From Roseateles sp. DAIF2 (GTDB taxonomy: Bacteria; Pseudomonadota; Gammaproteobacteria; Burkholderiales; Burkholderiaceae_C): a stretch of DNA of 64,000 nucleotides. The notes beneath the pieces are model-generated. The model was not told the origin of the DNA and did not search any database. It saw nothing but the letters and a program-made list of their open reading frames with translations. The stretch is taken from positions 5,828,001 to 5,892,000 of the forward strand of contig NZ_CP049919.1 in assembly GCF_015624425.1 (NCBI RefSeq), read 5' to 3'. The translations under genes were made by a program, and so were the position numbers. Below, piece by piece: positions 1 through 64,000 of this stretch; the stretch's first letter is position 1, and the number at the start of each line of letters is the position of its first letter.

Positions 1-357
1 TATCTTGTATCGCGACTGTTCAGCCAGTGGTGGGAGTGCAGCCACAAAGACCTTCACAGGCTTGCCGTCGACATAGCAGAAGCGCTGGATATCCACACGG
101 GCTCAAAAGTCGAGGCGCAGCATTCCTTGGCATCGCTGCTGACACGCACCGTAAGACCGAAGCTCGCGGAAACCCCGCCCGGCGTGACGCTCGCTCGCAA
201 TGCGATCGTCAGCTTGGCCCATGCGATTCAATTCACGAACGCCGTTCATCACGCCGGCGACTATCCCAACTTCCCGGCTGCGCTAACGATCAGCTACGCA
301 AAGGACTTGTCTCGGTCGTGTAAGCGTGCGGCGGATGCACTCAGCACTTTGGCTTGA
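1..357 (+). CDS. hypothetical protein, 3' end only
   Basis: An open frame runs from the first base of the window to a TGA at 355-357, giving 118 visible residues with no start, so the gene begins outside the window. The visible part is rich in Ala, Leu and His and looks helical. It contains no motif, signal peptide or membrane segment that I recognise. Like the next gene it has a lower GC content and a less biased codon third position than the rest of the window, which suggests both belong to an acquired segment. Function unknown. Confidence 0.55.
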   Translation, partial: YLVSRLFSQWWECSHKDLHRLAVDIAEALDIHTGSKVEAQHSLASLLTRTVRPKLAETPPGVTLARNAIVSLAHAIQFTNAVHHAGDYPNFPAALTISYAKDLSRSCKRAADALSTLA

Positions 358-559
358 TCAGGGGCCCGCGAATCAGGTGTAGATCGGTTCAACACCTGTC
401 CAAATGATCAATTGCATGGTGGATGGAGTTGACGTGTAGTCGACGAAGAAGGTCTGTTTTGGGGTGCGCATGCGGATGTCTGTCCTGTCGCAGCCAAATA
501 TGGCTAATGCACTGGCTGTGCGGGCAACACTCAAGCCTTAACCCCTTACCGGTGAACTT

Positions 560-1534
560 GTGGCCATAGCGAAAGTCCAACACTACGTACCGCAGTTCCT
601 ACTCAGGAACTTTGGCAACGGCAAGAAGGATCAAGTGTGGGTTTACGACAAGTCGTCTGCGCGGGCGTTTCCGTCAAATACGAAGAACGTTGCTAGCGAG
701 AGCCGCTTCTACGATTTCGAGTATCAAGGTCAAACTATTTCACTCGAGCCATGGCTTAGTCAGCTAGAAGGCAACGCGCAATCGGTGATCCGGTCCATTC
801 TTGAGGCGGACTCGCTGGCCACGCTGACTAATGAGCAGAGGCAAATCCTGGCGGCATTCTTGGCAGTCCAACTGACCAGAACTAAGACGTTCCGCGAACA
901 ATGGGATGCCCTCCCAAGGCTGCTACGCGAGCACTTACAGCGCAACGGTGATCAAGTTGCAGCGGGTTCCCAGGCAGAAGAGTTGATACGGGACATTCCG
1001 CCAAACGATCTCAAGGAGCAGGCCGCGAGAGTCATCTACAAGGCCCCAGAGACTTACGCTTCGCAGTTCCTCAACAAGGACTGGGTACTTGCAGCTACGA
1101 CGCGCAAGGCTCCGTTCTTGCTTAGCGATAACCCGCTGACACGCCAGAACATGGTCGATCGACCCGGCAGAGGGAATCTCGGGTTGGCGCTCCCAGGTAT
1201 CGAGATCTACTTCCCCCTGTCACCTACTCGTGCTTTGGCGATGTGGTGCCCTACCCTTACAGAGACAGTTCATCGTGGAGCTCTGACTCTTATGAGTCGC
1301 AACGGCTCCACAGCGACGGTGCACGATCCCAACGGCATCATCAGAATGAGCGACGCGTTGCTCAATGGCGATCCCGTCCTGTACTCGCCGGAAAACGTCG
1401 AGAACTTCAACTCGCTCCAGATCATCTGGAGTGAGCGATACATTTTCTCAAGCGCCAATGACTTTCAGCTCGCGCAAACCATGCTTAGCAAGCATCCAAG
1501 CCTCAAAAAGGGGCCGAGACCAGCTACGGCGTAG
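560..1534 (+). CDS. DUF4238 domain-containing protein
   Basis: This 324-residue protein starts with GTG at 560; an in-frame TAA at 539 excludes a longer form. The N-terminus has the DUF4238 hallmark HYVPQFLLRNF (residues 8-18), followed by the family's YDK and FYD motifs. A later DNPLTRQN stretch also fits the family. DUF4238 proteins have no established biochemical role but are common in accessory regions. No signal peptide or membrane segment is seen. GC content is visibly lower than in the genes from 1.7 kb onward, which points to horizontal acquisition. The family call is firm; the function is unknown. Confidence 0.85.
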   Translation: MAIAKVQHYVPQFLLRNFGNGKKDQVWVYDKSSARAFPSNTKNVASESRFYDFEYQGQTISLEPWLSQLEGNAQSVIRSILEADSLATLTNEQRQILAAFLAVQLTRTKTFREQWDALPRLLREHLQRNGDQVAAGSQAEELIRDIPPNDLKEQAARVIYKAPETYASQFLNKDWVLAATTRKAPFLLSDNPLTRQNMVDRPGRGNLGLALPGIEIYFPLSPTRALAMWCPTLTETVHRGALTLMSRNGSTATVHDPNGIIRMSDALLNGDPVLYSPENVENFNSLQIIWSERYIFSSANDFQLAQTMLSKHPSLKKGPRPATA

Positions 1535-1727
1535 CGTATCGCCGCTGTAAAGCTCACTCCCCCGCTCTCGCCCCCGCACCGTTTGCCTTACCGGGCGGCG
1601 CTCGCCCGTCGAGGACAGCTTTCTGAGCTCTCTTTTTAGGCTGAGCGACGACGGCAACGGGTCGGCTGCGTGAGTTCACAGGTCGACCGTGAACGGCCGC
1701 AACCGCTGCATTGCCACCGCCCCACCA

Positions 1728-2352
1728 TCAGTCGATGCTCGCCCTTAGCTTCCCCAAAAACCGCCCCATATGCGGATCACTCCGCGTCAGCGGCACCTCA
1801 TCGAACGCAAACCACCGCACCGACTCGAACTCACCCGCATCGAAGCGCGATAGCGGCGCATGGCGGTCGCCTCGCAGCAGGTACCACAGCGACACATCCT
1901 GATGCCCGGCGGTCAGGCCGACCGTGGTGGTGCAGGTGAGAAAGCGCGGCGGGCCAACTTGAGCCTCGTCGATGATCAGACCCAGCTCCTCCTGCAGCTC
2001 GCGCACCACCGTGCGGCGCGGCGACTCGCCCAGCTCGACATGGCCGCCGCTGGGCAGCCACAGGCGGGCGTTGCGATGGTCGACCAGCAGGATGTGCCCG
2101 TCGTCAACGAGCGCGAAGTAGGACACCAGATGCCGGGGCGGCGTCGCCGGCTTGCTTAGCGATGCGGCACAGCGGCGCGCCACCGCTGTCATCCACCCAG
2201 GCCAGGGTCTGCGCGATCTGCTCCCGCTCCAGCGCGTCCCAGGGCCGGATCGACAGCAGCTCGGCGCGCACCAGGGCGCGCTGAGCCGCTTCGGTGATGC
2301 TGATGGTGGTGGTGACGACATCCGTCGGATCAGTAGCAACCATCGTCGTCAT
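1728..2352 (-). pseudogene. Nudix hydrolase, frameshifted by a 4-bp tandem duplication
   Basis: Two overlapping minus-strand frames together make one Nudix protein. The first, from ATG at 2352, gives the N-terminal region ending in DDSGGAPLCRIAK. The second supplies KPATPPRHLVSYFALV, the Nudix box (G-x5-E-x7-REL-x-EELG) and the C-terminus. Family members read continuously from APLxRxAK into PATPPRHLVSYF. Here the coding strand has AAGCAAGC (2150-2157) where one AAGC would keep the frame. Removing one copy restores about 206 residues. The ATG overlaps the stop of the upstream small gene. It could be a genuine null allele or an assembly error. Confidence 0.75.
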
Positions 2353-2585
2353 CGCCTCTCATTCCCTCGCTTGTAGTTCCCGGTCGCCCTCGCCAGCAGC
2401 CGCTGCCGCTGCGCCTCCCCCACGTCCCCATCCTCGCAACGCGCCAGCGCCGCCAGCAGCCGCTCGGCCTGGGCGGCGCCCAGCAGGGTGACGGGCTTGC
2501 CGTCGCGCAGGATCTGCAGCTCGCCGCTTTTCTTGTTGCGCGGGGCGCAGCTGAAACCCAGCGGCTGCTCGGGTAGACGAGCCAT
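2349..2585 (-). CDS. small hypothetical protein (78 aa)
   Basis: This 78-residue ORF is locked between its neighbours. Its ATG shares one base with the TGA of the M28 peptidase (TGATG), and its own stop overlaps the Nudix ATG by four bases, so it is probably translated by coupling in a three-gene operon. It is basic at the C-terminus (NYKRGNERR) and contains a GELQILRDGKPVTLL segment that could form a small beta hairpin. No known domain, signal peptide or membrane segment was recognised. Confidence 0.6.
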   Translation of the reverse strand: MARLPEQPLGFSCAPRNKKSGELQILRDGKPVTLLGAAQAERLLAALARCEDGDVGEAQRQRLLARATGNYKRGNERR

Positions 2586-4033
2586 CAGGGCTTGGCCGTC
2601 GCCGGCGGCGCCTCCGGCGCCGGCATCGGGCCGAAGGCCAGCGGGCTCTGCGCGGCCAGCCAGGCCATCACGGCCCAGGCCGCGACGTTCTGGCGCAGCT
2701 TGGCCGGGTCGATCTTGTCCAGGGTGTCGTTGGGCGTGTGGTGCCAGTCGAAATAGTCGCTGCCGTCCTGGCTCAGCTCCAGCGCCGGCCAGTTCAGGCG
2801 CCGCATCAGGAGGGCCGCATCGGGGCCGGGCGAGGCCTCGGTGGCGCTGCCGCGCGCGATGCCCAGCGGCGCCAGCGCCGCGGCGATGCGCTCGACGACC
2901 GGCAGCGCCTCGGGCCGCACGCGGCTCTGCAGCCGGTAGACAAGACCTGCCCCCAGGTCGCTTTCGCCGACCAGCTGGTGCACCTGGCTCTTGTACTTCT
3001 CGGCATAGGCCAGCGCGCCGTCGAAGCCGTTCTCCTCGTTGGCGAACAGCACGATGCGCACGGTGCGGCGCGGCTTCAGCCCTTGCTCCAGCATCAGCTT
3101 CGCCGCGGCGGTGACGATGCCGACGCCGGCGCCGTCGTCCAGCGCGCCGGGGCCCAGGTCCCAGCTGTCCAGGTGGGCGCCGATCAGCACCACCTCGTCG
3201 GGCAGCTCGCGGCCCGGGATCTCGGCGATCACGTTGTGCGAGGTGGCGGCGATGCCGGCCTCGCTGCGCAGCACCAGGTGCATCTTGGTCGGCTGCTCGT
3301 AGCGGGTCAGGCGCGCGATCAGGTCGGCGTCGGGCACCGAGACGGCCAGCGCCGGGATCCTGGTGATGCCCTCGGGATAGCGGGTCGCGCCGGTATGGGC
3401 CAGGCGGTCGCGGTCGGTGCCGATCGAGCGGATCGCCACCGCCACCGCGCCGCGCTTGGCGGCCTCGGCCGGCGCCTGGGCGCGCGCCGCCACCGCGCGG
3501 CCATAGCCGCGGGCGTCGCGGGTGCGCTCGGTCTTCTGGTCGATGAAGACGATGCGGCCATTCGCGCGCTCGCTGGTGTCGGCTTTCAGCGCGTCCAGGT
3601 CGGGGTAGTAGGCGATCTCGGCATGCAGGCCCTCCTTGGGCGTGGACACGCTGTTGCCCAGGGCGGTCATCACCAGCGGATGAGCAAAGGGCGCGGTGAC
3701 ATGGGCATGAGCCTCGCCGCGCTTCCAGGCGCGCAGCGGCACCGGCTCGGCGCGCACGTTCGCAAAGCCCAGGCCCTTGAGCCGCGCCAGCGCCCAGTCG
3801 ACCGCGCGCTGGTCGTTCAGCGAGCCGGCCGGGCGCGCGCCGACTTCGGTCACCAGGCTGTCGACCAGCTCATAGGCCAGGCCGCTCCTGAGCCCGGCCT
3901 CGCGCAGCGCCTCGGCCGCCTTCAGCTCGGCGGGCTCGAAGGCCTGGGCCGACGCGCCGGCCAGGGCCAGCAGCAGCATGCCGGCCAGTCGGTTCAGCCG
4001 CACGGTGGTGGTGTTTGTCGCACGCCTACTCAT
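2585..4033 (-). CDS. M28 family zinc peptidase, exported
   Basis: This 482-residue protein has a basic N-terminus, a hydrophobic stretch (MLLLALAGASAQA) and an Ala-x-Ala cleavage site, so it is probably exported. The C-terminal half is an M28 metallopeptidase. HLDSWDLGPGALDDGAG carries the first His and bridging Asp, NEENG the catalytic and metal Glu, ESDLGAG a further Asp, and HTPNDTLDKID the last His, so a two-zinc site looks complete. A PA-like region precedes it. Start: GGGAGG lies 11 bases before the ATG. It probably cleaves peptides, like the carboxypeptidase-Q/aminopeptidase group, but the substrate is unknown. It heads the operon with the small ORF and the Nudix gene. Confidence 0.88.
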   Translation of the reverse strand: MSRRATNTTTVRLNRLAGMLLLALAGASAQAFEPAELKAAEALREAGLRSGLAYELVDSLVTEVGARPAGSLNDQRAVDWALARLKGLGFANVRAEPVPLRAWKRGEAHAHVTAPFAHPLVMTALGNSVSTPKEGLHAEIAYYPDLDALKADTSERANGRIVFIDQKTERTRDARGYGRAVAARAQAPAEAAKRGAVAVAIRSIGTDRDRLAHTGATRYPEGITRIPALAVSVPDADLIARLTRYEQPTKMHLVLRSEAGIAATSHNVIAEIPGRELPDEVVLIGAHLDSWDLGPGALDDGAGVGIVTAAAKLMLEQGLKPRRTVRIVLFANEENGFDGALAYAEKYKSQVHQLVGESDLGAGLVYRLQSRVRPEALPVVERIAAALAPLGIARGSATEASPGPDAALLMRRLNWPALELSQDGSDYFDWHHTPNDTLDKIDPAKLRQNVAAWAVMAWLAAQSPLAFGPMPAPEAPPATAKP

Positions 4034-4194
4034 CGCCTGTCATCCTCCCTTGGGGCGCGAGCATAGCCGTTGGCGCCGCGCTGCGGTCGATTCGCGCCGG
4101 TGGCCGACCAGTGGTCGCGGCGCGCTCGCGCATCCGGCGCGGCGGCGCCACCATCGCGGCCATTCAATCATTCAGTTTTCTTCAGGAGCCCGCG

Positions 4195-4539
4195 ATGACG
4201 ACGACGACCATGACGCATGAGCAGCCCCACGACGACCCGGGCGCCATGAAGACGCTGCAGCGCCAAGCGCGCCGCCGCGTCGACATGAAGCTCGGCTGGC
4301 TGACCCATGCGTTGGTGTTCGTGCTGGTCAACACCGGCCTGTTCCTGCTCAACGGCCTGGTGACCGGCGGGCGCGCCTGGCACCTGTTCCCGCTCTGGGG
4401 CTGGGGCCTGGGGCTAGCGATTCACGGCCTGGTGGTGCTGCTGGCCTTGGGCAGCGGCGGTGGCCTGCGCCAGCGCATGCTGGCCGCCGAGCTGGGCCGG
4501 CTCAAGCAGCAGCAGCAGCGCCGGTCCCCAGCCAGCTGA
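4195..4539 (+). CDS. 2TM domain-containing membrane protein
   Basis: This 114-residue protein starts at ATG 4195 with AGGAG at 4184-4188; the frame is open further upstream but lacks a ribosome site there. It matches the small 2TM family: an amphipathic RRRVDMKLGW lead-in, a first membrane helix (LTHALVFVLVNTGLFLLNG), a Trp-rich WHLFPLWGWGLGLAIHG turn and second helix, then a Gln-rich cytoplasmic tail. Such proteins often sit near sensor kinases, but none is adjacent here. The 3' end overlaps the convergent YkvA gene by 38 bases. Function unknown. Confidence 0.75.
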   Translation: MTTTTMTHEQPHDDPGAMKTLQRQARRRVDMKLGWLTHALVFVLVNTGLFLLNGLVTGGRAWHLFPLWGWGLGLAIHGLVVLLALGSGGGLRQRMLAAELGRLKQQQQRRSPAS

Positions 4540-4909
4540 TCAGGCCCCAGGTCAGCAGGCCGCCCGCGACCAGCCACAGCAGCACGAACACCGCCGCCGC
4601 GGCCCAGCTGCGCGGGCGCTGCAGCAGCTGCTGGGCCTTCAGCCGGGCGCGCGCCAGCACCGGCGGCGGCATCAGGCGCACGACCAGCCACAGACCCAGC
4701 GGCACGATGATCAGGTCGTCCAGATAGCCCAGCAGCGGGATGAAGTCCGGGATCAGGTCGATCGGGCTCAGCGCATAGGCCGCGACCGCCAGCGCCAGCA
4801 GGCGCAGGCCCCAGGGCGCCTCGCGGTCCCGCGCCGCGAAGTACACGGCCAGCACCTCACCCTTCAGCGCCAGGGCCCAGGCCCTCAGCAGTCCACGACG
4901 TTTGCCCAT
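4502..4909 (-). CDS. YkvA family (DUF1232) membrane protein
   Basis: This 135-residue protein contains the DUF1232 signature YALSPIDLIPDFIPLLGYLDD, where SPIDLIPDFIP is the conserved core, followed by two hydrophobic helices. I chose ATG 4909 because it overlaps the stop of the upstream acyl-CoA ligase as TGATG, indicating translational coupling. The family has no established activity. Its 3' end overlaps the convergent 2TM gene. Confidence 0.85.
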   Translation of the reverse strand: MGKRRGLLRAWALALKGEVLAVYFAARDREAPWGLRLLALAVAAYALSPIDLIPDFIPLLGYLDDLIIVPLGLWLVVRLMPPPVLARARLKAQQLLQRPRSWAAAAVFVLLWLVAGGLLTWGLISWLGTGAAAAA

Positions 4910-6627
4910 CAATCTCCGAAAACAATTTTCTTGCGGCGCTCCACCCACTCCTCGTAGTGAGATCCGTAGACCTCCTCGACGCGGTTGCGCTTGACCTTGA
5001 AGGTGGGGGTGATGAAGCCATTGTCAACCGTCCACGGTGACTTCATCACGACCAGGCAGTCCAGCTGCTCATGCGGGTCCAGGCGCGCGTTGACATCGTC
5101 CAGATGCTGGTTCAGCTGGGCCATCAGCTGCTGGCGGTCCGCCTCGCTGCCGCTGCGCTGGGCCGCGTCGGGCGAGAGCATCACGATGCCCAGCGGCTGG
5201 CCCAGGTTGGCGCCGGTGACCATGCAGGCCTCGACCGCCGGGTGCATCACCAGCCGGTCCTCGATCGGCGCCGGCGCGACATACTTGCCCTTGCTGGTCT
5301 TGAACAGATCCTTGACGCGGCCGGTGATGCGCAGGCAGCCCTGGGGGTCGATCTGCGCCTTGTCGCCGGTGCGCAGCCAGCCGTCCTCGGTGAAGGCCTC
5401 CCGGCTCAGGCCCGGCTCCTTGTAGTAACCCAGCATCACCGCCGGGCTGCGCATCTGCAGCTCGCCGCTGGTCGGGTCGATGCGGGTCTCGACGCCCGGA
5501 TAGGCCGGGCCGACGGTGCCGCGCTGGTTCTTGCCCGGCAGGGTGATGTGCGAGACCGCCAGGTTCTCGGTCATGCCGTAGCCCTCGTTGATCGGGATGC
5601 CCAGCTTGGCGTACCACTCCAGCAGGGCCGGCGGCATCGGCGCGGCGCCGCCGGCGGCGAAGCGGCATTGGTCCAGGCCCAGGGCCTTCTGGATCTTGCG
5701 CCGCACCAGGCCGCCGATCAGCGGCAGACCCAGCAGCCGGTTCAGCTTGGCCGGCGGCATCTTCGCGAAGATGCCCTGCTGGAACTTGACCCACAGCCGC
5801 GGCACCGAGAAGAACACGGTCGGCCGGGCGCGCTGCAGGTCGCTGGTGAAGGTGTCCAGGCTCTCGGCGAAGAAGATGTGCATGCCGGTGCGCAGCCAGC
5901 CATGCTCGACCAACATGCGCTCCACCACATGGGCCAGCGGCAGGTAGGACAGCATGCGGTCCTCGCCGGTCAGATGGAAGCGCTCCAGCCCGGTCTGGAT
6001 GGCCCAGGCGAAGGCGCCGAAGCTGTGCATCACGCCCTTCGGGTTGCCGGTGGTGCCGGAGGTGTAGATCAGGGTGCACAGCTCGTCGGCGCCGCGCAGC
6101 GGCTCGCCCTGCAGCGGCGCGCTGCGCGCGCAGATCGCGTCCCAGCCCTCGTAGGCCCGCTTGGCGTCCTCCGGCGAGAGCGGGTAGCTGATGCAGGGCA
6201 TGCCGGCCGGCACGCCGGGCTTCATGCCCTCCCAGCCGTCCAGCTTGCCGACGAACAGCGCGCGCGATTCGCTGTGGTTCAGGATCTGGGTGATGGTCTC
6301 GCTGGCCAGGGTCGGATACAGCGGCACCGAGACATAGCCGGCCAGCCAGATCGCCAGGTCGCTCATCAGCCACCAGGCGCAGTTCTTCGACAGGATCGCC
6401 ACCTTGGCGCCGGGCTCCCAGCCGCGCTCGCGGCCCATGGCCTGCAGATGCGCGGCCATGCGGCGCACCTGGTCGGCCACCTCGCTCCAGCGCAGCTCCT
6501 TGACCACGCCGCCACCCATCGGCTGGGTGAAGGTCAGGCGCGTCGGCGCCTCGCGTTCCCAATGGTAGAAGCGCTGTAGCGCCAGGCTGTCCGCGGGCAG
6601 GGTGCCGGAGGGGGTGCTTGCGGCCAT
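4909..6627 (-). CDS. AMP-dependent acyl-CoA ligase (long-chain fatty acid type)
   Basis: This 572-residue adenylate-forming enzyme has the AMP-binding P-loop YTSGTTGNPKG, the acceptor motif GYGMTE and the hinge region GWLRTGDKAQID with GRVKDLFKTSKGKYVAP. Those signatures belong to the FadD15/FAA-like long-chain acyl-CoA synthetases of bacteria. It should activate a fatty acid with ATP and coenzyme A at the inner membrane. GAGGAG lies about 8 bases before the ATG at 6627. The downstream YkvA gene overlaps its stop. The acid chain length cannot be read from sequence. Confidence 0.9.
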   Translation of the reverse strand: MAASTPSGTLPADSLALQRFYHWEREAPTRLTFTQPMGGGVVKELRWSEVADQVRRMAAHLQAMGRERGWEPGAKVAILSKNCAWWLMSDLAIWLAGYVSVPLYPTLASETITQILNHSESRALFVGKLDGWEGMKPGVPAGMPCISYPLSPEDAKRAYEGWDAICARSAPLQGEPLRGADELCTLIYTSGTTGNPKGVMHSFGAFAWAIQTGLERFHLTGEDRMLSYLPLAHVVERMLVEHGWLRTGMHIFFAESLDTFTSDLQRARPTVFFSVPRLWVKFQQGIFAKMPPAKLNRLLGLPLIGGLVRRKIQKALGLDQCRFAAGGAAPMPPALLEWYAKLGIPINEGYGMTENLAVSHITLPGKNQRGTVGPAYPGVETRIDPTSGELQMRSPAVMLGYYKEPGLSREAFTEDGWLRTGDKAQIDPQGCLRITGRVKDLFKTSKGKYVAPAPIEDRLVMHPAVEACMVTGANLGQPLGIVMLSPDAAQRSGSEADRQQLMAQLNQHLDDVNARLDPHEQLDCLVVMKSPWTVDNGFITPTFKVKRNRVEEVYGSHYEEWVERRKKIVFGD

Positions 6628-6770
6628 GTTCTTGTCTCCTCGATGTTGTGCTCGGTGCCGGGCCTTGCCGGCCCGCGGTCCCAGGCTAACCCGGGGTGGG
6701 CAGGGCCGGGAGCGGGTTTGTGCGCAGACCGCTGCGGTCTAGAGCCGCCGCTCCAGGCCCGGTCTGGTGT

Positions 6771-9359
6771 TCAAAAGGCCGCGTCCGGCGGCGCGTTCGC
6801 CTCGCCGCGGCCCAGGGATTCGCGCCAGGCGTCCAGCGGATGCGGGCGCGGCAGATGCCGCGGGCGCAGCGCATCGGCGCGGGCCAGCGCCGCATTGGCC
6901 GCCGGCATGTCGCGCTGCAGCATGAGCGTGGTGGCCAGGTCCAGCTGGGCGCGCCAGCGCGGCGCCTGGTCGGGCTCGTTGATCGCGTCCAGCGCCGCGA
7001 CGCGCTGCTCCAGCAGGCGGCGGCTGGCGGCCAGATCGCCGCCCCGGCGCGCCAGCGCGCCCTGCAGCTGCTGCAGCCGGCCGCGCAGCGGCGCGCTGGT
7101 GGCCAGGATCGGCAGCCGCTCGATCTGCCGCGCCAGCTCGGCCGCCAACGGCGGATCCAGGCGCAGCGCGGCGCGGGCCAGGTGCAGCAGCGGGTCGGCC
7201 AGGTTCGGCCCGGTCAGGCGCGGCTCGGCCGGCAGCGCCGCGGCCAGCGCCCGGGCCTCGCGCGCCAGCTGTGCCGGCTCGGCGCTACCGGCCAGGGTGC
7301 GGCTCAGCAGCAGCTGGGTCTCGCGCGGCAGCAGCAGGGCGCCCATCGTCACGCCGCGCGCCGCGCCGGCGGCCTTGACGGCTTCGCGCTCGCGCTGCGC
7401 CGCGGCATGCTCGCCGCGGTCCTGCCACCAGTTGGCCAGCTCGTTGCGCAGGCCCAGCGCGGTCTCGGTGTCGGGGCCCAGCAGGCGATCCATCTCGGCC
7501 GTCAGCTCGCGCACCTCGCGCTCGAAGTCGCGCGGCAGCAGGCGGCGCATCTGCATCGTCAGCAGGCCGCGCTGCTGGGCCAGCACCTCGACCGGGTCGG
7601 TCCGGATGCCCTCGACCCAGGCCGGGCGGGCCTGCTCCAAGGTGGCCGCGGCCTCGGTGAAGCGGCCCTGGGCATAGCGCAACACGGCCAGCTTGGTCAG
7701 GGTTGCCATGCGCGGCATGCTGCCCGGCGCGGTGGCGCGCTCGTTGACCGCCAGCATCTCCGGCACCAGGGCCTCGGCCTCGGCGAAACGGCCGGTCTTG
7801 GTATAGCCGACCACCAGCATCTGCAGCAGGGCGCTGTATTCGGTCGAATCCTCGCCCATCAGCCGGCGGGTCGGCTGCAGCAGCGGGGTGGCCAGCTCCA
7901 GCGTGCGGTCCACCAGCCCGGCGGCGTTGTAGACCCGGGCCAGCTTGTCCTGGGCCTCGACGACCTGGATGGCGTCGGCGGCATGCAGCGCGCGCAGCTG
8001 GCTCAGCTGGCGCTCGCCCAGCTCGATCGCGCGGTCGAAACGCCCCTGCGCGTGATAGACATGGACCAGCACGCCCTGCAGCTCGGCGCGCAGCTCGGGC
8101 TCGTCGTCGAAGCGCTGATCCAGCTCGCGGCGGCTGCGCTCCAGCAGGTCCTCGACGGTGGGCGGCCGGCCGCCATGCTCCTTGGGGTCGGCGTTCGCCA
8201 GCAGGTCGCCCAGATAGGTCAGGGCCCGCTGGCTGACGCGCGCCGCATGATCGGCGCGCTGCCATTGCCACAGGCTCAGGCCCAGGCCCGCCCCCAGCGA
8301 GGCCAGCACCAGCGCGCCGGCGCCGGCCAGCCCCGCGTTGCGGCGCAGCCAGAGGCGGCCGCGATGGCGCCAGTCCTCGCCGCGCACGCTGACCGGGCGG
8401 TGCGCCAGCCAGGCCTCCAGGTCGTCGATGAAGGCACGTACGCTGGCATAGCGCTCGGCCGGGCGCTTGCGCAGGGCTTTGGCGGCGACGGCCTCCAGGT
8501 CGCCGCGCGCCAGCCGGTGGTCCGGCGGCAGGCCCGGCCCCTCGGCGCGGGCGGCGCCCGCGCGGGTGCGCGAGAGCCGCATCGGCTCGGTATGCAGCAC
8601 CGCATGCTCCATCGCCTGCGGGCTGGCCGCGCGGTCGGCATAGGGCAGCTCGCCGCTGAGCAGCTCGAACAGCATCACGCCCAGCGCGTACTGGTCGGCC
8701 GCCGTGCCGACCACCTCGCCCAGCAGCTGCTCCGGCGCCGCATAGGCCGGCGTATGGCGGCGCCCGGCCAGGCGGGTCAGGGCGCTGTCGCGCGGCGCGC
8801 CGGTCGCGTCGTCCAGCAGCGCGGCGATGCCGAAGTCCAGCAGCTTGGGCGCGCCGGCCGGCGTCACCATCACATTGCCGGGCTTCAGGTCGCGGTGCAC
8901 GATCAGCTGGGCATGGGCGTATTCGACCGCGCGCGCCACGCCGATCAGCAGGCGCACGCGCTCCGCCACGCTCGCGCGCCGACGCGCCACATGCTGGGAC
9001 AGGGTCAGCCCCGGCACATGCTCCAGCACCAGGTAGGCGGTCTCGCCCGCCAGCCCGGCGTCCAGCAGCCGGGCGATGCCGGCATGGTCGAGCCGGCCCA
9101 GCAGCGCGCGCTCGCGCGCGAAACGGGCGCCCAGGCCGGGGCCGGTGATGTCGGCGCGCAGCAGCTTGACCGCGGCGCGCGCCTCGTAGAGCCCGTCGCA
9201 GCGCTGCGCCAACCAGACCTCGCCCATGCCGCCGCTGCCGATGCGCTCGATCAGCACCCAGGCGCCCAGGCGCAGGCCGGCCTTCGGCGCGGCCGCGGGG
9301 GTCGGGTCTTGCGTAGTGCCGACCCCGTCCGTGACGGTGGGATCGAGGGTCGGGTCCAT
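6771..9359 (-). CDS. Hanks-type serine/threonine kinase with TPR C-terminus
   Basis: This 862-residue protein has a complete Hanks kinase domain (about residues 30-330): glycine loop GSGGMGEVW (41-49), lysine in AAVKLL (K65), HRDLKPGN (155-162), DFG (175-177) and YAAPEQ. A single membrane helix (about residues 380-405) follows, and the C-terminal half consists of Ala/Leu-rich helical repeats typical of TPRs. Tandem kinase-TM-TPR proteins usually sense something through the TPR side. The start at 9359 is the first Met before the kinase domain; the frame is open far upstream into trpS, but that is antisense to nothing conserved and lies out of frame with trpS. No phosphatase or sigma factor gene is adjacent. 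Confidence 0.88.
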   Translation of the reverse strand: MDPTLDPTVTDGVGTTQDPTPAAAPKAGLRLGAWVLIERIGSGGMGEVWLAQRCDGLYEARAAVKLLRADITGPGLGARFARERALLGRLDHAGIARLLDAGLAGETAYLVLEHVPGLTLSQHVARRRASVAERVRLLIGVARAVEYAHAQLIVHRDLKPGNVMVTPAGAPKLLDFGIAALLDDATGAPRDSALTRLAGRRHTPAYAAPEQLLGEVVGTAADQYALGVMLFELLSGELPYADRAASPQAMEHAVLHTEPMRLSRTRAGAARAEGPGLPPDHRLARGDLEAVAAKALRKRPAERYASVRAFIDDLEAWLAHRPVSVRGEDWRHRGRLWLRRNAGLAGAGALVLASLGAGLGLSLWQWQRADHAARVSQRALTYLGDLLANADPKEHGGRPPTVEDLLERSRRELDQRFDDEPELRAELQGVLVHVYHAQGRFDRAIELGERQLSQLRALHAADAIQVVEAQDKLARVYNAAGLVDRTLELATPLLQPTRRLMGEDSTEYSALLQMLVVGYTKTGRFAEAEALVPEMLAVNERATAPGSMPRMATLTKLAVLRYAQGRFTEAAATLEQARPAWVEGIRTDPVEVLAQQRGLLTMQMRRLLPRDFEREVRELTAEMDRLLGPDTETALGLRNELANWWQDRGEHAAAQREREAVKAAGAARGVTMGALLLPRETQLLLSRTLAGSAEPAQLAREARALAAALPAEPRLTGPNLADPLLHLARAALRLDPPLAAELARQIERLPILATSAPLRGRLQQLQGALARRGGDLAASRRLLEQRVAALDAINEPDQAPRWRAQLDLATTLMLQRDMPAANAALARADALRPRHLPRPHPLDAWRESLGRGEANAPPDAAF

Positions 9360-9382
9360 GCGCCGCGCGCGCCGCCGCCGGC

Positions 9383-10690
9383 TTAAGCGTTCTCGGCCGC
9401 CTGCAGCGCCGCCAGCGCCTCGGCCAGCTGCTGCTCGCTGGCCTGTTCGCCGCGGGCCACCGGGGCCTCGGCCAGCGCGGCCGCGCCCTCCTTCTTCAGG
9501 CGCGCCACCCATTGGCCGGCCTCGCGGCCCTGCGGCAGGCCCTGGCTCTGCAGCAGCAGGGTGCCGTCGGCGGCGTTGAGCTTGAAATAGAACAGGCCAT
9601 CGGCCTCGCGGTACTGCTTGAACAGCGGCAGCGCGGATTTCGGCTTGGCCGCGACCTCGGTCTTGGCCACCAGCGGCTGGAAGCGGCGCAGGCCGACCGC
9701 CTCGCGCAGGCGCTGCAGCAGCGGCGCGGCCAGCGCGCGCGCCTTCGCCGCGCCCTCCATCAGGATGGCCTCGATGCGCTCGGGATTGGCCATCAGCGCG
9801 TCGTAGCGCTCGCGCATCGGGCCGATCTCGGCCTCGATCAGCTCGTACAGCTGCTGCTTGGCCTCGCCCCAGGCCAGGCCGGCGCGCAGCGCGGCGCGGA
9901 AGGCCTCGCGCTGCGCGGGGGTCGCGAAGGCGTCGTAGATCTGCACCAGATGCGAACCCTCCGGGTCCTTGGGTTCGCCGGGCAGGCGCGAGTCGGTGAC
10001 GATGCGGGCGATCGCCTCCTTCAGCGCCTTGGCCCCGCCCTCGAACAGCGGGATCACGTTGTCGTAACTCTTGGACATCTTGCGACCGTCCAGGCCCGGC
10101 AGCAGCTCCATCTCCTCGTCGATGCTGGCCTCGGGCAGCACGAAGAAATCCTCGCCGCGGCCGAACATATGGTTGAAGCGCTGGGCCACGTCGCGCGCCA
10201 TCTCGATGTGCTGGGCCTGGTCCTTGCCGACCGGCACGCGGTGGGCGTTGAACATCAGGATGTCGGCCGCCATCAGGATCGGGTAGCTGTACAGGCCCAT
10301 CGTGACGCCGGCGTCGGCATCCTCGCCGGCCGCCAGGTTGGCGTCGACCGAGGCCTTGTAGGCATGGGCGCGGTTCATCTGGCCCTTGGAGGTGACGCAG
10401 GTCAGCAGCCAGGTCAGCTCGGGGATCTCGGGGATGTCGCTCTGGCGGTAGAAGGTCACGCGGCCGGTGTCCAGGCCGGCGGCCAGCCAGGTGGCGGCGA
10501 TCTGCAGGCGCGAGGCCTCGATGCGGTCCGGCTCGTCGCACTTGATCAGCGCGTGGTAGTCGGCCATGAAGAAGAAGCTCTCCGCGCCGGGCGCGCGGCT
10601 GGCCGCGATCGCACGGCGCACGGCGCCGACATAGTTGCCGAGATGCAGGGTACCGGTGGTGGTGATGCCGGTCAAAACGCGCTGAGTCAT
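9383..10690 (-). CDS. trpS: tryptophanyl-tRNA synthetase with C-terminal extension
   Basis: This class I synthetase charges tRNA-Trp. It has the HIGH-equivalent TLHLGN (residues 14-19), the KMSKS loop (204-208) and the TrpS fold between them. At 435 residues it is about 100 longer than the usual bacterial enzyme of about 335. The extra C-terminal part holds [20 protein letters not shown] followed by LLLQSQG, which resembles the beta-strand pattern of DUF1508/YegP-like domains, and ends in an Ala/Gln-rich tail. The kinase gene starts 23 bases downstream on the same strand. Confidence 0.93.
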
Positions 10691-10771
10691 GATTTATTGG
10701 TGCAAGCGGACGATTGCGTTGCGCCTATTGTCCCAGCAAGAGGGCTAGGATTTCGCGAGCCTCCCCTTGCC

Positions 10772-13054
10772 ATGAATCCCCTGCTGCTGATCAGTTCCTG
10801 TCTGGACGCCCTGATGGGCGTCGCCCTGCTGCTGCTATGGCGGCAGGACCGCAGTCATACGCATGTGCGGCTGTGGGGCTGGAGCGCGATCCTGCTGGCC
10901 CTGGGCCTGACCCTGGGCGTCGCGCTGGCCGGGCTGCCGGGCGCTGCCGGCCTGTGGCACGACCTGCAGGCACTGGGCGCCTCGGCCGCGCTGATGGGCT
11001 CGCTGTTCCTGCAGATCGGCGGCGCGCGGCGCTACCGCGGGCTGCGCTGGCAGCGCGCGATGTGGCTGCCGTCCCTGGCGCTGATGATGGCGGTGCTGAT
11101 GGCGCTGGCCAAGACCGAGCACCGCCTGGCGGTGATCGCCGCCACCGCCTTCCTGGTGACCGGCAACCTGCTGTGCGCGGCCTGGCTGTGGCGCGGCGGC
11201 TCGGCGGCGGAGCGCTGGGTGGCCGGCTGCTTCCTGCTGTCGGCCCTGGTGCATGCCAGCAGCCCCTTCCTCGACGCCCAGGGCGCCTCGCCGATCACGC
11301 ACACGCTGGGCCTGTTCGTGCAGACCGCGCTGAGCCTGAGCCTGATCCTGATCTCGGTGGCGCGCGCCCATGGCGAGGCGCAGCGCCAGGCCGAGCGCTT
11401 CACCCGGCTGGCCGAGCATTCGCTGCAGGGCCAGGTCGTGATGCGCGAGGGCCAGATCCTCTATGCCAACCCGGCCGCGCGGGCCATGTTCGGCCGCGGC
11501 GAGCGCCCGCAGGGCGACCTGCTGCAGGCCCTGGTGCTGCCGGAGCTGCACGAGACGGTGCGCCAGCGCCATGCGCAGGTGCTGGCCGACCCGCAGGCGC
11601 GCATCGAATGGGAGGAGCCGCGCCTGGATTACGACGGCCGGCCGCTGCATGTACGCGGCCTGTCCAGCCATCTGGAATGGGATGGCCAGCCGGCCGAGCT
11701 GCTGGTGATGGTGGACGAGACCGAACGCCATGCGGCGCTGGAGGCGCTGCGCCGCCAGGCCCTGCGCGACGAGCTGACCGGGCTGCCGAACCGCAACTTC
11801 GCGGTCGAGCGCCTGCGCCAGCTGACCGGCCTGGGCGCGCCGGCCTTCACCCTGGTGTCGGCCGACCTGGACCGCTTCCAGCTGGTCAACGAGACCCTGG
11901 GCCCGGAGATGGGCGACGCGCTGCTGCAGGCGGTCGCGCAGCGCCTGTGCAGCCAGCTGCCGCCGCAGGCCACGGTGGCGCGGCTGGGCGAGGACCAGTT
12001 CGTGATGCTGGTGGAGGGCGCCAGCGGCCGGGCCGAGGCGCTGATCTTCGCGGAGCGCCTGCTGGCGCTGATGGAGCGGCCCTTCGCGCTCGACGGCGCC
12101 GAGCTGTTCGTGCACATGTCGGTGGGCGTCGCGCTGTTCCCGCAGGACGGCAGCGACGGCCCCAGCCTGCTGCGCGCCGCCGATGCCGCGATGCACCGCG
12201 CCAAGACCCGCGCCGGCGCCACCTATGCCTTCTTCGACGCGGCGATGAACAGCGCCGCCCAGGCCCGCCTGGTGGCCGAGCAGGCGCTGTCGCGCGCGCT
12301 GGAGCAGGGCGAGTTCTTCCTGGAATACCAGCCCAAGGTGGAGGCGGTGTCGCGCCGGCTCTGCGGCTTCGAGGCCCTGGTGCGCTGGCAGCGGCCCGGC
12401 ATCGGGCCGGTCAGCCCGGCCGAGTTCGTGCCGGCGGCCGAGCGCACCGGGCTGATCAAGGCGCTGGGCGACCGCATCGTCGCGATCGCGACCCAGCAGC
12501 TGCGCGACTGGCTGGACCGCTACGGCCGGGCGCTGCCGGTCGCGATCAATGTCTCGCCGCTGCAGTTCGAGGACGCAGGCTTCGTCGGCCGCCTGCTCGA
12601 CGCGCTGGACGACCGCGAGCTGCCGCATGAGCTGCTGCAGATCGAGATCACCGAGACCGCGGCGATCGGCCATGTCGAGCGCGTGCTGCCGCAGCTCGAG
12701 CGCTTGCGCGCGGCCGGCGTGCTGTGCTCGCTGGACGATTTCGGCACCGGCCAGTCCTCGCTGACGATGCTGCGCCAGCTGCCCATCCATGCGATGAAGC
12801 TGGACCGCAGCATGATCGAGCCCCTGCCCGATCCGGACGCCAGTGCGGTGGTGCAGGCGACCTGCGCGCTGGGCCAGTCGCTGCGGCTGGAGATCGTGGC
12901 CGAGGGGGTGGAGACCGAGGAGCAGGCGCTCGCGGTCGAGGCCCTGGGCTGCAGCCAGCTGCAGGGCTATTTCATCAGCCGGCCGCAGCCGGCCGAGCGG
13001 GCCGGCGAGACGCTCAGGTCCTATCTGGAGCTGTGGCAGCCGGCCCCGCCATGA
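10772..13054 (+). CDS. membrane GGDEF-EAL protein, probable c-di-GMP phosphodiesterase
   Basis: This 760-residue protein begins with six or seven membrane helices (residues 1-200), then a PAS-like segment (about 205-320), a GGDEF domain (330-490) and an EAL domain (500-750). The GGDEF active-site loop reads GEDQF (406-410), so cyclase activity is probably lost and the domain may only bind GTP. The EAL domain looks intact: FEALVRW (533-539), NVSPLQF, EITETA, DDFGTG and EGVET are all present. It therefore probably degrades c-di-GMP. The ATG at 10772 follows the divergent trpS promoter region. Its last 41 bases overlap the convergent psd gene. Confidence 0.9.
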   Translation: MNPLLLISSCLDALMGVALLLLWRQDRSHTHVRLWGWSAILLALGLTLGVALAGLPGAAGLWHDLQALGASAALMGSLFLQIGGARRYRGLRWQRAMWLPSLALMMAVLMALAKTEHRLAVIAATAFLVTGNLLCAAWLWRGGSAAERWVAGCFLLSALVHASSPFLDAQGASPITHTLGLFVQTALSLSLILISVARAHGEAQRQAERFTRLAEHSLQGQVVMREGQILYANPAARAMFGRGERPQGDLLQALVLPELHETVRQRHAQVLADPQARIEWEEPRLDYDGRPLHVRGLSSHLEWDGQPAELLVMVDETERHAALEALRRQALRDELTGLPNRNFAVERLRQLTGLGAPAFTLVSADLDRFQLVNETLGPEMGDALLQAVAQRLCSQLPPQATVARLGEDQFVMLVEGASGRAEALIFAERLLALMERPFALDGAELFVHMSVGVALFPQDGSDGPSLLRAADAAMHRAKTRAGATYAFFDAAMNSAAQARLVAEQALSRALEQGEFFLEYQPKVEAVSRRLCGFEALVRWQRPGIGPVSPAEFVPAAERTGLIKALGDRIVAIATQQLRDWLDRYGRALPVAINVSPLQFEDAGFVGRLLDALDDRELPHELLQIEITETAAIGHVERVLPQLERLRAAGVLCSLDDFGTGQSSLTMLRQLPIHAMKLDRSMIEPLPDPDASAVVQATCALGQSLRLEIVAEGVETEEQALAVEALGCSQLQGYFISRPQPAERAGETLRSYLELWQPAPP

Positions 13055-13961
13055 ACTCGCCCAGGCGGATCGCGCCGCCGGGCTGCCAGCTCTGGCTGAA
13101 GGCCAGGTCCCGCTTCGGGAACAGCATCACGACGGTGGAGCCGAGCAGGAAGCGGCCCATCTCGTCGCCCTGCTTGAGGCGGATGTCCTGGTCGACGATC
13201 GTCGGCGCCGGGCCGCCCCAAGCCGACGATACTCCCTCGGGGGGCGGACGCCGCGAGGCGTCCTGGGGGCTCACGTAGATCCAGTCGCGCAGATGGCCGG
13301 GGCGGGGCGGGTTCACGACGCCATGCCAGGTGGTCGCCATGCTGCCGACGATGGTGGCGCCGACCAGCACCAGCACCCAGGGGCCCTGCGCGTTCTCGAA
13401 CACGCAGACCACGCGCTCGTTGCGCGCGAACAGGCCCGGCACGCCGCGCGCGGTGGTCGGGTTGACCGAGAACAGATCGCCCGGCACATGGATCATGCGC
13501 AAGAGGCGCCCGTCGCAGGGCATGTGGATGCGGTGGTAGTCGCGCGGGCTGAGGTACAGGGTCGCGAAATGGCCGTCCTGGAAGCGCGCGGCCAGCTGCG
13601 CATCGCCGCCGACCAGGGCGGTGGTCGAGTAGGCATGGCCCTTGGCCTGGAACACCTGGTCGCCCGCCACCGCGCCGAACTGGCTGATCGCGCCGTCCAC
13701 CGGGCAGATCAGCTCGGCGCCCGGGGCCAGCGGCCGCGCGCCGGGCTTCAGCGCGCGGGTGAAGAACTCGTTGAAGCTCGGGTAGGCGGCCGGGTCGGGA
13801 TTGGCGGCCTCGGCCATGTTCACGCCGTAGCGCTCGATGAAGCGCCGGATCGCCCAGGTGGTCACGCCACCCAGACGCGCCGAGGCGAAGCACCCGGCCA
13901 ATGCGGTCAGGGCCTGCTTGGGCAGCAGGTATTGCGGCAGCACGGCAAGGCGGTCGGACAA
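13014..13961 (-). CDS. psd: phosphatidylserine decarboxylase proenzyme with repeat-derived insertion
   Basis: This enzyme makes phosphatidylethanolamine from phosphatidylserine at the inner membrane. It is a proenzyme that self-cleaves at LGST (273-276), turning Ser275 into the pyruvoyl group. The conserved DGAIS, DYHRIHMP and NERVV blocks are present. Residues about 231-253 (SPQDASRRPPPEG and SSAWGGPAP) are absent from ordinary Psd, where the segment before KxGxEMGRF is short; these codons are a copy of a dispersed repeat (see 13210-13273). The start is probably TTG 13961, but GTG at 13943 is possible. The gene overlaps the 3' end of the GGDEF-EAL gene. Confidence 0.9.
   Translation of the reverse strand: MSDRLAVLPQYLLPKQALTALAGCFASARLGGVTTWAIRRFIERYGVNMAEAANPDPAAYPSFNEFFTRALKPGARPLAPGAELICPVDGAISQFGAVAGDQVFQAKGHAYSTTALVGGDAQLAARFQDGHFATLYLSPRDYHRIHMPCDGRLLRMIHVPGDLFSVNPTTARGVPGLFARNERVVCVFENAQGPWVLVLVGATIVGSMATTWHGVVNPPRPGHLRDWIYVSPQDASRRPPPEGVSSAWGGPAPTIVDQDIRLKQGDEMGRFLLGSTVVMLFPKRDLAFSQSWQPGGAIRLGEFMAGPAATAPDRT
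13210..13273 (+). repeat. dispersed palindromic repeat, copy A (inside psd)
   Basis: Shares GGGCCGCCCCAAG, CCCTCGGGGGGCGG and CCTGGGGGC blocks, in the same order and spacing, with copy B (55858-55926), and more loosely with copy C (46675-46746) in the opposite orientation. The copy contains a 7-bp hairpin, GGACGCC-GCGA-GGCGTCC. Read on the minus strand it is in frame with psd and adds about 23 residues. Confidence 0.7.
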
Positions 13962-14070
13962 GGCAGGCCCCGAGAGAAGTTGGCGAGGGCGGGATTGTAG
14001 AGGTCGCTACCATAGGCGTTTCCCCGCCCAATCGGCGCCCGCGCGGCGCCGCTTCCAGAAGAGCAGTGCC

Positions 14071-16071
14071 ATGGAAATCTATCTCGACGCCAATGCCACC
14101 ACCCCGGTGCTGGAACAGGCCCGCGCCGCCGCGCTGGCCGCGATGGCCGAGGACTTCGGCAACCCCAGCAGCGTGCACAGCACCGGGCTCAAGGCCCGCG
14201 CGCTGATGGACGCGGTGCGCGAGCGCGCGCGCCGCGTGCTGGACGCGCCCGAGGGCCGGCTGCTGTTCCTCAGCGGCGCCACCGAGGGCATCCAGACCGC
14301 CGTGCTGTCGGCCCTGCATGCGCTGCGCGGCCGCCTGGGCGTCGACTACCTGCTGTACGGCGCCACCGAGCACAAGGCGGTGCCGGAGGCGCTGAAGCAT
14401 TGGAACGCGCTGCTGGGGCTGGACCTGCAGGTGCTGGCGATTCCCGTCGGCCGCGACGGGCGCCACGACCTGGACTGGCTGCGCGCGCATGCGCCGCGCG
14501 CCGGCCTGGTCTGCACCATGGCCGCCAACAACGAGACCGGTGTGGTCAGCGACCTGGACGGCATCGCCGCGGTGCTGGACGAGGCCGGCCCGCAGCGGCC
14601 GTTCTGGCTGGTGGACGGGGTGCAGGCGCTGGGCAAGCTGAGCCTGCGCCTGATCGAGCGCCGTATCGACTACGCGCCCTTCTCGGGCCACAAGCTCTAC
14701 GCGCCCAAGGGCATCGGCATGCTCTATGTGCGCGAGGGCACACCCTTCACGCCGCTGATGGCCGGCGGCGGCCAGGAGGGCGCGCTGCGCTCGGGCACCG
14801 AGAACATGTCGGGCATCGCCGCGCTGGGCGCGGTGCTGGCGGCGCTGGAGGAGGGCAGCCTGCATTTCCGCGACGGCGCGATGCTGGAGCGCTTCCGTGC
14901 CGCGCTGGCCGAGGCGCTGCGCGAAGCCTTCCCGGGCCTGGTGTTCAATGTGCCGCTCGAGACCAGCCTGCCGACCACCCTGAACTTCGCGGTGCCGGGC
15001 CTGTCCTCGCGCCTGCTGCAGGACCTGTTCGACGCGGCCGATGTGCGCGTCTCCGGCGGCTCGGCCTGCAGCGCGGCCAAGGCCCAGCCCAGCTTCGTGC
15101 TGCAGGCGATGGGCCTGCCGGACTGGCAGGCGGCCGGCGCGGTGCGCCTGTCGATCGGCCCGGCGGCCGATGCCAACTTCATCGCCGAGGCCTGCGCGCG
15201 CATCCGCGCCTGCGGCGAATCGCTGCGCCAGAACTGTCTGAGCCCGCAGGACAACGCGCCGACGCCGGGCGACGGCATCACCCGTTTCGTGCTGGACGGC
15301 GCCTGCTGCTACCTGATCGCCGATGCCGCGAGCCGGCGCTGCCTGCTGATCGATGCGCTGCCCGGCCAGGTCTCGCGCCTGGCCCAGGTGCTGGCCTGCC
15401 AGGGCTACCCGCTGGCCGCGCTGCTGAGCAGCAGCGGCGCGCCCGAGCATGAGCAGGCCCGCGCCCTGCTGCTGGCCGAGCTGGACCCGGCCCTGCATCC
15501 CGCCGCCGCCGTCGAGGCCGATGGCTGGCCGGCCGGCGCCGCCGCGATCGAGCTGGGCGCGCACCGCCTGACGCGCCGCGGCGCGGCCCTGCTGCTGGAC
15601 GGCAGCATCGCCTTCGGCGCCAGCACCGATGCCGAAGCGAGCTTCGTCGCGCCGGCCTTCGACGACGAGCAGGCCATCGTGCGCCTCGCCGCGCCGCTGG
15701 CGGCCGAGCCGCCGGTCGCGCAGCTGGATGGCGCGCGGCTGCAGGAGTTCGTCAGCGCGCATCCGGATGCGCTGCTGGTCGACGTGCGCGAGCCCTATGA
15801 GCAGTTCCTGAGCCGCACGCCCGAGCTGGCCGGCGCGCAATGGCAGGCGGTGCCGATCTCGCGCCTGCTGAACGCGGTGCCGGCCTGGCTGGCCGAGCAG
15901 CGCCCGCTGCTGTTCTTCTGCCGCAGCGGCAACCGCAGCCGCCAGGCCGCGCAGGCGCTGGCGCGCCTGGGCCATGCCCAGACCTGGACCCTGGCCGGCG
16001 GCCTGGCCCTGCTGCCGAACGGCAAGAACAGTGCCGCGGCCACGCCCGCCGATCCCGCGCTTTATGTCTGA
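14071..16071 (+). CDS. cysteine desulfurase / degenerate ETHE1-like / rhodanese fusion
   Basis: This 666-residue protein has three parts. Residues 1-395 form a class V aminotransferase of the NifS/IscS type, with the PLP lysine in FSGHKLYAPKG (K208) and a cysteine in SGGSACSAAK (C333) that would carry the persulfide. Residues about 402-545 follow the layout of an ETHE1-type metallo-beta-lactamase domain (CCYLIAD, LLID, then GDG/GxHRL-like parts), but the THxHADH metal motif is replaced by SSSGAPEHEQA, so metal binding is probably lost. Residues 550-666 are a rhodanese domain with CRSGNRS (C617). It should take sulfur from cysteine and pass it on within one chain. It overlaps trhO by 8 bases. 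Confidence 0.85.
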   Translation: MEIYLDANATTPVLEQARAAALAAMAEDFGNPSSVHSTGLKARALMDAVRERARRVLDAPEGRLLFLSGATEGIQTAVLSALHALRGRLGVDYLLYGATEHKAVPEALKHWNALLGLDLQVLAIPVGRDGRHDLDWLRAHAPRAGLVCTMAANNETGVVSDLDGIAAVLDEAGPQRPFWLVDGVQALGKLSLRLIERRIDYAPFSGHKLYAPKGIGMLYVREGTPFTPLMAGGGQEGALRSGTENMSGIAALGAVLAALEEGSLHFRDGAMLERFRAALAEALREAFPGLVFNVPLETSLPTTLNFAVPGLSSRLLQDLFDAADVRVSGGSACSAAKAQPSFVLQAMGLPDWQAAGAVRLSIGPAADANFIAEACARIRACGESLRQNCLSPQDNAPTPGDGITRFVLDGACCYLIADAASRRCLLIDALPGQVSRLAQVLACQGYPLAALLSSSGAPEHEQARALLLAELDPALHPAAAVEADGWPAGAAAIELGAHRLTRRGAALLLDGSIAFGASTDAEASFVAPAFDDEQAIVRLAAPLAAEPPVAQLDGARLQEFVSAHPDALLVDVREPYEQFLSRTPELAGAQWQAVPISRLLNAVPAWLAEQRPLLFFCRSGNRSRQAAQALARLGHAQTWTLAGGLALLPNGKNSAAATPADPALYV

Positions 16072-16891
16072 CCTGCAGTCGCACAGCTCCTTCTACCGCT
16101 TCGTCGCGCTGGCCGATCCGGCCGCGGCGGCGCAGCGCCTGCGCGAGCTCGGCGCGGCGCTGCCCGGTGTCGGCGGCAATGTGCTGTTCGCGGCCGAGGG
16201 CATCAGCGGCGCGGTCGGCGGCCCGCTCGGCGAGCTGGCCGCCTTCGAGGCCGCGCTGCGCGAGGACGCGGTGTTCGCCGGCGCCTTCGAGGGCATGGCC
16301 TTCAAGCGCAGCGCCTGCGCCACCGCGCCCTTCACCCTGCTGAAGGTGCATGTGAAGCCGGAGATCGTCGCCTTCGGCGTGCCCGGCGTCAGCGGCCTGC
16401 TCGAGGCCGGCCGGCCCGACAGCCATGTGGCGCCGGCGCGCTGGCGCGAGCTGCTGGACGATCCGGACGTGCTGGTGATCGACAACCGCAACAGCTTCGA
16501 GTACCGGCTCGGGCGCTTCCGCGGCGCCATCGACCCGCGGGTCACGCATTTCCGCGACTTCCCGGCCTATGTCCAGGCCCATGCCGCGGACTGGCAGCGC
16601 GAGGGCAAGAAGATCGCGATGTATTGCACCGGCGGCATCCGCTGCGAGAAGACCTCGGCCTGGATGCAGGACCAGGGCCTGACCGTCTACCAGCTGGACG
16701 GCGGCATCCTGAACTTCTTCCAGGCCCTGCCCGATGCCGAGCGGGACTGGCAGGGCGAGTGCTTCGTGTTCGACAAGCGCATCGCGATCGACACCCATCT
16801 GCAGGAGACCGCCACCAGCGCCGAGCAGGTCTACGCCGAGGAGCCGCCCTGGCGGCTGGCGCGCGCCAGGCGGCTGGACCCGGGCGGCTGA
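16064..16891 (+). CDS. trhO: tRNA uridine(34) hydroxylase / rhodanese-related protein TrhO
   Basis: This 275-residue protein belongs to the TrhO (YceA) family, which makes 5-hydroxyuridine at position 34 of tRNA using oxygen. The N-terminal part is an acylphosphatase-like fold and the C-terminal part a rhodanese domain with the family motif YCTGGIRCEK (C188 and C194). It is shorter than the E. coli protein but typical of the short form. The ATG at 16064 lies inside the end of the desulfurase fusion gene, so the two are coupled. Partnering with a sulfur donor is suggestive but unproven. Confidence 0.88.
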   Translation: MSDLQSHSSFYRFVALADPAAAAQRLRELGAALPGVGGNVLFAAEGISGAVGGPLGELAAFEAALREDAVFAGAFEGMAFKRSACATAPFTLLKVHVKPEIVAFGVPGVSGLLEAGRPDSHVAPARWRELLDDPDVLVIDNRNSFEYRLGRFRGAIDPRVTHFRDFPAYVQAHAADWQREGKKIAMYCTGGIRCEKTSAWMQDQGLTVYQLDGGILNFFQALPDAERDWQGECFVFDKRIAIDTHLQETATSAEQVYAEEPPWRLARARRLDPGG

Positions 16892-16925
16892 AACGACATC
16901 CAAAAAGAACGAAGGAGACACCACG

Positions 16926-17606
16926 ATGACGACACCCCCGATCACGCTGTGTGGCTTCTCGCTGTCCAACTATCACAACAAGGTCAAGCTGATCCTGCTG
17001 GAGAAGGGCATCCCCTTCGAGGAGGAGCTGATCAAGACCCATAGCGACAGCGAGGCGGTGCTGAGCTGCTCGCCGCTGGCCAAGATCCCCTTCATCCGCA
17101 CGCCGCAGGGCGCGCTGTGCGAAAGCCAGGTGATCGCCGAATACCTGGAGGCGCTGCAGCCCGAGCCGCGCCTACTGCCCGCCGATCCCTATGCCGCGGC
17201 CAAGGTGCGCGAGCTCTGCACCTTCGTCGAGCTGCATCTGGAGCTGGTGGCGCGCGAGCTGTATGCGCAGGCCTTCTTCGGCGGCCAGGTCAGCGAGGGC
17301 ACGCAAAACCGCGTACGCCGGCAGCTGATCAAGAACGTCGCTGGCTTCAAGCGCCTGGCCCGCTTCTCGCCCTATCTGGCCGGCGAGCAGTTCACCCTGG
17401 CCGATTGCGCGGCCTGGGTCAGCCTGCCGCTGGTCGCGATGGCAAGCAAGGCGGTGCTGGGCGAGGACCTGCTGGCGGCCGGCGGGGTGGACTGGAAGCC
17501 CTATGTGCGCTTCATTGGCGAACGCCCGGCGGCCCAGCGCGTCACTGCCGAACGCAAGGCCGACCAGGAGCGCGCCGCCGCTGCCGCCACTGCACGCGGC
17601 GGCTGA
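16926..17606 (+). CDS. glutathione S-transferase
   Basis: This 226-residue cytosolic protein has a thioredoxin-fold N-terminus (LCGFSLSNYHNKVKLILLE, then the cis-Pro site AKIPFIRT and CESQVIAEYL) and a helical C-terminal domain with the FTLADCAAW capping motif. These are standard GST signatures. It should conjugate glutathione or handle peroxides; the substrate is unknown. A GAAGGAGAC ribosome site precedes ATG 16926. It lies 34 bases after trhO and is probably in the same operon. Two hairpins follow it. Confidence 0.87.
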   Translation: MTTPPITLCGFSLSNYHNKVKLILLEKGIPFEEELIKTHSDSEAVLSCSPLAKIPFIRTPQGALCESQVIAEYLEALQPEPRLLPADPYAAAKVRELCTFVELHLELVARELYAQAFFGGQVSEGTQNRVRRQLIKNVAGFKRLARFSPYLAGEQFTLADCAAWVSLPLVAMASKAVLGEDLLAAGGVDWKPYVRFIGERPAAQRVTAERKADQERAAAAATARGG

Positions 17607-17614
17607 GCGGGCAT

Positions 17615-17655
17615 CCCCCCGTTTCACGGGGGGCGGGCCGGACCGACCGGTCCGG
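17615..17655 (+). terminator. tandem hairpins after the GST gene
   Basis: A C6/G6 hairpin (17615-17620 with 17628-17633, loop GTTTCAC) is followed at once by CCGGACC-GACC-GGTCCGG (17638-17655). Neither is followed by a T run, so they may stop transcription weakly or protect the 3' end of the mRNA. Confidence 0.4.
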
Positions 17656-17757
17656 TGACACGCAGGATTCACGCGCGGACCCAAGGATGGGCGACCTGTC
17701 GATGCCGCTGCCTGGCGGCCGTCGATCTCACCATCCATCCTTCAAGGAAGTCTTCGC

Positions 17758-18537
17758 ATGTCCTCCACCACCCTTCGCATCATCGCCCTCGCCCTGGGTG
17801 CCGCCGGCCTGGCCGGCCAGGCTCAAGCCGCCGCCATCACCCTGACCGACGGCGCGCTGGCCTACCAGCAGAACTTTGACAGCCTGGCCAAGAGCGGCAC
17901 CAGCAGCAGCCTGCCGGCCGGCTGGTCCTTCCTGGAGACCCTGGGCAACGCCAACACCAGCTACGCCGCCGGTACCGGCAGCGACAACGCCGGCAACACC
18001 TACAGCTTCGGCAGCGCCGGCAGCAGCGAGCGCGCGCTGGGCGGCCTGCAGTCGGGCAATCTGCTGTCGGTGTTCGGCGCCTCCTTCACCAACCAGGCCA
18101 GCCGCAGCGTGGCCAGCGTCGCGATCGCCTATGTCGGCGAGCAATGGCGCCTGGGCGCCAGCGGCCGCAACGACCGCCTGAACTTCCAGTACAGCACCAA
18201 TGCCAGCTCGCTGAGCACCGGCACCTGGACCGATGTGGACGCGCTGGACTTCGTCTCCCCGATCAGCACCGGCAGCGCCCGCGCGCTGGACGGCAATCTC
18301 GCCGCCAACAGCCGCTCGCTCAACAGCAGCCTGAACGGCCTGAACCTGGCCCAGGGCGCGACCCTGTGGCTGCGCTGGAACGACTTCAACGCCAGCGGCG
18401 CCGACGACGGCCTGGCCGTCGACAACTTCAGCCTGAACGCCACCCTGGCCCCGGTGCCCGAACCCGGCAGCTATGCGCTGCTGCTGGCGGGGCTGGGCGT
18501 GGTGGGGCTGGTGAGCCGCCGTCGTCTGGGCCGCTGA
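17758..18537 (+). CDS. PEP-CTERM sorting domain protein
   Basis: This 259-residue exported protein starts with a clear signal peptide (residues 1-25, ending AGQAQA-A). Its middle is Ser/Asn/Gly-rich and beta-strand-like, with an N-terminal FDSLA segment seen in many PEP-CTERM proteins of this type. The C-terminus is the sorting signal: VPEPGSYALLLAGLGVVGLV then the basic tail SRRRLGR. It is expected to be cleaved by an exosortase and delivered to the outer surface or matrix. No exosortase gene is in the window. AAGGAAG precedes the ATG. Confidence 0.9.
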   Translation: MSSTTLRIIALALGAAGLAGQAQAAAITLTDGALAYQQNFDSLAKSGTSSSLPAGWSFLETLGNANTSYAAGTGSDNAGNTYSFGSAGSSERALGGLQSGNLLSVFGASFTNQASRSVASVAIAYVGEQWRLGASGRNDRLNFQYSTNASSLSTGTWTDVDALDFVSPISTGSARALDGNLAANSRSLNSSLNGLNLAQGATLWLRWNDFNASGADDGLAVDNFSLNATLAPVPEPGSYALLLAGLGVVGLVSRRRLGR

Positions 18538-18562
18538 GGCCAGCGCGCACGCGCCGGGTTAA

Positions 18563-18582
18563 CCCCTCCCTCGACGGAGGGG
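18563..18582 (+). terminator. GC-rich hairpin after the first PEP-CTERM gene
   Basis: CCCCTCC-CTCGAC-GGAGGGG forms a 7-bp stem 26 bases after the stop codon. There is no T run, so this is a possible terminator only. Confidence 0.35.
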
Positions 18583-18675
18583 CACTCTGGCGAAGACCTG
18601 ACCTCTACACTCCCTCGCGCCGGTCAGCGCCATTCACAGACGCTACGACCCGGCGCATCAGGGAGGACACAAGAC

Positions 18676-19455
18676 ATGATCAGGCAAATCAAGAGCCGGG
18701 CATTGCCACGCCCGAGCGTCATCGCGGCGCTGCTGCTGCTCGCCGGGCTGGGCACACAGGCACATGCTGCACTGCCTCGCTTTCAGCTGGAATGGGCCCA
18801 GCCCACCGGCACTGTCACGACGCGCGACACCATCGATGCACCATTGCGCCTGTCCCTGGCCCCAGGCCAGGCAGCAGTCTCGCTGGACCCGCGCAGCTTC
18901 TTGACGCTGGCGGACTTGCCACTGGGCAGCCACCCTGACGACAGCACCAAGCGCCAGTTCTCCAGTATCGATTGGGAAGGCACCCAATACGGCGGCACAA
19001 CATTTTGCGGCTGGGAGAGCAGCCCGTCCTGCCTGGTCAACGACGACGATGCGCCGACCTCGGGGGCCTATGCCATGGAGTGGCATTGGGGCGGCAAAGG
19101 GGAGGCCCATCGACTGGGCGTGTTGGATCTTCCGTCAATGCATCTCTCGCCAGGCCAGCACATTGACTATCTTCGCTTCAGCTTCGTGCCAGGCAGGGAA
19201 ACGACGCCCGGCGAGTACTACCTCACTCGCGCCACCTTCCGGCTGGCGGTCAAGGGCTGGGATACCAACGGCAATGACCTGTACGCCAGCGTTCAACTCG
19301 CCGCCATCTGCAGCATGGATTTCGGTTCCGACTGCGCCCCGTCTTTCACCCGTACCGTCACCGCCGTTCCTGAGCCTGCAACGCTGGGTCTGATGAGTGC
19401 TGGCCTGGTGCTGATCGGTGCGGCAGCGCACCGCCGACGTCTTCGGCAGGGCTGA
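18676..19455 (+). CDS. PEP-CTERM sorting domain protein
   Basis: This 259-residue protein has a signal peptide (about residues 1-32, ending QAHA-A) and a C-terminal PEP-CTERM signal: VPEPATLGLMSAGLVLIGAAA then HRRRLRQG. Four cysteines in the exported part (FCGWESSPSC; AICSMDFGSDC) could form disulfides. The middle has no recognised domain. GGGAGGACA stands before the ATG at 18676. It is not closely related in sequence to the neighbouring PEP-CTERM protein, so the pair is not a recent duplication. Codon use is slightly less GC-biased than around it. Confidence 0.88.
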   Translation: MIRQIKSRALPRPSVIAALLLLAGLGTQAHAALPRFQLEWAQPTGTVTTRDTIDAPLRLSLAPGQAAVSLDPRSFLTLADLPLGSHPDDSTKRQFSSIDWEGTQYGGTTFCGWESSPSCLVNDDDAPTSGAYAMEWHWGGKGEAHRLGVLDLPSMHLSPGQHIDYLRFSFVPGRETTPGEYYLTRATFRLAVKGWDTNGNDLYASVQLAAICSMDFGSDCAPSFTRTVTAVPEPATLGLMSAGLVLIGAAAHRRRLRQG

Positions 19456-19599
19456 ATCCCTCGCTTCAACCGGTGCAGGCACCTGGGTTAGCGAGAACAC
19501 CCATAGAAGGATTGGCTTCAGAAAGTACATCCGGCAGGACGGCCCAGGTCGGCCCCTGTCGCTCCGAGCAACCGGGCAAGAATCAGCCAAGGAGGCGGC

Positions 19600-20508
19600 G
19601 TGCAACCCGTAACCCAAGTCGAAGCCGGCGATCTCAGCGTGGGCGTGTCCGAGGACGGGCCGCGCGAGGGGCCGGCCGTCATCCTGCTGCACGGCTTCCC
19701 CTATGACATCCACGCCTATGCCGAGGTCCAGCGCCTGCTGGCGCGGCAGGGCTGCCGGGTGATCGTGCCCTTCCTGCGCGGCTATGGCACGACCCGCTTT
19801 CTGCGGGACGAGCTACCGCGCTCGGGGGAGCAGGTGGCGCTCGGATGGGACCTGCGCGCGCTGATGGATGCGCTGGACCTCGAGTCGGCCGTGCTGGCGG
19901 GCTACGACTGGGGCGGCCGGGCGGCCTGCGTCGTTGCGGCGCTGTGGCCCGAGCGCTGCGCCGGCCTCGTGTCCTGCAATGGCTACAACCTGCTGCATCC
20001 GCCCTCCGCGCTGGAGCCCGCCAGCCCGCTGCACGAGGCGCGCTACTGGTACCAGTTCTATCTGCATGGCGAGCGCGGGCGACGTGGCCTGGAGCGCTCC
20101 CGTGCCGAGTTCACGCGGCTGCTGTGGCAGACCTGGTCGCCCTCATGGCCGTTCAGCGACGCGGAGTTCCTGCGCAGCGCGGCCGCCTTCGACAACCCCG
20201 ATTTCGTCGAGGTGGTCGTGCATTCCTATCGCCATCGCTATGGCCTGGCCGCGGGCGATCCGCGCTTCCTGGCGCTGGAGGCGCAGCTGCTCGCGCGTCC
20301 CGTCATCCGGCCGCCGACCATCGTGCTGGACGGGTTGGCGGACGGCGTCGTGGCCGCCTCGGACCCCAAGGTGCTGGCCCAACAGTTCGAGCACCTGGTC
20401 CGGCATCAAGGCGTCGAGGGCGTGGGGCACAACTTCCCGCAGGAATGCCCGGAGGTCTTCGCGGCGGCCGTGCTGGAACTCGTACGGGAGAAAGCCCGCG
20501 CGGCCTGA
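19600..20508 (+). CDS. alpha/beta hydrolase (epoxide hydrolase/dehalogenase-like)
   Basis: This 302-residue protein has the alpha/beta hydrolase oxyanion segment LLHGFPYD (residues 29-36), the nucleophile elbow GYDWGGR with Asp103 instead of Ser, and a late GVGHNFPQE with the catalytic His. An Asp nucleophile in G-x-D-W-G-G is typical of epoxide hydrolases and haloalkane dehalogenases. The cap region is Trp/Tyr-rich. The start is GTG 19600 with a strong AAGGAGGCG 4 bases upstream. No signal peptide. The natural substrate is not evident. Confidence 0.85.
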   Translation: MQPVTQVEAGDLSVGVSEDGPREGPAVILLHGFPYDIHAYAEVQRLLARQGCRVIVPFLRGYGTTRFLRDELPRSGEQVALGWDLRALMDALDLESAVLAGYDWGGRAACVVAALWPERCAGLVSCNGYNLLHPPSALEPASPLHEARYWYQFYLHGERGRRGLERSRAEFTRLLWQTWSPSWPFSDAEFLRSAAAFDNPDFVEVVVHSYRHRYGLAAGDPRFLALEAQLLARPVIRPPTIVLDGLADGVVAASDPKVLAQQFEHLVRHQGVEGVGHNFPQECPEVFAAAVLELVREKARAA

Positions 20509-20603
20509 CCGAGGGACGAGCGGGCGCATGAAGAAAGAACGCCGCCGGCGCAGCGCCGGGCGGCGTCATCATCAGTCAGTCAGTCAGATCACAGGCTCAC
20601 TCA

Positions 20604-21782
20604 TCACTGGCTGAAGTAGCCCGAGCAGCGCTTGACGCCATTCTTGGTCAGGTAGAAGCGGTTGCAGTTGGTGTCGTAGCTGCTGCCGGTAGCGGTGATC
20701 TGCCAACCCGCCAGGTTGACGGTGTTCAGGTGCTGCCAGGCGCCGTTCAGCTTCAGGCTCCAATGCTGGTGTGGGCCGGTCGAGGAGCCGCCATTGCACA
20801 GCGCCTGCGCCCGGTTGTTGGCCGGGTTGCCGATGAAGGCGTTCTTGGCCACGGCCGCGCCGGTGTTGTACTGCAGCCGGTCGAGGTGGTAGTAAGTGGT
20901 CGACCAGCCGCCGCTGTGCACGACCTCCGCGAAACAGCTGGAATGGCGCTTGAAGGTGCCGGCCGCCGAGGCCGAGACGCGGACGCCGGTCTGGTTGCTG
21001 CCCCAGCCGCCGCCCTTGCTCATGTCCAGCGAGGACATCGGGTAGTTGCCGCTGCCGGTGTTGGTATGCGCGCCGCCGACATGCCAGGAATCGCCGAGCG
21101 GGAAGGGGAACTGGAGGAAGCCGACGGGCGGGCCGGCCAGGAGCGAGGCGGCGTTCGCGCTGTTCGTCGTCGCCTCCGCCGCATCGTCGGTCGCCGCGGT
21201 CTGGTCCTGCAGGGCGCGGGCGGCGCCGGTGTCGAAGCTCAGCCCGAACAGGCGCTGGTAGGTGGCGGCGAATTCCTCCTCCGCCCCGTCCGAACTCGCC
21301 AGCAGCGCGCGCAGCGGTGTCGGCTTCGCGGCCTCCGCGCCGAACTCGGCGGCGCCCGCGGCGGGCGCCGGCTCATACACGCGCCGCGCCAGCTGATCGG
21401 CCACATCCCGCACCTGCGCATTGAAGCCCTGCTGCTTGGACAGGGCGCCCATCGGGCGGGCCACCGCGGCACCGCCACCGCGCTTGCTGGCGGCGGACCG
21501 GCTGAGCAGGCCGCTCTGCTGCTCGATCAGGGTCAGCAGGACCCGCGGGCTGATGCTGCTGTAGCCAGCCCAATGCGAAATCGATTCGGCGTACTGGGCC
21601 AGCTCCGGGGCCGTGGCCAGCAGGTAGCTCTCAACGTCGAAATTGAACATTTCCGCATGGCTGTAGACCAGCGAGTTGGGCGCCGGCAGCCTCGGCTTGG
21701 CGGCGTTCGTCTCCGCAGCCAGACCCGGAAACGCGGCCGCGCCGGCCAGCACGAGCAGCAAGGCAGATGTCGAGAGTTTCAT
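20604..21782 (-). CDS. LasA-like M23 endopeptidase (staphylolysin type), secreted
   Basis: This 392-residue preproprotein has a signal peptide (residues 1-22), a propeptide of about 190 residues and a C-terminal LasA-type M23A domain. Likely zinc ligands are H239, D253 and H340, with catalytic H299 (TTYYHL) and H338 in GPHQHWSLK. WSTTYYHLD, LCNGGSSTGPHQH and NCNRFYL closely follow the LasA pattern, including cysteine positions. LasA cuts glycine-rich peptides such as elastin and staphylococcal cross-bridges, so a lytic or predatory role is possible. ATG 21782 is chosen because it begins the signal peptide. It converges on the alpha/beta hydrolase gene. Confidence 0.85.
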   Translation of the reverse strand: MKLSTSALLLVLAGAAAFPGLAAETNAAKPRLPAPNSLVYSHAEMFNFDVESYLLATAPELAQYAESISHWAGYSSISPRVLLTLIEQQSGLLSRSAASKRGGGAAVARPMGALSKQQGFNAQVRDVADQLARRVYEPAPAAGAAEFGAEAAKPTPLRALLASSDGAEEEFAATYQRLFGLSFDTGAARALQDQTAATDDAAEATTNSANAASLLAGPPVGFLQFPFPLGDSWHVGGAHTNTGSGNYPMSSLDMSKGGGWGSNQTGVRVSASAAGTFKRHSSCFAEVVHSGGWSTTYYHLDRLQYNTGAAVAKNAFIGNPANNRAQALCNGGSSTGPHQHWSLKLNGAWQHLNTVNLAGWQITATGSSYDTNCNRFYLTKNGVKRCSGYFSQ

Positions 21783-22278
21783 GTGGATGAGCTTTCGCAG
21801 AGGTTTTGAAGGACAAGGACCGGCCGCCGATCCGCCGCGCGGGCTGCCGCGGGCTACCAACTACAGGCTCGACGGCATCAGCGTCGGCTCGCGAACTCGG
21901 CCGGCGAATTCACTCTAGGCAGCCGGAATCCAGGCGTCTTCTATGGAGGTTGGTAGCTTGTGGCGCCGCGACGGCCGTGTTAGTACCCAGCGTCGATGAC
22001 AGCTCCAAACCCGCGCTGGAAACGGCGGCACATGCAGCGACCAGCGGAGGTTCACACAGCCTGGCTGCAAAGCCGATGGTGACTCACCGCATCGCGGCTC
22101 GCCCTGCGCATGCAGCCTCCCGCCGCGCTCAGGGATGAATGGCCGGGCACCTTCTCCAGACGCCCCAGGTGAGCCCACCCCAGCACCTGCAAGTTTCCGC
22201 ACAGCAGCCTGCACAAGCATTCAATGGCGCCGTGCGCTGCCCATGCTTAACGTCGTGCACTCTTCCACAAGGACTGGC
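21783..22278. other. intergenic region between the lasA-like gene and the GST gene
   Basis: This gap of about 500 bases holds the divergent control regions of both neighbours. A 9-bp inverted repeat, GCTACCAAC (21853-21861) and GTTGGTAGC (21949-21957), spans 105 bases. I see no convincing gene, terminator or known RNA in it. Confidence 0.4.
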
Positions 22279-22974
22279 ATGCACAACTTTGAACTAATCA
22301 GCAATATCCTTTGCCCGTACACCCAGCGGGCTGCGATCCAGCTCGCCGAGAAGGGCCTGGAAGCCCGGCGAACCTACATCGACCTTGCCGACAAGCCAGA
22401 CTGGTTCATCCAGTTATCACCGCTGGGCAAGGTGCCGGTGCTGCGTGTGGGCGACGCTGCCATATTCGAGACCGCCGTCATCTGCGAATACATCGAGGAG
22501 GCGATTGTCGACCGGACACCAATGTGGCCAGCGCACCCGTTGGACCGCGCTCGCCACCGCGCGTGGGCGGAGTTTGCCTCAACCGTGATCGGAGACGTGT
22601 TCGGCTTCTACATGGCACCCGACGAGGTATTGTTCGAGCGCAAACGGCTTGATCTTGCAGAACGCTTCGCTCGACTTGAGAGCCAACTGGCGGGAGCAGG
22701 TCCGTACTTCGCCGGCGAACGATTCGGCCTGGTAGATGCCGCGTTCGCACCGATCTTCCGGCTGCTGGAAACCTTCGACCAGTTGGAGGATTTCCGCCTC
22801 CTGCAAGGGCTTCCGGCAACAGCCAACTATCGCCTCAGTCTGGCGGCCCGCCCGAGCGTGCGTGCAGCCGTAGTGCCCGAGTACGGGCAAGTTTTCCTGC
22901 GCTATCTGGCCGGGCGTGGCTCCCACATGGCTCGACTCGCCGCGGCCGCCGAAATGACCTCAGTCGAGGCCTGA
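22279..22974 (+). CDS. glutathione S-transferase family protein
   Basis: This 231-residue protein has a GST N-terminus (FELISNILCPYTQRAAIQL, then PLGKVPVLRV and FETAVICEYIEE) and a helical C-terminus with FGLVDAAFAPIF. The CPYT motif near the start is typical of omega/beta-like or glutaredoxin-like GSTs with an active-site Cys. ATG 22279 is preceded by AAGGA; the frame is open further upstream without support. It faces the LysR gene and their 3' ends overlap by 15 bases. Its GC content is lower than the core genes, which suggests an accessory origin. Confidence 0.85.
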   Translation: MHNFELISNILCPYTQRAAIQLAEKGLEARRTYIDLADKPDWFIQLSPLGKVPVLRVGDAAIFETAVICEYIEEAIVDRTPMWPAHPLDRARHRAWAEFASTVIGDVFGFYMAPDEVLFERKRLDLAERFARLESQLAGAGPYFAGERFGLVDAAFAPIFRLLETFDQLEDFRLLQGLPATANYRLSLAARPSVRAAVVPEYGQVFLRYLAGRGSHMARLAAAAEMTSVEA

Positions 22975-23862
22975 CATCAGTCGATACGATCTCGCGATCT
23001 CCTCGGACAGCGCCGCGCTTGCGCGGCGCATGCGCGGCACGCGCGCAACATCCTCATGCATCAACAGCCACAGTGGCTGCGCCAGTTCGTCCAGCGGCGG
23101 ACCGAGGCGAACGAGTTCTGGAATCGAACCACCGACGAAGCAAGGCAGGACGGCACAGCCGATCCCCGCACGTGCGGCCTGCGCAGCGCCCAACAAGGTG
23201 TTCGCACGCAACCGTATGTCGTCGGCAGCGACGTTGCGCGCCAGCCAGCTACCCGGAGCACTGCAGGCCAGCGTAGCATCGAAGCCGACCCATGGCAGGC
23301 GGGTAGACGGAGCCAGCGACTTCGTCGCATCGGTTAACCGGCGCGGTGCATAGACCGCCATCGCGACCGTGCCGACCTCACGCCCACGCAAGGTCTCCTG
23401 TGGCATCCGCGTCACCCGAAGTGCGATGTCGGCCTCGCGCCGCGCCAGCGAAACCACATCATTGGATACGTGAAGCTCGAGCTGCAGCCCGACATGCGCT
23501 CGGCATACGGCGGCTAGCACGCCGGGCAGCAGGTACTCGGAGACGGCATCAGGTGCCGTGATGCGCACGGGTCCGTCATGGCCATCGTCGCGCCCGCAGA
23601 CGCGGCGCTCCAGGTCGGCGATCTCGTCTCGAAAGCGAAGCGCCAGTGCCCTGACCTCTTCTCCCGCCTCCGTCGGCCGAAGGCCACCCGGGATGCGTTC
23701 GAACAAGCGCGTTCCGAGGCGCCGCTCTATCAGCTGCAGACGGCGCGACAGGGTTGGATGGCTTACATGCAACGTGGCTGCAGCGCCGGACAAGGTACCG
23801 TTCTCCATGATGACGAGTGCAATGCGCAGATCATCCCAGTCGAAAGCGGAGGTGCGACTCAT
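22960..23862 (-). CDS. LysR family transcriptional regulator
   Basis: This 300-residue regulator has the LysR winged helix-turn-helix at residues 5-65 (TLSGAAATLHVSHPTLSRRLQLIERRLGTRLFER spans it) and an effector-binding periplasmic-binding-like domain after it. The start is uncertain: ATG 23862 fits the family alignment, but ATG 23871 or TTG 23886 (behind GGGGGATGAG) are also possible. Its target is not clear. The GST gene converges on it, so it is not a classical divergent pair. Confidence 0.85.
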   Translation of the reverse strand: MSRTSAFDWDDLRIALVIMENGTLSGAAATLHVSHPTLSRRLQLIERRLGTRLFERIPGGLRPTEAGEEVRALALRFRDEIADLERRVCGRDDGHDGPVRITAPDAVSEYLLPGVLAAVCRAHVGLQLELHVSNDVVSLARREADIALRVTRMPQETLRGREVGTVAMAVYAPRRLTDATKSLAPSTRLPWVGFDATLACSAPGSWLARNVAADDIRLRANTLLGAAQAARAGIGCAVLPCFVGGSIPELVRLGPPLDELAQPLWLLMHEDVARVPRMRRASAALSEEIARSYRLMSGLD

Positions 23863-23954
23863 GGCTGACATTGTCGCCGCGCGCAATGCAGCTCATCCCC
23901 CGATCCCTGCAGTCTGTCGTCCGCCGCTAGGCCGCCCCCGCCCGGGCTTGTTAT

Positions 23955-23978
23955 GGTGTGCTACATCAGCAACACACC
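23955..23978 (+). promoter_or_regulatory. possible operator for the GntR/ABC operon
   Basis: An inverted repeat GGTGTG (23955-23960) and CACACC (23973-23978) with a 12-base spacer lies 12 bases before the GntR start codon. Position and symmetry suggest an autoregulatory site of the YtrA-like repressor. Confidence 0.4.
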
Positions 23979-23990
23979 GGGTCATCCGCC

Positions 23991-24347
23991 ATGCAAGAAC
24001 GCTGGAATGACACAAGTCCCATCTATCAACAGCTCGCCGACCGCCTGGCAGGGCAGCTGCTGGAGGGGCAACCGTCCGAGGGAGAGGCCCTGCCTTCGGT
24101 GCGCAGCCTGGCCAGCCAGTACCTGATCAATCCGCTGACCGTCAGCCGCGCGCTGCAGGCCCTGGTCGACAACGGCCTGGTCGAGGCGCGCCGCGGTCTG
24201 GGCATGTATGTGCGACCGGGTGCACGCTCGCGCCTGCTGCGCAGCGAGCGCGAGCAGTTTTTGCAGGAAGAATGGCCGGTTCTGCGCGCCAAGCTGCGCC
24301 GCCTGGGCCTGAGCGCCCAAGACCTGAACTGGGAGGAAGTGCAATGA
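23991..24347 (+). CDS. GntR family regulator, YtrA subfamily
   Basis: This 118-residue protein is the short YtrA form of GntR regulators: a winged helix domain (residues 8-75; SPIYQQLADRL, LPSVRSLASQYLINPLTVSRAL) and a short dimerising tail. YtrA proteins usually repress the ABC operon they lead. That fits here, because the ATPase gene ATG overlaps this stop codon (ATGA) and the permease follows. Confidence 0.9.
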   Translation: MQERWNDTSPIYQQLADRLAGQLLEGQPSEGEALPSVRSLASQYLINPLTVSRALQALVDNGLVEARRGLGMYVRPGARSRLLRSEREQFLQEEWPVLRAKLRRLGLSAQDLNWEEVQ

Positions 24348-25237
24348 CGATGACGACAAGCCAAGCGGAAGCCCTGGTCGAAGCCCAGGGCCTGAGCCTG
24401 CATTACGGCCGCAAGACCGCGGTCGACGACATCAGCTTCACGATCCCGAAGGGCCGCGTCGTCGGCCTGCTGGGCCACAACGGAGCCGGCAAGACCTCGC
24501 TGATGAAGGCCCTGGTCGGGCTGCTGCCGGCGCAGGGCCGCCTGAGCGTGCTGGGGCTGGATCCGCACCGCCAGCGCGAGCAGCTGCTGCAGTCGCTCAG
24601 CTACATCCCGGACGTCGCGGTGCTGCCGCGCTGGGCCCGGGTCTCGGAGCTGATCACCTTGATGAGCGGGCTGCAGCCCAGGTTCTCGCCGGAGCGGGCG
24701 CGGGCGCTGCTCAAGCGCACCAGCGTCGGCCCGAACGACAAGGTCAAGGCCCTGTCCAAGGGCATGGTGACGCAGCTGCACCTGGCGCTGATCGCCGCGA
24801 TCGACACCAAGCTGATGATCCTGGACGAGCCGACCCTGGGCCTGGACGTGATCTCGCGCAAGAGCTTCTACGAGATGCTGATCGACGAATGGTGCGACGG
24901 CGAGCGCAGCGTGCTGATCTCCACCCACCAGGTGGAGGAGATCGAGACCCTGCTCTCCGACGTGATGATGCTGGACGAAGGCCGCCTGGTGCTGAACATC
25001 AGCCTGGAGGAGATGGACTCGCGCTTCGTCGCGCTGAGCCACGACCCCTCGGCGGCCGAGGCGGTGGCCTCGGCCCACCCGCTGCTGCGTTACCGCGCGC
25101 AGGGCCGTCCGGTGGCGCTGTTCGACGGCGCGCCGCCGCAGCCGATCGAGGCCCTGGGTCAGCGCTTCAGGCCCAGCCTGGTGGACCTGTTCATGGCGCT
25201 GACGCGCAAGCCCGAGATGCAATCCAGCCAAGGCTGA
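24344..25237 (+). CDS. ABC transporter ATP-binding protein
   Basis: This 297-residue ATPase has Walker A GHNGAGKT (44-51), Walker B LMILDEPTLGLD and the H-loop ISTHQ. The signature reads LSKGMVTQL rather than LSGGQ, as in many YtrB-like exporters. It should drive the adjacent permease at the inner membrane. The cargo is unknown; YtrA-controlled exporters often respond to cell-wall-active peptides or stress. It is translationally coupled to the GntR gene. Confidence 0.92.
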   Translation: MTMTTSQAEALVEAQGLSLHYGRKTAVDDISFTIPKGRVVGLLGHNGAGKTSLMKALVGLLPAQGRLSVLGLDPHRQREQLLQSLSYIPDVAVLPRWARVSELITLMSGLQPRFSPERARALLKRTSVGPNDKVKALSKGMVTQLHLALIAAIDTKLMILDEPTLGLDVISRKSFYEMLIDEWCDGERSVLISTHQVEEIETLLSDVMMLDEGRLVLNISLEEMDSRFVALSHDPSAAEAVASAHPLLRYRAQGRPVALFDGAPPQPIEALGQRFRPSLVDLFMALTRKPEMQSSQG

Positions 25238-25257
25238 AGAAGACGAGGAGCAAGACC

Positions 25258-26148
25258 ATGTGGACCCGTTTCAAGACCCTGCTGCTGCGCGAATGGATGC
25301 AGCATCACAAGGGCTGGCTGCTGGTGATGTTGACGCCGCCGCTGATCTTCCTGCTGGTGCTTCCCATCGGCCAGATCGATGTCGAGACGGACAAGGTCAC
25401 GCCGATGGTGCTGGCCTCGATGGCGATGGCGATGAGCGCGGTCGTCATCGCCGGCATCAGCTGGGGCGCCGCGATGCTGCAGCTGCCCGGGCTGGCGCGG
25501 CGCGACCAGCAGGACCGCTCGATCGAGTTCTGGCTCTCGCTGCCGGCCAGCCACAGCGAGAGCATCGGCGCGACCGTGCTGACCCATGCGCTGCTGGTGC
25601 CGTTGCTGGCCCTGGTGGTCGGTGCCGGCGTCGGGGTACTGGTCGCCGCGGCGGTGACGCTCAAGCTGGGCGGTTTGGCCGCGCTGGCCGAGGTGCAGTG
25701 GACCACCTTGCTGGCCGTCGGCCTGGCCGGGCTGGCGCGGCTGCTGCTGGGCATGCTGCTGCTGACCCTGTGGCTGGCGCCGCTGTTCATGATCCCGATG
25801 GCGGCCTCGGCCTGGCTCAAGCGCTGGGGCGTGCCGGTGGTGATCGCCGCGGTGGTGGTCGGCGGCAATGTGCTGTCGCGGGTCTACGGCAACCCGATCG
25901 TCTGGGATCTGCTGGAGGCCCAGGCCCACGGCGCGGCGCTGGCGCTGACCAACCACCAGGGTGAACTCGACGCGCTGCGCCACGAGACCGGCGACCTGGT
26001 CAGCTTCGCCGGCGGCGTGGCGCGCTGGGCCCTGCACGACTCGCTGGCCGCGCTGCGCGGCCTGGCCTCGCCGCACCTGCTCGGCGGGCTGCTGGTCGCC
26101 GCGGGCTGCTTCTGGCTGATCGTGCTGCGGCGCAGCCGGGCGCAGTAA
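25258..26148 (+). CDS. ABC transporter permease
   Basis: This 296-residue membrane protein has six predicted helices: about residues 18-38, 55-75, 115-140, 155-185, 195-215 and 270-290. It starts 20 bases after the ATPase gene with GACGAGGAGCAAG before ATG 25258. A large loop follows the second helix (RRDQQDRSIEFWLSLPASHSE), typical of ABC-2 type exporters. With the ATPase it forms the probable exporter of the GntR-controlled operon. A strong terminator ends the operon. Confidence 0.88.
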   Translation: MWTRFKTLLLREWMQHHKGWLLVMLTPPLIFLLVLPIGQIDVETDKVTPMVLASMAMAMSAVVIAGISWGAAMLQLPGLARRDQQDRSIEFWLSLPASHSESIGATVLTHALLVPLLALVVGAGVGVLVAAAVTLKLGGLAALAEVQWTTLLAVGLAGLARLLLGMLLLTLWLAPLFMIPMAASAWLKRWGVPVVIAAVVVGGNVLSRVYGNPIVWDLLEAQAHGAALALTNHQGELDALRHETGDLVSFAGGVARWALHDSLAALRGLASPHLLGGLLVAAGCFWLIVLRRSRAQ

Positions 26149-26165
26149 GTGCGCCCCGCACAATG

Positions 26166-26197
26166 AAAGAAGGCCCGCAACCGCGGGCCTTCTTTTT
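26166..26197. terminator. bidirectional rho-independent terminator
   Basis: A perfect 13-bp stem (26166-26178 with 26183-26195, loop AACC) is flanked by A-rich sequence on the left and a T run on the right. It can serve both the ABC operon and the convergent diiron gene. Confidence 0.9.
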
Positions 26198-26220
26198 ATG
26201 AGCGAATCAGGCGCTGCGCT

Positions 26221-27090
26221 TCAGACCGCCGGCAGCGGCCCGCCCACCCCGCCGGCGGCCGCGACCCGGGCGGCCATCTCCTTGCGGAAGCGGTTCAGCT
26301 CCTGCACGCTGGCGAAGCTGCGCTCCATCAGCAGGCTCATGTTGTGCAGGATGCGCTCGACCACCTTGGTCTCCCAGACCGCGTCGAACTGGATCTGCTT
26401 GTCCAGCCAACGCTCCAGCCATTCCGGGTCCGGCAGGCGGCTCTGGATGGTGTCGCGCGGGAACAGCTTGGCGTTGACATGCAGATTGGTCGGGTGCAGC
26501 GCCTGGGCGGTGCGGCGCGCGCTGGCCATCAAGACGCCGACCTTGGCGAAGGCGGCCTTGGCCTCGTCACCAAACTTCTGCATCGCGCGCTTCATGTAAC
26601 GCAGGTAAGCACCGCCATGGCGGGCCTCGTCGCGCGAGAGCGTCTCGTAGATCGCCTTGATGACCGGCTCGGTATGCCATTCGGCGGCGCGGCGGTACCA
26701 ATGGTTCAGGCGGATCTCGCCGCAGAAATGCAGCATCAGCGTTTCCAGCGCCGGCGCGGGGTCGAACTCGAAGCGCACCTCGTGCAGCTCCTGCTCGGTG
26801 GGCACGAGGTCGGGCCGGAAGCGGCGCAGGTATTCCATAAGCACCAGCGAATGCTTCTGCTCCTCGAAGAACCAGACGCTCACGAAGGCGGAGAAGTCGC
26901 TGTCGTCCCGGTTGTCGCGCAGGAACATCTCGGTGGCCGGCAGCGCGGACCATTCGGTGATCGCGTTCATCTTGATCGTGCGCGCCTGGTCCTCGCTCAG
27001 CCGGCCGGCGTCGAACTTGTCCCAGGGGATGTCGGTGTCCATGTTCCAGCGCACCGCTTCGAGCTGCTTGAAAAGTTCGGGATAGAGCAT
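26221..27090 (-). CDS. ferritin-like diiron protein
   Basis: This 289-residue protein has an iron-binding pattern of paired helices: E-x-x-H in FFEEQKHS and D/E-x-x-H in SRDEARHGG, plus acidic residues in ITEWSALPATE and FCGEIRLNHW. That layout matches ferritin-like/acyl-ACP desaturase-type diiron carboxylate proteins. It lacks a signal peptide and membrane segments. The reaction is unknown; it could be an oxygenase or desaturase-like enzyme. It converges on the ABC operon across a shared terminator. Confidence 0.7.
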   Translation of the reverse strand: MLYPELFKQLEAVRWNMDTDIPWDKFDAGRLSEDQARTIKMNAITEWSALPATEMFLRDNRDDSDFSAFVSVWFFEEQKHSLVLMEYLRRFRPDLVPTEQELHEVRFEFDPAPALETLMLHFCGEIRLNHWYRRAAEWHTEPVIKAIYETLSRDEARHGGAYLRYMKRAMQKFGDEAKAAFAKVGVLMASARRTAQALHPTNLHVNAKLFPRDTIQSRLPDPEWLERWLDKQIQFDAVWETKVVERILHNMSLLMERSFASVQELNRFRKEMAARVAAAGGVGGPLPAV

Positions 27091-27296
27091 GGTCCGTCCT
27101 TGTTGGGAGCGGAAATTCTATGCCTCGCCTCGTGCGCCGTGGGATTGCTGTCGGCATGCCCGAAGCCCCTTGAAAAACCGGCCTCGGGACCACAGTTGCA
27201 GGCATGTTGCAGACCCCCTGTTTTGCTGTACCCACTATGGGGGACAGGGGCCCGGAACTTGATTCATCGAATCAAAACACAGGTTACATAAGGCAC

Positions 27297-27530
27297 ATCG
27301 TGAAACCGTCGCCACAGCAGGTCTGAGGGAGACTGCAAAACAACGGTTCTCTATTGACTGCCAAACGGCTAAAGTCAAAACAAGATTTTAGTCGCAAGAC
27401 CGCCTCCGCGAGGAGGCTGAAATCCCGAAGCCCTTCTCCTCCTCCTCCCTCCCTCCCTCGTTGGCTTCGGGGCGTCTTGCGGCCTCTTTTATGCCCGGGG
27501 CTTCCGCACACAGCGGAAGCCCTTTTCTTT
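27297..27530 (+). ncRNA. candidate structured small RNA with a CU-rich loop
   Basis: No plausible protein gene lies here and both flanking genes are on the other strand, yet the plus strand folds well and ends in a clear terminator. Paired segments are 304-309/343-348 (of 27xxx) enclosing a 7-bp hairpin at 317-336 with a GAGGG loop; TTGACTGCC 354-362 with GGC/AGTCAA 367-378; and an 8-bp closing stem CGCAAGAC 393-400/GTCTTGCG 474-481. Inside the closing stem sit GCCTCC-GCGA-GGAGGC (402-417) and CCCGAAGCC/GGCTTCGGG (424-432/463-471). The second of these exposes a CCTCCTCCTCC-type loop. The 5' end is uncertain. I do not recognise it as 6S, tmRNA, RNase P or SRP RNA. Confidence 0.6.
27498..27530 (+). 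terminator. rho-independent terminator of the candidate RNA
   Basis: GGGCTTCCGC (27498-27507), loop ACACA, GCGGAAGCCC (27513-27522), then TTTTCTTT. The T run is only on the plus-strand side, so it ends a plus-strand transcript. Confidence 0.85.
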
Positions 27531-27546
27531 GCCTGCCGCGGGGGGC

Positions 27547-27969
27547 TCAGCCCATGTAGGGATCCCAGAAGCCGGGATCCGGCTCGACCTGCTCGCAGAT
27601 GTCCAGCGCCAGCCCGCTCGGGTCCACGCATTGGAAGCGGATCTGGCCCCAGGGCTCGCGCCGCACCGGATAGCTGATCGTCACGCCAGCTTCGCGCAGC
27701 TCGGCCTCGCAGGCCCGCGCATCCTCGACCTGGAAGGTGTAGAGGACGCCCAGGCCATTGAAGGCCTCGGGGCCGGGCGGCATCGAGGGGTGGTCGGGCG
27801 TCATGAAGGCCAGGGTGACGGGCCGCTCGCCCTCATCGCCGGGCCGCTGCAGCATCACGAACCAGCTCGACTCGAACACCGTCTCGAAGCCGAAGAAGCG
27901 GGTGTAAAAGTCGCGGCACTCATGCGGGCGCGCGGTGGTGACCAGGGGGTAGTGATCCAGCAGCTTCAT
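27547..27969 (-). CDS. VOC family (glyoxalase-like) protein
   Basis: This 140-residue protein has the paired beta-alpha-beta-beta-beta modules of the VOC fold: HYPLVTTARPHECRDFYTRFFGF at the start and QIRFQCVDPSGLALDICE near the end. Its Glu and His residues could bind a metal. The activity could be glyoxalase, dioxygenase or drug binding. It is divergent from a TetR gene, and twin operators lie in its promoter, so it is very probably repressed by that regulator. Confidence 0.88.
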   Translation of the reverse strand: MKLLDHYPLVTTARPHECRDFYTRFFGFETVFESSWFVMLQRPGDEGERPVTLAFMTPDHPSMPPGPEAFNGLGVLYTFQVEDARACEAELREAGVTISYPVRREPWGQIRFQCVDPSGLALDICEQVEPDPGFWDPYMG

Positions 27970-27999
27970 CGTCGTGATTCCTTTCTTGCTTTCTTGATG

Positions 28000-28014
28000 C
28001 ATACAGCTTGTATG
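28000..28014. promoter_or_regulatory. TetR operator, site 1
   Basis: CATACAGCTTGTATG is a perfect 6-3-6 palindrome. Site 2 (28034-28048) has the same CATAC-W-GC-Y-TGTATG pattern 34 bases away, centre to centre. Confidence 0.8.
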
Positions 28015-28023
28015 TGAAATGGA

Positions 28024-28052
28024 ATTTAAAATACATACTGCCTGTATGTCAA
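28024..28052 (-). promoter_or_regulatory. sigma-70 promoter of the VOC gene
   Basis: On the minus strand TTGACA (28047-28052) and TTAAAT (28024-28029) are separated by exactly 17 bases. Operator site 2 fills the spacer, so a bound repressor would block polymerase. Confidence 0.7.
28034..28048. promoter_or_regulatory. TetR operator, site 2
   Basis: CATACTGCCTGTATG repeats the site 1 pattern with one central mismatch. It overlaps the -10 region (ATACAT, 28031-28036) of a likely TetR-gene promoter whose -35 is TTGTAT (28008-28013), and also the VOC promoter spacer. Confidence 0.8.
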
Positions 28053-28068
28053 CAATCACCATCGCACC

Positions 28069-28674
28069 ATGACCGATGCCCCCCTCGGGAAAAAGGCCCA
28101 GCAGGCCGCCGATTCGAAGGCGCGCCTGATCGGCGAGGCGCGTGCGCTGTTCCAGGCCCAGGGCTATGCGCAGACCTCGACCGAGGCCCTGCTGTCCGCC
28201 ACCGGCCTGACGCGCGGCGCGCTGTACCACCACTTCCGCGACAAGAAGGACCTGTTCGCGGCCGTCTGTGCGCAGATGCATGGCGAGCTGGGCGCGGCGA
28301 TCGAGGTGGCCACGGCCGGCATCGAGGAGCCGGCGCGGGCGCTGCGCCTGGGCTCGCATGCCTGGCTGCGGGCCGTCGCGGAGCCGGGGCGTTGCCGGGT
28401 GCTGCTGCTGGACGCGCCGGCGGTGCTGAGCAGCGAGGAATGGGCGGCGCAGGATGCCGCCCATGGTTATGGCGCGCTGCGCATGGCGGTGCGCGCCCTG
28501 CGCGGTGCCCGGGATGCCGGCGAAGAACTGCAGGCGGACGCCCTGGCCGCCGCACTCAACGGCGCGATGAACCAGCTGGCGCGCTGGTGCGCCGAGGAGC
28601 GCAGGCCCGATGCCGCGGCCGCGGCGGAGGCGGCCATCGACGCCCTGCTCGACGCCGCACTACCGCCGGCCTGA
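28069..28674 (+). CDS. TetR/AcrR family regulator
   Basis: This 201-residue protein has the TetR helix-turn-helix at residues 17-65 (ARALFQAQGYAQTSTEALL, TRGALYHHFRDKKDLF) and a helical ligand-binding domain after it. Two matching palindromes stand in the 99-base gap shared with the VOC gene, so it probably represses both itself and the VOC gene until a ligand binds. The ligand is unknown. The C-terminal third is Ala-rich. Confidence 0.92.
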   Translation: MTDAPLGKKAQQAADSKARLIGEARALFQAQGYAQTSTEALLSATGLTRGALYHHFRDKKDLFAAVCAQMHGELGAAIEVATAGIEEPARALRLGSHAWLRAVAEPGRCRVLLLDAPAVLSSEEWAAQDAAHGYGALRMAVRALRGARDAGEELQADALAAALNGAMNQLARWCAEERRPDAAAAAEAAIDALLDAALPPA

Positions 28675-28682
28675 GCAATCGA

Positions 28683-29657
28683 TCAGCGCATCCAGCCCTT
28701 GCGGCGGAAGTAGATCAGCGGCGCGGCCACCGAGGCCGCCATCAGCAGCAGGGCATAGGGGTAGCCCCAGCTCCAGTCCAGCTCGGGCATGAACTTGAAG
28801 TTCATGCCGTAGACGCTGGCGATCAGGGTCGGCGGCAGCAGCGCGACGCTGGCCACCGAGAAGATCTTGATGATCTTGTTCTGGTTGATGTTGATGAAAC
28901 CGACGGTCGCATCCATCAGGAAGTTGATCTTGTCGAACAGGAAGGCGGTGTGCGAGTCCAGCGAGTCGATATCGCGCAAGATCTGACGCGACTCCTCGAA
29001 CTGCTCGGCATTCAGCATCCGGCTGCGCATCATGAAGCTGACCGCGCGGCGCGTGTCCATCACATTGCGGCGGATGCGGCCGTTCAAGTCCTCCTCGCGC
29101 GCGATCGCGGCCAGCACCTCGGCGGCCTCGGTGTCGTTCACCTCGCTCTTCAGCACCCGCGAGCTGACTTTCTCCAGCGAGTCGTAGATGCCCTCCAGGA
29201 CATCGGCCGAATACTCGGCGTCGGCGTCGTAGAGCTTCAGCAGCACATCCTTGGCGTCCTCGATCAGGGCCGGGATGCGGCGCGCGCGCAGGCGCAGCAG
29301 GCGGAAGACCGGCAGGTCCTCCTTGTGCACCGAGAACAGCACATTGTTGTAGAGGATGAAGGCGACGCGCACATTGCGCGGCGAACTGTCGTCATCGATC
29401 AGGAAGTCGGAACGAATGTGCAGCTCGCCGTTGTCTTCCTCGTAGAAACGGGCCGACTCCTCCAGATCGTCGTCGACGATGTTCTCGGGGATCACCAGGC
29501 CGAAGCGATCGCGGATCCAGCCCTTCTCCTCGGCACTCGGGTCTTCCAGGTCCACCCACACCGGGCGCGACTGGGCCAGGGCCTCGGGGCTCTCGATTTC
29601 CTCCTGGAACAGCCCGCCCTTCAGGCGGCCATTGTCCAGCGTGAACACATTCAGCAT
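28683..29657 (-). CDS. corA: CorA family magnesium/cobalt transporter
   Basis: This 324-residue protein has a large cytoplasmic N-terminal domain and two C-terminal membrane helices. The first ends in the family signature YGMNF, followed by the MPELDWSWGYP loop and a last helix with the basic end YFRRKGW. It should form a pentameric Mg2+/Co2+ channel in the inner membrane. Length and motif match CorA rather than ZntB. Confidence 0.93.
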   Translation of the reverse strand: MLNVFTLDNGRLKGGLFQEEIESPEALAQSRPVWVDLEDPSAEEKGWIRDRFGLVIPENIVDDDLEESARFYEEDNGELHIRSDFLIDDDSSPRNVRVAFILYNNVLFSVHKEDLPVFRLLRLRARRIPALIEDAKDVLLKLYDADAEYSADVLEGIYDSLEKVSSRVLKSEVNDTEAAEVLAAIAREEDLNGRIRRNVMDTRRAVSFMMRSRMLNAEQFEESRQILRDIDSLDSHTAFLFDKINFLMDATVGFININQNKIIKIFSVASVALLPPTLIASVYGMNFKFMPELDWSWGYPYALLLMAASVAAPLIYFRRKGWMR

Positions 29658-30109
29658 GCGTAAAGTCTCCAGCGCCCTTGCGCCGTCATGAGGGGACGGG
29701 GCGTGATCCGTCCGGATTGGGGGTAGGTAGGGGGTACCGTCTCACTCCGGACTGGCGGCATTCGCAGGGGAAAGCCGGCTGCAGGCACTGGAGTGGACGG
29801 TCACCGCGGGTGATCGCTGTCCAAGAAAGACTCCAGAGATGGGGCGGGCGGATTATCACATCGGCCCGGGGCTTGGCGCAAAGGCCAACAGCGCATTGAA
29901 GCACAGCTTGCCGCCCACCGGCGCGGCAACACTCCGAAAGGCTCGGACTTTGCTGTCAAACGCTTGTCACATGCCAGGGCCGGGCGCACACTGGTTTCGA
30001 CCGAGACCCCTCCACTCCCTGCCGCTACCCACCCTCTGCTACCCGCATCCTCCCTCCCCCGATTCCCCCTGTTTTCGTTGTTCCGTCCACCCCTGTGAAA
30101 GGAGGCTTT
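29658..30109. other. corA/hpf divergent control region
   Basis: This 452-base gap contains a 6-bp inverted repeat GTCCGG (29710-29715) and CCGGAC (29747-29752) around a G-rich tract, all in the corA 5' leader, plus a short TCACC/GGTGA hairpin near 29800. I could not match it to a known magnesium riboswitch. A pyrimidine-rich stretch (30005-30070) precedes the hpf ribosome site. No gene is seen. Confidence 0.4.
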
Positions 30110-30451
30110 ATGAACCTGACAATCAGCGGCCATCATCTCGAAGTGACCCCGGCACTGCGTGAGTACGTACTCACGAAGCTAGACCGAGTAACCCGCCACT
30201 TTGACCAGGTCGTCGATATCAACGTCTTGCTCACTGTGGAGAAGCAAAAGGAAAAGGACCGCCGTCAAAGGGCCGAAGTGACCGTGCACGTCAAGGGACG
30301 TGACATCTTTGTCGAGCAATCTCATGAGGATCTATACGCCGCGATTGATCAGCTGATGGACAAGCTGGACCGCCAGGTCTGCCGCCACAAGGACCGTGTG
30401 CAGGACCACCACCACGCCTCGGCCAAGCGCCTGGAACTGGGCGCCCAGTAA
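30110..30451 (+). CDS. hpf: ribosome hibernation promoting factor (short HPF)
   Basis: This 113-residue protein is the short HPF/YfiA type: the N-terminal [19 protein letters not shown] and the [19 protein letters not shown] helix are diagnostic. It binds the 30S decoding centre in stationary phase and helps form 100S dimers. AAAGGAGG precedes ATG 30110. The usual rpoN gene is not next to it; ptsN and hprK follow. Confidence 0.95.
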
Positions 30452-30481
30452 ACCGCCTCTTTCTGGTTTCATTCCGTCTCA

Positions 30482-30504
30482 AGCGGCCCTTCGGGCCGCT
30501 TTTT
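30482..30504 (+). terminator. rho-independent terminator after hpf
   Basis: AGCGGCCC (30482-30489) pairs with GGGCCGCT (30493-30500) around a TTC loop and is followed by a T run. It separates hpf from ptsN. Confidence 0.9.
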
Positions 30505-30695
30505 GCTGCCCGGCCAGCAGACGGGCGACATGCGAACAAACGTTGTTGCTGCGCCGCCGCAAAGATGCGCAATCCTGCCGGGCCACCACGGCCGCGGGAC
30601 CCATCGGCTTGACGGCCTTTCTATAATCCAATTTCTAGCTACCGAACAAGCGTCCCGCCCAAGGCTCACCAAGCCGTAATCGGCGCTGCGACCCG

Positions 30696-31166
30696 ATGAA
30701 CCGTCTTGCCGCCATCCTGCCCGCCAGCAATGTGCTGGTGAATGTGGACGCCTCCAGCAAAAAGCGAGTCTTCGAGCAGGCCGGCCTGCTGTTCGAGAAC
30801 AACCACACCATCTCCCGCGCCTCGGTGACGGACAACCTGTTCGCCCGCGAGCGCCTGGGTTCCACCGGCCTGGGCCATGGCGTGGCCATCCCGCATGGCC
30901 GCATCAAGGGCCTGAAGAACCCGTTGGCCGCCGTGCTGCGCGTGCAGCAGCCGATCGGCTTCGACGCGCCGGACGACGAACCGGTCAGCCTGCTGATCTT
31001 CCTGCTGGTGCCCGAGGCCGCGACCCAGCGCCATCTGGAGATCCTGTCCGAGATCGCTGAGATGCTGTCCGACCGTGAACTGCGCGAGCGCCTGAAGACC
31101 GAGGCCGAGGCCGCCGACCTGCACCGCCTGATCTCGGCCTGGGAGCCGCTGAAGTCGGTCGCCTGA
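30696..31166 (+). CDS. ptsN: PTS IIA-like nitrogen regulatory protein PtsN
   Basis: This 156-residue EIIA-Ntr protein has the phosphorylatable His67 in [11 protein letters not shown]. It is the terminal acceptor of the nitrogen phosphotransferase system and modulates potassium and nitrogen metabolism. hprK starts 31 bases downstream, which matches the betaproteobacterial arrangement. Confidence 0.95.
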
Positions 31167-31197
31167 CACCCTTTCCGCCAAGCAAAGCCACCCCCGA

Positions 31198-32160
31198 GTG
31201 AAAGTCACCTCGATCAGCGCCGACCGGCTCTTCGAAGAGCATCGCGAGGCGCTGCGCTGGGAATGGATCGCCGGCCATGCCCATCCGGAGCGCCGCTTCG
31301 ACGAAGCCGCCCTGCGCGACGCGCAATCGGCCGCCGACCTGGTCGGCTATCTGAACTACATCCACCCCTACCGGGTGCAGATCGTTGGCCGCCGCGAGGT
31401 GGCCTACCTGAGCCAGGCCTCCGGCGAGGTGCTGGACCGTCGCATCGCGCGCATCGTCACCCTGGAGCCGCCGGTCATCATCGTGGCCGACGACCAGCCG
31501 CCGCCGGACCGCCTGGTCGCGATGTGCGACCGTGCCGAGATCCCGCTGTTCGTCACCGCCGAATCCGCCGGCCATGTGATCGACCTGGTGCGCGCCTACC
31601 TGGCCCATGTCTGCGCCAACCGCACGACGCGCCACGGCGTGTTCATGGACATCCTGGGCCTGGGCGTGCTACTGACCGGCGAATCGGGCCTGGGCAAGAG
31701 CGAACTGGGCCTGGAGCTGATCTCGCGCGGCCATGGCCTGGTGGCCGACGACGCGGTGGATTTCTTCCGCATCGCCCAGACCGCAATCGAGGGCCGCTGC
31801 CCCGAGCTGCTGATGAACCTGCTGGAGGTGCGCGGCATCGGCCTCTTGGACATCAAGGCCATCTTTGGCGAGACCGCGGTGCGCCGCAAGATGCGGCTCA
31901 AGCTGATCGTGCACCTGGTCCGCAAGGAGACGATGGAGCGCGATTTCGAGCGTCTGCCCTATGAGCCCCTCTACGAGGACGTGCTGGGCATGCCGGTGCG
32001 CAAGGTGGTGATCGCGGTGGACGCCGGCCGTAACCTGGCGGTGCTGGTGGAGGCCGCAGTCCGCAACACCATCCTGCAGCTGCGCGGCATCGACACCTAT
32101 CGCGAGTTCGTCGAGCGCCACCAGCGGGCGATCGAGCAGGGTCAGCTCGGCGACGACTGA
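31198..32160 (+). CDS. hprK: HPr kinase/phosphorylase
   Basis: This 320-residue enzyme phosphorylates and dephosphorylates HPr on serine. It has the P-loop GESGLGKS (161-168), the upstream [13 protein letters not shown] segment with H146, and the C-terminal signature [12 protein letters not shown] and FGETAVR. GTG 31198 is the start and aligns with family N-termini ([13 protein letters not shown]). No rapZ gene follows, unlike in many betaproteobacteria. Confidence 0.95.
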
Positions 32161-32183
32161 AGCCGCCGCCGGCGGCTTCCAGA

Positions 32184-32609
32184 TCAGCCGCGGTGTTCGC
32201 AGTTCTTCTTGGTGCAGGTCGCGTAGAGCGCCAGCGAATGCTCCTGCAGCGAGAAGCCGCGCTCCTTGGCGATCGAGTGCTGGCGCTCCTCGATCTGCGG
32301 GTCGAAGAACTCCTCGACACGGCCGCAGGTCAGGCAGACCAGGTGATCGTGGTGGTGGCCCTCGTTGAGCTCGAACACCGCCTTGCCGGACTCGAAATGG
32401 TTGCGCGACAGCAGGCCGGCCTGCTCGAACTGGGTCAGCACGCGGTAGACCGTGGCCAGACCGATGTCGGCCCCCTCGTTCAGCAGGGCTTTGTATACGT
32501 CTTCAGCGGTCATGTGGCGCTGCGCCGTCTTCTGGAAGATCTCCAGAATCTTGATGCGGGGCAACGTGGCCTTCAGGCCGCTGTTCTTGATTTCTTCGGT
32601 CCGGTCCAT
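32184..32609 (-). CDS. fur: ferric uptake regulator Fur
   Basis: This 141-residue metalloregulator has the winged helix ([16 protein letters not shown], then [15 protein letters not shown]) and metal sites in [18 protein letters not shown] and the C-terminal CTKKNC. With iron it represses uptake genes. ATG 32609 is the family start. It is divergent from bamE, a conserved arrangement. Confidence 0.95.
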
Positions 32610-32702
32610 GGTGTCAAGCTGGGCCGACCCCCATGGGCCTGCCGCTAGAATGGGCCAATCATAGCCAGCAATGGGCGTGCTGCGCCCCCCGGCCCCGAAG
32701 AT

Positions 32703-33254
32703 ATGCGCCCCATCATCCCGCTCCTGACCTCCACGCTGGCCCTGCTGGGCCTTGCCGGCTGTTCCTCGCTGCCCTCGCTGGACAGCCTGCCCTCGGTGGC
32801 CGGCGACAAGGTGCTGGGCCTGGTGACCCCCTACCGGGTCGAGGTGGTGCAGGGCAATGTGCTGACCAAGGAGCAGGTGGCCCGGGTCAAGCCCGGCATG
32901 AGCCGCGCCCAGGTGCGCGACCTGCTGGGTTCGCCGCTGCTGACCGACATCTTCCATGACAACCGCTGGGACTACGCCTTCTCGATCCGCCGCCAGGGCG
33001 CGACGCCGCAGGCCCGCCATGTGATCGCCTGGTTCGAGGGCGACCAGCTGAAGTCGCTGGATCTGCCGGGCGACCTGCCCAGCGAAAACGAATTCATCGC
33101 CTCGATCAACACCTTCAAGCCGCGCAACCAGCCCAAGCTGGAACTGAGCGAGGCTGAGCGCAAGGCCCTGCCGGTGCCGGCCAAGCCGGAGGCCGCCGCC
33201 GCCGAGCCGGTCGGCCCGGTGCGCGCCTATCCGCCGCTGGAGCCGCGCTCGTGA
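32703..33254 (+). CDS. bamE: outer membrane assembly lipoprotein BamE/OmlA
   Basis: This 183-residue lipoprotein has a signal peptide ending in the lipobox LAGC (C20) and the BamE core ([32 protein letters not shown]). It is part of the BAM complex that inserts outer membrane proteins. A TAGAAT -10 element is at 32646-32651. The C-terminus is an Ala/Pro-rich tail. dapB overlaps its stop. Confidence 0.93.
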
Positions 33255-34066
33255 GCGCCGGCCGCCCGCTGAACATCGCCATTGCCGGCGCCTCCGGGCG
33301 CATGGGCCGGATGCTGATCGAGGCCGTCGTCAACGCGCCCGACTGCAAGCTCTCCGGCGCGCTGGACCGCGAGGGCAGCCCCGCCCTGGGCCTGGACGCC
33401 AGCGCCTGGCTGGGCCAGACCAGCGGCGTCGCGATCACCGCCGACCTGCGCCAGGGCCTGACCGGCGCCGATGTGCTGATCGACTTCACCCGCCCCGAGG
33501 GCACCCTGGCCCATCTGGCCGTCTGCCGCGAGTTGGGCGTCAAGGCCGTGATCGGCACCACCGGCTTCACGCCGGCGCAGAAGGCCGAGATCGCCGCCCA
33601 TGGCCAGCAGATCGGCATCATGATGGCGCCGAACATGAGCGTCGGCGTCAATGTCGTGCTGAAGCTGCTGGACCTGGCCGCGCGCTCGCTCGCCACCGGC
33701 TACGACATCGAGGTCATCGAGGCCCACCACCGCCACAAGGTCGACGCCCCCAGCGGCACCGCGCTGGCGATGGGCGAGGTGGTCGCCCAGGCCCTGGGCC
33801 GCGACCTGAAGGACTGCGCGGTCTACGGCCGCGAAGGCGTCACCGGCGAGCGCGATCCCTCCACGATCGGCTTCGCCACCGTGCGCGGCGGCGACATCGT
33901 CGGCGACCACACCGTGCTGTTCGCCGGCATCGGCGAGCGCATCGAGATCACTCACAAGTCCAGCAGCCGCGTCACCTATGCCGAGGGCAGCCTGCGCGCC
34001 GCGCGCTTCCTGGCCGCCAACGGTCCGGGCCTGTACGGCATGGACGATGTCCTCGGCCTGAGCTGA
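33251..34066 (+). CDS. dapB: 4-hydroxy-tetrahydrodipicolinate reductase
   Basis: This 271-residue enzyme of lysine/diaminopimelate synthesis has the NAD(P) fold [11 protein letters not shown] near the N-terminus and the substrate motif [19 protein letters not shown] 33251 overlaps the bamE stop (GTGA), so the genes are coupled. Confidence 0.95.
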
Positions 34067-34070
34067 GCCC

Positions 34071-34721
34071 ATGGTCGGCTTCAACCAGTTCTGGCACCAG
34101 GGCGATGCGGTCTCGCGGGGCGTGGCCCTGCTGCTGCTGCTGATGTCGGTCAGCGCCTGGGTGCTGATCTTCTGGAAGGCCTGGACCCTGAACCGCGCGC
34201 GTCGCGACCTGGGCCGCGCGGTGCCGGCCTTCTGGGCCGCGGCCGACCTGGACGGCGGCCGCCAGGCGCTGGTGAACTTCGACCGCGAGGAGATCCTGCT
34301 GCCGCTGCTGGACGCCGGCCGTGCCGCCGCCAACAGCAACACGCTGGAGGCCGCCGGCAAGCGAGAGTCGCAGCTGACGCGCCGCCTGCGCGACGCACTG
34401 CACGGCGTGCTGGCCCGGCTGCAGTTCGGCCAGGTGCTGCTGGCCTCGATCGGCGCCACCGCGCCCTTCGTCGGCCTGTTCGGCACTGTCTGGGGCATCT
34501 ACCACGCGCTGGTCAGCATCTCGGCGGCCGGCAATATCTCGATCGAGAAGGTCTCCGGCCCGGTCGGCGAGGCCCTGATCATGACCGCCGCCGGCCTGGC
34601 CGTGGCGATCCCCGCGGTGCTGGCCTACAACGTGTTCGGCAAGTTCGTCGGCGGCTGCGAGGCCGACCTGGAAGGCTTCGCCCACGATCTGCGCGAGCTG
34701 CTGGAACAGCCGCCGCACTGA
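34071..34721 (+). CDS. exbB: MotA/TolQ/ExbB proton channel family protein
   Basis: This 216-residue protein has one N-terminal helix (residues 15-37) and a C-terminal pair with the ExbB core GATAPFVGLFGTVWGIYHAL and GPVGEALIMTAAGLAVAIPA. With ExbD it should energise a TonB-dependent transporter or Tol-like process. No tonB is adjacent, so TolQ-like use is possible; the position between dapB and leuS is conserved. Confidence 0.9.
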   Translation: MVGFNQFWHQGDAVSRGVALLLLLMSVSAWVLIFWKAWTLNRARRDLGRAVPAFWAAADLDGGRQALVNFDREEILLPLLDAGRAAANSNTLEAAGKRESQLTRRLRDALHGVLARLQFGQVLLASIGATAPFVGLFGTVWGIYHALVSISAAGNISIEKVSGPVGEALIMTAAGLAVAIPAVLAYNVFGKFVGGCEADLEGFAHDLRELLEQPPH

Positions 34722-34739
34722 GAAGGAAGAGCCCGCGCG

Positions 34740-35165
34740 ATGGCCTTTGGACGCCTGGAACGCCGCGACGCGCCCAAGCCGATGGGCGAGATCAACATGA
34801 CGCCGCTGATCGACGTCATGCTGGTGCTACTGGTCATCTTCATGATCACCGCGCCGCTGATGAGCAGCTCCCTGCGCCTGAACCTGCCCGAGAGCGAGGC
34901 CGCCACGCCCAGCGAGGCGCCGGCCTTCATCGCGGTGGCGCTGCAGCCCGACGGCAGCCTCTACCTCGGCGAGGAGAAGCTGGAGCCGGCCGCCTTCCGC
35001 GAGCGGGTCGGCCTGCTGGCCAAGGGCCGGCCCGACATGGAGGTACAGCTGCGCGCCGACAAGGCCGTGCCCTATGGCAGCGTCGCCGAGCTGATCGGCT
35101 GGGTGCAGGCCGCCGGCCTGAACCGCATCGCCTTCGTCGCCGAGGCCCTTCCGGCCAAGCCCTGA
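34740..35165 (+). CDS. exbD: ExbD/TolR family biopolymer transport protein
   Basis: This 141-residue protein has a cytoplasmic N-terminus (residues 1-20), one helix with the essential Asp (D25 in MTPLIDVMLVLLVIF) and a periplasmic domain. It forms the proton-driven unit with the upstream ExbB. AGAAGGAAGAG precedes ATG 34740. Confidence 0.92.
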   Translation: MAFGRLERRDAPKPMGEINMTPLIDVMLVLLVIFMITAPLMSSSLRLNLPESEAATPSEAPAFIAVALQPDGSLYLGEEKLEPAAFRERVGLLAKGRPDMEVQLRADKAVPYGSVAELIGWVQAAGLNRIAFVAEALPAKP

Positions 35166-35231
35166 GCCGTGCCGCCGGCTCCGGCGGCCACGCCTCCTAC
35201 AATCGGCGCCTTCAGCGCCCCGTGCCCCATC

Positions 35232-37865
35232 ATGAACGACAAGTACGCCCCGAACGAGATCGAAGCCGCCGCCCGCGAGTACTGGAACTCGCGTGACGCC
35301 TACAAGGTCAGCGAAGACCAGAGCAAGCCGAAGTTCTACGCCTGCTCGATGCTGCCCTACCCCAGCGGCAAGCTGCACATGGGCCATGTGCGCAACTACA
35401 CGATCAACGACATGCTGACGCGTCAGCTGCGCATGAAGGGCCTCAACGTGCTGATGCCGATGGGCTGGGACGCCTTCGGCCTGCCGGCGGAAAACGCGGC
35501 GATGAAGAACAAGGTGCCGCCCGCGAAGTGGACCTACGAGAACATCGCCTACATGAAGGGCCAGATGCAGGCGATGGGCCTGGCGATCGACTGGTCGCGC
35601 GAGATCGCCACCTGCAAGCCCGACTACTACAAGTGGAACCAGTGGCTGTTCCTGAAGATGCTGGAGGCCGGCATCGCCGAGCGCCGCACCCAGGTCGTCA
35701 ACTGGGACCCGGTGGACCAGACCGTGCTGGCCAACGAGCAGGTGGTGGATGGCAAGGGCTGGCGCTCGGGCGCCGTGGTCGAGAAGCGCGAGATCCCGGG
35801 CTACTACCTGAACATCGTCAAGTACGCCGACGAGCTGCTGGCCGCCGTCGCCGACCCCAGCGACAAGAGCTATCTGCATGGCTGGCCCGAGCGCGTGCGC
35901 CTGATGCAGGAGAACTGGATCGGCAAGAGCGAGGGCGTGCGCTTCGCCTTCCCGCACCAGATCAAGGACGCCGCCGGCACCTTGATCCAGGACGGCAAGC
36001 TGTTTGTGTTCACGACCCGCGCCGACACCATCATGGGCGTGACCTTCTGCGCCGTGGCGCCGGAGCATCCGCTGGCCGCCCATGCTAGCGCGGGCAATGC
36101 CAAACTGGCCGCCTTCATCGAGGAATGCAAGCAGGGCGGCACCACCGAGGCCGAGCTGGCCACGCAGGAAAAGAAGGGCATGGCCACCGGCCTGTTCGTC
36201 ACCCATCCGCTGACCGGCGCGCAGGTCGAGGTCTGGGTCGGCAACTATGTGCTGATGAGCTATGGCGACGGCGCCGTGATGGGCGTGCCGGCGCATGACG
36301 AGCGCGACTTCGAGTTCGCCAAGAAATACGGCCTGGCCATCAAGCAGGTGGTCGCGGTCGAGGGCGAGAGCTACAGCACCGCCGCCTGGGCCGAGTGGTA
36401 CGGCGACAAGCAAAAGGGCGTCTGCATCGAGTCCGGCGTGCTGAACGGCCTCTCCTACAAGGCCGCCGTCGACAAGGTCGCCGAGCTGGTCGGCGAGCAG
36501 AACCTCGGCGCGAAGAAGACCACCTGGCGCCTGCGCGACTGGGGCATCAGCCGCCAGCGCTACTGGGGCACGCCGATCCCGATCATCCATTGCGAGAACT
36601 GCGGCGCGGTGCCGGTGCCGGCCCAGGACCTGCCGGTCGTGCTGCCCGAGGAATGCATCCCGGACGGCAGCGGCAACCCGCTGAACAAGCATGCCGCCTT
36701 CCTGAACTGCAGCTGCCCCAAGTGCGGCAAGCCGGCCAAGCGCGAGACCGACACGATGGACACCTTCGTGGACAGCTCGTGGTACTTCATGCGCTATTGC
36801 GACGCCAAGAATGACCAGGCCATGGTCGGCGAGGGCACGCAATATTGGATGCCGATGGATCAGTACATCGGCGGCATCGAGCACGCGATCCTGCACCTGC
36901 TGTACGCGCGCTTCTGGACCAAGGTGATGCGCGACCTGGGCCTGGTCAAGGTGGACGAGCCCTTCACCAAGCTGCTGACCCAGGGCATGGTGCTGAAGGG
37001 CGCCTTCTCGCACAAGCCGGCCGACGCGGGCAAGAACTACTACTGGGAGCATGAGGTCGACGTCCAGCTCAACGAGCATGGCCAGGTCATCGGCGGCACC
37101 CTGAAGAAGGACGGCACGCCGCTCGACTACGAGATGACCACCATGTCGAAGTCGAAGAACAACGGCGTCGACCCGCAGCAGCTGATCGACCAGTACGGCG
37201 CCGACACCGCACGCCTGTTCGTGATGTTCGCGTCGCCGCCGGAGCAGACCCTGGAGTGGAACGACGCTGGCGTCGATGGCGCGCACCGCTTCCTGAAGCG
37301 CGTCTGGGGCTTCGGCGCCAAGAACGCGGCCGGCATCAAGGCCGGCGGCGCTGATTTCGCCGCACTGTCCGGCGAGGGCAAGGCGCTGCGCCGCGAGGTG
37401 CATCTGGTGCTGAAGCAGGTCTCGTACGACTACGAGCGCATGCAGTACAACACCGTGGTCTCGGGCGGCATGAAGCTCTTGAACGCGCTGGAGGGCTTCA
37501 AGGCCGCCGGCCAGGACGCCGCCGTGCGCGAAGGCTTCTCGGTGCTGCTGCGCGTGCTCTACCCGGCCTGCCCGCATATCGCGCACACGCTGTGGGTCGA
37601 TCTCGGCTTCGCCGCCGAGCTGGGCGACCTGCTGGACGCGCCCTGGCCCGCGGTCGACGAGGCCGCGCTGGTGCAGGACGAGATCGAGCTGATGCTGCAG
37701 GTCAACGGCAAGCTGCGCGGTGCCATCAAGGTGCCGGCCGCCGCCGACAAGGCCGCGATCGAGGCCGCCGCGCTGGCCAACGAGAAGTTCGCCGAGTTCA
37801 GCGAGGGCAAGGCGCCGAAGAAGGTCGTGATCGTGCCCGGCCGCCTGGTCAACATCGTCGTCTGA
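35232..37865 (+). CDS. leuS: leucyl-tRNA synthetase
   Basis: This 877-residue class I synthetase has HMGH (49-52) and MSKSK (638-642), the editing domain between them and a C-terminal anticodon-binding part. [16 protein letters not shown] is diagnostic. It charges tRNA-Leu. lptE and holA follow 5 and 4 bases apart, so the three are one operon, as in other proteobacteria. Confidence 0.97.
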
Positions 37866-37870
37866 GCAGC

Positions 37871-38365
37871 ATGATGGACCGCCGCCTGCTGCTCTCCAGC
37901 CTCTCGGCCGCCGTGCTCGCCGGCTGCGGCTTCGCGCCGCGCCGCGAGCCCGAGCTGCATTTCCGCAGCCTGGGCCTGCAGGGTTTTCGGCCCGGCTCGC
38001 CGCTGGCCGTCGAGCTGAAGCGCCAGCTCGGCCGCACGCCGGTGCAGCTGGTCGAGGACTTCAACAAGGCCGAGGTGGTGCTGGAGGCCAAGCGCGACGA
38101 GCGCGACAAGACCGTGGTCGTGTCGACCAGCGCCGGCCAGGTGCGCGAATGGGAGCTGCGCCTGCGCGTGGACTACCTGCTGCGCACCGCGGCCGGCGAG
38201 ATCCTGCTGCCGCTGACCGAGCTGCGCCTGACCCGCGAAATGAACTACACCGAGTCCGACGCGCTGGCCAAGGAGCAGGAGGAGGCGCAGCTGTTCCGCG
38301 CGATGCAGTCCGACGCGGTGGCGCAGATCATGCGCCGCCTGGCCGCCGTCAAGTTACCGAGCTGA
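37871..38365 (+). CDS. lptE: LPS-assembly lipoprotein LptE
   Basis: This 164-residue lipoprotein has the lipobox VLAGCG (C19) and the LptE core (LTELRLTREMNYTESDALAKEQE and MQSDAVAQIMRRL span its end). It plugs the LptD barrel that delivers LPS to the cell surface. ATGs at 37871 and 37874 are both possible starts. Confidence 0.92.
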   Translation: MMDRRLLLSSLSAAVLAGCGFAPRREPELHFRSLGLQGFRPGSPLAVELKRQLGRTPVQLVEDFNKAEVVLEAKRDERDKTVVVSTSAGQVREWELRLRVDYLLRTAAGEILLPLTELRLTREMNYTESDALAKEQEEAQLFRAMQSDAVAQIMRRLAAVKLPS

Positions 38366-38369
38366 CGCC

Positions 38370-39443
38370 TTGCAGATCCGCCCCGACGCGCTCGCCGCGC
38401 AGCTGGCCAAGGGCCTGAAGCCGCTCTACACGGTCTATGGCGACGAGCCGCTGCTGGCCCAGGAGGCCTGCGACGCGATCCGAAGCGCGGCGCGCGCGCA
38501 GGGCTATGGCGAGCGCAAGGTCTTCACCGTCAGCGGCGCCTATTTCGACTGGGGCCCGGTGCTGGGTGCGGCGCAGGCGCTGAGCCTGTTCGCCGAGCGC
38601 CAGTTCATCGAGATCCGCATCCCCAACGGCAAGCCCGGCAAGGACGGCTCCGAGGCGCTGCAGCGCTATTGCGAGCGCCTGCCCGAGGACGTGGTGACGC
38701 TGGTCAGCCTGCCGCGCCTGGACAAGACGCAGATGAACGGCGCCTGGTTCAGCGCGCTGGACGGCCATGGCGTCACGGTGCGGGTCGACCCGGTCGAGCG
38801 CCGCATGCTGCCGCAATGGATCGCGCAGCGCCTGGCGGCCCAGGGCCAGCCGGTCGCCGAGGGCGAGGAGGGGCAGCGCGCGCTGGCCTTCTTCGCCGAC
38901 CGCGTCGAGGGCAATCTGCTGGCCGCGCACCAGGAGCTGCAGAAGCTCGCGCTGCTGCACCCGCAGGGGCCGCTGGCCTTCGAGCAGATCGAGCAGGCGG
39001 TGCTGAACGTCGCGCGCTACGACGTGTTCAAGCTCAGCGAGGCCGTGCTGGCCGGCCAGCTGACCCGCGTGCTGCGCATGCTGGACGGCCTGCAGGCCGA
39101 GGGCGAGGCCGCGGTGCTGGTGCACTGGACCCTGGCCGAGGATGCCCGCGCGCTGAAGCGCGTGCGCGAGGCGGTGGACGCCGGCAAGCCGCTGCCGATG
39201 GCGCTGCGCGAGGCGCGCGTCTGGGGCGCGAAGGAAAAGCTGTTCGAGCGCATCGTGCCGGGCCTGAAGACCCAGCAGCTGGTCCCGCTGGTCGAGGCCG
39301 CGCAGATCTGCGACGGCATCGTCAAGGGCCTGCGCCACCCCGGCTGGCCGCAGGAGCCCTGGGACGCGCTGAAGCGCCTGGCCCTGATGCTGATCGAGGT
39401 GGCCGCCGCGCCGCGCGCGCCGAAGCTGGCGCTGCGGCCTTAG
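38370..39443 (+). CDS. holA: DNA polymerase III subunit delta
   Basis: This 357-residue protein loads the sliding clamp together with the gamma complex. LYTVYGDEPLLAQEA at the N-terminus and the AAA-like middle match HolA. It starts with TTG 38370, four bases after the lptE stop. The stop overlaps the convergent GNAT gene stop. Confidence 0.92.
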   Translation: MQIRPDALAAQLAKGLKPLYTVYGDEPLLAQEACDAIRSAARAQGYGERKVFTVSGAYFDWGPVLGAAQALSLFAERQFIEIRIPNGKPGKDGSEALQRYCERLPEDVVTLVSLPRLDKTQMNGAWFSALDGHGVTVRVDPVERRMLPQWIAQRLAAQGQPVAEGEEGQRALAFFADRVEGNLLAAHQELQKLALLHPQGPLAFEQIEQAVLNVARYDVFKLSEAVLAGQLTRVLRMLDGLQAEGEAAVLVHWTLAEDARALKRVREAVDAGKPLPMALREARVWGAKEKLFERIVPGLKTQQLVPLVEAAQICDGIVKGLRHPGWPQEPWDALKRLALMLIEVAAAPRAPKLALRP

Positions 39444-40297
39444 TCGGCCAGGCCGGGATAGCAGAACTCCCAGGAACGCAGCCGGTAGTCCGGCGCGAAG
39501 CCCAGCTTCAACGCCAGCGCCAGCGAGGCCGGGTGGCTGACCATCGCGGTCCATTGCGGCTCCAGCCCGCGCCGCCAGGCTTCCTGCAGATAGGCCGCAC
39601 AGGCCTGGGTGGCCAGGCCGCGCTTGTAGAAGCCCTCGTCATGGGTGCGCACCGCGATCTCGTGGCGGGTGCCGCTGACATAGCAGGAGAAGCAGTGGCT
39701 CAGCAGCTGGCCGTCGGCCGCCTGCACCACATAGCCGAAGCCCTGGGCCAGGAAGGCCTCGACCGAGGGCCAGAACTCGTCCAGCTCGCCCTCCCACAAC
39801 CGCTCGGCCAGCGCGCGGTCGATACGCGCCAGCGTCAGCCCCGGCGCCAGCAGGCGGTAGCCGGGCCGCCAGAGCTCGAAGCGCGTCGCGTCGAAGCGGT
39901 GGTACTGCCATTGATCGGCCTCGGGGCCGCGGTGCGCGATCGCGCGCAGCAGGGTCCATTCCCAGTCCATGTCGAACAGGGTCGCGACAAAGCAGCTGCC
40001 ACCGATCGCCTCGCAGTCCTCGCGCAGCTGGGTCTCGATGCTGACCGCCAGCCGCGCGTCCAGGCCCGGCAGCCGGGCATCGCCCAGCAGATAGCTGCTG
40101 CTGCCGGTGGCGCTGATCAGGGCCGCGCGCGGGCGCAGCGGGTCGTCCACCCAGACGCCGCCCCGGGCGCCGCCGCGCAGCACCGCGTTCAGCGGCACCT
40201 CGGCGCGCGCCGCCGCATGTTCATGCAGCAGCGGGGCGAGCAGGGGGTAGGCGGCGGGTTCGAGGCAGTGCAGCGCGTCGGGAGGGGTGGGCATCAT
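39440..40297 (-). CDS. GNAT family N-acetyltransferase
   Basis: This protein of about 285 residues has a C-terminal GNAT fold: a YVVQAADGQLLSHC beta region, YKRGLATQACAAYL as the acetyl-CoA loop and LALKLGFAPDYRLRSWEF at the end. An N-terminal domain of about 120 residues precedes it, so it belongs to the larger two-domain GNATs. Start ATG 40297 or 40294; no good ribosome site. Substrate unknown. Confidence 0.7.
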   Translation of the reverse strand: MMPTPPDALHCLEPAAYPLLAPLLHEHAAARAEVPLNAVLRGGARGGVWVDDPLRPRAALISATGSSSYLLGDARLPGLDARLAVSIETQLREDCEAIGGSCFVATLFDMDWEWTLLRAIAHRGPEADQWQYHRFDATRFELWRPGYRLLAPGLTLARIDRALAERLWEGELDEFWPSVEAFLAQGFGYVVQAADGQLLSHCFSCYVSGTRHEIAVRTHDEGFYKRGLATQACAAYLQEAWRRGLEPQWTAMVSHPASLALALKLGFAPDYRLRSWEFCYPGLAD

Positions 40298-40573
40298 CGG
40301 GAGGAGAAACAACAGCGGATGCTGCGCATTGTTCGAACGCCGCCGGCGCGGGTCCACGGCCTTGGGACGGATTGCAGGATCCGCCGCTCGGAACGCAAAA
40401 AGCCGGCGGCGGACGCGCGATACTGCACGGCACCGGGCCTCTTGCGGGCCGGGTCCTCAAGCCCGGCGCCGGCGCTGACGATAGAGTCGCTGGCACGAGC
40501 GAAGAACCCCAGGCCGGTGATCACTGTCGGGGCGCGTTGTCTTCTGCACAAAAGAAAAGGCTGCCACACCACG

Positions 40574-41179
40574 ATGAACCGATGCGCCTCCTCGCATGCG
40601 CTGCTGGCGGCCTGCCTGCTGGGCTGCATCGGTGCGGCCCAGGCCCTGCCCTGGCTGGTGCAGGTGCGCGGCCCGGACGGCGCGCCGCTGGCCGATGCGG
40701 CGGTGGCGGTGGAGCTGCGCGGCCAGGCCAGCCGCGCGCCGGCCGGCACCCGGGCCGAGATGGCACAGCGCGAGCGCCAGTTCCAGCCCTTCGTGCTGGT
40801 GGTGCAGACCGGCACCGCGGTGAACTTCCCGAACTTCGACACGGTGCGCCACCATGTCTATTCCTTCTCGCCGGTGAAGACCTTCGACCTCAAGCTCTAC
40901 ACCGGCACGCCGGCCGAGCCGGTGCTGTTCGACAAGTCCGGCATCGCGGCCCTGGGCTGCAATATCCACGACAAGATGGGCGCGCATATCGTCGTCGTCG
41001 ACACGCCCGTCTTCGCCAAGACCGATGCCCAGGGCCAGGTGCGGCTGGACCTGCCGCCCGGCGAGCATTGGCTGCGCGCCTGGCACCCGCGCCAGGCCCG
41101 GCCGCAGCTGCAGAGCCAGCGCCTGAGCGTGCCGGCCGGCGGCGCGGGCGGCGGCAGCACCACCCTGACCCTGGAGTGA
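40574..41179 (+). CDS. cupredoxin-like periplasmic protein (methylamine-utilisation-like)
   Basis: This 201-residue exported protein has a signal peptide (residues 1-25) and a carboxypeptidase-regulatory-like beta sandwich at the start. A cupredoxin-like part follows, with candidate copper ligands in TVRHHVYSFS and LGCNIHDKMGAHI (His, Cys, His, Met). Proteins of this type are often labelled methylamine utilisation protein, but no mau genes are here. The gene ends 7 bases before a GGDEF-EAL sensor gene, so it is probably its periplasmic partner, for example in copper or redox sensing. Confidence 0.75.
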   Translation: MNRCASSHALLAACLLGCIGAAQALPWLVQVRGPDGAPLADAAVAVELRGQASRAPAGTRAEMAQRERQFQPFVLVVQTGTAVNFPNFDTVRHHVYSFSPVKTFDLKLYTGTPAEPVLFDKSGIAALGCNIHDKMGAHIVVVDTPVFAKTDAQGQVRLDLPPGEHWLRAWHPRQARPQLQSQRLSVPAGGAGGGSTTLTLE

Positions 41180-41186
41180 CCGGCGC

Positions 41187-43616
41187 ATGCCCGCCTTCCT
41201 GAACCTGCGCCGGCTCGAGGGCCGCATCGTCGCGCTGTTCCTGGCCTTGCTGCTGGTGGTGCAGCTGGCCGGCTTCGCACTGACCCGCAGCAGCATCGGC
41301 CGCAATGCCGACGGCGCGATCGCCGCCGAGCTGAAGACCGGCGAGCGCGTGCTGCAGCGCCTGCTGGCGCAGGAGGCCGACAAGCGCCGCGACGCCGCCG
41401 AGCTGCTGGCCAAGGACTACGGCTTCAAGCAGGCGATCGGCCTGCCGCTGGCCGAGGCCGGCACGGTCGAGACCATCCGCGATGCGCTGATGAACCAGGG
41501 CGAGCGCATCGGCGCCAGCGTGGTCGCCTATGCCGACAACGAGCTGCACCTGGTCGCCGCGACGCGCGCGGACGCCGAGCGCTTCATGGGCCTGCTGCAG
41601 ACGCTGAGTCGCAGCAGCGGCAATGGCGCGGCTCAGCAGTCAGCAGCGCCGCAGCTGGCCCTGCTGGACGGCGGCGAGGCTTACCAGGTGGTGGCCGTGC
41701 CGGTGCGCACGCCGGCGCCGGTGGGCTGGATCCTGATGGGCTTCGCGCTCGACGCCGCGCCGCTGCGCGACCTGCAGAGCCTGTCCGAGCTGCGCAGCCT
41801 GCTGGTGGTGCGCGATGGCGCGCGGGGCTGGCGCCCGCTGGTCGGCACCCTGCCGGACGCGACCGCGGGCCGGCTGGCGCAGCAGATCCCGGCCGGCGGC
41901 GAAGCGCGCATGTTCGCCGTCAGCGTCGCCGACGAGCAGCTGCGCGGCCGCTTCGTGCCGCTGCTGCACAAGGGCCCGCAGGAGCAGCTGGGCGCGGTGC
42001 TGCTGCGCTCCTTCGACGAGGCCATTGCGCCCTACCGCCAGCTGCAGCTGACCCTGCTGGGCTTCACGATCGTCGGCGTCGTCGCCTTCGCGCTGGGCAG
42101 CGTGCTGATGGCGCGCCGCATCAGCCGCCCGCTGCAGCAGCTGGCGCGTTCGGCACGTCGCTTGGGCCAGGGCGACTACGACACGCCGATCCCGCCACCG
42201 GTGCGCCACGAGGTGGCCGAGGTGCGCGAGCTGGCCACCGCGGTCGAGACCATGCGCACCGACATCCGCGAACGCGAGGAACAGGTGCACCGCCTGGCCT
42301 TCTGGGATCCGCTGACCGGGCTGCCGAACCGCGAGCAGTTCGCCCAGCATCTGGGCGAACGCCTGGCGGCCGGCCAAGCCTGCGCGGTGCTGATGCTGGA
42401 CCTGGACCGCTTCAAGCATGTCAACGACGTGCTGGGCCATGCCTTCGGCGACCGCCTGCTGTGCAGCGTGGCGGCGCGGCTGCAGGCCCTGCAGGGCGGC
42501 GCCGCCGGCCATCTGCTGGCGCGCCTGGGCGGCGACGAGTTCGTGCTGCTGCTGGACGGCGCCGACGCGAACGCCGCGCTGGCCTTGGCCGCGCGCATCC
42601 ACCACGATTTCGAGACCCCGCTGTGCATCGACGACCAGACCGTCGACCTGGGCGCCGGCATCGGCATCGTGCTGGCGCCGGAGCAGGGCCGCGAGGTCAG
42701 CCAGCTGCTGGCGCGCGCCGAGCTGGCGATGTATGCGGCCAAGCGCCGCCAGAGCGGCAGCATGGTCTACGAGAGCGCGCTGGACGCCGGCAGCCAGGAA
42801 GCGCTGTCCCTGCTGAGCGAGCTGCGCCGCGCGATCGAGCTGCAGGAGCTGCGCCTGTTCCTGCAGCCCAAGGTCGACCTGAAGAGCGGTCTGGTACACA
42901 GCGCCGAGGCCCTGGTGCGCTGGGAGCATCCGACGCGCGGCCTGGTGCCGCCGATGCAGTTCATCCCCTTCGCCGAGCAGACTGGCTTCATCCGCCAGCT
43001 GACCGCCTGGGTGATCGAGGAATCGGCCAAGGTCGCGCGCGAGGCGCAGCGGCTCGGCCTGCCGCTGCGCATCAGCGTCAACCTCAGCACCCGCGACCTG
43101 CTGGACCAGGACCTGCCCGCCAAGATCGAGGCCCTGCTGAGCCGGCATGGCGCCGACCCGTCGATGCAATGCCTGGAGATCACCGAGAGCGCGATCATGG
43201 ACGACCCGCAGCGCGCGCTGCACACGCTGGAGCGCCTGTCGGAGATGGGCTTCAAGCTGTCGATCGACGACTTCGGCACCGGCTATTCCTCGCTGGCCTA
43301 CCTGAAGCGCCTGCCGGTCAACGAGCTGAAGATCGACCGCAGCTTCGTGATGGCGATGGAGCGCGACCTGGACGACGCGCGCATCGTGCGCTCGACCATC
43401 GAGCTGGCGCACAACCTGGGCCTCAGCGTCGTGGCCGAGGGCGTCGAGACCGGCAAGGCCTGGAAGCTGCTGGCCGAGCTGGGCTGCGACGAGGGCCAGG
43501 GCTACTTCATCGGCCGCCCGGTGCCGGCCCAGCAGCTGCTGGACTGGCTGCCCGGCTGGCGCGCGCCGGACCTCAGCAACGAGTCGCTGGACACGGTGAT
43601 GGCGGGCCTGAATTGA
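41187..43616 (+). CDS. membrane GGDEF-EAL protein with periplasmic sensor and HAMP
   Basis: This 809-residue protein has a first membrane helix (12-32), a periplasmic sensor of about 250 residues, a second helix (287-308), a HAMP linker (309-360), a GGDEF domain with an intact GGDEF loop (448-452) and an EAL domain (574-576 EAL, then NLSTRDLL, EITESA, DDFGTG, EGVET). Both activities look possible, so c-di-GMP direction cannot be told from sequence. It is in one operon with the cupredoxin-like gene. Confidence 0.93.
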   Translation: MPAFLNLRRLEGRIVALFLALLLVVQLAGFALTRSSIGRNADGAIAAELKTGERVLQRLLAQEADKRRDAAELLAKDYGFKQAIGLPLAEAGTVETIRDALMNQGERIGASVVAYADNELHLVAATRADAERFMGLLQTLSRSSGNGAAQQSAAPQLALLDGGEAYQVVAVPVRTPAPVGWILMGFALDAAPLRDLQSLSELRSLLVVRDGARGWRPLVGTLPDATAGRLAQQIPAGGEARMFAVSVADEQLRGRFVPLLHKGPQEQLGAVLLRSFDEAIAPYRQLQLTLLGFTIVGVVAFALGSVLMARRISRPLQQLARSARRLGQGDYDTPIPPPVRHEVAEVRELATAVETMRTDIREREEQVHRLAFWDPLTGLPNREQFAQHLGERLAAGQACAVLMLDLDRFKHVNDVLGHAFGDRLLCSVAARLQALQGGAAGHLLARLGGDEFVLLLDGADANAALALAARIHHDFETPLCIDDQTVDLGAGIGIVLAPEQGREVSQLLARAELAMYAAKRRQSGSMVYESALDAGSQEALSLLSELRRAIELQELRLFLQPKVDLKSGLVHSAEALVRWEHPTRGLVPPMQFIPFAEQTGFIRQLTAWVIEESAKVAREAQRLGLPLRISVNLSTRDLLDQDLPAKIEALLSRHGADPSMQCLEITESAIMDDPQRALHTLERLSEMGFKLSIDDFGTGYSSLAYLKRLPVNELKIDRSFVMAMERDLDDARIVRSTIELAHNLGLSVVAEGVETGKAWKLLAELGCDEGQGYFIGRPVPAQQLLDWLPGWRAPDLSNESLDTVMAGLN

Positions 43617-43644
43617 GCGCTGCGGCGGCAGCGGCTTCGATAAA

Positions 43645-43660
43645 CTGTAAATTCATACAG
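43645..43660. promoter_or_regulatory. LexA-like box
   Basis: CTGT-N8-ACAG matches the beta/gamma-proteobacterial LexA consensus, with an AT-rich centre. It is nested inside a longer inverted repeat, GGCTTCGATA (43633-43642) and TATCGAAGCC (43665-43674), that ends at the start codon of the next gene. Confidence 0.45.
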
Positions 43661-43674
43661 CTCCTATCGAAGCC

Positions 43675-44079
43675 ATGCGCATGCTCCACCACCTCTCCTT
43701 CGGCGTCAACAACCTGCGGCGGGCGGCCGACTTCTATGACGCGGTCCTCGAGCCGCTAGGCTATGTGCGCGTGTGGACCGACTTCGAAGGCGATGAAAAC
43801 ACGCAGGCCGTCGGCTATGGAGAACCCGGCGGCGGCGACAAGCTCGCGCTGAAGCAGCATCCGAACGTCGCCGTGGCACCCGGCCCGGGCTTCCACCTCG
43901 CCTTCTCGGCACCCAGCCGGGAGGCCGTCGATAAATTCCACCAGGCCGCGCTCCGCCACGGGGGCCAGGACAACGGAGCCCCAGGGCTGCGGCCCGACTA
44001 CGGACCGCATTACTACGCCGCCTATGTCGTCGACCCCGAGGGCTTTCGAATCGAAGCCGTGATCACCACGGCGGCCTGA
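43675..44079 (+). CDS. VOC family (glyoxalase-like) protein
   Basis: This 134-residue protein has the VOC fold: LHHLSFGVNNLRRAADFYD at the start, GFHLAFSA in the middle and YYAAYVVDPEGFRIEAV at the end. Histidine and glutamate residues could form a metal site. Substrate unknown. ATG 43675 or 43681 could be used; no clear ribosome site. A LexA-like box 15 bases upstream raises the possibility of DNA-damage control. Confidence 0.88.
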   Translation: MRMLHHLSFGVNNLRRAADFYDAVLEPLGYVRVWTDFEGDENTQAVGYGEPGGGDKLALKQHPNVAVAPGPGFHLAFSAPSREAVDKFHQAALRHGGQDNGAPGLRPDYGPHYYAAYVVDPEGFRIEAVITTAA

Positions 44080-44118
44080 GTTTCTCTTTTTTCTCTCTCT
44101 TCTGGTGGCAGCCGCGCT

Positions 44119-44502
44119 TCACTGGCGCATCAGCATGAACTTGCGCCCGTCACCAAACACGCCTTCGTAGGTCCTGTCGTCGACGCGCTTGGCCTGCCAT
44201 TGGCTGTCCCGGCAACCGGTGAGCGCCTTGGACGCGAGGATGCCGAGCTCAAAGCCTTCGCTGGACTCGTTCGAGATCACGATCGGCGCTTCGCGGCCGA
44301 CGCAGGGGTCATCTCGGCTCTTGGCCAAGAGCTGGTAGGTCCCGGCCCCGTTGGAGATCACCAGCTTGGCCTCGCGAGGCTGCCCCGAGGCCGAAGGAAA
44401 CTTCGCGACCCAGTTGCCGTTCAATGACGAAGGCTCCTGGGCGAAGCTGGCCGTGCAGGCGAAGCATGCGATCAGCGAAACAACCACAGAGCGCTTGACC
44501 AT
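44119..44502 (-). CDS. hypothetical exported protein
   Basis: This 127-residue protein starts at ATG 44502 behind a strong GGAGGAAG. It has a signal peptide (residues 1-21, ending TASFA-Q). The mature part has two cysteines (DDPCVGRE and LTGCRDSQW) that may pair, and a beta-rich pattern (GNWVAKFP, TYEGVFGDG, FMLMRQ) like small lipocalin-type or surface-exposed proteins. No family was recognised. Confidence 0.65.
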   Translation of the reverse strand: MVKRSVVVSLIACFACTASFAQEPSSLNGNWVAKFPSASGQPREAKLVISNGAGTYQLLAKSRDDPCVGREAPIVISNESSEGFELGILASKALTGCRDSQWQAKRVDDRTYEGVFGDGRKFMLMRQ

Positions 44503-44753
44503 GTCTTCCTCCAGTTCCCGGGGGCCGGCGGAGTGGCGGGCAACTCCCGCGGCGAGCCAGTATTGCGCACATGAGGCGGCGCGGCAACCGGGGCGCGGCC
44601 CGACTTGCTGGGCCAGTTCATTCGGCAGCCGACCGGCGGTGATATCTTGCTCCCGCGCTCGCGCCGTGGCCACTCCGGCCCGGCAAGACCTGCCCCTCCG
44701 GCTTGGTGGGGAATCGCCAAGGCCTGACATCCACCCTTTCCCGAGCCCAGCGC

Positions 44754-45737
44754 ATGATCGTTCCCGACTACTGGGCCGAGGCCCGCAAGCAGCACCGCAG
44801 CAAGGACCGGCAGCTCACGGTGCGCCGGTTCGGATGGTCCAGCAGCAGCGAGGCCGAGGCGCAGGCCATGGCCGAACGTCGCGCCGAGGAGGCGCTGCGG
44901 CAGATTCTCGCGGGCGACAAGACGCTGGCGCAGCGCGAGAGCAAGACCGCCTACAACGGCGCGACGGGTGTGCCGATCCGCGAGGAGGTGCTTGCCAGGC
45001 ATGGCGAGGAGGTCATCACCCGCAACTCCTACGGCGCCCGCTGCCTCAACACACCGTCGGCTCTCTTTGCCGACATCGATTTCTCCATCGCACCACGCGC
45101 CCGGCATACCCTCGGCGTGTTCGCGCTGTTCACGGCAACGAGCGTCCTGGTCGGCGCCATCTTCCACAGCTGGGCGCTCGGCTTTGGCCTGTGGATGCTC
45201 TCACTCTTTTTGATCAGGGGCTCCGCTGCCTTGTTCCATCGACTGGTCCTGCGCGCCCAGGGCGGGCATGAGGACATGGCACATCGGCGGATCCATGGCT
45301 TCCTGGCCAGGAATCCCGCCTGGGGCCTGCGGGTCTATCGGACGCCCGGCGGCCTGCGCCTGCTGGCCACGCATGCCTTGTTCGAGGCCTCGTCCCCGGA
45401 GGTCGCCGAGTTCTTCTCGGCGGTCGGCGCCGACCCGCTTTACGTCCGCATGTGCCAGAACCAGCAATGCTTTCGTGCCCGGCTCTCCGCCAAGCCCTGG
45501 CGCATCGGCATTGGCGCGCATATGCGCCCCCGGCCCGGCGTCTGGCCGGTTCATCCGGACCGGATGCCGGTCCGCAGCCAATGGATCGCCGCGTATGAGC
45601 AGGCCGCCGCCGCCTTTGCGGCCTGCCATTTCCTGAACTCTGTCGGCTCCGAGCGGGTACATCCGGAGCTCGGCCGGGTCATCGAACTGCATGACCGCGA
45701 GGCGCGGGCGAATGAGCTGGCGCTGCCCCTGGCGTGA
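44754..45737 (+). CDS. conserved membrane protein of unknown function
   Basis: This 327-residue protein has a charged N-terminal region (residues 1-110), two closely spaced membrane helices (about 120-165) and a C-terminal domain. Before the helices is ARCLNTPSALFADIDF; after them is WGLRVYRTPGGLRLLATH, then GADPLYVRMCQNQQCFRARLS and KPWRIG. The DID and TPGGLRLL elements recall archaeo-eukaryotic primase motifs but the resemblance is weak and the helices interrupt the fold. ATG 44754 lacks a clear ribosome site. Function unknown. Confidence 0.65.
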   Translation: MIVPDYWAEARKQHRSKDRQLTVRRFGWSSSSEAEAQAMAERRAEEALRQILAGDKTLAQRESKTAYNGATGVPIREEVLARHGEEVITRNSYGARCLNTPSALFADIDFSIAPRARHTLGVFALFTATSVLVGAIFHSWALGFGLWMLSLFLIRGSAALFHRLVLRAQGGHEDMAHRRIHGFLARNPAWGLRVYRTPGGLRLLATHALFEASSPEVAEFFSAVGADPLYVRMCQNQQCFRARLSAKPWRIGIGAHMRPRPGVWPVHPDRMPVRSQWIAAYEQAAAAFAACHFLNSVGSERVHPELGRVIELHDREARANELALPLA

Positions 45738-45750
45738 CGAGGCCGGACGC

Positions 45751-46674
45751 TCAGTAGCCCCTGTCGCGCTCCACCCGATGCGCCGGCTCCCGGCCCGCGC
45801 GCCAGGCGCGCAGATTGGCCGCCACCAGCGCGGCGGCGCTGCGTGCATCGGTCTGCGCCGCGGTGTGCGGCAGCACGGTGACGCGCTCATGCGACCAGAA
45901 GGGATGGGCCGCCGGCAGCGGCTCGACCTGGAACACGTCCAGCACCGCGCGGCCGATGCGGCCGGCGTCCAGCGCGGCCAGCAGGTCCGCCTCCACCACA
46001 TGGGCGCCGCGCGCCAGGTTGATGAAGCCGGCGCCGCGCTTGAACTGCGCCAGCCGCGCCGCATCGAAGAAACCGCGCGTCGCCTCGGTCAGCGGCATCA
46101 GGTTGATCACCGTGTCGGCCTCGCCCAGCGCCGCGGCCAGCGCCGCCTCGCCATGCAGGCAGCGCACGCCGGGCAGCTCGGCCGGGCGGCGGCTGTAGCC
46201 GCTGACCGCATAGCCCTGCGCCGCCAGCAGCTGCGCGACCCGCCCGCCCAGCTCGCCCAGGCCCAGCACCAGCACGCGCCATTCGCCGGCGCGCGGCTGC
46301 GCGAGCTGGCGCCACTCGGCGCGGCGCTGCTGCGCCTGGATCTCGAAGAAGCCGCGGTGCAGGCCCAGCACGGCCCAGAGCGCGGTCTGCGGCATCGCCT
46401 CGTTCATCGCCGGGTCGACCATGCGCGCGATCGGCACGCCGGCCGGCAGGGTGTCGTCGGCCAGCAGCTTCTCGACCCCGGCCCACAGCGACTGGATGAA
46501 GCCCAGCCGCGGCAGGCCCTGCAGCGCGCCCGGCGGCGGGTTCGCCACCACCGCGGCCTCCACCTCGGGACCGGGCTCCAGCACCCAGGACTCCTCGGGC
46601 AGCGCCGCCCGCAGCAGCGCCAGCCATTGGTCGCGCTCCGCCGCCTCCCAGCGGCCGCTCAGCAGGATGCTCAT
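45751..46674 (-). CDS. ghrA: glyoxylate/hydroxypyruvate reductase A-like dehydrogenase
   Basis: This 307-residue D-2-hydroxyacid dehydrogenase has the NAD(P) motif GLGELGGRVAQLL, the catalytic Arg in NLARGAHVVE, the Glu region (DVFQVEPLP) and the His in LPHTAAQTD. The lack of a long N-terminal catalytic domain and the YSRRP cofactor loop suit the GhrA subfamily, which reduces glyoxylate and hydroxypyruvate with NADPH. A repeat copy abuts its start codon. Confidence 0.82.
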   Translation of the reverse strand: MSILLSGRWEAAERDQWLALLRAALPEESWVLEPGPEVEAAVVANPPPGALQGLPRLGFIQSLWAGVEKLLADDTLPAGVPIARMVDPAMNEAMPQTALWAVLGLHRGFFEIQAQQRRAEWRQLAQPRAGEWRVLVLGLGELGGRVAQLLAAQGYAVSGYSRRPAELPGVRCLHGEAALAAALGEADTVINLMPLTEATRGFFDAARLAQFKRGAGFINLARGAHVVEADLLAALDAGRIGRAVLDVFQVEPLPAAHPFWSHERVTVLPHTAAQTDARSAAALVAANLRAWRAGREPAHRVERDRGY

Positions 46675-46746
46675 GACTGCAGCCCCTCGCCTGGTGAGTA
46701 CGCCCGTCGATCCCCCAAGGGGATGCTGGCCGGCTTGGGACGGCCC
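46675..46746 (-). repeat. dispersed palindromic repeat, copy C
   Basis: In reverse orientation to copies A and B. On the plus strand its best-conserved part, CCCCCAAGGGGATGCTGG then CCGGCTTGGGACGGCCC, matches the CCCCCGAGGGGGT and CTTGGGGCGGCCC ends of the others with some changes. It fills most of the gap between pncC and the ghrA-like gene. Confidence 0.55.
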
Positions 46747-46762
46747 GTCGCTCGGCCAGCCA

Positions 46763-47263
46763 TCAGGAGTCCTTGTCTTCCAATGCCTCGCACAGCGCCA
46801 TCAGGCCCGAACGCAGGGTGCCGATGCGCACCGCATGGCGGTCGCCGGGGAAATGCTCCTGCCAGACCTTGGGCGCGCGCTGCCCATGCACCAGGGCCAG
46901 CCAGACCGTACCGACCGGCTTCTCGGCGCTGCCGCCGGTGGGGCCCGCGATGCCGGTGACGGCCAGGGCCCAGTCGATCGGCGCGTGGGCCAAGAGGCCG
47001 CGGGCCATGTGCAGCGCCACCTCGCCGCTGACCGCGCCATGCAGGCCGATCAGCGCCGCCGGCACGCCCAGCAGCTCGGTCTTGGCCTCGTTGCTGTAGC
47101 TGACCACGCCGCGCTCGAACCATTGGCTGGAACCCGAGAGGCTGGTGCAGGCCGCGGCGATCAGGCCGCCGGTGCAGCTCTCGGCCGTGCCCATGCGCTC
47201 GCGGCGCTGGATCAGCGCGACCGCGATGCGGTCGATCAACTCGTGCTCTTCGGGAAACAGCAT
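46763..47263 (-). CDS. pncC: nicotinamide-nucleotide amidase (CinA C-terminal type)
   Basis: This 166-residue stand-alone CinA C-terminal domain deamidates NMN to nicotinate mononucleotide in pyridine nucleotide recycling. The family motifs TAESCTGGLIAA, SYSNEAKTELLGV, GAVSGEVALHMARG and AVTGIAGPTGGSAEKPVGTVW are all present. pgpA ends 4 bases upstream of its start, so they are cotranscribed with thiL. Confidence 0.94.
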   Translation of the reverse strand: MLFPEEHELIDRIAVALIQRRERMGTAESCTGGLIAAACTSLSGSSQWFERGVVSYSNEAKTELLGVPAALIGLHGAVSGEVALHMARGLLAHAPIDWALAVTGIAGPTGGSAEKPVGTVWLALVHGQRAPKVWQEHFPGDRHAVRIGTLRSGLMALCEALEDKDS

Positions 47264-47267
47264 GGCA

Positions 47268-47852
47268 TCACCCCATCAGACTTCGCCACAGCGCGATGAC
47301 CAGGAGCGTACATCCGGCGGCGACGAAATCGTCGAACAGGATGCCGAAGCCCTGGGCCCAGCCGACCGGCCGGCCGCGCTCGCCCTTGAACAGGCCATCG
47401 GCCCAGCGCACCGGGCCGGGCTTGGCCGCATCGAAGAAGCGGAACAGGCCGAAGGCGACGGCCTGGCCCAGCAGGCCCGCGGGCGTCACCAGCCACAGCA
47501 CCAGCCAGAAGGCCAACACCTCGTCCCAGACGATGGAGCCCGGATCCGGCGTGCGCAGGTTGCGCGCGGTGACGGTGCAGGCCCACCAGCCCACCAGGGT
47601 GCCGCCGCCGATCAGCCAGGCCCATTGCACGTCGCCGAGCCACAGATCCAGCACCAGGAAGGCCATCCAGGCCCACAGGGTGCCGACCGTGCCCGGCGCC
47701 TTCGGCGACAGCCCGCTGCCGAAGCCCAGAGCGATCCAATGCGCCGGATGACGCAGCATGAAGCCGGCCGTGGCGCGGCGCGGGGCCAGGTCTTGCGCAG
47801 AGGCCGCGCCGCTGCCGCTGCTGTCGTTGTCCTTGTCGTTCTGGTCGTCCAT
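47268..47852 (-). CDS. pgpA: phosphatidylglycerophosphatase A
   Basis: This 194-residue membrane enzyme removes phosphate from phosphatidylglycerophosphate. The motif GFGSGLSPKAPGTVGTL, the WDEVLAFW segment and four helices match PgpA. The first about 20 residues are a polar extension (MDDQNDKDNDSSGSG). It starts five bases after thiL. Confidence 0.92.
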   Translation of the reverse strand: MDDQNDKDNDSSGSGAASAQDLAPRRATAGFMLRHPAHWIALGFGSGLSPKAPGTVGTLWAWMAFLVLDLWLGDVQWAWLIGGGTLVGWWACTVTARNLRTPDPGSIVWDEVLAFWLVLWLVTPAGLLGQAVAFGLFRFFDAAKPGPVRWADGLFKGERGRPVGWAQGFGILFDDFVAAGCTLLVIALWRSLMG

Positions 47853-47857
47853 CGTGC

Positions 47858-48829
47858 TCAGGATTTGAAATGGTCGAACGAGGCCTCGTGCCATTCCAGC
47901 AGCCGGCCTTGCGCATCGAGCAGGCGCCGCCCCGGCAGGGCCTCCATCCGGCCGATCAGGGTCACCGGCGTGGCGCTGGCCGCGGCGGCCGCGCGCACCG
48001 CGTCGCGCGCCTCGGGTGGCGCGGTGAACACCAGTTCGTAATCGTCGCCGCCGGTCAGGGTGCACAGGCGCTGCAGCGGCAGCGGCAGGCTGGCGAGCAG
48101 CTCGCTGCGCGGCAGCGCATCGACCAGCAGGGTGGCGCCGAGGCCGCCCGAGCGCTCCAGCACATGGCCCAGATCGCCCAGCAGGCCGTCGGACACATCG
48201 ATCGCGCTGCTTGCGACGCCGCGCAGCGCCTGGCCCAGCGCGACGCGCGGCGTCGGGCATTCCATCGCGCGGCGCGCCTGCTGGAAGTCCGCGCCCCGCT
48301 CCAGCGCCACCGTGCCGCGAAACACCTCCAGCGCCAGGCGCGCGTCGCCCAGGCTGCCGGAGACATAGAGATCGTCGCCGGCGCGCGCGCCGCTGCGCAG
48401 CAGGGCCTGGCCGGCCGGCGCCTCGCCCATCACCGTGATGCAGATGTTCAGCGGCCCGGCCGTCGTGTCGCCGCCCACCAGCGCGATGCCATGCGCATCG
48501 GCCAGCGCGAACAGCCCATGCGCAAAGCCTTCCAGCCAGGCCGCATCGGCGCGCGGCAGCGCCAGCGCCAGGGTGAAGGCGCGCGGCGTCGCGCCGCAGG
48601 CCGCCAGGTCCGACAGGTTCACCGCCAGCGCCTTGTGGCCCAGGCGCTCGGGCGCGACGGTCGAGAGGAAATGCCGGCCCTCGACCAGCATGTCGCTGGA
48701 CACCAGCCACTGCGCGCCCGGCGTCGGCTTAATGACCGCGCAGTCGTCCCCGATGCCCACCGGCACCTCGTCGGCCGGCGGCCGGCTGCGGTCCTGAAAG
48801 AAACGCTGGATCAGCTCGAATTCACCCAT
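47858..48829 (-). CDS. thiL: thiamine-monophosphate kinase
   Basis: This 323-residue enzyme makes thiamine pyrophosphate from thiamine phosphate. The N-terminal FELIQRFF, the metal/ATP region GIGDDCAVI, GHKALAVNLSDLAACGA, GGDTTAGP and DVSDGLLGDL match ThiL. It heads the thiL-pgpA-pncC operon, a common proteobacterial order. Confidence 0.95.
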   Translation of the reverse strand: MGEFELIQRFFQDRSRPPADEVPVGIGDDCAVIKPTPGAQWLVSSDMLVEGRHFLSTVAPERLGHKALAVNLSDLAACGATPRAFTLALALPRADAAWLEGFAHGLFALADAHGIALVGGDTTAGPLNICITVMGEAPAGQALLRSGARAGDDLYVSGSLGDARLALEVFRGTVALERGADFQQARRAMECPTPRVALGQALRGVASSAIDVSDGLLGDLGHVLERSGGLGATLLVDALPRSELLASLPLPLQRLCTLTGGDDYELVFTAPPEARDAVRAAAAASATPVTLIGRMEALPGRRLLDAQGRLLEWHEASFDHFKS

Positions 48830-49051
48830 GGGGGGATTGTCTCAGCCTGGGTGGTGGGCAGGAGGGGGCACTGGCGATGTTCCCGACCAGGTGCGATTGA
48901 CGGGAGGGACGGGCTTGCTTCCAATCGCGACTTGCGATGCCAACTGACTGACATGATGGCTGCAACCTCGATCGATAAATGTTCAGCCATTGATGCAACG
49001 AGATCAGCGAATCAAGCTCAAACAGTACTGATCCTCCCCAAGTCCACCAAC

Positions 49052-49492
49052 ATGGCGAAACTGCTTGTCCGCCTAGCTCTCGGCCTGCTTGCGACAACAG
49101 CGTTGCTTGCAATGACCGGACCTCTGGCCCTCTACTGGATCGGACTTGAGGCAGTCAAGACAATGCCGTCGCCCCCAGCGACGATGGCAACTGCCGAGCA
49201 GCAAGCAGCCATTTGGAGTGGGGTACGTGGACAGGGGGATCCCTTCATCCCAAAACTCAACCCGTACTCATTCCTCCCGTATGTGGCCAGCACAGCGCCG
49301 CAAGATCCGGGTGTGCTGATTTCGTGGCAGGTCGCCTCCACGCATTTGCTAGAGCATCGGCGCTATCGGGGCATGTTCTGGTGGCATCTCTCCGGCGCAG
49401 CACTCACGATCTGGATCACGCGAAACTGGTCCTCGGAGCAAATCTTGAGCGCGGCAAGTCGGTTCAAGGCGAGAGGTTCGGCGAGTCGCTAG
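49052..49492 (+). CDS. hypothetical membrane-anchored protein
   Basis: This protein of about 146 residues has an N-terminal membrane helix (LGLLATTALLAMTGPLALYW) and an extracytoplasmic part with RRYRGMFWWHLSGAALTIWITRNWSSEQIL, a pattern that recalls transglycosylase-like or peptidoglycan-associated proteins, though a catalytic Glu is not evident. ATGs at 48953 and 48956 give longer forms; no ribosome site decides. GC content is lower than in the flanks. A short frame (49512-49580, 22 residues) after it may be a remnant. Confidence 0.5.
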   Translation: MAKLLVRLALGLLATTALLAMTGPLALYWIGLEAVKTMPSPPATMATAEQQAAIWSGVRGQGDPFIPKLNPYSFLPYVASTAPQDPGVLISWQVASTHLLEHRRYRGMFWWHLSGAALTIWITRNWSSEQILSAASRFKARGSASR

Positions 49493-49603
49493 CTGAAGCC
49501 GACTCGATCCCATGCTGATCGCCGCGGTCCGCGTACGCCGCTTCGACGAGGCCGACACCTGGGAGTTCATTGACGATTGAATGAGCCGCGCACATCAACT
49601 CGC

Positions 49604-50002
49604 ATGAAGATTCGCCCCATCCAATCCACCGAGTACGAAGACGCCCGGAAGCTGCTCTCGCGCTGCGGCTGGACCCGCAAGGTCGAGGATCCCGCGATAT
49701 TCGGCCAGGCGATCCGCAACTCGCAGATCGCTCTCGTCGCCGAGATCGAGGGGCGGATCGTGGGTTTCCTGCGGGCCATCACCGACGGAACTTTCAACGG
49801 CTATCTCTCGATGCTGGCCGTCGACGAGGAGTACCGTGGGCGAGGCATAGGTAGCGCCCTGGTGGCGGCCGCAACGGGCACGAACCCCGACGTCACCTGG
49901 GTACTTCGCGCGGACCGCCCCGGAGTTTCAAGGTTCTATCAGGCGCTGGGCTTCAAAGCGTCGGAGGTTGCTATGGAAAAGAAGCGCAGTCATCGGGGCT
50001 GA
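49604..50002 (+). CDS. GNAT family N-acetyltransferase
   Basis: This 132-residue GNAT enzyme has the acetyl-CoA loop EEYRGRGIGSALVAAA and the C-terminal SRFYQALGFKAS. It uses acetyl-CoA; the acceptor is unknown. ATG 49604 starts the family-like KIRPIQSTEYEDA; an upstream TTG (49577) is less likely. Confidence 0.85.
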   Translation: MKIRPIQSTEYEDARKLLSRCGWTRKVEDPAIFGQAIRNSQIALVAEIEGRIVGFLRAITDGTFNGYLSMLAVDEEYRGRGIGSALVAAATGTNPDVTWVLRADRPGVSRFYQALGFKASEVAMEKKRSHRG

Positions 50003-50020
50003 CCGCAAGCCTGACCTCGC

Positions 50021-50377
50021 TCAGGGCTGTGCGGCTTGGGCTTGCCCCACCGCATCGAACAGCCGCAGCGCCAGCAGCCCATGCCCGACCGCGGCACCCG
50101 CCTTCAGGGCCGCCGCGATAAAGACGACCTCGGCGATCTCCTCGCGCGAGGCGCCGGCCTGGGATGCGTTGCGGGTGTGGACCTCGATGCAGTAAGCGCA
50201 TTGGGTACTGAGCGCCACGGCCACCGAGATCAGCTCGCGGTACTTCTCCGGGATCCGGCCATCCACCCTCTCGGCCGCCGCCTTCAGGCCGAGGAAGGCG
50301 CGGCCCTCGACGGGGGCCTGCTGCAGCAAGGCGGGCGCGTATTGCAGGTCGGAGGGGTCTTGGTAGCGGGAAGCCAT
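50021..50377 (-). CDS. carboxymuconolactone decarboxylase/AhpD-like protein
   Basis: This 118-residue protein has the AhpD-type C-x-x-C-x3-H motif (C60, C63, H67 in TQCAYCIEVHTRNA), so it is more likely a redox or alkylhydroperoxidase-like protein than a decarboxylase. It is all-helical in pattern. ATG 50377 is the family start. Confidence 0.85.
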   Translation of the reverse strand: MASRYQDPSDLQYAPALLQQAPVEGRAFLGLKAAAERVDGRIPEKYRELISVAVALSTQCAYCIEVHTRNASQAGASREEIAEVVFIAAALKAGAAVGHGLLALRLFDAVGQAQAAQP

Positions 50378-50614
50378 GGTGGTGTTGGACAACAAAGGCT
50401 TGGGAACGGTCCCGCAAGCCAAGAGGGGCCGAAACGCCGTTTGGATTCGCGCCCGGCAAGTTTTTTTTCGGAGTGCCAGCTCCAGCGATCCCGGCCTCGC
50501 ACCTTCGGCAAGGCATTTCGTCCGCCATGGACGGCTTCCATCCCTTTCGTCGCCCCGCCCTTTGGCGCCATGCCTAGCATGCCGCTCGTCGCGTCATCCG
50601 ATCTAGCACCACCC

Positions 50615-51994
50615 ATGCGCCCAACCGCAACTCGCCACCATCGTCATTCGTCACGACTGCTGGCAGGCGCACTGCTATGCGTCGCTGCCGCCGCCAGCGT
50701 CCACGCAGCGACGCCGACGATCGAGCGGGTGCCGCTGGACGAACCGGCCGATCAGCAGACCTACAACTTCCAGGAGCAAGGCGACTGGCGCCTGTGGGCA
50801 CGCTCGGCCGCCGGCTTCAAGGATTCCCGCATCTGGCTGCAGCAACGAAGCGGCAGCAGCCAGGGCACCTGGTCCGCGCCACGGCCGGCCCCCTTCTCGG
50901 ACCCGCGCTACCGCGACTCCGATCCCTTCTTGACGGCCGACGGCAAGCGCCTGATCTTCATCTCGGACCGGCCGGCGGAACCGGGTGCTCCGGCCGCCGG
51001 CCAGCTGGACCTGTTCGAGAGTCACCGCAGCACCGACGCTGGCGGGTGGAGCGCACCGCAGCGTCTGGCCGAGGGCCTGCAGAGCCCCGCCTACGAGCTG
51101 GGGCCGGAGCTGCATGGCGGCCAGCTCTGGTTCGGCTCGCAGCGCCCAGGCGGCCCGGGCAAGCTGTCGATCTACCGCGCGGCCGGCGAGGCCGGCCCGG
51201 CCGAGGCGCTGCCCGCGCCGGTCAACGCGCCGGGCGGCAATGACAGCGATCCGACCCTGAGCCCGGACGGACGCTACCTGCTGTGGTGGAGCGGCCGCAG
51301 CGGCCGCGGCGACCTCTACCTGGCCGAGCGGGTGGGCGCGGGCTTCGGCCCCGCGCTGCGCCTGCCGGCACCGATCAACAGCGATGAGGGCTTCGAGTTC
51401 ACGCCCTGGATCAGCGCCGACGGCGCCTGGCTGTACTTCGCCTCCACCCGCGCCGACAGCGGCGCCTCGGCAGGCCTGTCCCGCATCTACCGCAGCGCCT
51501 GGCCGGCCGTGCTGCAGGCCCTCGGCCCGGCGGCCCAGGCGCACAGCCAGGCCGAACTGGACGCGGCGGTGAGCCGCTTCTGGCGCGCCTTCTCGCATCC
51601 GCCGGGCCGCGGCGCCGACGTCGCCACCATGGCCGCCCTGCTGCACCCACAGGCGCGCCTGTGGGGCAGCATCGCGCAGCAGCGCGAGCGCCAGCTCGTG
51701 CTGACCTCGGCGCAGCAGCAGCATTCCTTCGCCGCGGCGCTGGAGCGCTGGGGCCAGCCCAGCCCGCGCCGCGTGCAGGAATGCGAACTCGCACGCGAGC
51801 AGCGGCGCTACGGCGCGCTGGCCTGGGTCTACAGCCGCGTGCGCACCGACGGCGAACCGGGCGAGCCGTCCTACACCGGCGTCAACAGCATGCAATGGCA
51901 GCTGGGCCCGCAGGGCTGGCAGCTGCTGTCGCTGCACTTCGCGCTGGATCTGCCGGGGGAGCCGTTGGCGGCGGAGGGGAGCTGTTTGCCGTGA
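50615..51994 (+). CDS. exported PD40 (TolB-like) beta-propeller protein
   Basis: This 459-residue protein has a signal peptide (residues 8-33), then PD40/WD40-like blades (DSDPFLTADGKRLIFISDRP; DSDPTLSPDGRYLLWWSGRSG; FTPWISADGAWLYFASTRAD) and an NTF2/SnoaL-like domain at about residues 315-455. The propeller recalls TolB and periplasmic sensor domains. The combination suggests ligand binding outside the cytoplasm; no partner is adjacent. ATG 50615 is chosen because it begins the signal peptide. Confidence 0.75.
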   Translation: MRPTATRHHRHSSRLLAGALLCVAAAASVHAATPTIERVPLDEPADQQTYNFQEQGDWRLWARSAAGFKDSRIWLQQRSGSSQGTWSAPRPAPFSDPRYRDSDPFLTADGKRLIFISDRPAEPGAPAAGQLDLFESHRSTDAGGWSAPQRLAEGLQSPAYELGPELHGGQLWFGSQRPGGPGKLSIYRAAGEAGPAEALPAPVNAPGGNDSDPTLSPDGRYLLWWSGRSGRGDLYLAERVGAGFGPALRLPAPINSDEGFEFTPWISADGAWLYFASTRADSGASAGLSRIYRSAWPAVLQALGPAAQAHSQAELDAAVSRFWRAFSHPPGRGADVATMAALLHPQARLWGSIAQQRERQLVLTSAQQQHSFAAALERWGQPSPRRVQECELAREQRRYGALAWVYSRVRTDGEPGEPSYTGVNSMQWQLGPQGWQLLSLHFALDLPGEPLAAEGSCLP

Positions 51995-52060
51995 GCCCTC
52001 AGGCTTAACTTTGGCTGTTTGCGCGTTGATTGATGATGCTGTGATGGCGAAGGTCTGGGC

Positions 52061-52297
52061 GCAGGAGGGCGGGCAGACCTGCTGCTACGTGTTCCCCCGG
52101 CCGCTTCGCGCCCTCCTCCTTAACCTCCGCATCAGGCCCGCCCACCCTCCTGCTTGGCGTTGCGTCTGGCTTTCTCCGCGAACAACTTGCGGTGGGGAAG
52201 CCGGGATGCGGGTGTGCGCAATTGCGCAGGTCAAGGAGGAGGGCCGCTCAAAGCGGCCCGGGGGACACGGAGCAATTGCGCATGCCCGCGTCCCGGC
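52061..52297. repeat. nested palindromic element
   Basis: Three sets of inverted repeats interlock. GCAGGAGGGCGGGC (52061-52074) pairs with 52136-52153. CCCCCGGCCGCTT (52094-52106) pairs with 52251-52264, and CCCTCCTCCTT (52111-52121) with 52233-52243. A 26-base arm with a central CAATTG (52200-52225) pairs with 52272-52297, and inside it GGGCCGCT-CAA-AGCGGCCC is a perfect hairpin (52241-52259). No ORF here looks real. It resembles a mobile palindromic or MITE-like element. Confidence 0.65.
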
Positions 52298-52386
52298 GCC
52301 ACCCGGCTCTGCGTAGGGCCCATCAAGACCACGCCGGGAGTATCACAAGCCAATGAACAAAGAGCCTTAGCTTTGGACGGTGGCCC

Positions 52387-52662
52387 TCATTTCCTGGGCC
52401 ATGAGGCCAGCCCCACGGTCAACACGAGCAGACCCAGGACCGAGGTCACGATCGCCGGCCCGTGCAAGCCGATGGCCTGATATGCCATGCCGGTAAACCA
52501 GCTCCATCTGCCGGTGAATGGCGGGTGGCTCGGTTCCAGCCACTGGACCACGCCCAGCAGCAAGCAGACCGAGCCCAGCCCGAGCCAACAGGACGCGACT
52601 TCCTTGCGGCTGGGCGAGCGTCGCCAATGTTCATGATCGGGCTGACCACGCCAGAGTTTCAT
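52387..52662 (-). CDS. small hypothetical membrane protein
   Basis: This 91-residue protein has two predicted helices (CWLGLGSVCLLLGVVQWL and AIVTSVLGLLVLTVGLA) and a basic start. GGGAGAAG stands before the ATG at 52662, which supports translation. No family was recognised. It begins at the far side of the nested palindrome. Confidence 0.6.
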   Translation of the reverse strand: MKLWRGQPDHEHWRRSPSRKEVASCWLGLGSVCLLLGVVQWLEPSHPPFTGRWSWFTGMAYQAIGLHGPAIVTSVLGLLVLTVGLASWPRK

Positions 52663-52701
52663 CTGATCTTCTCCCTTGTCCTGTCTGTTCCAAACCCTCG
52701 A

Positions 52702-53217
52702 CTAGGCCCACGCGCATTTGCTCACCGTATCGATGGTGCGCGTGGTGATGTCCGCCCCGAAGGTCCGCTCGATCAAGGCCATGAACGCGGAGCCCTTGGG
52801 GCCGGGCACATAGGCCGAGAAGGCCTCGGTGCCGGAGAGCTTCAGGATGCGGCCGAACTCGCGCTCGATCGGCAGTTCGGCCGCCGATTCGACGGGCCGG
52901 CGCAGAAAGATCAGCACCCGCTTTTCCTGCGGTGCGATCGAGAACTCGGCGAAAGGGTCCGCCGCGATCAGCTTCTGCAGGTATATGGCCGGCCGCACGT
53001 ACGTGTCGAAGCTGTGGCCGAGCCCGGCCTGCATCGCCTTCTCGGCGCGCCGCTCGAGTGCGGCCATAGGTGACGAGCGGGCATCGAACACGACATTCCC
53101 GCTGGTGCGTAGGGTCCGGACATTCGAGAAACCGGCCGACTCGAAGCAGGCCTGCAGCGCCGGCATCTTGGCATTCACCGGACCGACTCCGCGGAGGAAG
53201 GCGACGTAACGGGGCAT
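52702..53217 (-). CDS. DUF1697 domain-containing protein
   Basis: This 171-residue protein matches DUF1697 from its start (YVAFLRGVGPVNAKMPALQ) through LRTSGNVVFDA and the C-terminal TFGADITTRTIDTV. The family is small, cytoplasmic and of unknown function. ATG 53217 is the family start. Confidence 0.9.
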   Translation of the reverse strand: MPRYVAFLRGVGPVNAKMPALQACFESAGFSNVRTLRTSGNVVFDARSSPMAALERRAEKAMQAGLGHSFDTYVRPAIYLQKLIAADPFAEFSIAPQEKRVLIFLRRPVESAAELPIEREFGRILKLSGTEAFSAYVPGPKGSAFMALIERTFGADITTRTIDTVSKCAWA

Positions 53218-53309
53218 GGGTTGCTTGATAGAGCGAGTGAGGTGCAGCGGCCATCGAGCGACGGCCAGGCGGGGTCAGATCTTGACAGCACTGGGCTCCA
53301 AGTGCTCGC

Positions 53310-53753
53310 TCAACCTTCGCCGAAGGTAAAGAAGGTCACGGGTGACGGCCTGCCGCCGATGGCCTTGTAGAACTCCAGCGCATGGACATCTTCATCGTCC
53401 GCGGGCACAAAGACGACATGGATGCCCTGCGCCCCGCAATGTTCGCGCAGTGCCGCCACCAAGGCTCGACCGACGCCCTGCCCTTGGTGCCGCTCCTGCA
53501 CCGCGAGGTCATAGACGAAGACTTCCGCCGCCTCGACCCGGGTCATCGGCAGGCTGTGCGCCGTGAGGCCGCCCAGCAACTCGCCGCCGGAGAAGGCCGC
53601 CATGGCCCAGAAGCCCTGGGAGGCCAGCAGCCCTTCAAGATAGCGGCGATCCAAGGGCCGTTGCGGCTCGCCGAACACGGCGGACATCAGCGCAAAAAGG
53701 CCTTGCGCAAGCGCCGCGTCTTCGGCGCCCAATCGGCGAACAAGGATTTCCAT
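53310..53753 (-). CDS. GNAT acetyltransferase, AAC(3)-I-like
   Basis: This 147-residue GNAT protein follows the AAC(3)-I layout: VFGEPQ, a YLEGLL segment, AAFSGGELLGGLTAH, then AEVFVYDLAVQERHQGQGVG with the acetyl-CoA loop, and VPADDEDVHALEFYKAIGG. AAC(3)-I enzymes acetylate gentamicin-type aminoglycosides, but resemblance does not prove resistance; the natural substrate may differ. No integron or mobile element is adjacent. Confidence 0.7.
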   Translation of the reverse strand: MEILVRRLGAEDAALAQGLFALMSAVFGEPQRPLDRRYLEGLLASQGFWAMAAFSGGELLGGLTAHSLPMTRVEAAEVFVYDLAVQERHQGQGVGRALVAALREHCGAQGIHVVFVPADDEDVHALEFYKAIGGRPSPVTFFTFGEG

Positions 53754-53907
53754 GCGGCGACGCCAGGGTTTCCAATGGATGGGGTGGCAGGGTGCTGTAG
53801 CCTAGGCCGGGAATCTAGCATCGCAGGCGCCGGATCGCCCCGGCCCCGGTTCACAGCCTTTCATCCACTGCACCGACAATCCCCCTTCCAGCACCTTCGC
53901 CTCAGCC

Positions 53908-55260
53908 TTGGACAAGAACCGCATCGCCCGCTCTCCGGCCACCGCGCCGCCCCTGCTCGCCACCCTGCCCAACGGGCTGCGCGTCGTCGCCATCCCGATG
54001 CCCTGGCGCGCCACGGTGTCGCTGAGCGTATTCATCCGCACCGGCAGCCTGCACGAGACGCCGGCGCGGCTGAACGGCATCAGCCATGTGGTCGAGCACA
54101 TGGCCTTCAAGGGCACGGCAACGCGCGACTGCCAGCGCATCAATCTGGATGCCGAGCGGCTCGGCGCCGAGGTCAATGCGCATACCGACAAGGACCACAC
54201 CGCCTTCCATATCGAGGGGCTGCCGCAGGACCTGCCGGCCTTTGTCGAGATGCTGGCCGATCTGGTGCTGAACCCGAGCTTCCCGGCCGAGGAGCTGGAG
54301 CGCGAGCGCGGCGTGATCGAGCAGGAGTTCAGCGAGTACGACGAGGACCCGGTCTCGCAGGCCTTCCAGCTGTTCGACCGCGCCTGCTTCGGCACCCTGC
54401 ATCCGGCCGGGCGACCGATCATCGGCACGCGCGCCAACATCAAGCGCTTCGCGCGCGAGGAGCTGCTGGACTATGTGCAGCGCCAGTACACCGCCTGCAA
54501 TGTGGTGGTGGCCGTCGCCGGGCCGCTCGGCGCGGCCGAATTCGACACCGGCTTCGTGCCACGCGTCGCGGCCGCCTTCGGCGCGATGCCGCCGGGCACG
54601 CCGAACCTGATCGAGCCGCCCGCCTGGCTGGGCGGCATGAAGACCCGCCGCATGGCCGGCAGCGGCCAATGCCAGCTGGTGCTGGGCTATGCCGCGCCGG
54701 CGCTGGCGGCGGACGATGCGCATCTGCCCCATGTGCTGGCCGCCGCGCTGCTGGGCGAGGGCATGAGCTCGCCGCTGCTGGACGAGATCCGCGAGCGCCG
54801 CGGCCTGGCCTATCACGCCGGCTGCGCGGCCGACATCCTGCCGCACAGCGGCCAGTTCGTGATCGACGCGGCCACCGCGCCCGAGCAGGCGGTGGAGCTG
54901 CTGGAGGCGGTACATGCGCTGCTGCGCCAGCTGGCCGAGGCGCCGGCGCTCGACGCCACCGCGCTGGAGCGCGCGCGCCGCCAGCTGACGATGCGCGCGC
55001 TGCGGGCCCTGGAGCAGCCGGCGCGGCGCATGGAGAACGCGGCGCTGGACCTGTTCAGCTTCGGCCACCTGCGCGAGCCGCAGGCCTGGCTGGACCGGCT
55101 GCAGGCGGTCAGCGCCGCCGAGGTGCGCGCGGTGTTCGCGCGCATGCATCAAGGCGGTGGGGCGGACGGCGGCCAGCCGGCCGCGCTGGCGCTGGCCGGC
55201 AGCGTGCCGGCCAAGGTGCGCGAGCGCGCCGCGGCGCTGTTCGTCGACGCGGCGGCATGA
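53908..55260 (+). CDS. M16 family zinc peptidase
   Basis: This 450-residue cytoplasmic or exported-by-partner peptidase has the inverted zinc motif H-x-x-E-H (H60, E63, H64 in SHVVEHMAFKGT) and a downstream Glu in ERERGVIEQEF. The second, inactive-type M16 half follows. It belongs to the single-chain processing-peptidase-like M16B group. It starts with TTG 53908. The following ATPase gene overlaps its stop (ATGA). Confidence 0.9.
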   Translation: MDKNRIARSPATAPPLLATLPNGLRVVAIPMPWRATVSLSVFIRTGSLHETPARLNGISHVVEHMAFKGTATRDCQRINLDAERLGAEVNAHTDKDHTAFHIEGLPQDLPAFVEMLADLVLNPSFPAEELERERGVIEQEFSEYDEDPVSQAFQLFDRACFGTLHPAGRPIIGTRANIKRFAREELLDYVQRQYTACNVVVAVAGPLGAAEFDTGFVPRVAAAFGAMPPGTPNLIEPPAWLGGMKTRRMAGSGQCQLVLGYAAPALAADDAHLPHVLAAALLGEGMSSPLLDEIRERRGLAYHAGCAADILPHSGQFVIDAATAPEQAVELLEAVHALLRQLAEAPALDATALERARRQLTMRALRALEQPARRMENAALDLFSFGHLREPQAWLDRLQAVSAAEVRAVFARMHQGGGADGGQPAALALAGSVPAKVRERAAALFVDAAA

Positions 55261-55835
55261 CGATGCCGGCGGCCCTGCTGAGCCTGGAACGGCTGGACTG
55301 CCCCGGCTGCAGCAGCGGCCCGCTGAGCTTCGCGCTGCGCCCCGGCCTGAGCCTGGTGCGCGGCGGCGAGCAGCGCGGCAAGAGCAGCCTGCTGCGCCTG
55401 ATCGCCGCGGCGGCCGCGGCACGGGGCCTCGGCTGCTTCCTGGCCGACCCGCTGGATCCCGCGCAAGACCCGACCCCGGCGCGCGCCTGGCTGGCCGCGT
55501 TGAGAGAGCAACAAGCGGCCGGCTGGCGCGCCGACATCGCCGCGGCCCTGGGCACGGCCTTCGCGCTGGACGAGCATCTGGATAAGGCCCTGTTCATGCT
55601 GTCGGCCGGCAGCCGGCGCAAGCTGGGCCTGGTCGCCGCCGCGGCCAGCGGCGCCGCGATCACCCTGCTGGACCAGCCCTTTGCGGCGCTGGACGGCCGC
55701 TCGGCGCGCCTGCTCGGCGAGCTGCTGGCCGAGGCGGCCGAGGGGCGCGAGCGCGCCTGGGTGCTGGCCGACTACGAGCTGCCGGCCGCGCTGGCCGGCG
55801 TGCCGCTGGCGGCGACGATCGAGCTGGGCGACTAG
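55257..55835 (+). CDS. short ABC-type ATPase with a DQ Walker B
   Basis: This 192-residue protein has Walker A GGEQRGKS (36-43), a signature-like LSAGS (115-119), Walker B ITLLDQP with Gln140 where a catalytic Glu is normal, and a D-loop-like ALDGRS. The normal helical insertion is short. It is translationally coupled to the M16 peptidase gene. No permease gene is near, so it may not be a transporter. The missing Glu predicts slow or no ATP hydrolysis. Confidence 0.7.
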   Translation: MTMPAALLSLERLDCPGCSSGPLSFALRPGLSLVRGGEQRGKSSLLRLIAAAAAARGLGCFLADPLDPAQDPTPARAWLAALREQQAAGWRADIAAALGTAFALDEHLDKALFMLSAGSRRKLGLVAAAASGAAITLLDQPFAALDGRSARLLGELLAEAAEGRERAWVLADYELPAALAGVPLAATIELGD

Positions 55836-55857
55836 CCCTGCGTCACAAGCGAACGCA

Positions 55858-55926
55858 GGGCCGCCCCAAGTTTGCTTGACCCCCTCGGGGGGCGGGCGGG
55901 GCGCAGCCCGGCCCTGGGGGCGCTCA
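55858..55926 (+). repeat. dispersed palindromic repeat, copy B
   Basis: Same orientation as copy A and the same block order: GGGCCGCCCCAAG, CCCTCGGGGGGCGG, CCTGGGGGC and a TCA end. The TCA is the reverse of the kelch gene stop codon, so the copy abuts or supplies the end of that gene. Confidence 0.65.
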
Positions 55927-56934
55927 ATACCGCAGCCGGTCCACCCGCGCACTGGTGGCCGCCAGGCCCGGCCGCGCGGCCCCGCCGATCACATAGACCC
56001 AGGGCCCCAGCACCACCGCGCCCAGGCCATGGCGGGCCTCGGGCATGCGCGTCGGCGCGCGCCAGACGCGCGCCGCGCTGTCGTAGCACTGCACCAGGTC
56101 CAGCACGCCGCCGCCCTTGTCGTCGGCATATTCACCGCCGAAGCTGCAGAGCTGCGCGCCCAGCGCCACGCTGGCATGGGCGGCCTGGGGCCGCGGCATC
56201 GCCGGCAGCGCCTGCCAGCCGGCCGCCCGCGGGTCGAAGGCATGCAGGCTGTCCACATTGGCGCCGCGCGCCGCGCGGCCGCCGGCCAGGTAGATCCGGC
56301 CGTCCGGCAGGGTGGCCGCGGCGGTGCTGCTCTTGCGCTCCGGCAGGTCCGGCAGCCAGGTGGTCCGGCCGCTGCGGGTATCGAACACCAGATGGTCGGC
56401 GCGGTCCTCATGGTCGCCCCATTGCGCATTGGCCGCGCCGCGCGGGCTGCGGCCGCCCACCAGATGCACCAGTGGCCCCACCGCGAAGGCGCTGGACTCG
56501 GTCAGCGGCCGCGGCAGGCGGCCCGCCTCGGACCAGCGCCCGGCCGCCTCGTCCAGGCGCAGCACGCGGTCGCTGGCGCACCAGTCACCGCCAGCGCAGC
56601 GCACGAAGCCGCCGAACAGATAGAGCGACTCGCCCAGGCTGAGCAGCTGGGCATGGTGGCGCGGCTCGGGCAGGTCCGGCCCCGCGCTCCAGCGCTCGCG
56701 CTGCGGGTCGAACACCTGCACCGCGGCACTGACATGGCCCTGCGCGGCCGGCAACTCGCTGCTGACGCCGCCGGCCACATAGATGCGCCCGCGATGCACG
56801 GCCGGATAGATTTCCTGCACCGCCAGCGGCAGGTCGGGCGCGCGCGACCAGGCCGGCGGCGGCGCATCGGCCCGGGCCGCCGACAGGACGGCGCCCAGGC
56901 ACAGGAGGGACGTCATGAAACGGAGCAGGCGCAT
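55924..56934 (-). CDS. exported kelch-repeat protein
   Basis: This 336-residue protein has a signal peptide (residues 1-22) and five or six kelch blades (GGVSSELP; LYLFGGFVRC; VHLVGGRSP; IYLAGGRAA; LCSFGGEYAD; VYVIGGAAR) forming a beta-propeller. It resembles galactose-oxidase-like or N-acetylneuraminate-epimerase-like propellers, but no enzyme motif is clear. It is the only gene on its strand between the ATPase and the response regulator. Confidence 0.85.
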   Translation of the reverse strand: MRLLRFMTSLLCLGAVLSAARADAPPPAWSRAPDLPLAVQEIYPAVHRGRIYVAGGVSSELPAAQGHVSAAVQVFDPQRERWSAGPDLPEPRHHAQLLSLGESLYLFGGFVRCAGGDWCASDRVLRLDEAAGRWSEAGRLPRPLTESSAFAVGPLVHLVGGRSPRGAANAQWGDHEDRADHLVFDTRSGRTTWLPDLPERKSSTAAATLPDGRIYLAGGRAARGANVDSLHAFDPRAAGWQALPAMPRPQAAHASVALGAQLCSFGGEYADDKGGGVLDLVQCYDSAARVWRAPTRMPEARHGLGAVVLGPWVYVIGGAARPGLAATSARVDRLRY

Positions 56935-57030
56935 CGGGCGGGGTCCATCAAGCGTTGGCGAGACTCGAAGCCTAAGCGCGCCCGGGACCCTTTTCGCGCA
57001 GGGCTTTCATGCGCCCTTCATCTGCCGATT

Positions 57031-57675
57031 TCAATCGCGCAGCAGATTGGACAGCTCGACCGCCGACTTGACGTTCATCTTCTCGAACACGCGCGCGCGG
57101 TGGACCTCGACGGTACGCACGCTGATGTGCAGCTGGTCGGCGATCAGCTTGTTCGGCAGGCCCTGCACGACCAGGGCCATCACCTCGCGCTCGCGCTCGG
57201 TCAGGTCGGCCATGCGTTGCGCCAGCTGGCCCTCCGACTGGCGGGCCGCGATGGCCTGGGCGCTGAGCACCAGCGCCTGCTCGACGCGGTCCACCAGCGC
57301 GTTGTCGGAGAAGGGCTTCTCGACGAAGTCGTAGGCGCCGCGCTTGACCGCGGCCACCGCGGTCGGCACATCGCCATGACCGGTCAGGAAGATCACCGGC
57401 AACGCCGCGCCGACGCCGCGCTCGATCAGGCGCTCGAACAGCGCCAGCCCGCTCATGCCGGGCATGCGCACGTCCAGCAGCAGGCAGCTGGGCGCGTCGG
57501 GCCAGCCGGCGCCCTGGCCGGGGCGCTGGTCCAGCATGGCCTCGAAGGCCTCGGCGCTGGGGAAGCCCTCGGAGAGCAGGCGGCGCGAGCGCAGCAGCCA
57601 GGCCAGGGCGTCGCGCACCACCTCCTCGTCATCGACGAGGTACACCATCGGCAGCTTGGCCGTCGTCTGTTGCAT
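57031..57675 (-). CDS. FixJ/NarL-type response regulator
   Basis: This 214-residue regulator has a receiver domain (D68 in LLLDVRMPGMSG, T/K in FLTGHGD and VEKPF) and a C-terminal LuxR-type helix-turn-helix (LTEREREVMALVVQGLPNKLIADQL). FixJ/TodT-like proteins activate transcription when phosphorylated. Its start lies 47 bases inside the kinase gene 3' end, so the two are coupled. The nearest likely target is the divergent maeB gene. Confidence 0.92.
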   Translation of the reverse strand: MQQTTAKLPMVYLVDDEEVVRDALAWLLRSRRLLSEGFPSAEAFEAMLDQRPGQGAGWPDAPSCLLLDVRMPGMSGLALFERLIERGVGAALPVIFLTGHGDVPTAVAAVKRGAYDFVEKPFSDNALVDRVEQALVLSAQAIAARQSEGQLAQRMADLTEREREVMALVVQGLPNKLIADQLHISVRTVEVHRARVFEKMNVKSAVELSNLLRD

Positions 57676-59791
57676 CGGGATCTGTCTCCTGGACCTGCGG
57701 GGGAGCCTGCGGAACCGCCGCCAGCGGCCCGCCACCTTGCTGCGGATTATCGGCCGGCAGGGTGAAACGGAACTCGGTGCCGCGGCCCTCGGCCACCGGG
57801 CTGATGAAATCCATCGCGCCGCCATGCTGCTCGATCACGGTGCGACACAGGCTCAGGCCCAGGCCCATGCCCTCGCTGCGCGTCGTGAAGAAGGGCGTGA
57901 ACAGCTGCTTGGCGACGCCCGGCGGGATGCCCGGGCCCTGGTCGATGATCGAGAAGCCGACCCAGCGCGGCCCGTTGCGGCGCACCCGCAGCAGCAGCAC
58001 GCGCTCGGCCAGCGAGGTGGCCGGGTCCATCGCCTGGATGCCATTGCGGGTCAGGTTCAGCAGCACCTGCTCGACCATCGTGCGGTCGCAGCGCAGGCGC
58101 GGCGCCGGCTGCTCCAGGTCCAGGTCGATGCGCGCGCCGCTCTTGCGCGCCTGCAGCCGCACCAGCGGCAGCACCGCGTCCAGCAGCTGGTCGGCGCCGA
58201 TCACCTCGCGCGCCTGCTCGCGCCGGCGCACGAAGTCGTGCACGCTCTTGATCACGCGGCCGGCCCGCTCGGCCTGCTCGGCGATGCGGGTGACGGCCTG
58301 GCGCACCATGGTCGGGGTCTGCGGGTCGTCGGCCTCGCGGGTCATCAGGTTCAGCGAGGCGGTGGCGTAGCTGGCGATCGCGGCCAGCGGCTGGTTCAGC
58401 TCATGGCTCAGCAGCGAGGCCATCTCGCCGACCGTGGCCAGGCGCGCGGTGGCCTGCAGGCGCTCCTGCTGCTGGCGCGACAGCTCCTCCATCTTGCGCT
58501 GCGCGCTGACGTCCAGCACCGCGCTCATCCAGCCGGCCTGCTGGCCCAGGGAGTTCTTCAGCGGGGCCTCGAAGATCATCACCGGGAAGCGCTCGCCGCT
58601 CTTGCGCATGAACACGGTCTCGAAGCCCTGGCGCTCCTGGCCGGCCTCCCAGCGTGCGCTGCGGCCGCGATGGCGGCGCCAGTACTCGTCGACGAACTCG
58701 GGCGGCCAGTAGGGCGGCGTCTGCGGCGGCGCGCCGCGGCCCAGCAGCTCCTCGCGGTCGAAGCCGACCAGGTTGCAGAAGGCCGGGTTCACATAGGTGA
58801 TGCGCCCGTCCATGTCGCGCGCGCGCAGGCCGGTGATCAGCGAGTTCTCCATCGCCTGGCGAAAGCTCAGCGACTCGGCCAGCGCATGCTCGGCGAAGGC
58901 ACGCCGGCGCCCGTCGCGCGCCAGCAGCAGCACCACCGCGAACAGCGCCAGCGACAGGCCCATCACCAGCGCGGTGGCCAGGTTCGGGATCAGCTTGGGC
59001 TGGCCGGCGGCGCTGTCGACGCGCAGCTGCAGGGTCAGGCCCGGCAAGTCGACGACGCGCTCGGCAATGTAGAAGCCGGCGCCGCGCGTCAGGCCGGTGC
59101 GCGCCAGCCGGGTGCCGTCGCCCTCGACGAAGGACATCTCGTTGCTGCGCGCCAGCTCGGGCGTGACCGATTCCTCCAGCAACTGGCGCAGGCCCACGGT
59201 GGCAACCAGGAAGGCGGAGACCTCGCCGGCGCGCAGCTGCGGCAGGCACAGGTCGATCACCTCCAGGCCCTCGCCGCCGGGCATCGGCACGAAGTAGCTG
59301 CGCGAATAGAGCTGCGAGCCATGGCGCAGCGCGGCGGCGCAGGCCAGCTCGGTCTCCAGCTGCAGCTGCTCGCGGCCGATCTGGGTGAACAGCGGCGCGG
59401 TGTAGCGCGAGTTGACGGCCTCGCGCACCTCACGGTGCTCGTCGCGCAGCTCCAGGCGCAGCAGCGGCCTGGTGCGGCGCAGCAATTCGATGGCGTCGTC
59501 GCGCCAGCGCGGGTCCTGGGCGCTCTGCCACAGCAGGCCCTGCAGGCCCTGCAGGTCGCGGCCGGCCAGCTGCTTGGCGCGCGCCGCCACCTCGGCGGCG
59601 GCCAGCTCCACCTGCTCCTGGGCCTTGGAGGCCTCGTAGCTGAGCGTCAGCAGCACCAGGAGGGTCTGAGCCACCAGCAGCAGCGACACCAGCGCGCCCC
59701 ACAGCAGCGCGCGGCGCCAGCGCCGCCAGCCCTGCGGGGCGGGGGCGCGGCAGGCGGCGGGGGGGGGCGGGGGAATCGTCGAGCGGGGCAT
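57629..59791 (-). CDS. membrane PAS sensor histidine kinase
   Basis: This 720-residue kinase has a membrane helix (28-50), an extracytoplasmic sensor (about 52-265), a second helix (270-291), a PAS/PAC domain (about 310-435) and HisKA/HATPase domains with the phospho-His in SHELNQPL (H463), then NLTRNGIQAM and GLGLSLCRTVIEQHGG. The start codon region contains a C9 tract in the coding strand (codons 8-11) that could slip. It pairs with the FixJ-type regulator and is divergent from maeB, which suggests control of C4-dicarboxylate or malate metabolism. Confidence 0.93.
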   Translation of the reverse strand: MPRSTIPPPPPAACRAPAPQGWRRWRRALLWGALVSLLLVAQTLLVLLTLSYEASKAQEQVELAAAEVAARAKQLAGRDLQGLQGLLWQSAQDPRWRDDAIELLRRTRPLLRLELRDEHREVREAVNSRYTAPLFTQIGREQLQLETELACAAALRHGSQLYSRSYFVPMPGGEGLEVIDLCLPQLRAGEVSAFLVATVGLRQLLEESVTPELARSNEMSFVEGDGTRLARTGLTRGAGFYIAERVVDLPGLTLQLRVDSAAGQPKLIPNLATALVMGLSLALFAVVLLLARDGRRRAFAEHALAESLSFRQAMENSLITGLRARDMDGRITYVNPAFCNLVGFDREELLGRGAPPQTPPYWPPEFVDEYWRRHRGRSARWEAGQERQGFETVFMRKSGERFPVMIFEAPLKNSLGQQAGWMSAVLDVSAQRKMEELSRQQQERLQATARLATVGEMASLLSHELNQPLAAIASYATASLNLMTREADDPQTPTMVRQAVTRIAEQAERAGRVIKSVHDFVRRREQAREVIGADQLLDAVLPLVRLQARKSGARIDLDLEQPAPRLRCDRTMVEQVLLNLTRNGIQAMDPATSLAERVLLLRVRRNGPRWVGFSIIDQGPGIPPGVAKQLFTPFFTTRSEGMGLGLSLCRTVIEQHGGAMDFISPVAEGRGTEFRFTLPADNPQQGGGPLAAVPQAPPQVQETDPDATDDGQAADGVPRR

Positions 59792-59947
59792 CCATGCTGG
59801 GCGCAGTATCCTGTGGGCTGGCGCCCCCCGGATGCGCAGTTTCGCGTATCCCGCGAGGCGATTCCCGGTTCACACTGTGCGGCCTGCAGCCACGGCTCCC
59901 TACAATCGCGGTCCGCCCCTGGGCGGCCCTGACCATCGATCAAGCCT

Positions 59948-62242
59948 ATGTCCACGTCCGAAGAAAAACGCGCCCAGCTCCGTCAAGCCGCTCTCGAATA
60001 TCACGAGTTCCCGACCCCGGGCAAGGTGGCGATCGCGCCGACCAAGCAGCTGATCAACCAGCGCGACCTGGCCCTGGCCTACTCGCCCGGCGTGGCGGCG
60101 GCCTGCGAGGAGATCGTCGCGGACCCGGCCAATGCCTTCCGCTACACCTCGCGCGGCAACCTGGTGGCGGTGATCACCAACGGCACCGCGGTGCTGGGCC
60201 TGGGCGACATCGGCCCGCTGGCCAGCAAGCCGGTGATGGAAGGCAAGGGCGTGCTGTTCAAGAAGTTCGCCGGCATCGATGTGTTCGACCTCGAGCTGCA
60301 GCAGAACGACCTGGACAAGCTGGTCGACGCGATCGCCGCGCTGGAGCCGACCTTCGGCGGCATCAACCTCGAGGACATCAAGGCGCCGGACTGCTTCTAC
60401 GTGGAGCGCGAGCTGCGCAAGCGCATGAAGATCCCGGTCTTCCACGACGACCAGCATGGCACGGCCATCGTGGTCGGCGCGGCACTGCTGAACGGCCTGA
60501 AGGTGCAGGGCAAGGACATCAAGAAGGTCAAGCTGGTGACCTCCGGCGCCGGCGCGGCCGCGCTGGCCTGCCTGAACCTGCTGGTCAAGCTGGGCCTGCC
60601 GCGCGAGAACATCTTCGTGACCGACCTGGCCGGCGTGGTCTATGAGGGCCGCACCGAGCTGATGGATCCGGACAAGATCCAGTTCGCCCAGAAGACCGAG
60701 GCGCGCAGCCTGCGCGAGGTGATCAACGGCGCGGACGTGTTCCTGGGCCTGTCGGCCGGCGGCGTGCTGAAGGCCGACATGGTCAAGACCATGGCCGCCA
60801 AGCCGCTGATCCTGGCGCTGGCCAACCCGAACCCGGAGATCCAGCCGGAGGAGGTCAAGGCGGTGCGCGACGACGCGATCATGGCCACCGGCCGCACCGA
60901 CTACCCGAACCAGGTCAACAACGTCCTGTGCTTCCCCTACATCTTCCGCGGCGCGCTGGACTGCGGCGCCACGACCATCAATGACGAGATGGAGATCGCG
61001 GCGGTGCATGCGATCGCCGAGCTGGCCCAGGCCGAGCAGAGCGAGGTGGTGGCCGCGGCCTACGCGGGCGCCACCTTGAGCTTCGGCCCCGAGTACCTGA
61101 TCCCCAAGCCCTTCGACCCGCGCCTGATGATGAAGATCGCGCCGGCCGTGGCCAAGGCGGCCGAGGATTCCGGCGTCGCGCTGCGCCCGATCCAGGACTG
61201 GGACGCCTACCGCGAGAAGCTGCAGAGCTTCGTCTACGCCTCCGGCACGACGATGAAGCCGATCTTCAATGTCGCCAAGCGCGCCAAGAACAAGCGCGTC
61301 GCCTATGCCGAGGGCGAGGAGGAGCGGGTGCTGCGCGCGGTGCAGGTGGTGGTCGACGAAGGCCTGGCCCGTCCCACCCTGATCGGCCGCCCGGCCATCA
61401 TCGCGCAGCGCTGCGAGCGCTTCGGCCTGCGCCTGCAGGAGGGGCGCGACTACGACACGGTCAACGTCGAGCATGACGAGCGCTACCGCGACTACTGGCA
61501 GACCTACCACCGCATGACCGAGCGCAAGGGCGTGACCCAGCAGCTCGCGAAGATCGAGATGCGGCGCCGCCTGACCCTGATCGGCTGCATGATGCTGCAC
61601 AAGGGCGAGGTCGACGGCATGCTGTGCGGCACCTGGAGCAACACGGCGATGCACCTGCAGTACATCGACCAGGTGATCGGCAAGCGTCCGGGCGTCAAGA
61701 ACTACGCCTGCATGAATGGCCTGATCCTGCCGGGCCGCCAGGTGATGCTGGTCGACACCCATGTCAACTACGACCCGAGCGCCGAGCAGATCGCCGAGAT
61801 CACCGTGATGGCCGCCGAGGAGATGATGCGCTTCGGTCTGAAGCCCAAGGCGGCGCTGCTGTCGCACAGCAACTTCGGCTCCAGCAACTGCCCCTCGGCC
61901 GTCAAGATGCGCGATGCCCTGGGCCTGATCCAGGCCCAGGCGCCCTGGCTGGAGGTGGACGGCGAGATGCACGGCGACGCCGCGCTGGACGCCAACTACC
62001 GCGCCCAGCTGATGCCCAACTCGGCCCTGACCGGCGAGGCCAACCTGCTGGTGCTGCCGAACATCGACGCCGCCAACATCAGCTACAACCTGCTGAAGAC
62101 GGCGGCCGGCGGCGGCATCGCGATCGGCCCGGTGCTACTCGGTGCGGCCAAGCCGGTGCATGTGCTGACGCCATCGGCCACCGTGCGCCGCATCGTCAAC
62201 ATGACCGCGCTGACGGTCGCCGACGCCAACGCCGCGCGCTGA
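59948..62242 (+). CDS. maeB: NADP-dependent malic enzyme with phosphotransacetylase-like domain
   Basis: This 764-residue protein has the malic enzyme half (about residues 20-400; [61 protein letters not shown]) and a C-terminal phosphotransacetylase-like half (about 430-764; [23 protein letters not shown]). It oxidatively decarboxylates malate to pyruvate; the second half is usually regulatory (acetyl-CoA). It is divergent from a two-component system. Confidence 0.95.
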
Positions 62243-62269
62243 CCGACCAGGGCCGAAACCGGCCGTATA

Positions 62270-62293
62270 CCACCGCCCCGCCCGGGGCGGTGG
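62270..62293 (+). terminator. hairpin after maeB
   Basis: CCACCGCCCC-GCCC-GGGGCGGTGG is a perfect 10-bp stem 28 bases after the stop codon. There is no T run, so termination is only probable. Confidence 0.45.
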
Positions 62294-62473
62294 CGCCCGA
62301 ACAACGCACCAAACACGTGCATAAAGCGCCCGCGGCGCACTGGCTTTTACAAAAGTTTGTAAGAGCTCACCAGGGCATTTCTCACCCGTGACAGCTACTG
62401 TCTACATGGCTTTCAGCAGCTGTGTGCGCACACTAACAAAGCCCTTGAACCGGCAGCAGGGCCCGGTCCCGAC

Positions 62474-62502
62474 TTGAGATTTCCGGTCTCATTCGGTACC
62501 AT
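62474..62502 (+). promoter_or_regulatory. promoter of the RNase/barstar genes
   Basis: TTGAGA (62474-62479) and TACCAT (62497-62502) are 17 bases apart and 28 bases before the RNase start. Upstream, an imperfect 11-bp inverted repeat (62343-62353 with 62356-62366) could be an operator or the end of another transcript. Confidence 0.5.
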
Positions 62503-62529
62503 CTTGCTTTCAAAGTTCAGGGTAAACCC

Positions 62530-62946
62530 GTGTTTTTGCTCGATCGGTCACCGGCGTGGCCATCCTGGCGCAGGCTTGGTCTGGCGGTCACCATGGTGGC
62601 GACGCTGGTCGGTGGCGCCTCGGTGCAGGCCAAACCATCGACCGATCAGACGCAGGACACGGTGGCCTTGGCGGCGCTACCGCGCGAAGCCCAGACCACG
62701 CATCGCCTGATTCTTGCCGGGGGGCCCTTCCCCTACGACAAGGACGGCACCGTGTTCGGCAATCGCGAGCGGCTGCTGCCCATCAAGGCCAGGGGCTACT
62801 ACCGCGAATATACCGTCAAGACGCCGGGTGCCCGCAATCGCGGCGCGCGTCGTCTGGTCTGCGGCGGCAAGCCTCCCACCACACCCGACGCTTGTTTTTA
62901 CACCGACGATCACTACAACAGCTTCAAGCGCGTCACCACGCCTTGA
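62530..62946 (+). CDS. secreted guanyl-specific ribonuclease (N1/T1/Sa-like)
   Basis: This 138-residue protein starts with GTG 62530 and has a signal peptide (about residues 1-34). The mature part matches small bacterial ribonucleases: FPYDKDGTVFGNRERLLP, then YYREYTVKTPG with a candidate catalytic Glu93, GARRL with Arg107, and DDHYNSF with His128. Cys111 and Cys122 may form a disulfide. The next gene is barstar-like, so this is a barnase/barstar-type pair. The secreted enzyme would digest RNA outside the cell or in rivals. Confidence 0.88.
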   Translation: MFLLDRSPAWPSWRRLGLAVTMVATLVGGASVQAKPSTDQTQDTVALAALPREAQTTHRLILAGGPFPYDKDGTVFGNRERLLPIKARGYYREYTVKTPGARNRGARRLVCGGKPPTTPDACFYTDDHYNSFKRVTTP

Positions 62947-63002
62947 ACCGGAGCAGTGAGCGGCGGCCAGAGTTCTTGTGACTATATAGGAGGATCGCGA
63001 CC

Positions 63003-63398
63003 ATGCTTTTGCAGACCGTCCGTCCCAATATCGTGCAGGCCATCCGGGCCTACCGCGTGGAGGACTTGATGCTCGCCGCTCAGGAGGCGGGCCATCACTT
63101 CCTCTATGCCAATCTGAGCGAGGCCCAATCGAAGCAGGACGTGCTGGAGCTGATCGCCCAGTCCTTCCTGTTCCCCGCCCATTTCGGCAAGAACCTGGAC
63201 GCCTTGCACGACTGCATGACCGATCTGGTCCACAAGTCCGGCAGCCAGCCCGGCTTCGTCGTGGTGCTGGAGCAGCTGCCCGACAACATCCGCTTTGACC
63301 GCGAGGCCCGCGAGCAGCTGCTCGATGTGTTCCGCGACACGGCCGACTATTGGGCCGACCGCAAGGTCCAGTTCCGCTGTTTCTATTCTTTTCAGTAG
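63003..63398 (+). CDS. barstar family ribonuclease inhibitor
   Basis: This 131-residue cytoplasmic protein has the barstar core FGKNLDALHDCMTDL. It should bind and neutralise the RNase from the previous gene before export. AGGAGG (62988-62993) precedes ATG 63003. The pair shares one promoter. The strong ribosome site on the inhibitor and weak one on the RNase would give inhibitor excess. Confidence 0.9.
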   Translation: MLLQTVRPNIVQAIRAYRVEDLMLAAQEAGHHFLYANLSEAQSKQDVLELIAQSFLFPAHFGKNLDALHDCMTDLVHKSGSQPGFVVVLEQLPDNIRFDREAREQLLDVFRDTADYWADRKVQFRCFYSFQ

Positions 63399-63439
63399 CC
63401 CGCTCCCAAGAAAACGGGTCATGGGAGCGGGCTGCTGAG

Positions 63440-63565
63440 GTGGCCCCGGTTGCTGAGAAGCCTGCTGCGAAAAACAGCAAGGCAGCGGCGAACGCCAACT
63501 TCGGCATGAACATGCCGATGATGTGCAGCGCCTTCGATACCTCGATGTGGCTCAACGCCGCCTGA
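63440..63565 (+). CDS. possible small ORF before the terminator
   Basis: A frame open through the barstar 3' end can start at GTG 63440 and encode 41 residues ([17 protein letters not shown], then [10 protein letters not shown]). It ends 25 bases before the terminator, so it would be on the same transcript. The reverse strand also has an open frame, so coding is uncertain. Weakly supported; no family was recognised. Confidence 0.25.
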
Positions 63566-63590
63566 CGGTTCGAGTCCACGAACGACCAGC

Positions 63591-63625
63591 AAAGGCCCCT
63601 GCGGATCGCAGGGGCCTTTTCTTTT
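63591..63625 (+). terminator. rho-independent terminator
   Basis: AAAGGCCCCTGCG (63591-63603) pairs with CGCAGGGGCCTTT (63607-63619) around GAT and runs into TTTTCTTTT. It ends the RNase/barstar transcript. Confidence 0.9.
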
Positions 63626-63705
63626 GCGCGCCTGAGCAGAAGTCCGGACGCCGGCGCCGGGCCGGCTTCGTACACTCGCGGCACTTCAAAACCCCGGAAT
63701 CCCCG

Positions 63706-64000
63706 ATGAGTTCCCTTTTCCACTGGCGGGAAGTCCGCCCCGCCCCCGGCGCGGTCGTCGCCCCCGACGAGCGCCTGCCCTGGCCCCAGACCTTCGCGAT
63801 GGGCGTGCAGCATGTGATCGCGATGTTCGGCGCCACCGTGCTGGCACCGATCCTGATGGGCTTCGACCCCAATCTCGCAATCCTGATGAGCGGCATCGGC
63901 ACACTGATCTTCTTCGTGCTGACCGGCGGCAAGGTGCCCAGCTACCTGGGCTCCAGCTTCGCCTTCATCGGCGTCGTGATCGCGGCCAGCGGCTATGCCG
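63706..64000 (+). CDS. NCS2 family uracil/xanthine permease, 5' end
   Basis: The first 98 codons of a nucleobase:cation symporter. [19 protein letters not shown] and [16 protein letters not shown] are diagnostic of the UraA/RutG/xanthine permease family. The window ends inside the gene. Substrate (uracil, xanthine or other) cannot be told from this part. Confidence 0.88.

Follow-up and report, generated by a model that had tools for sequence, protein, structure and literature searches.

The question raised by this locus is whether the space between two minus-strand genes holds a small RNA gene of its own on the plus strand and, if it does, what such an RNA would do. The window (the whole stretch of DNA that was analysed, 64,000 nucleotides from Roseateles sp. 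DAIF2) contains an intergenic gap of 456 bases at 27091-27546. The gene to the left (26221-27090, minus strand) has weak ferritin/AurF/desaturase-like matches and the gene to the right (27547-27969, minus strand) is glyoxalase-like. A preliminary description of this DNA had placed a plus-strand RNA between these two minus-strand genes, and the geometry of the gap is as it claimed. What lies in the gap appears to be a genuine small RNA gene, widespread in its own bacterial family. Transcription of the RNA in this genome is predicted from the features listed below, with a putative start at about 27287-27289. No sigma-70-like promoter was found on the plus strand in a scan of 26900-28200.

27227-27246, no strand: palindrome TGTACCCACTATGGGGGACA, candidate operator, 7 bases before the -35 element; sole site in the window at one mismatch or fewer
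27254-27260, plus strand: -35 element GGAACTT of sigma-E (RpoE/AlgU) type
27277-27281, plus strand: -10 element ACACA after a spacer of 16; the consensus is TC and then A, the first base being mismatched
27288-27530, plus strand: predicted small RNA transcript of about 240 nt, its start placed from the promoter and its end from the terminator
27391-27400, plus strand: 5' side of the closing stem, pairing with 27474-27483 over 10 bp; 9 of 10 pairs changed on both sides, 98.2% of cells paired
27402-27417, plus strand: inner hairpin 2; 6 of 6 pairs changed on both sides, 83.0% paired, length variable among relatives
27423-27432, plus strand: 5' side of hairpin 3; 9 of 10 pairs changed on both sides, 95.5% paired
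27433-27462, plus strand: 30-nt loop of hairpin 3, CTTCTCCTCCTCCTCCCTCCCTCCCTCGTT, its first 27 nt C/U only; anti-Shine-Dalgarno-like
27463-27472, plus strand: 3' side of hairpin 3, partner of 27423-27432
27474-27483, plus strand: 3' side of the closing stem, followed by a T-rich stretch at 27486-27493
27497-27530, plus strand: intrinsic terminator hairpin (27497-27523, terminator scan) with T-rich tail

Fold, terminator and covariation

The three-way junction of the preliminary description is present and spans 27391-27483, the 8-bp closing stem given there being the inner part of one of 10 bp. The plus-strand terminator with a T run was likewise recovered, as a hairpin at 27497-27523 with T-rich DNA after it, and the T-rich stretch that follows the closing stem may be a terminator in itself. 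Folding gave a z-score of -4.34 for a 251-nt cut and -4.52 for a 156-nt cut, and in each case none of 200 shuffles was equally stable. Two 5' hairpins that had been counted with the fold (27304-27348 and 27354-27378) are not part of the conserved RNA. Both have 6-bp arms and are absent from the minimum-energy fold of the 251-nt cut. Among 12 matched relatives, the match of L002 alone covers either hairpin wholly, and two others begin at 27362.

Absence of covariation and of conservation in relatives had been named at the outset as grounds for giving up the RNA; relatives retain the element, and its pairs show covariation. For ten aligned cores a common fold was predicted in which 19 of 27 pairs have changes on both sides, and for the fold described here the same cores gave 18 of 26 such pairs, with 95.8% of cells paired. 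None of 500 shuffles of this alignment was as high on four of five measures, and 43 of 500 reached the observed value on the fifth, further pair types. In 65 loci aligned to the model, 24 of 26 pairs were changed on both sides as compared with 17.7 in shuffles. Pairing in this larger alignment was 93.8% against 37-47% in slid controls, and none of 500 shuffles was as high on any measure. These 65 loci were drawn from 90, the remainder being duplicates or same-genus copies as far as checked. Because it was fitted to the structure, the 65-locus alignment leans towards it, and covariation is tested more cleanly by the ten cores, whose alignment was unfitted. Shuffles and slid frames served as controls for both alignments, with relatedness by tree left uncorrected. 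Against a protein-coding reading stands the length of the element, which is 104-116 across the 65 loci and changes by amounts not divisible by three.

Distribution and known RNA families

At the DNA level, 13 of 80 related genomes searched, the own one among them, have a match. Covariance model R1 matched 278 of 399 genomes of the own family and 8 of 300 in a sample of the order, all of them own-family. Covariance model R2 matched 285 of 399 own-family genomes, in 107 of 141 genera. It also matched 12 of 399 genomes in an order sample (11 of the 12 own-family genomes listed, and one genome of another family). In a sample of the class it matched 3 of 369, each of them own-family. Among the genomes listed, R2 found one copy each with the exception of G014, which has two; the own genome has one match. 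The large scans were run under strict filters, so that a missing match, as in 114 of the 399 family genomes for R2, is not proof of absence. Named members occur in Rubrivivax, Hydrogenophaga, Variovorax, Polaromonas, and Roseateles. Sampling was mostly one genome per genus, hand-picked from the listed better-scoring matches, and weak members are therefore under-sampled. The 80 named loci, those listed out of 89 stretches found, were retrieved by exact loop sequence and are thus uninformative on loop conservation. The 145 loci collected were merged to 134 where core and near flanks were identical.

The sole match seen outside the own family (L204, 3592-3692, minus strand, 43.7 bits) has a strong junction, a flavin-containing amine oxidoreductase gene (flavin gene) directly downstream and a ferritin-like gene in the same stretch. 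Since it stands ahead of the same flavin gene as many family members, with a ferritin-like gene nearby, it was taken as a true relative. The C/U tract of its loop is shorter and less pure, and GGAACTT is absent from the 160 nt examined. Its occurrence outside the family may reflect horizontal transfer or an ancestral form. Another copy, L105, comes from the record of a Methylotenera MAG, has a score identical to that of the Roseateles locus L102 and is probably contamination; it was still present when the loci were merged.

The preliminary description could not match the RNA to a known class and proposed a comparison with Rfam, in which no family reached its gathering score in the window or in 14 relatives. 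The result is a widespread, mostly single-copy RNA gene that the Rfam version used does not recognise, and a search of openly licensed papers found no description of it. Five weak Rfam matches in the gap (E 0.016-2) were rejected on score. Rejected candidates include ctRNA_p42d (22.6 bits vs 50), which covered the terminator hairpin alone, and alpha-r14 (RF02344; 21.5 bits, E 0.058), far under its gathering score of 58.8. SorY, a singlet-oxygen small RNA (RF02651), gave a weak match that includes a CCUCCCU stretch and was rejected at 17.9 bits against a gathering score of 111.

Likeness to known RNAs is found at the level of architecture. The alpha-r14/NfeR1 RNA of Sinorhizobium meliloti likewise displays a CCUCCUCC-type loop, unpaired and borne on a stem, ahead of an intrinsic terminator. 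The accessible part of its published account describes three hairpins, each with CCUCCUCCC, and silencing of ntrB mRNA via these loops (PMC10746234). The three-hairpin feature is absent from the present RNA, which has one long C/U loop in a three-way junction and a short, variable loop on hairpin 2 and, unlike alpha-r14, belongs to beta-proteobacteria. Burkholderia ncS27/bdhR1 (RF02278) and Bordetella S17 are also beta-proteobacterial and have C/U-rich unpaired regions, which the available portions of the reports describe as covering ribosome-binding sites, whether shown or predicted (PMC5688073, PMC11722255). RF02278 RNAs are described in the same portions as two short hairpins with three to five homologues per Burkholderia genome, whereas one match was found in the own genome here. 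RF02278 gave no match at gathering score in the window or in 14 relatives, and the matches in the gap up to E 10 do not include it. S17 differs in that, in the portion available, it starts at a sigma-A promoter and is then processed. By the features tested, the present RNA most likely lies outside the alpha-r14 and RF02278 families and most likely has a similar mode of action.

Promoter and upstream palindromes

MicA and RybB are sigma-E-dependent small RNAs of enterobacteria. RNAs of that group resemble the present one in that a sigma-E type promoter precedes a small RNA ending in a terminator, as far as the part of the source available goes (PMC1804206). In a motif-free count of upstream word pairs GGAAC-N18-CTCCA came first, in 13 of 117 loci, the best pair in shuffles reaching 4. 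GGAACTT, with 52 of 117 loci, is the commonest upstream 7-mer (the reversed word occurs in 3 and the reverse complement in 1), and 21 of 3612 control windows contain it. It is followed by TC at spacer 16 in 30 of the 52 loci and at spacer 17 in 18. The full pattern GGAACTT-N16/17-TC(N1-2)A is present in 46 of 117 loci vs 2 of 3612 control windows. With one mismatch or fewer, the promoter that marks the sigma-E-dependent class is present in 84 of 117 loci vs 8 of 1864 control windows, which were taken from the same loci and are mostly gene DNA. By neighbour class, the 84 comprise 51 of 62 loci on the flavin side, 22 of 38 on the corA side, 9 of 15 others, and 2 of 2 that are cut off. A first promoter model had been rejected, its top matches (about 250 nt, spacer 13) reading like coding sequence (WNFHKYL, glutathione peroxidase-like), and for this reason the upstream region was cut to 165 nt and direct patterns were recounted. 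A glutathione peroxidase gene stands upstream of the RNA in Variovorax L167 (Pfam).

The RpoE/AlgU consensus has been given as GAACTT-16/17-TCCAAA and that of the RpoE2/ChrR type as TGATCC in the accessible text of PMC4336711; the upstream element fits the former and not the latter. For Neisseria, another beta-proteobacterium, the part of the report available gives sigma E a different -35 (PMC2893595). The own genome has one sigma factor above the NCBIfam RpoE cut-off. The strict pattern GGAACTTN{16,17}TCNNA showed no genome-wide enrichment in the own genome (8 matches vs 19 for the reversed control), and a looser promoter pattern was absent from the stretch examined upstream of the own rpoE gene. 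The promoter sequence points to sigma-E control of the RNA in this genus as well, where it is uncertain because the window copy carries one mismatch, in the -10 element, and the element is absent from both congeners examined (L002 and L003). If sigma-E control is true, the RNA would form a beta-proteobacterial sigma-E small RNA arm, built unlike the enterobacterial ones.

The palindrome TTGATTC-ATC-GAATCAA at 27259-27275, first put forward as a possible regulator site, is exact but not conserved, since the window is the only one of 132 loci that has it within two mismatches. One of 100 shuffles has a match with two or fewer mismatches, and the palindrome overlaps the -35 element and the spacer of the sigma-E-like promoter. 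The candidate operator at 27227-27246 is of a shared type. Its pattern, TGT[AC]CC-N8-GG[GT]ACA, was found upstream in 20 of 132 loci vs 1 of 2336 control stretches, lying 155-161 nt before the model start in 10 loci and 204-295 nt before it in the other 10. Where the source is named, 7 of 11 palindrome loci are from Roseateles or Mitsuaria. The sigma-E element is missing from 17 of the 20 palindrome loci and present in 89 of 112 palindrome-free ones; only the window, L005 and L134 have both, with a start-to-start spacing of 27 nt in the window and L005. Four loci (L006, L032, L033, and L124) have the palindrome, and no ferritin-like gene was found in the left stretch examined, so that the palindrome likely serves the RNA. 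The shared palindrome suggests that control of the RNA has changed in the Roseateles group. In ten loci (L076, L101, L124, L134, L144, L148, L156, L159, L164, and L168) the palindrome is followed by GTGACAGTTGCTCAC or a near variant of it, a block that we take to be CRP-like.

Neighbouring genes, the C/U loop and mode of action

The flavin gene lies about 21-139 nt downstream of the RNA on the same strand in 71 of 134 loci, the starts of flavin and neighbour genes being extrapolated from tblastn. The gene corA is convergent on the right within 3 kb in 44 of 134 loci. In 90 of 134 a ferritin-like gene is found on the opposite strand to the left, at a distance of 175-2076 nt. An independent small RNA gene, as proposed in the preliminary description, is the best reading for this genome; in 71 loci the RNA stands ahead of a plus-strand gene. 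The free-standing form is thus one of two main arrangements, and the loci together make up a natural series with operon leaders at one end and free-standing small RNA genes at the other.

The reading preferred here, with a probability of roughly 0.6, is a sigma-E-type gene for a trans-acting anti-Shine-Dalgarno small RNA that works like alpha-r14/NfeR1 or ncS27/S17. An unpaired C/U tract complementary to GGAGG is found in both fold and consensus. A pyrimidine run of at least 21 occurs in 62 of the 65 aligned loci vs 4 of 10050 control windows, and changes of loop length among relatives come in repeat units. A loop of C and U only that changes by repeat units fits register-free pairing with purine-rich Shine-Dalgarno sequences. 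Loop and stems are kept in the 44 corA-side loci, which lack a following flavin gene, and this favours a role for the RNA in its own right. In the proposed mechanism, sigma E would switch the RNA on in envelope or oxidative stress, joined or replaced in relatives of the window by a regulator binding the upstream palindrome. The junction would present the C/U tract as an unpaired loop, and by pairing with GGAGG-type Shine-Dalgarno sequences the tract would keep ribosomes from binding a set of mRNAs.

The RNA might instead be a cis-acting leader or attenuator of a flavin oxidoreductase operon, the window copy being a relic left after the operon moved. This reading is unlikely, although it draws on the 71 loci with the flavin gene close behind the RNA and on L204, which also stands directly before that gene. 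Where the flavin gene is within 60 nt, moreover, a second terminator was detected in 5 of 36 loci only. In the own genome a flavin gene (49% identical) is found elsewhere, in the stretch G000:C1 3739092-3741113 (L091, L189), where it diverges from a gene for an ECF-like sigma factor that scores 37 bits against the RpoE model, below the cut-off; its separate location, too, counts for this reading. A relic should decay, however, and copies with no following gene keep the loop and the covarying stems. In the window itself the RNA is separated from the flavin gene, yet loop, stems and own terminator are kept, and of the 44 corA-side copies, which have no flavin gene behind them, 31 have a second terminator. 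The loop could also mask few of the flavin genes, GGAG or GAGG being found within 25 nt of the estimated start in 23 of 71. Beside the own flavin gene, behind the ECF-like sigma factor gene, lies one encoding a cupin-like protein, which presumably resembles ChrR, and a TGATCC-type promoter word lies between the flavin and sigma factor genes.

An anti-Shine-Dalgarno small RNA could also act on a following operon. A flavin gene within about 20-60 nt of the RNA would most simply be transcribed through it, and at such loci the RNA would double as the leader, or as a leaky terminator, of a stress-lipid operon. The downstream genes in Rubrivivax benzoatilyticus (L136) include a cyclopropane-fatty-acid-synthase-like enzyme. 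In a bolder form, to which we give little credence, the RNA would be a sigma-E-driven mimic of the 16S rRNA tail. Its register-free loop would damp initiation on many mRNAs with strong Shine-Dalgarno sequences, and read-through of the terminator would switch on a membrane-lipid stress operon. If this is true, one transcript couples translational restraint to membrane repair.

Binding of the C/U loop to a protein (Hfq, ProQ, or another), or sponging of GGA-rich RNAs such as CsrB-like ones in place of mRNA starts, is less probable still. A single anti-Shine-Dalgarno site would need neither the length nor the purity of this loop, and no specific target was seen in the own genome, a result that also counts against the preferred reading. 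There, a search for an extended target with the 22-nt complement, up to three mismatches allowed, found the RNA gene itself alone, and nine porin start regions gave short pairing only, from starts chosen mechanically and with no background computed. Known RNAs with such loops, however, have been shown or predicted to pair with mRNAs in the accessible parts of the reports cited above. That the conserved feature is the DNA, with the purine strand GGGAGGGAGGGAGGAGG forming a G-quadruplex and the RNA incidental, is highly improbable: three CCC tracts occur in 114 of 134 loci and four in 12 (80 of the 145 source loci were retrieved by loop sequence), but 8 of 134 have two or fewer, pair changes are compensatory in all three stems, and promoter, fold and terminator are in fixed orientation.

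To the right of the RNA, the window has a glyoxalase-like gene on the minus strand and a divergent TetR-family gene on the plus strand (27547-28674), which lie between the RNA and corA. The start of corA is 2274 nt from the RNA, the largest distance among the 44 corA-side loci (1105-1918 in the others), and the pair of genes therefore looks inserted. Repeats of ATACA/TGTAT type are present between the glyoxalase-like and TetR-family genes.
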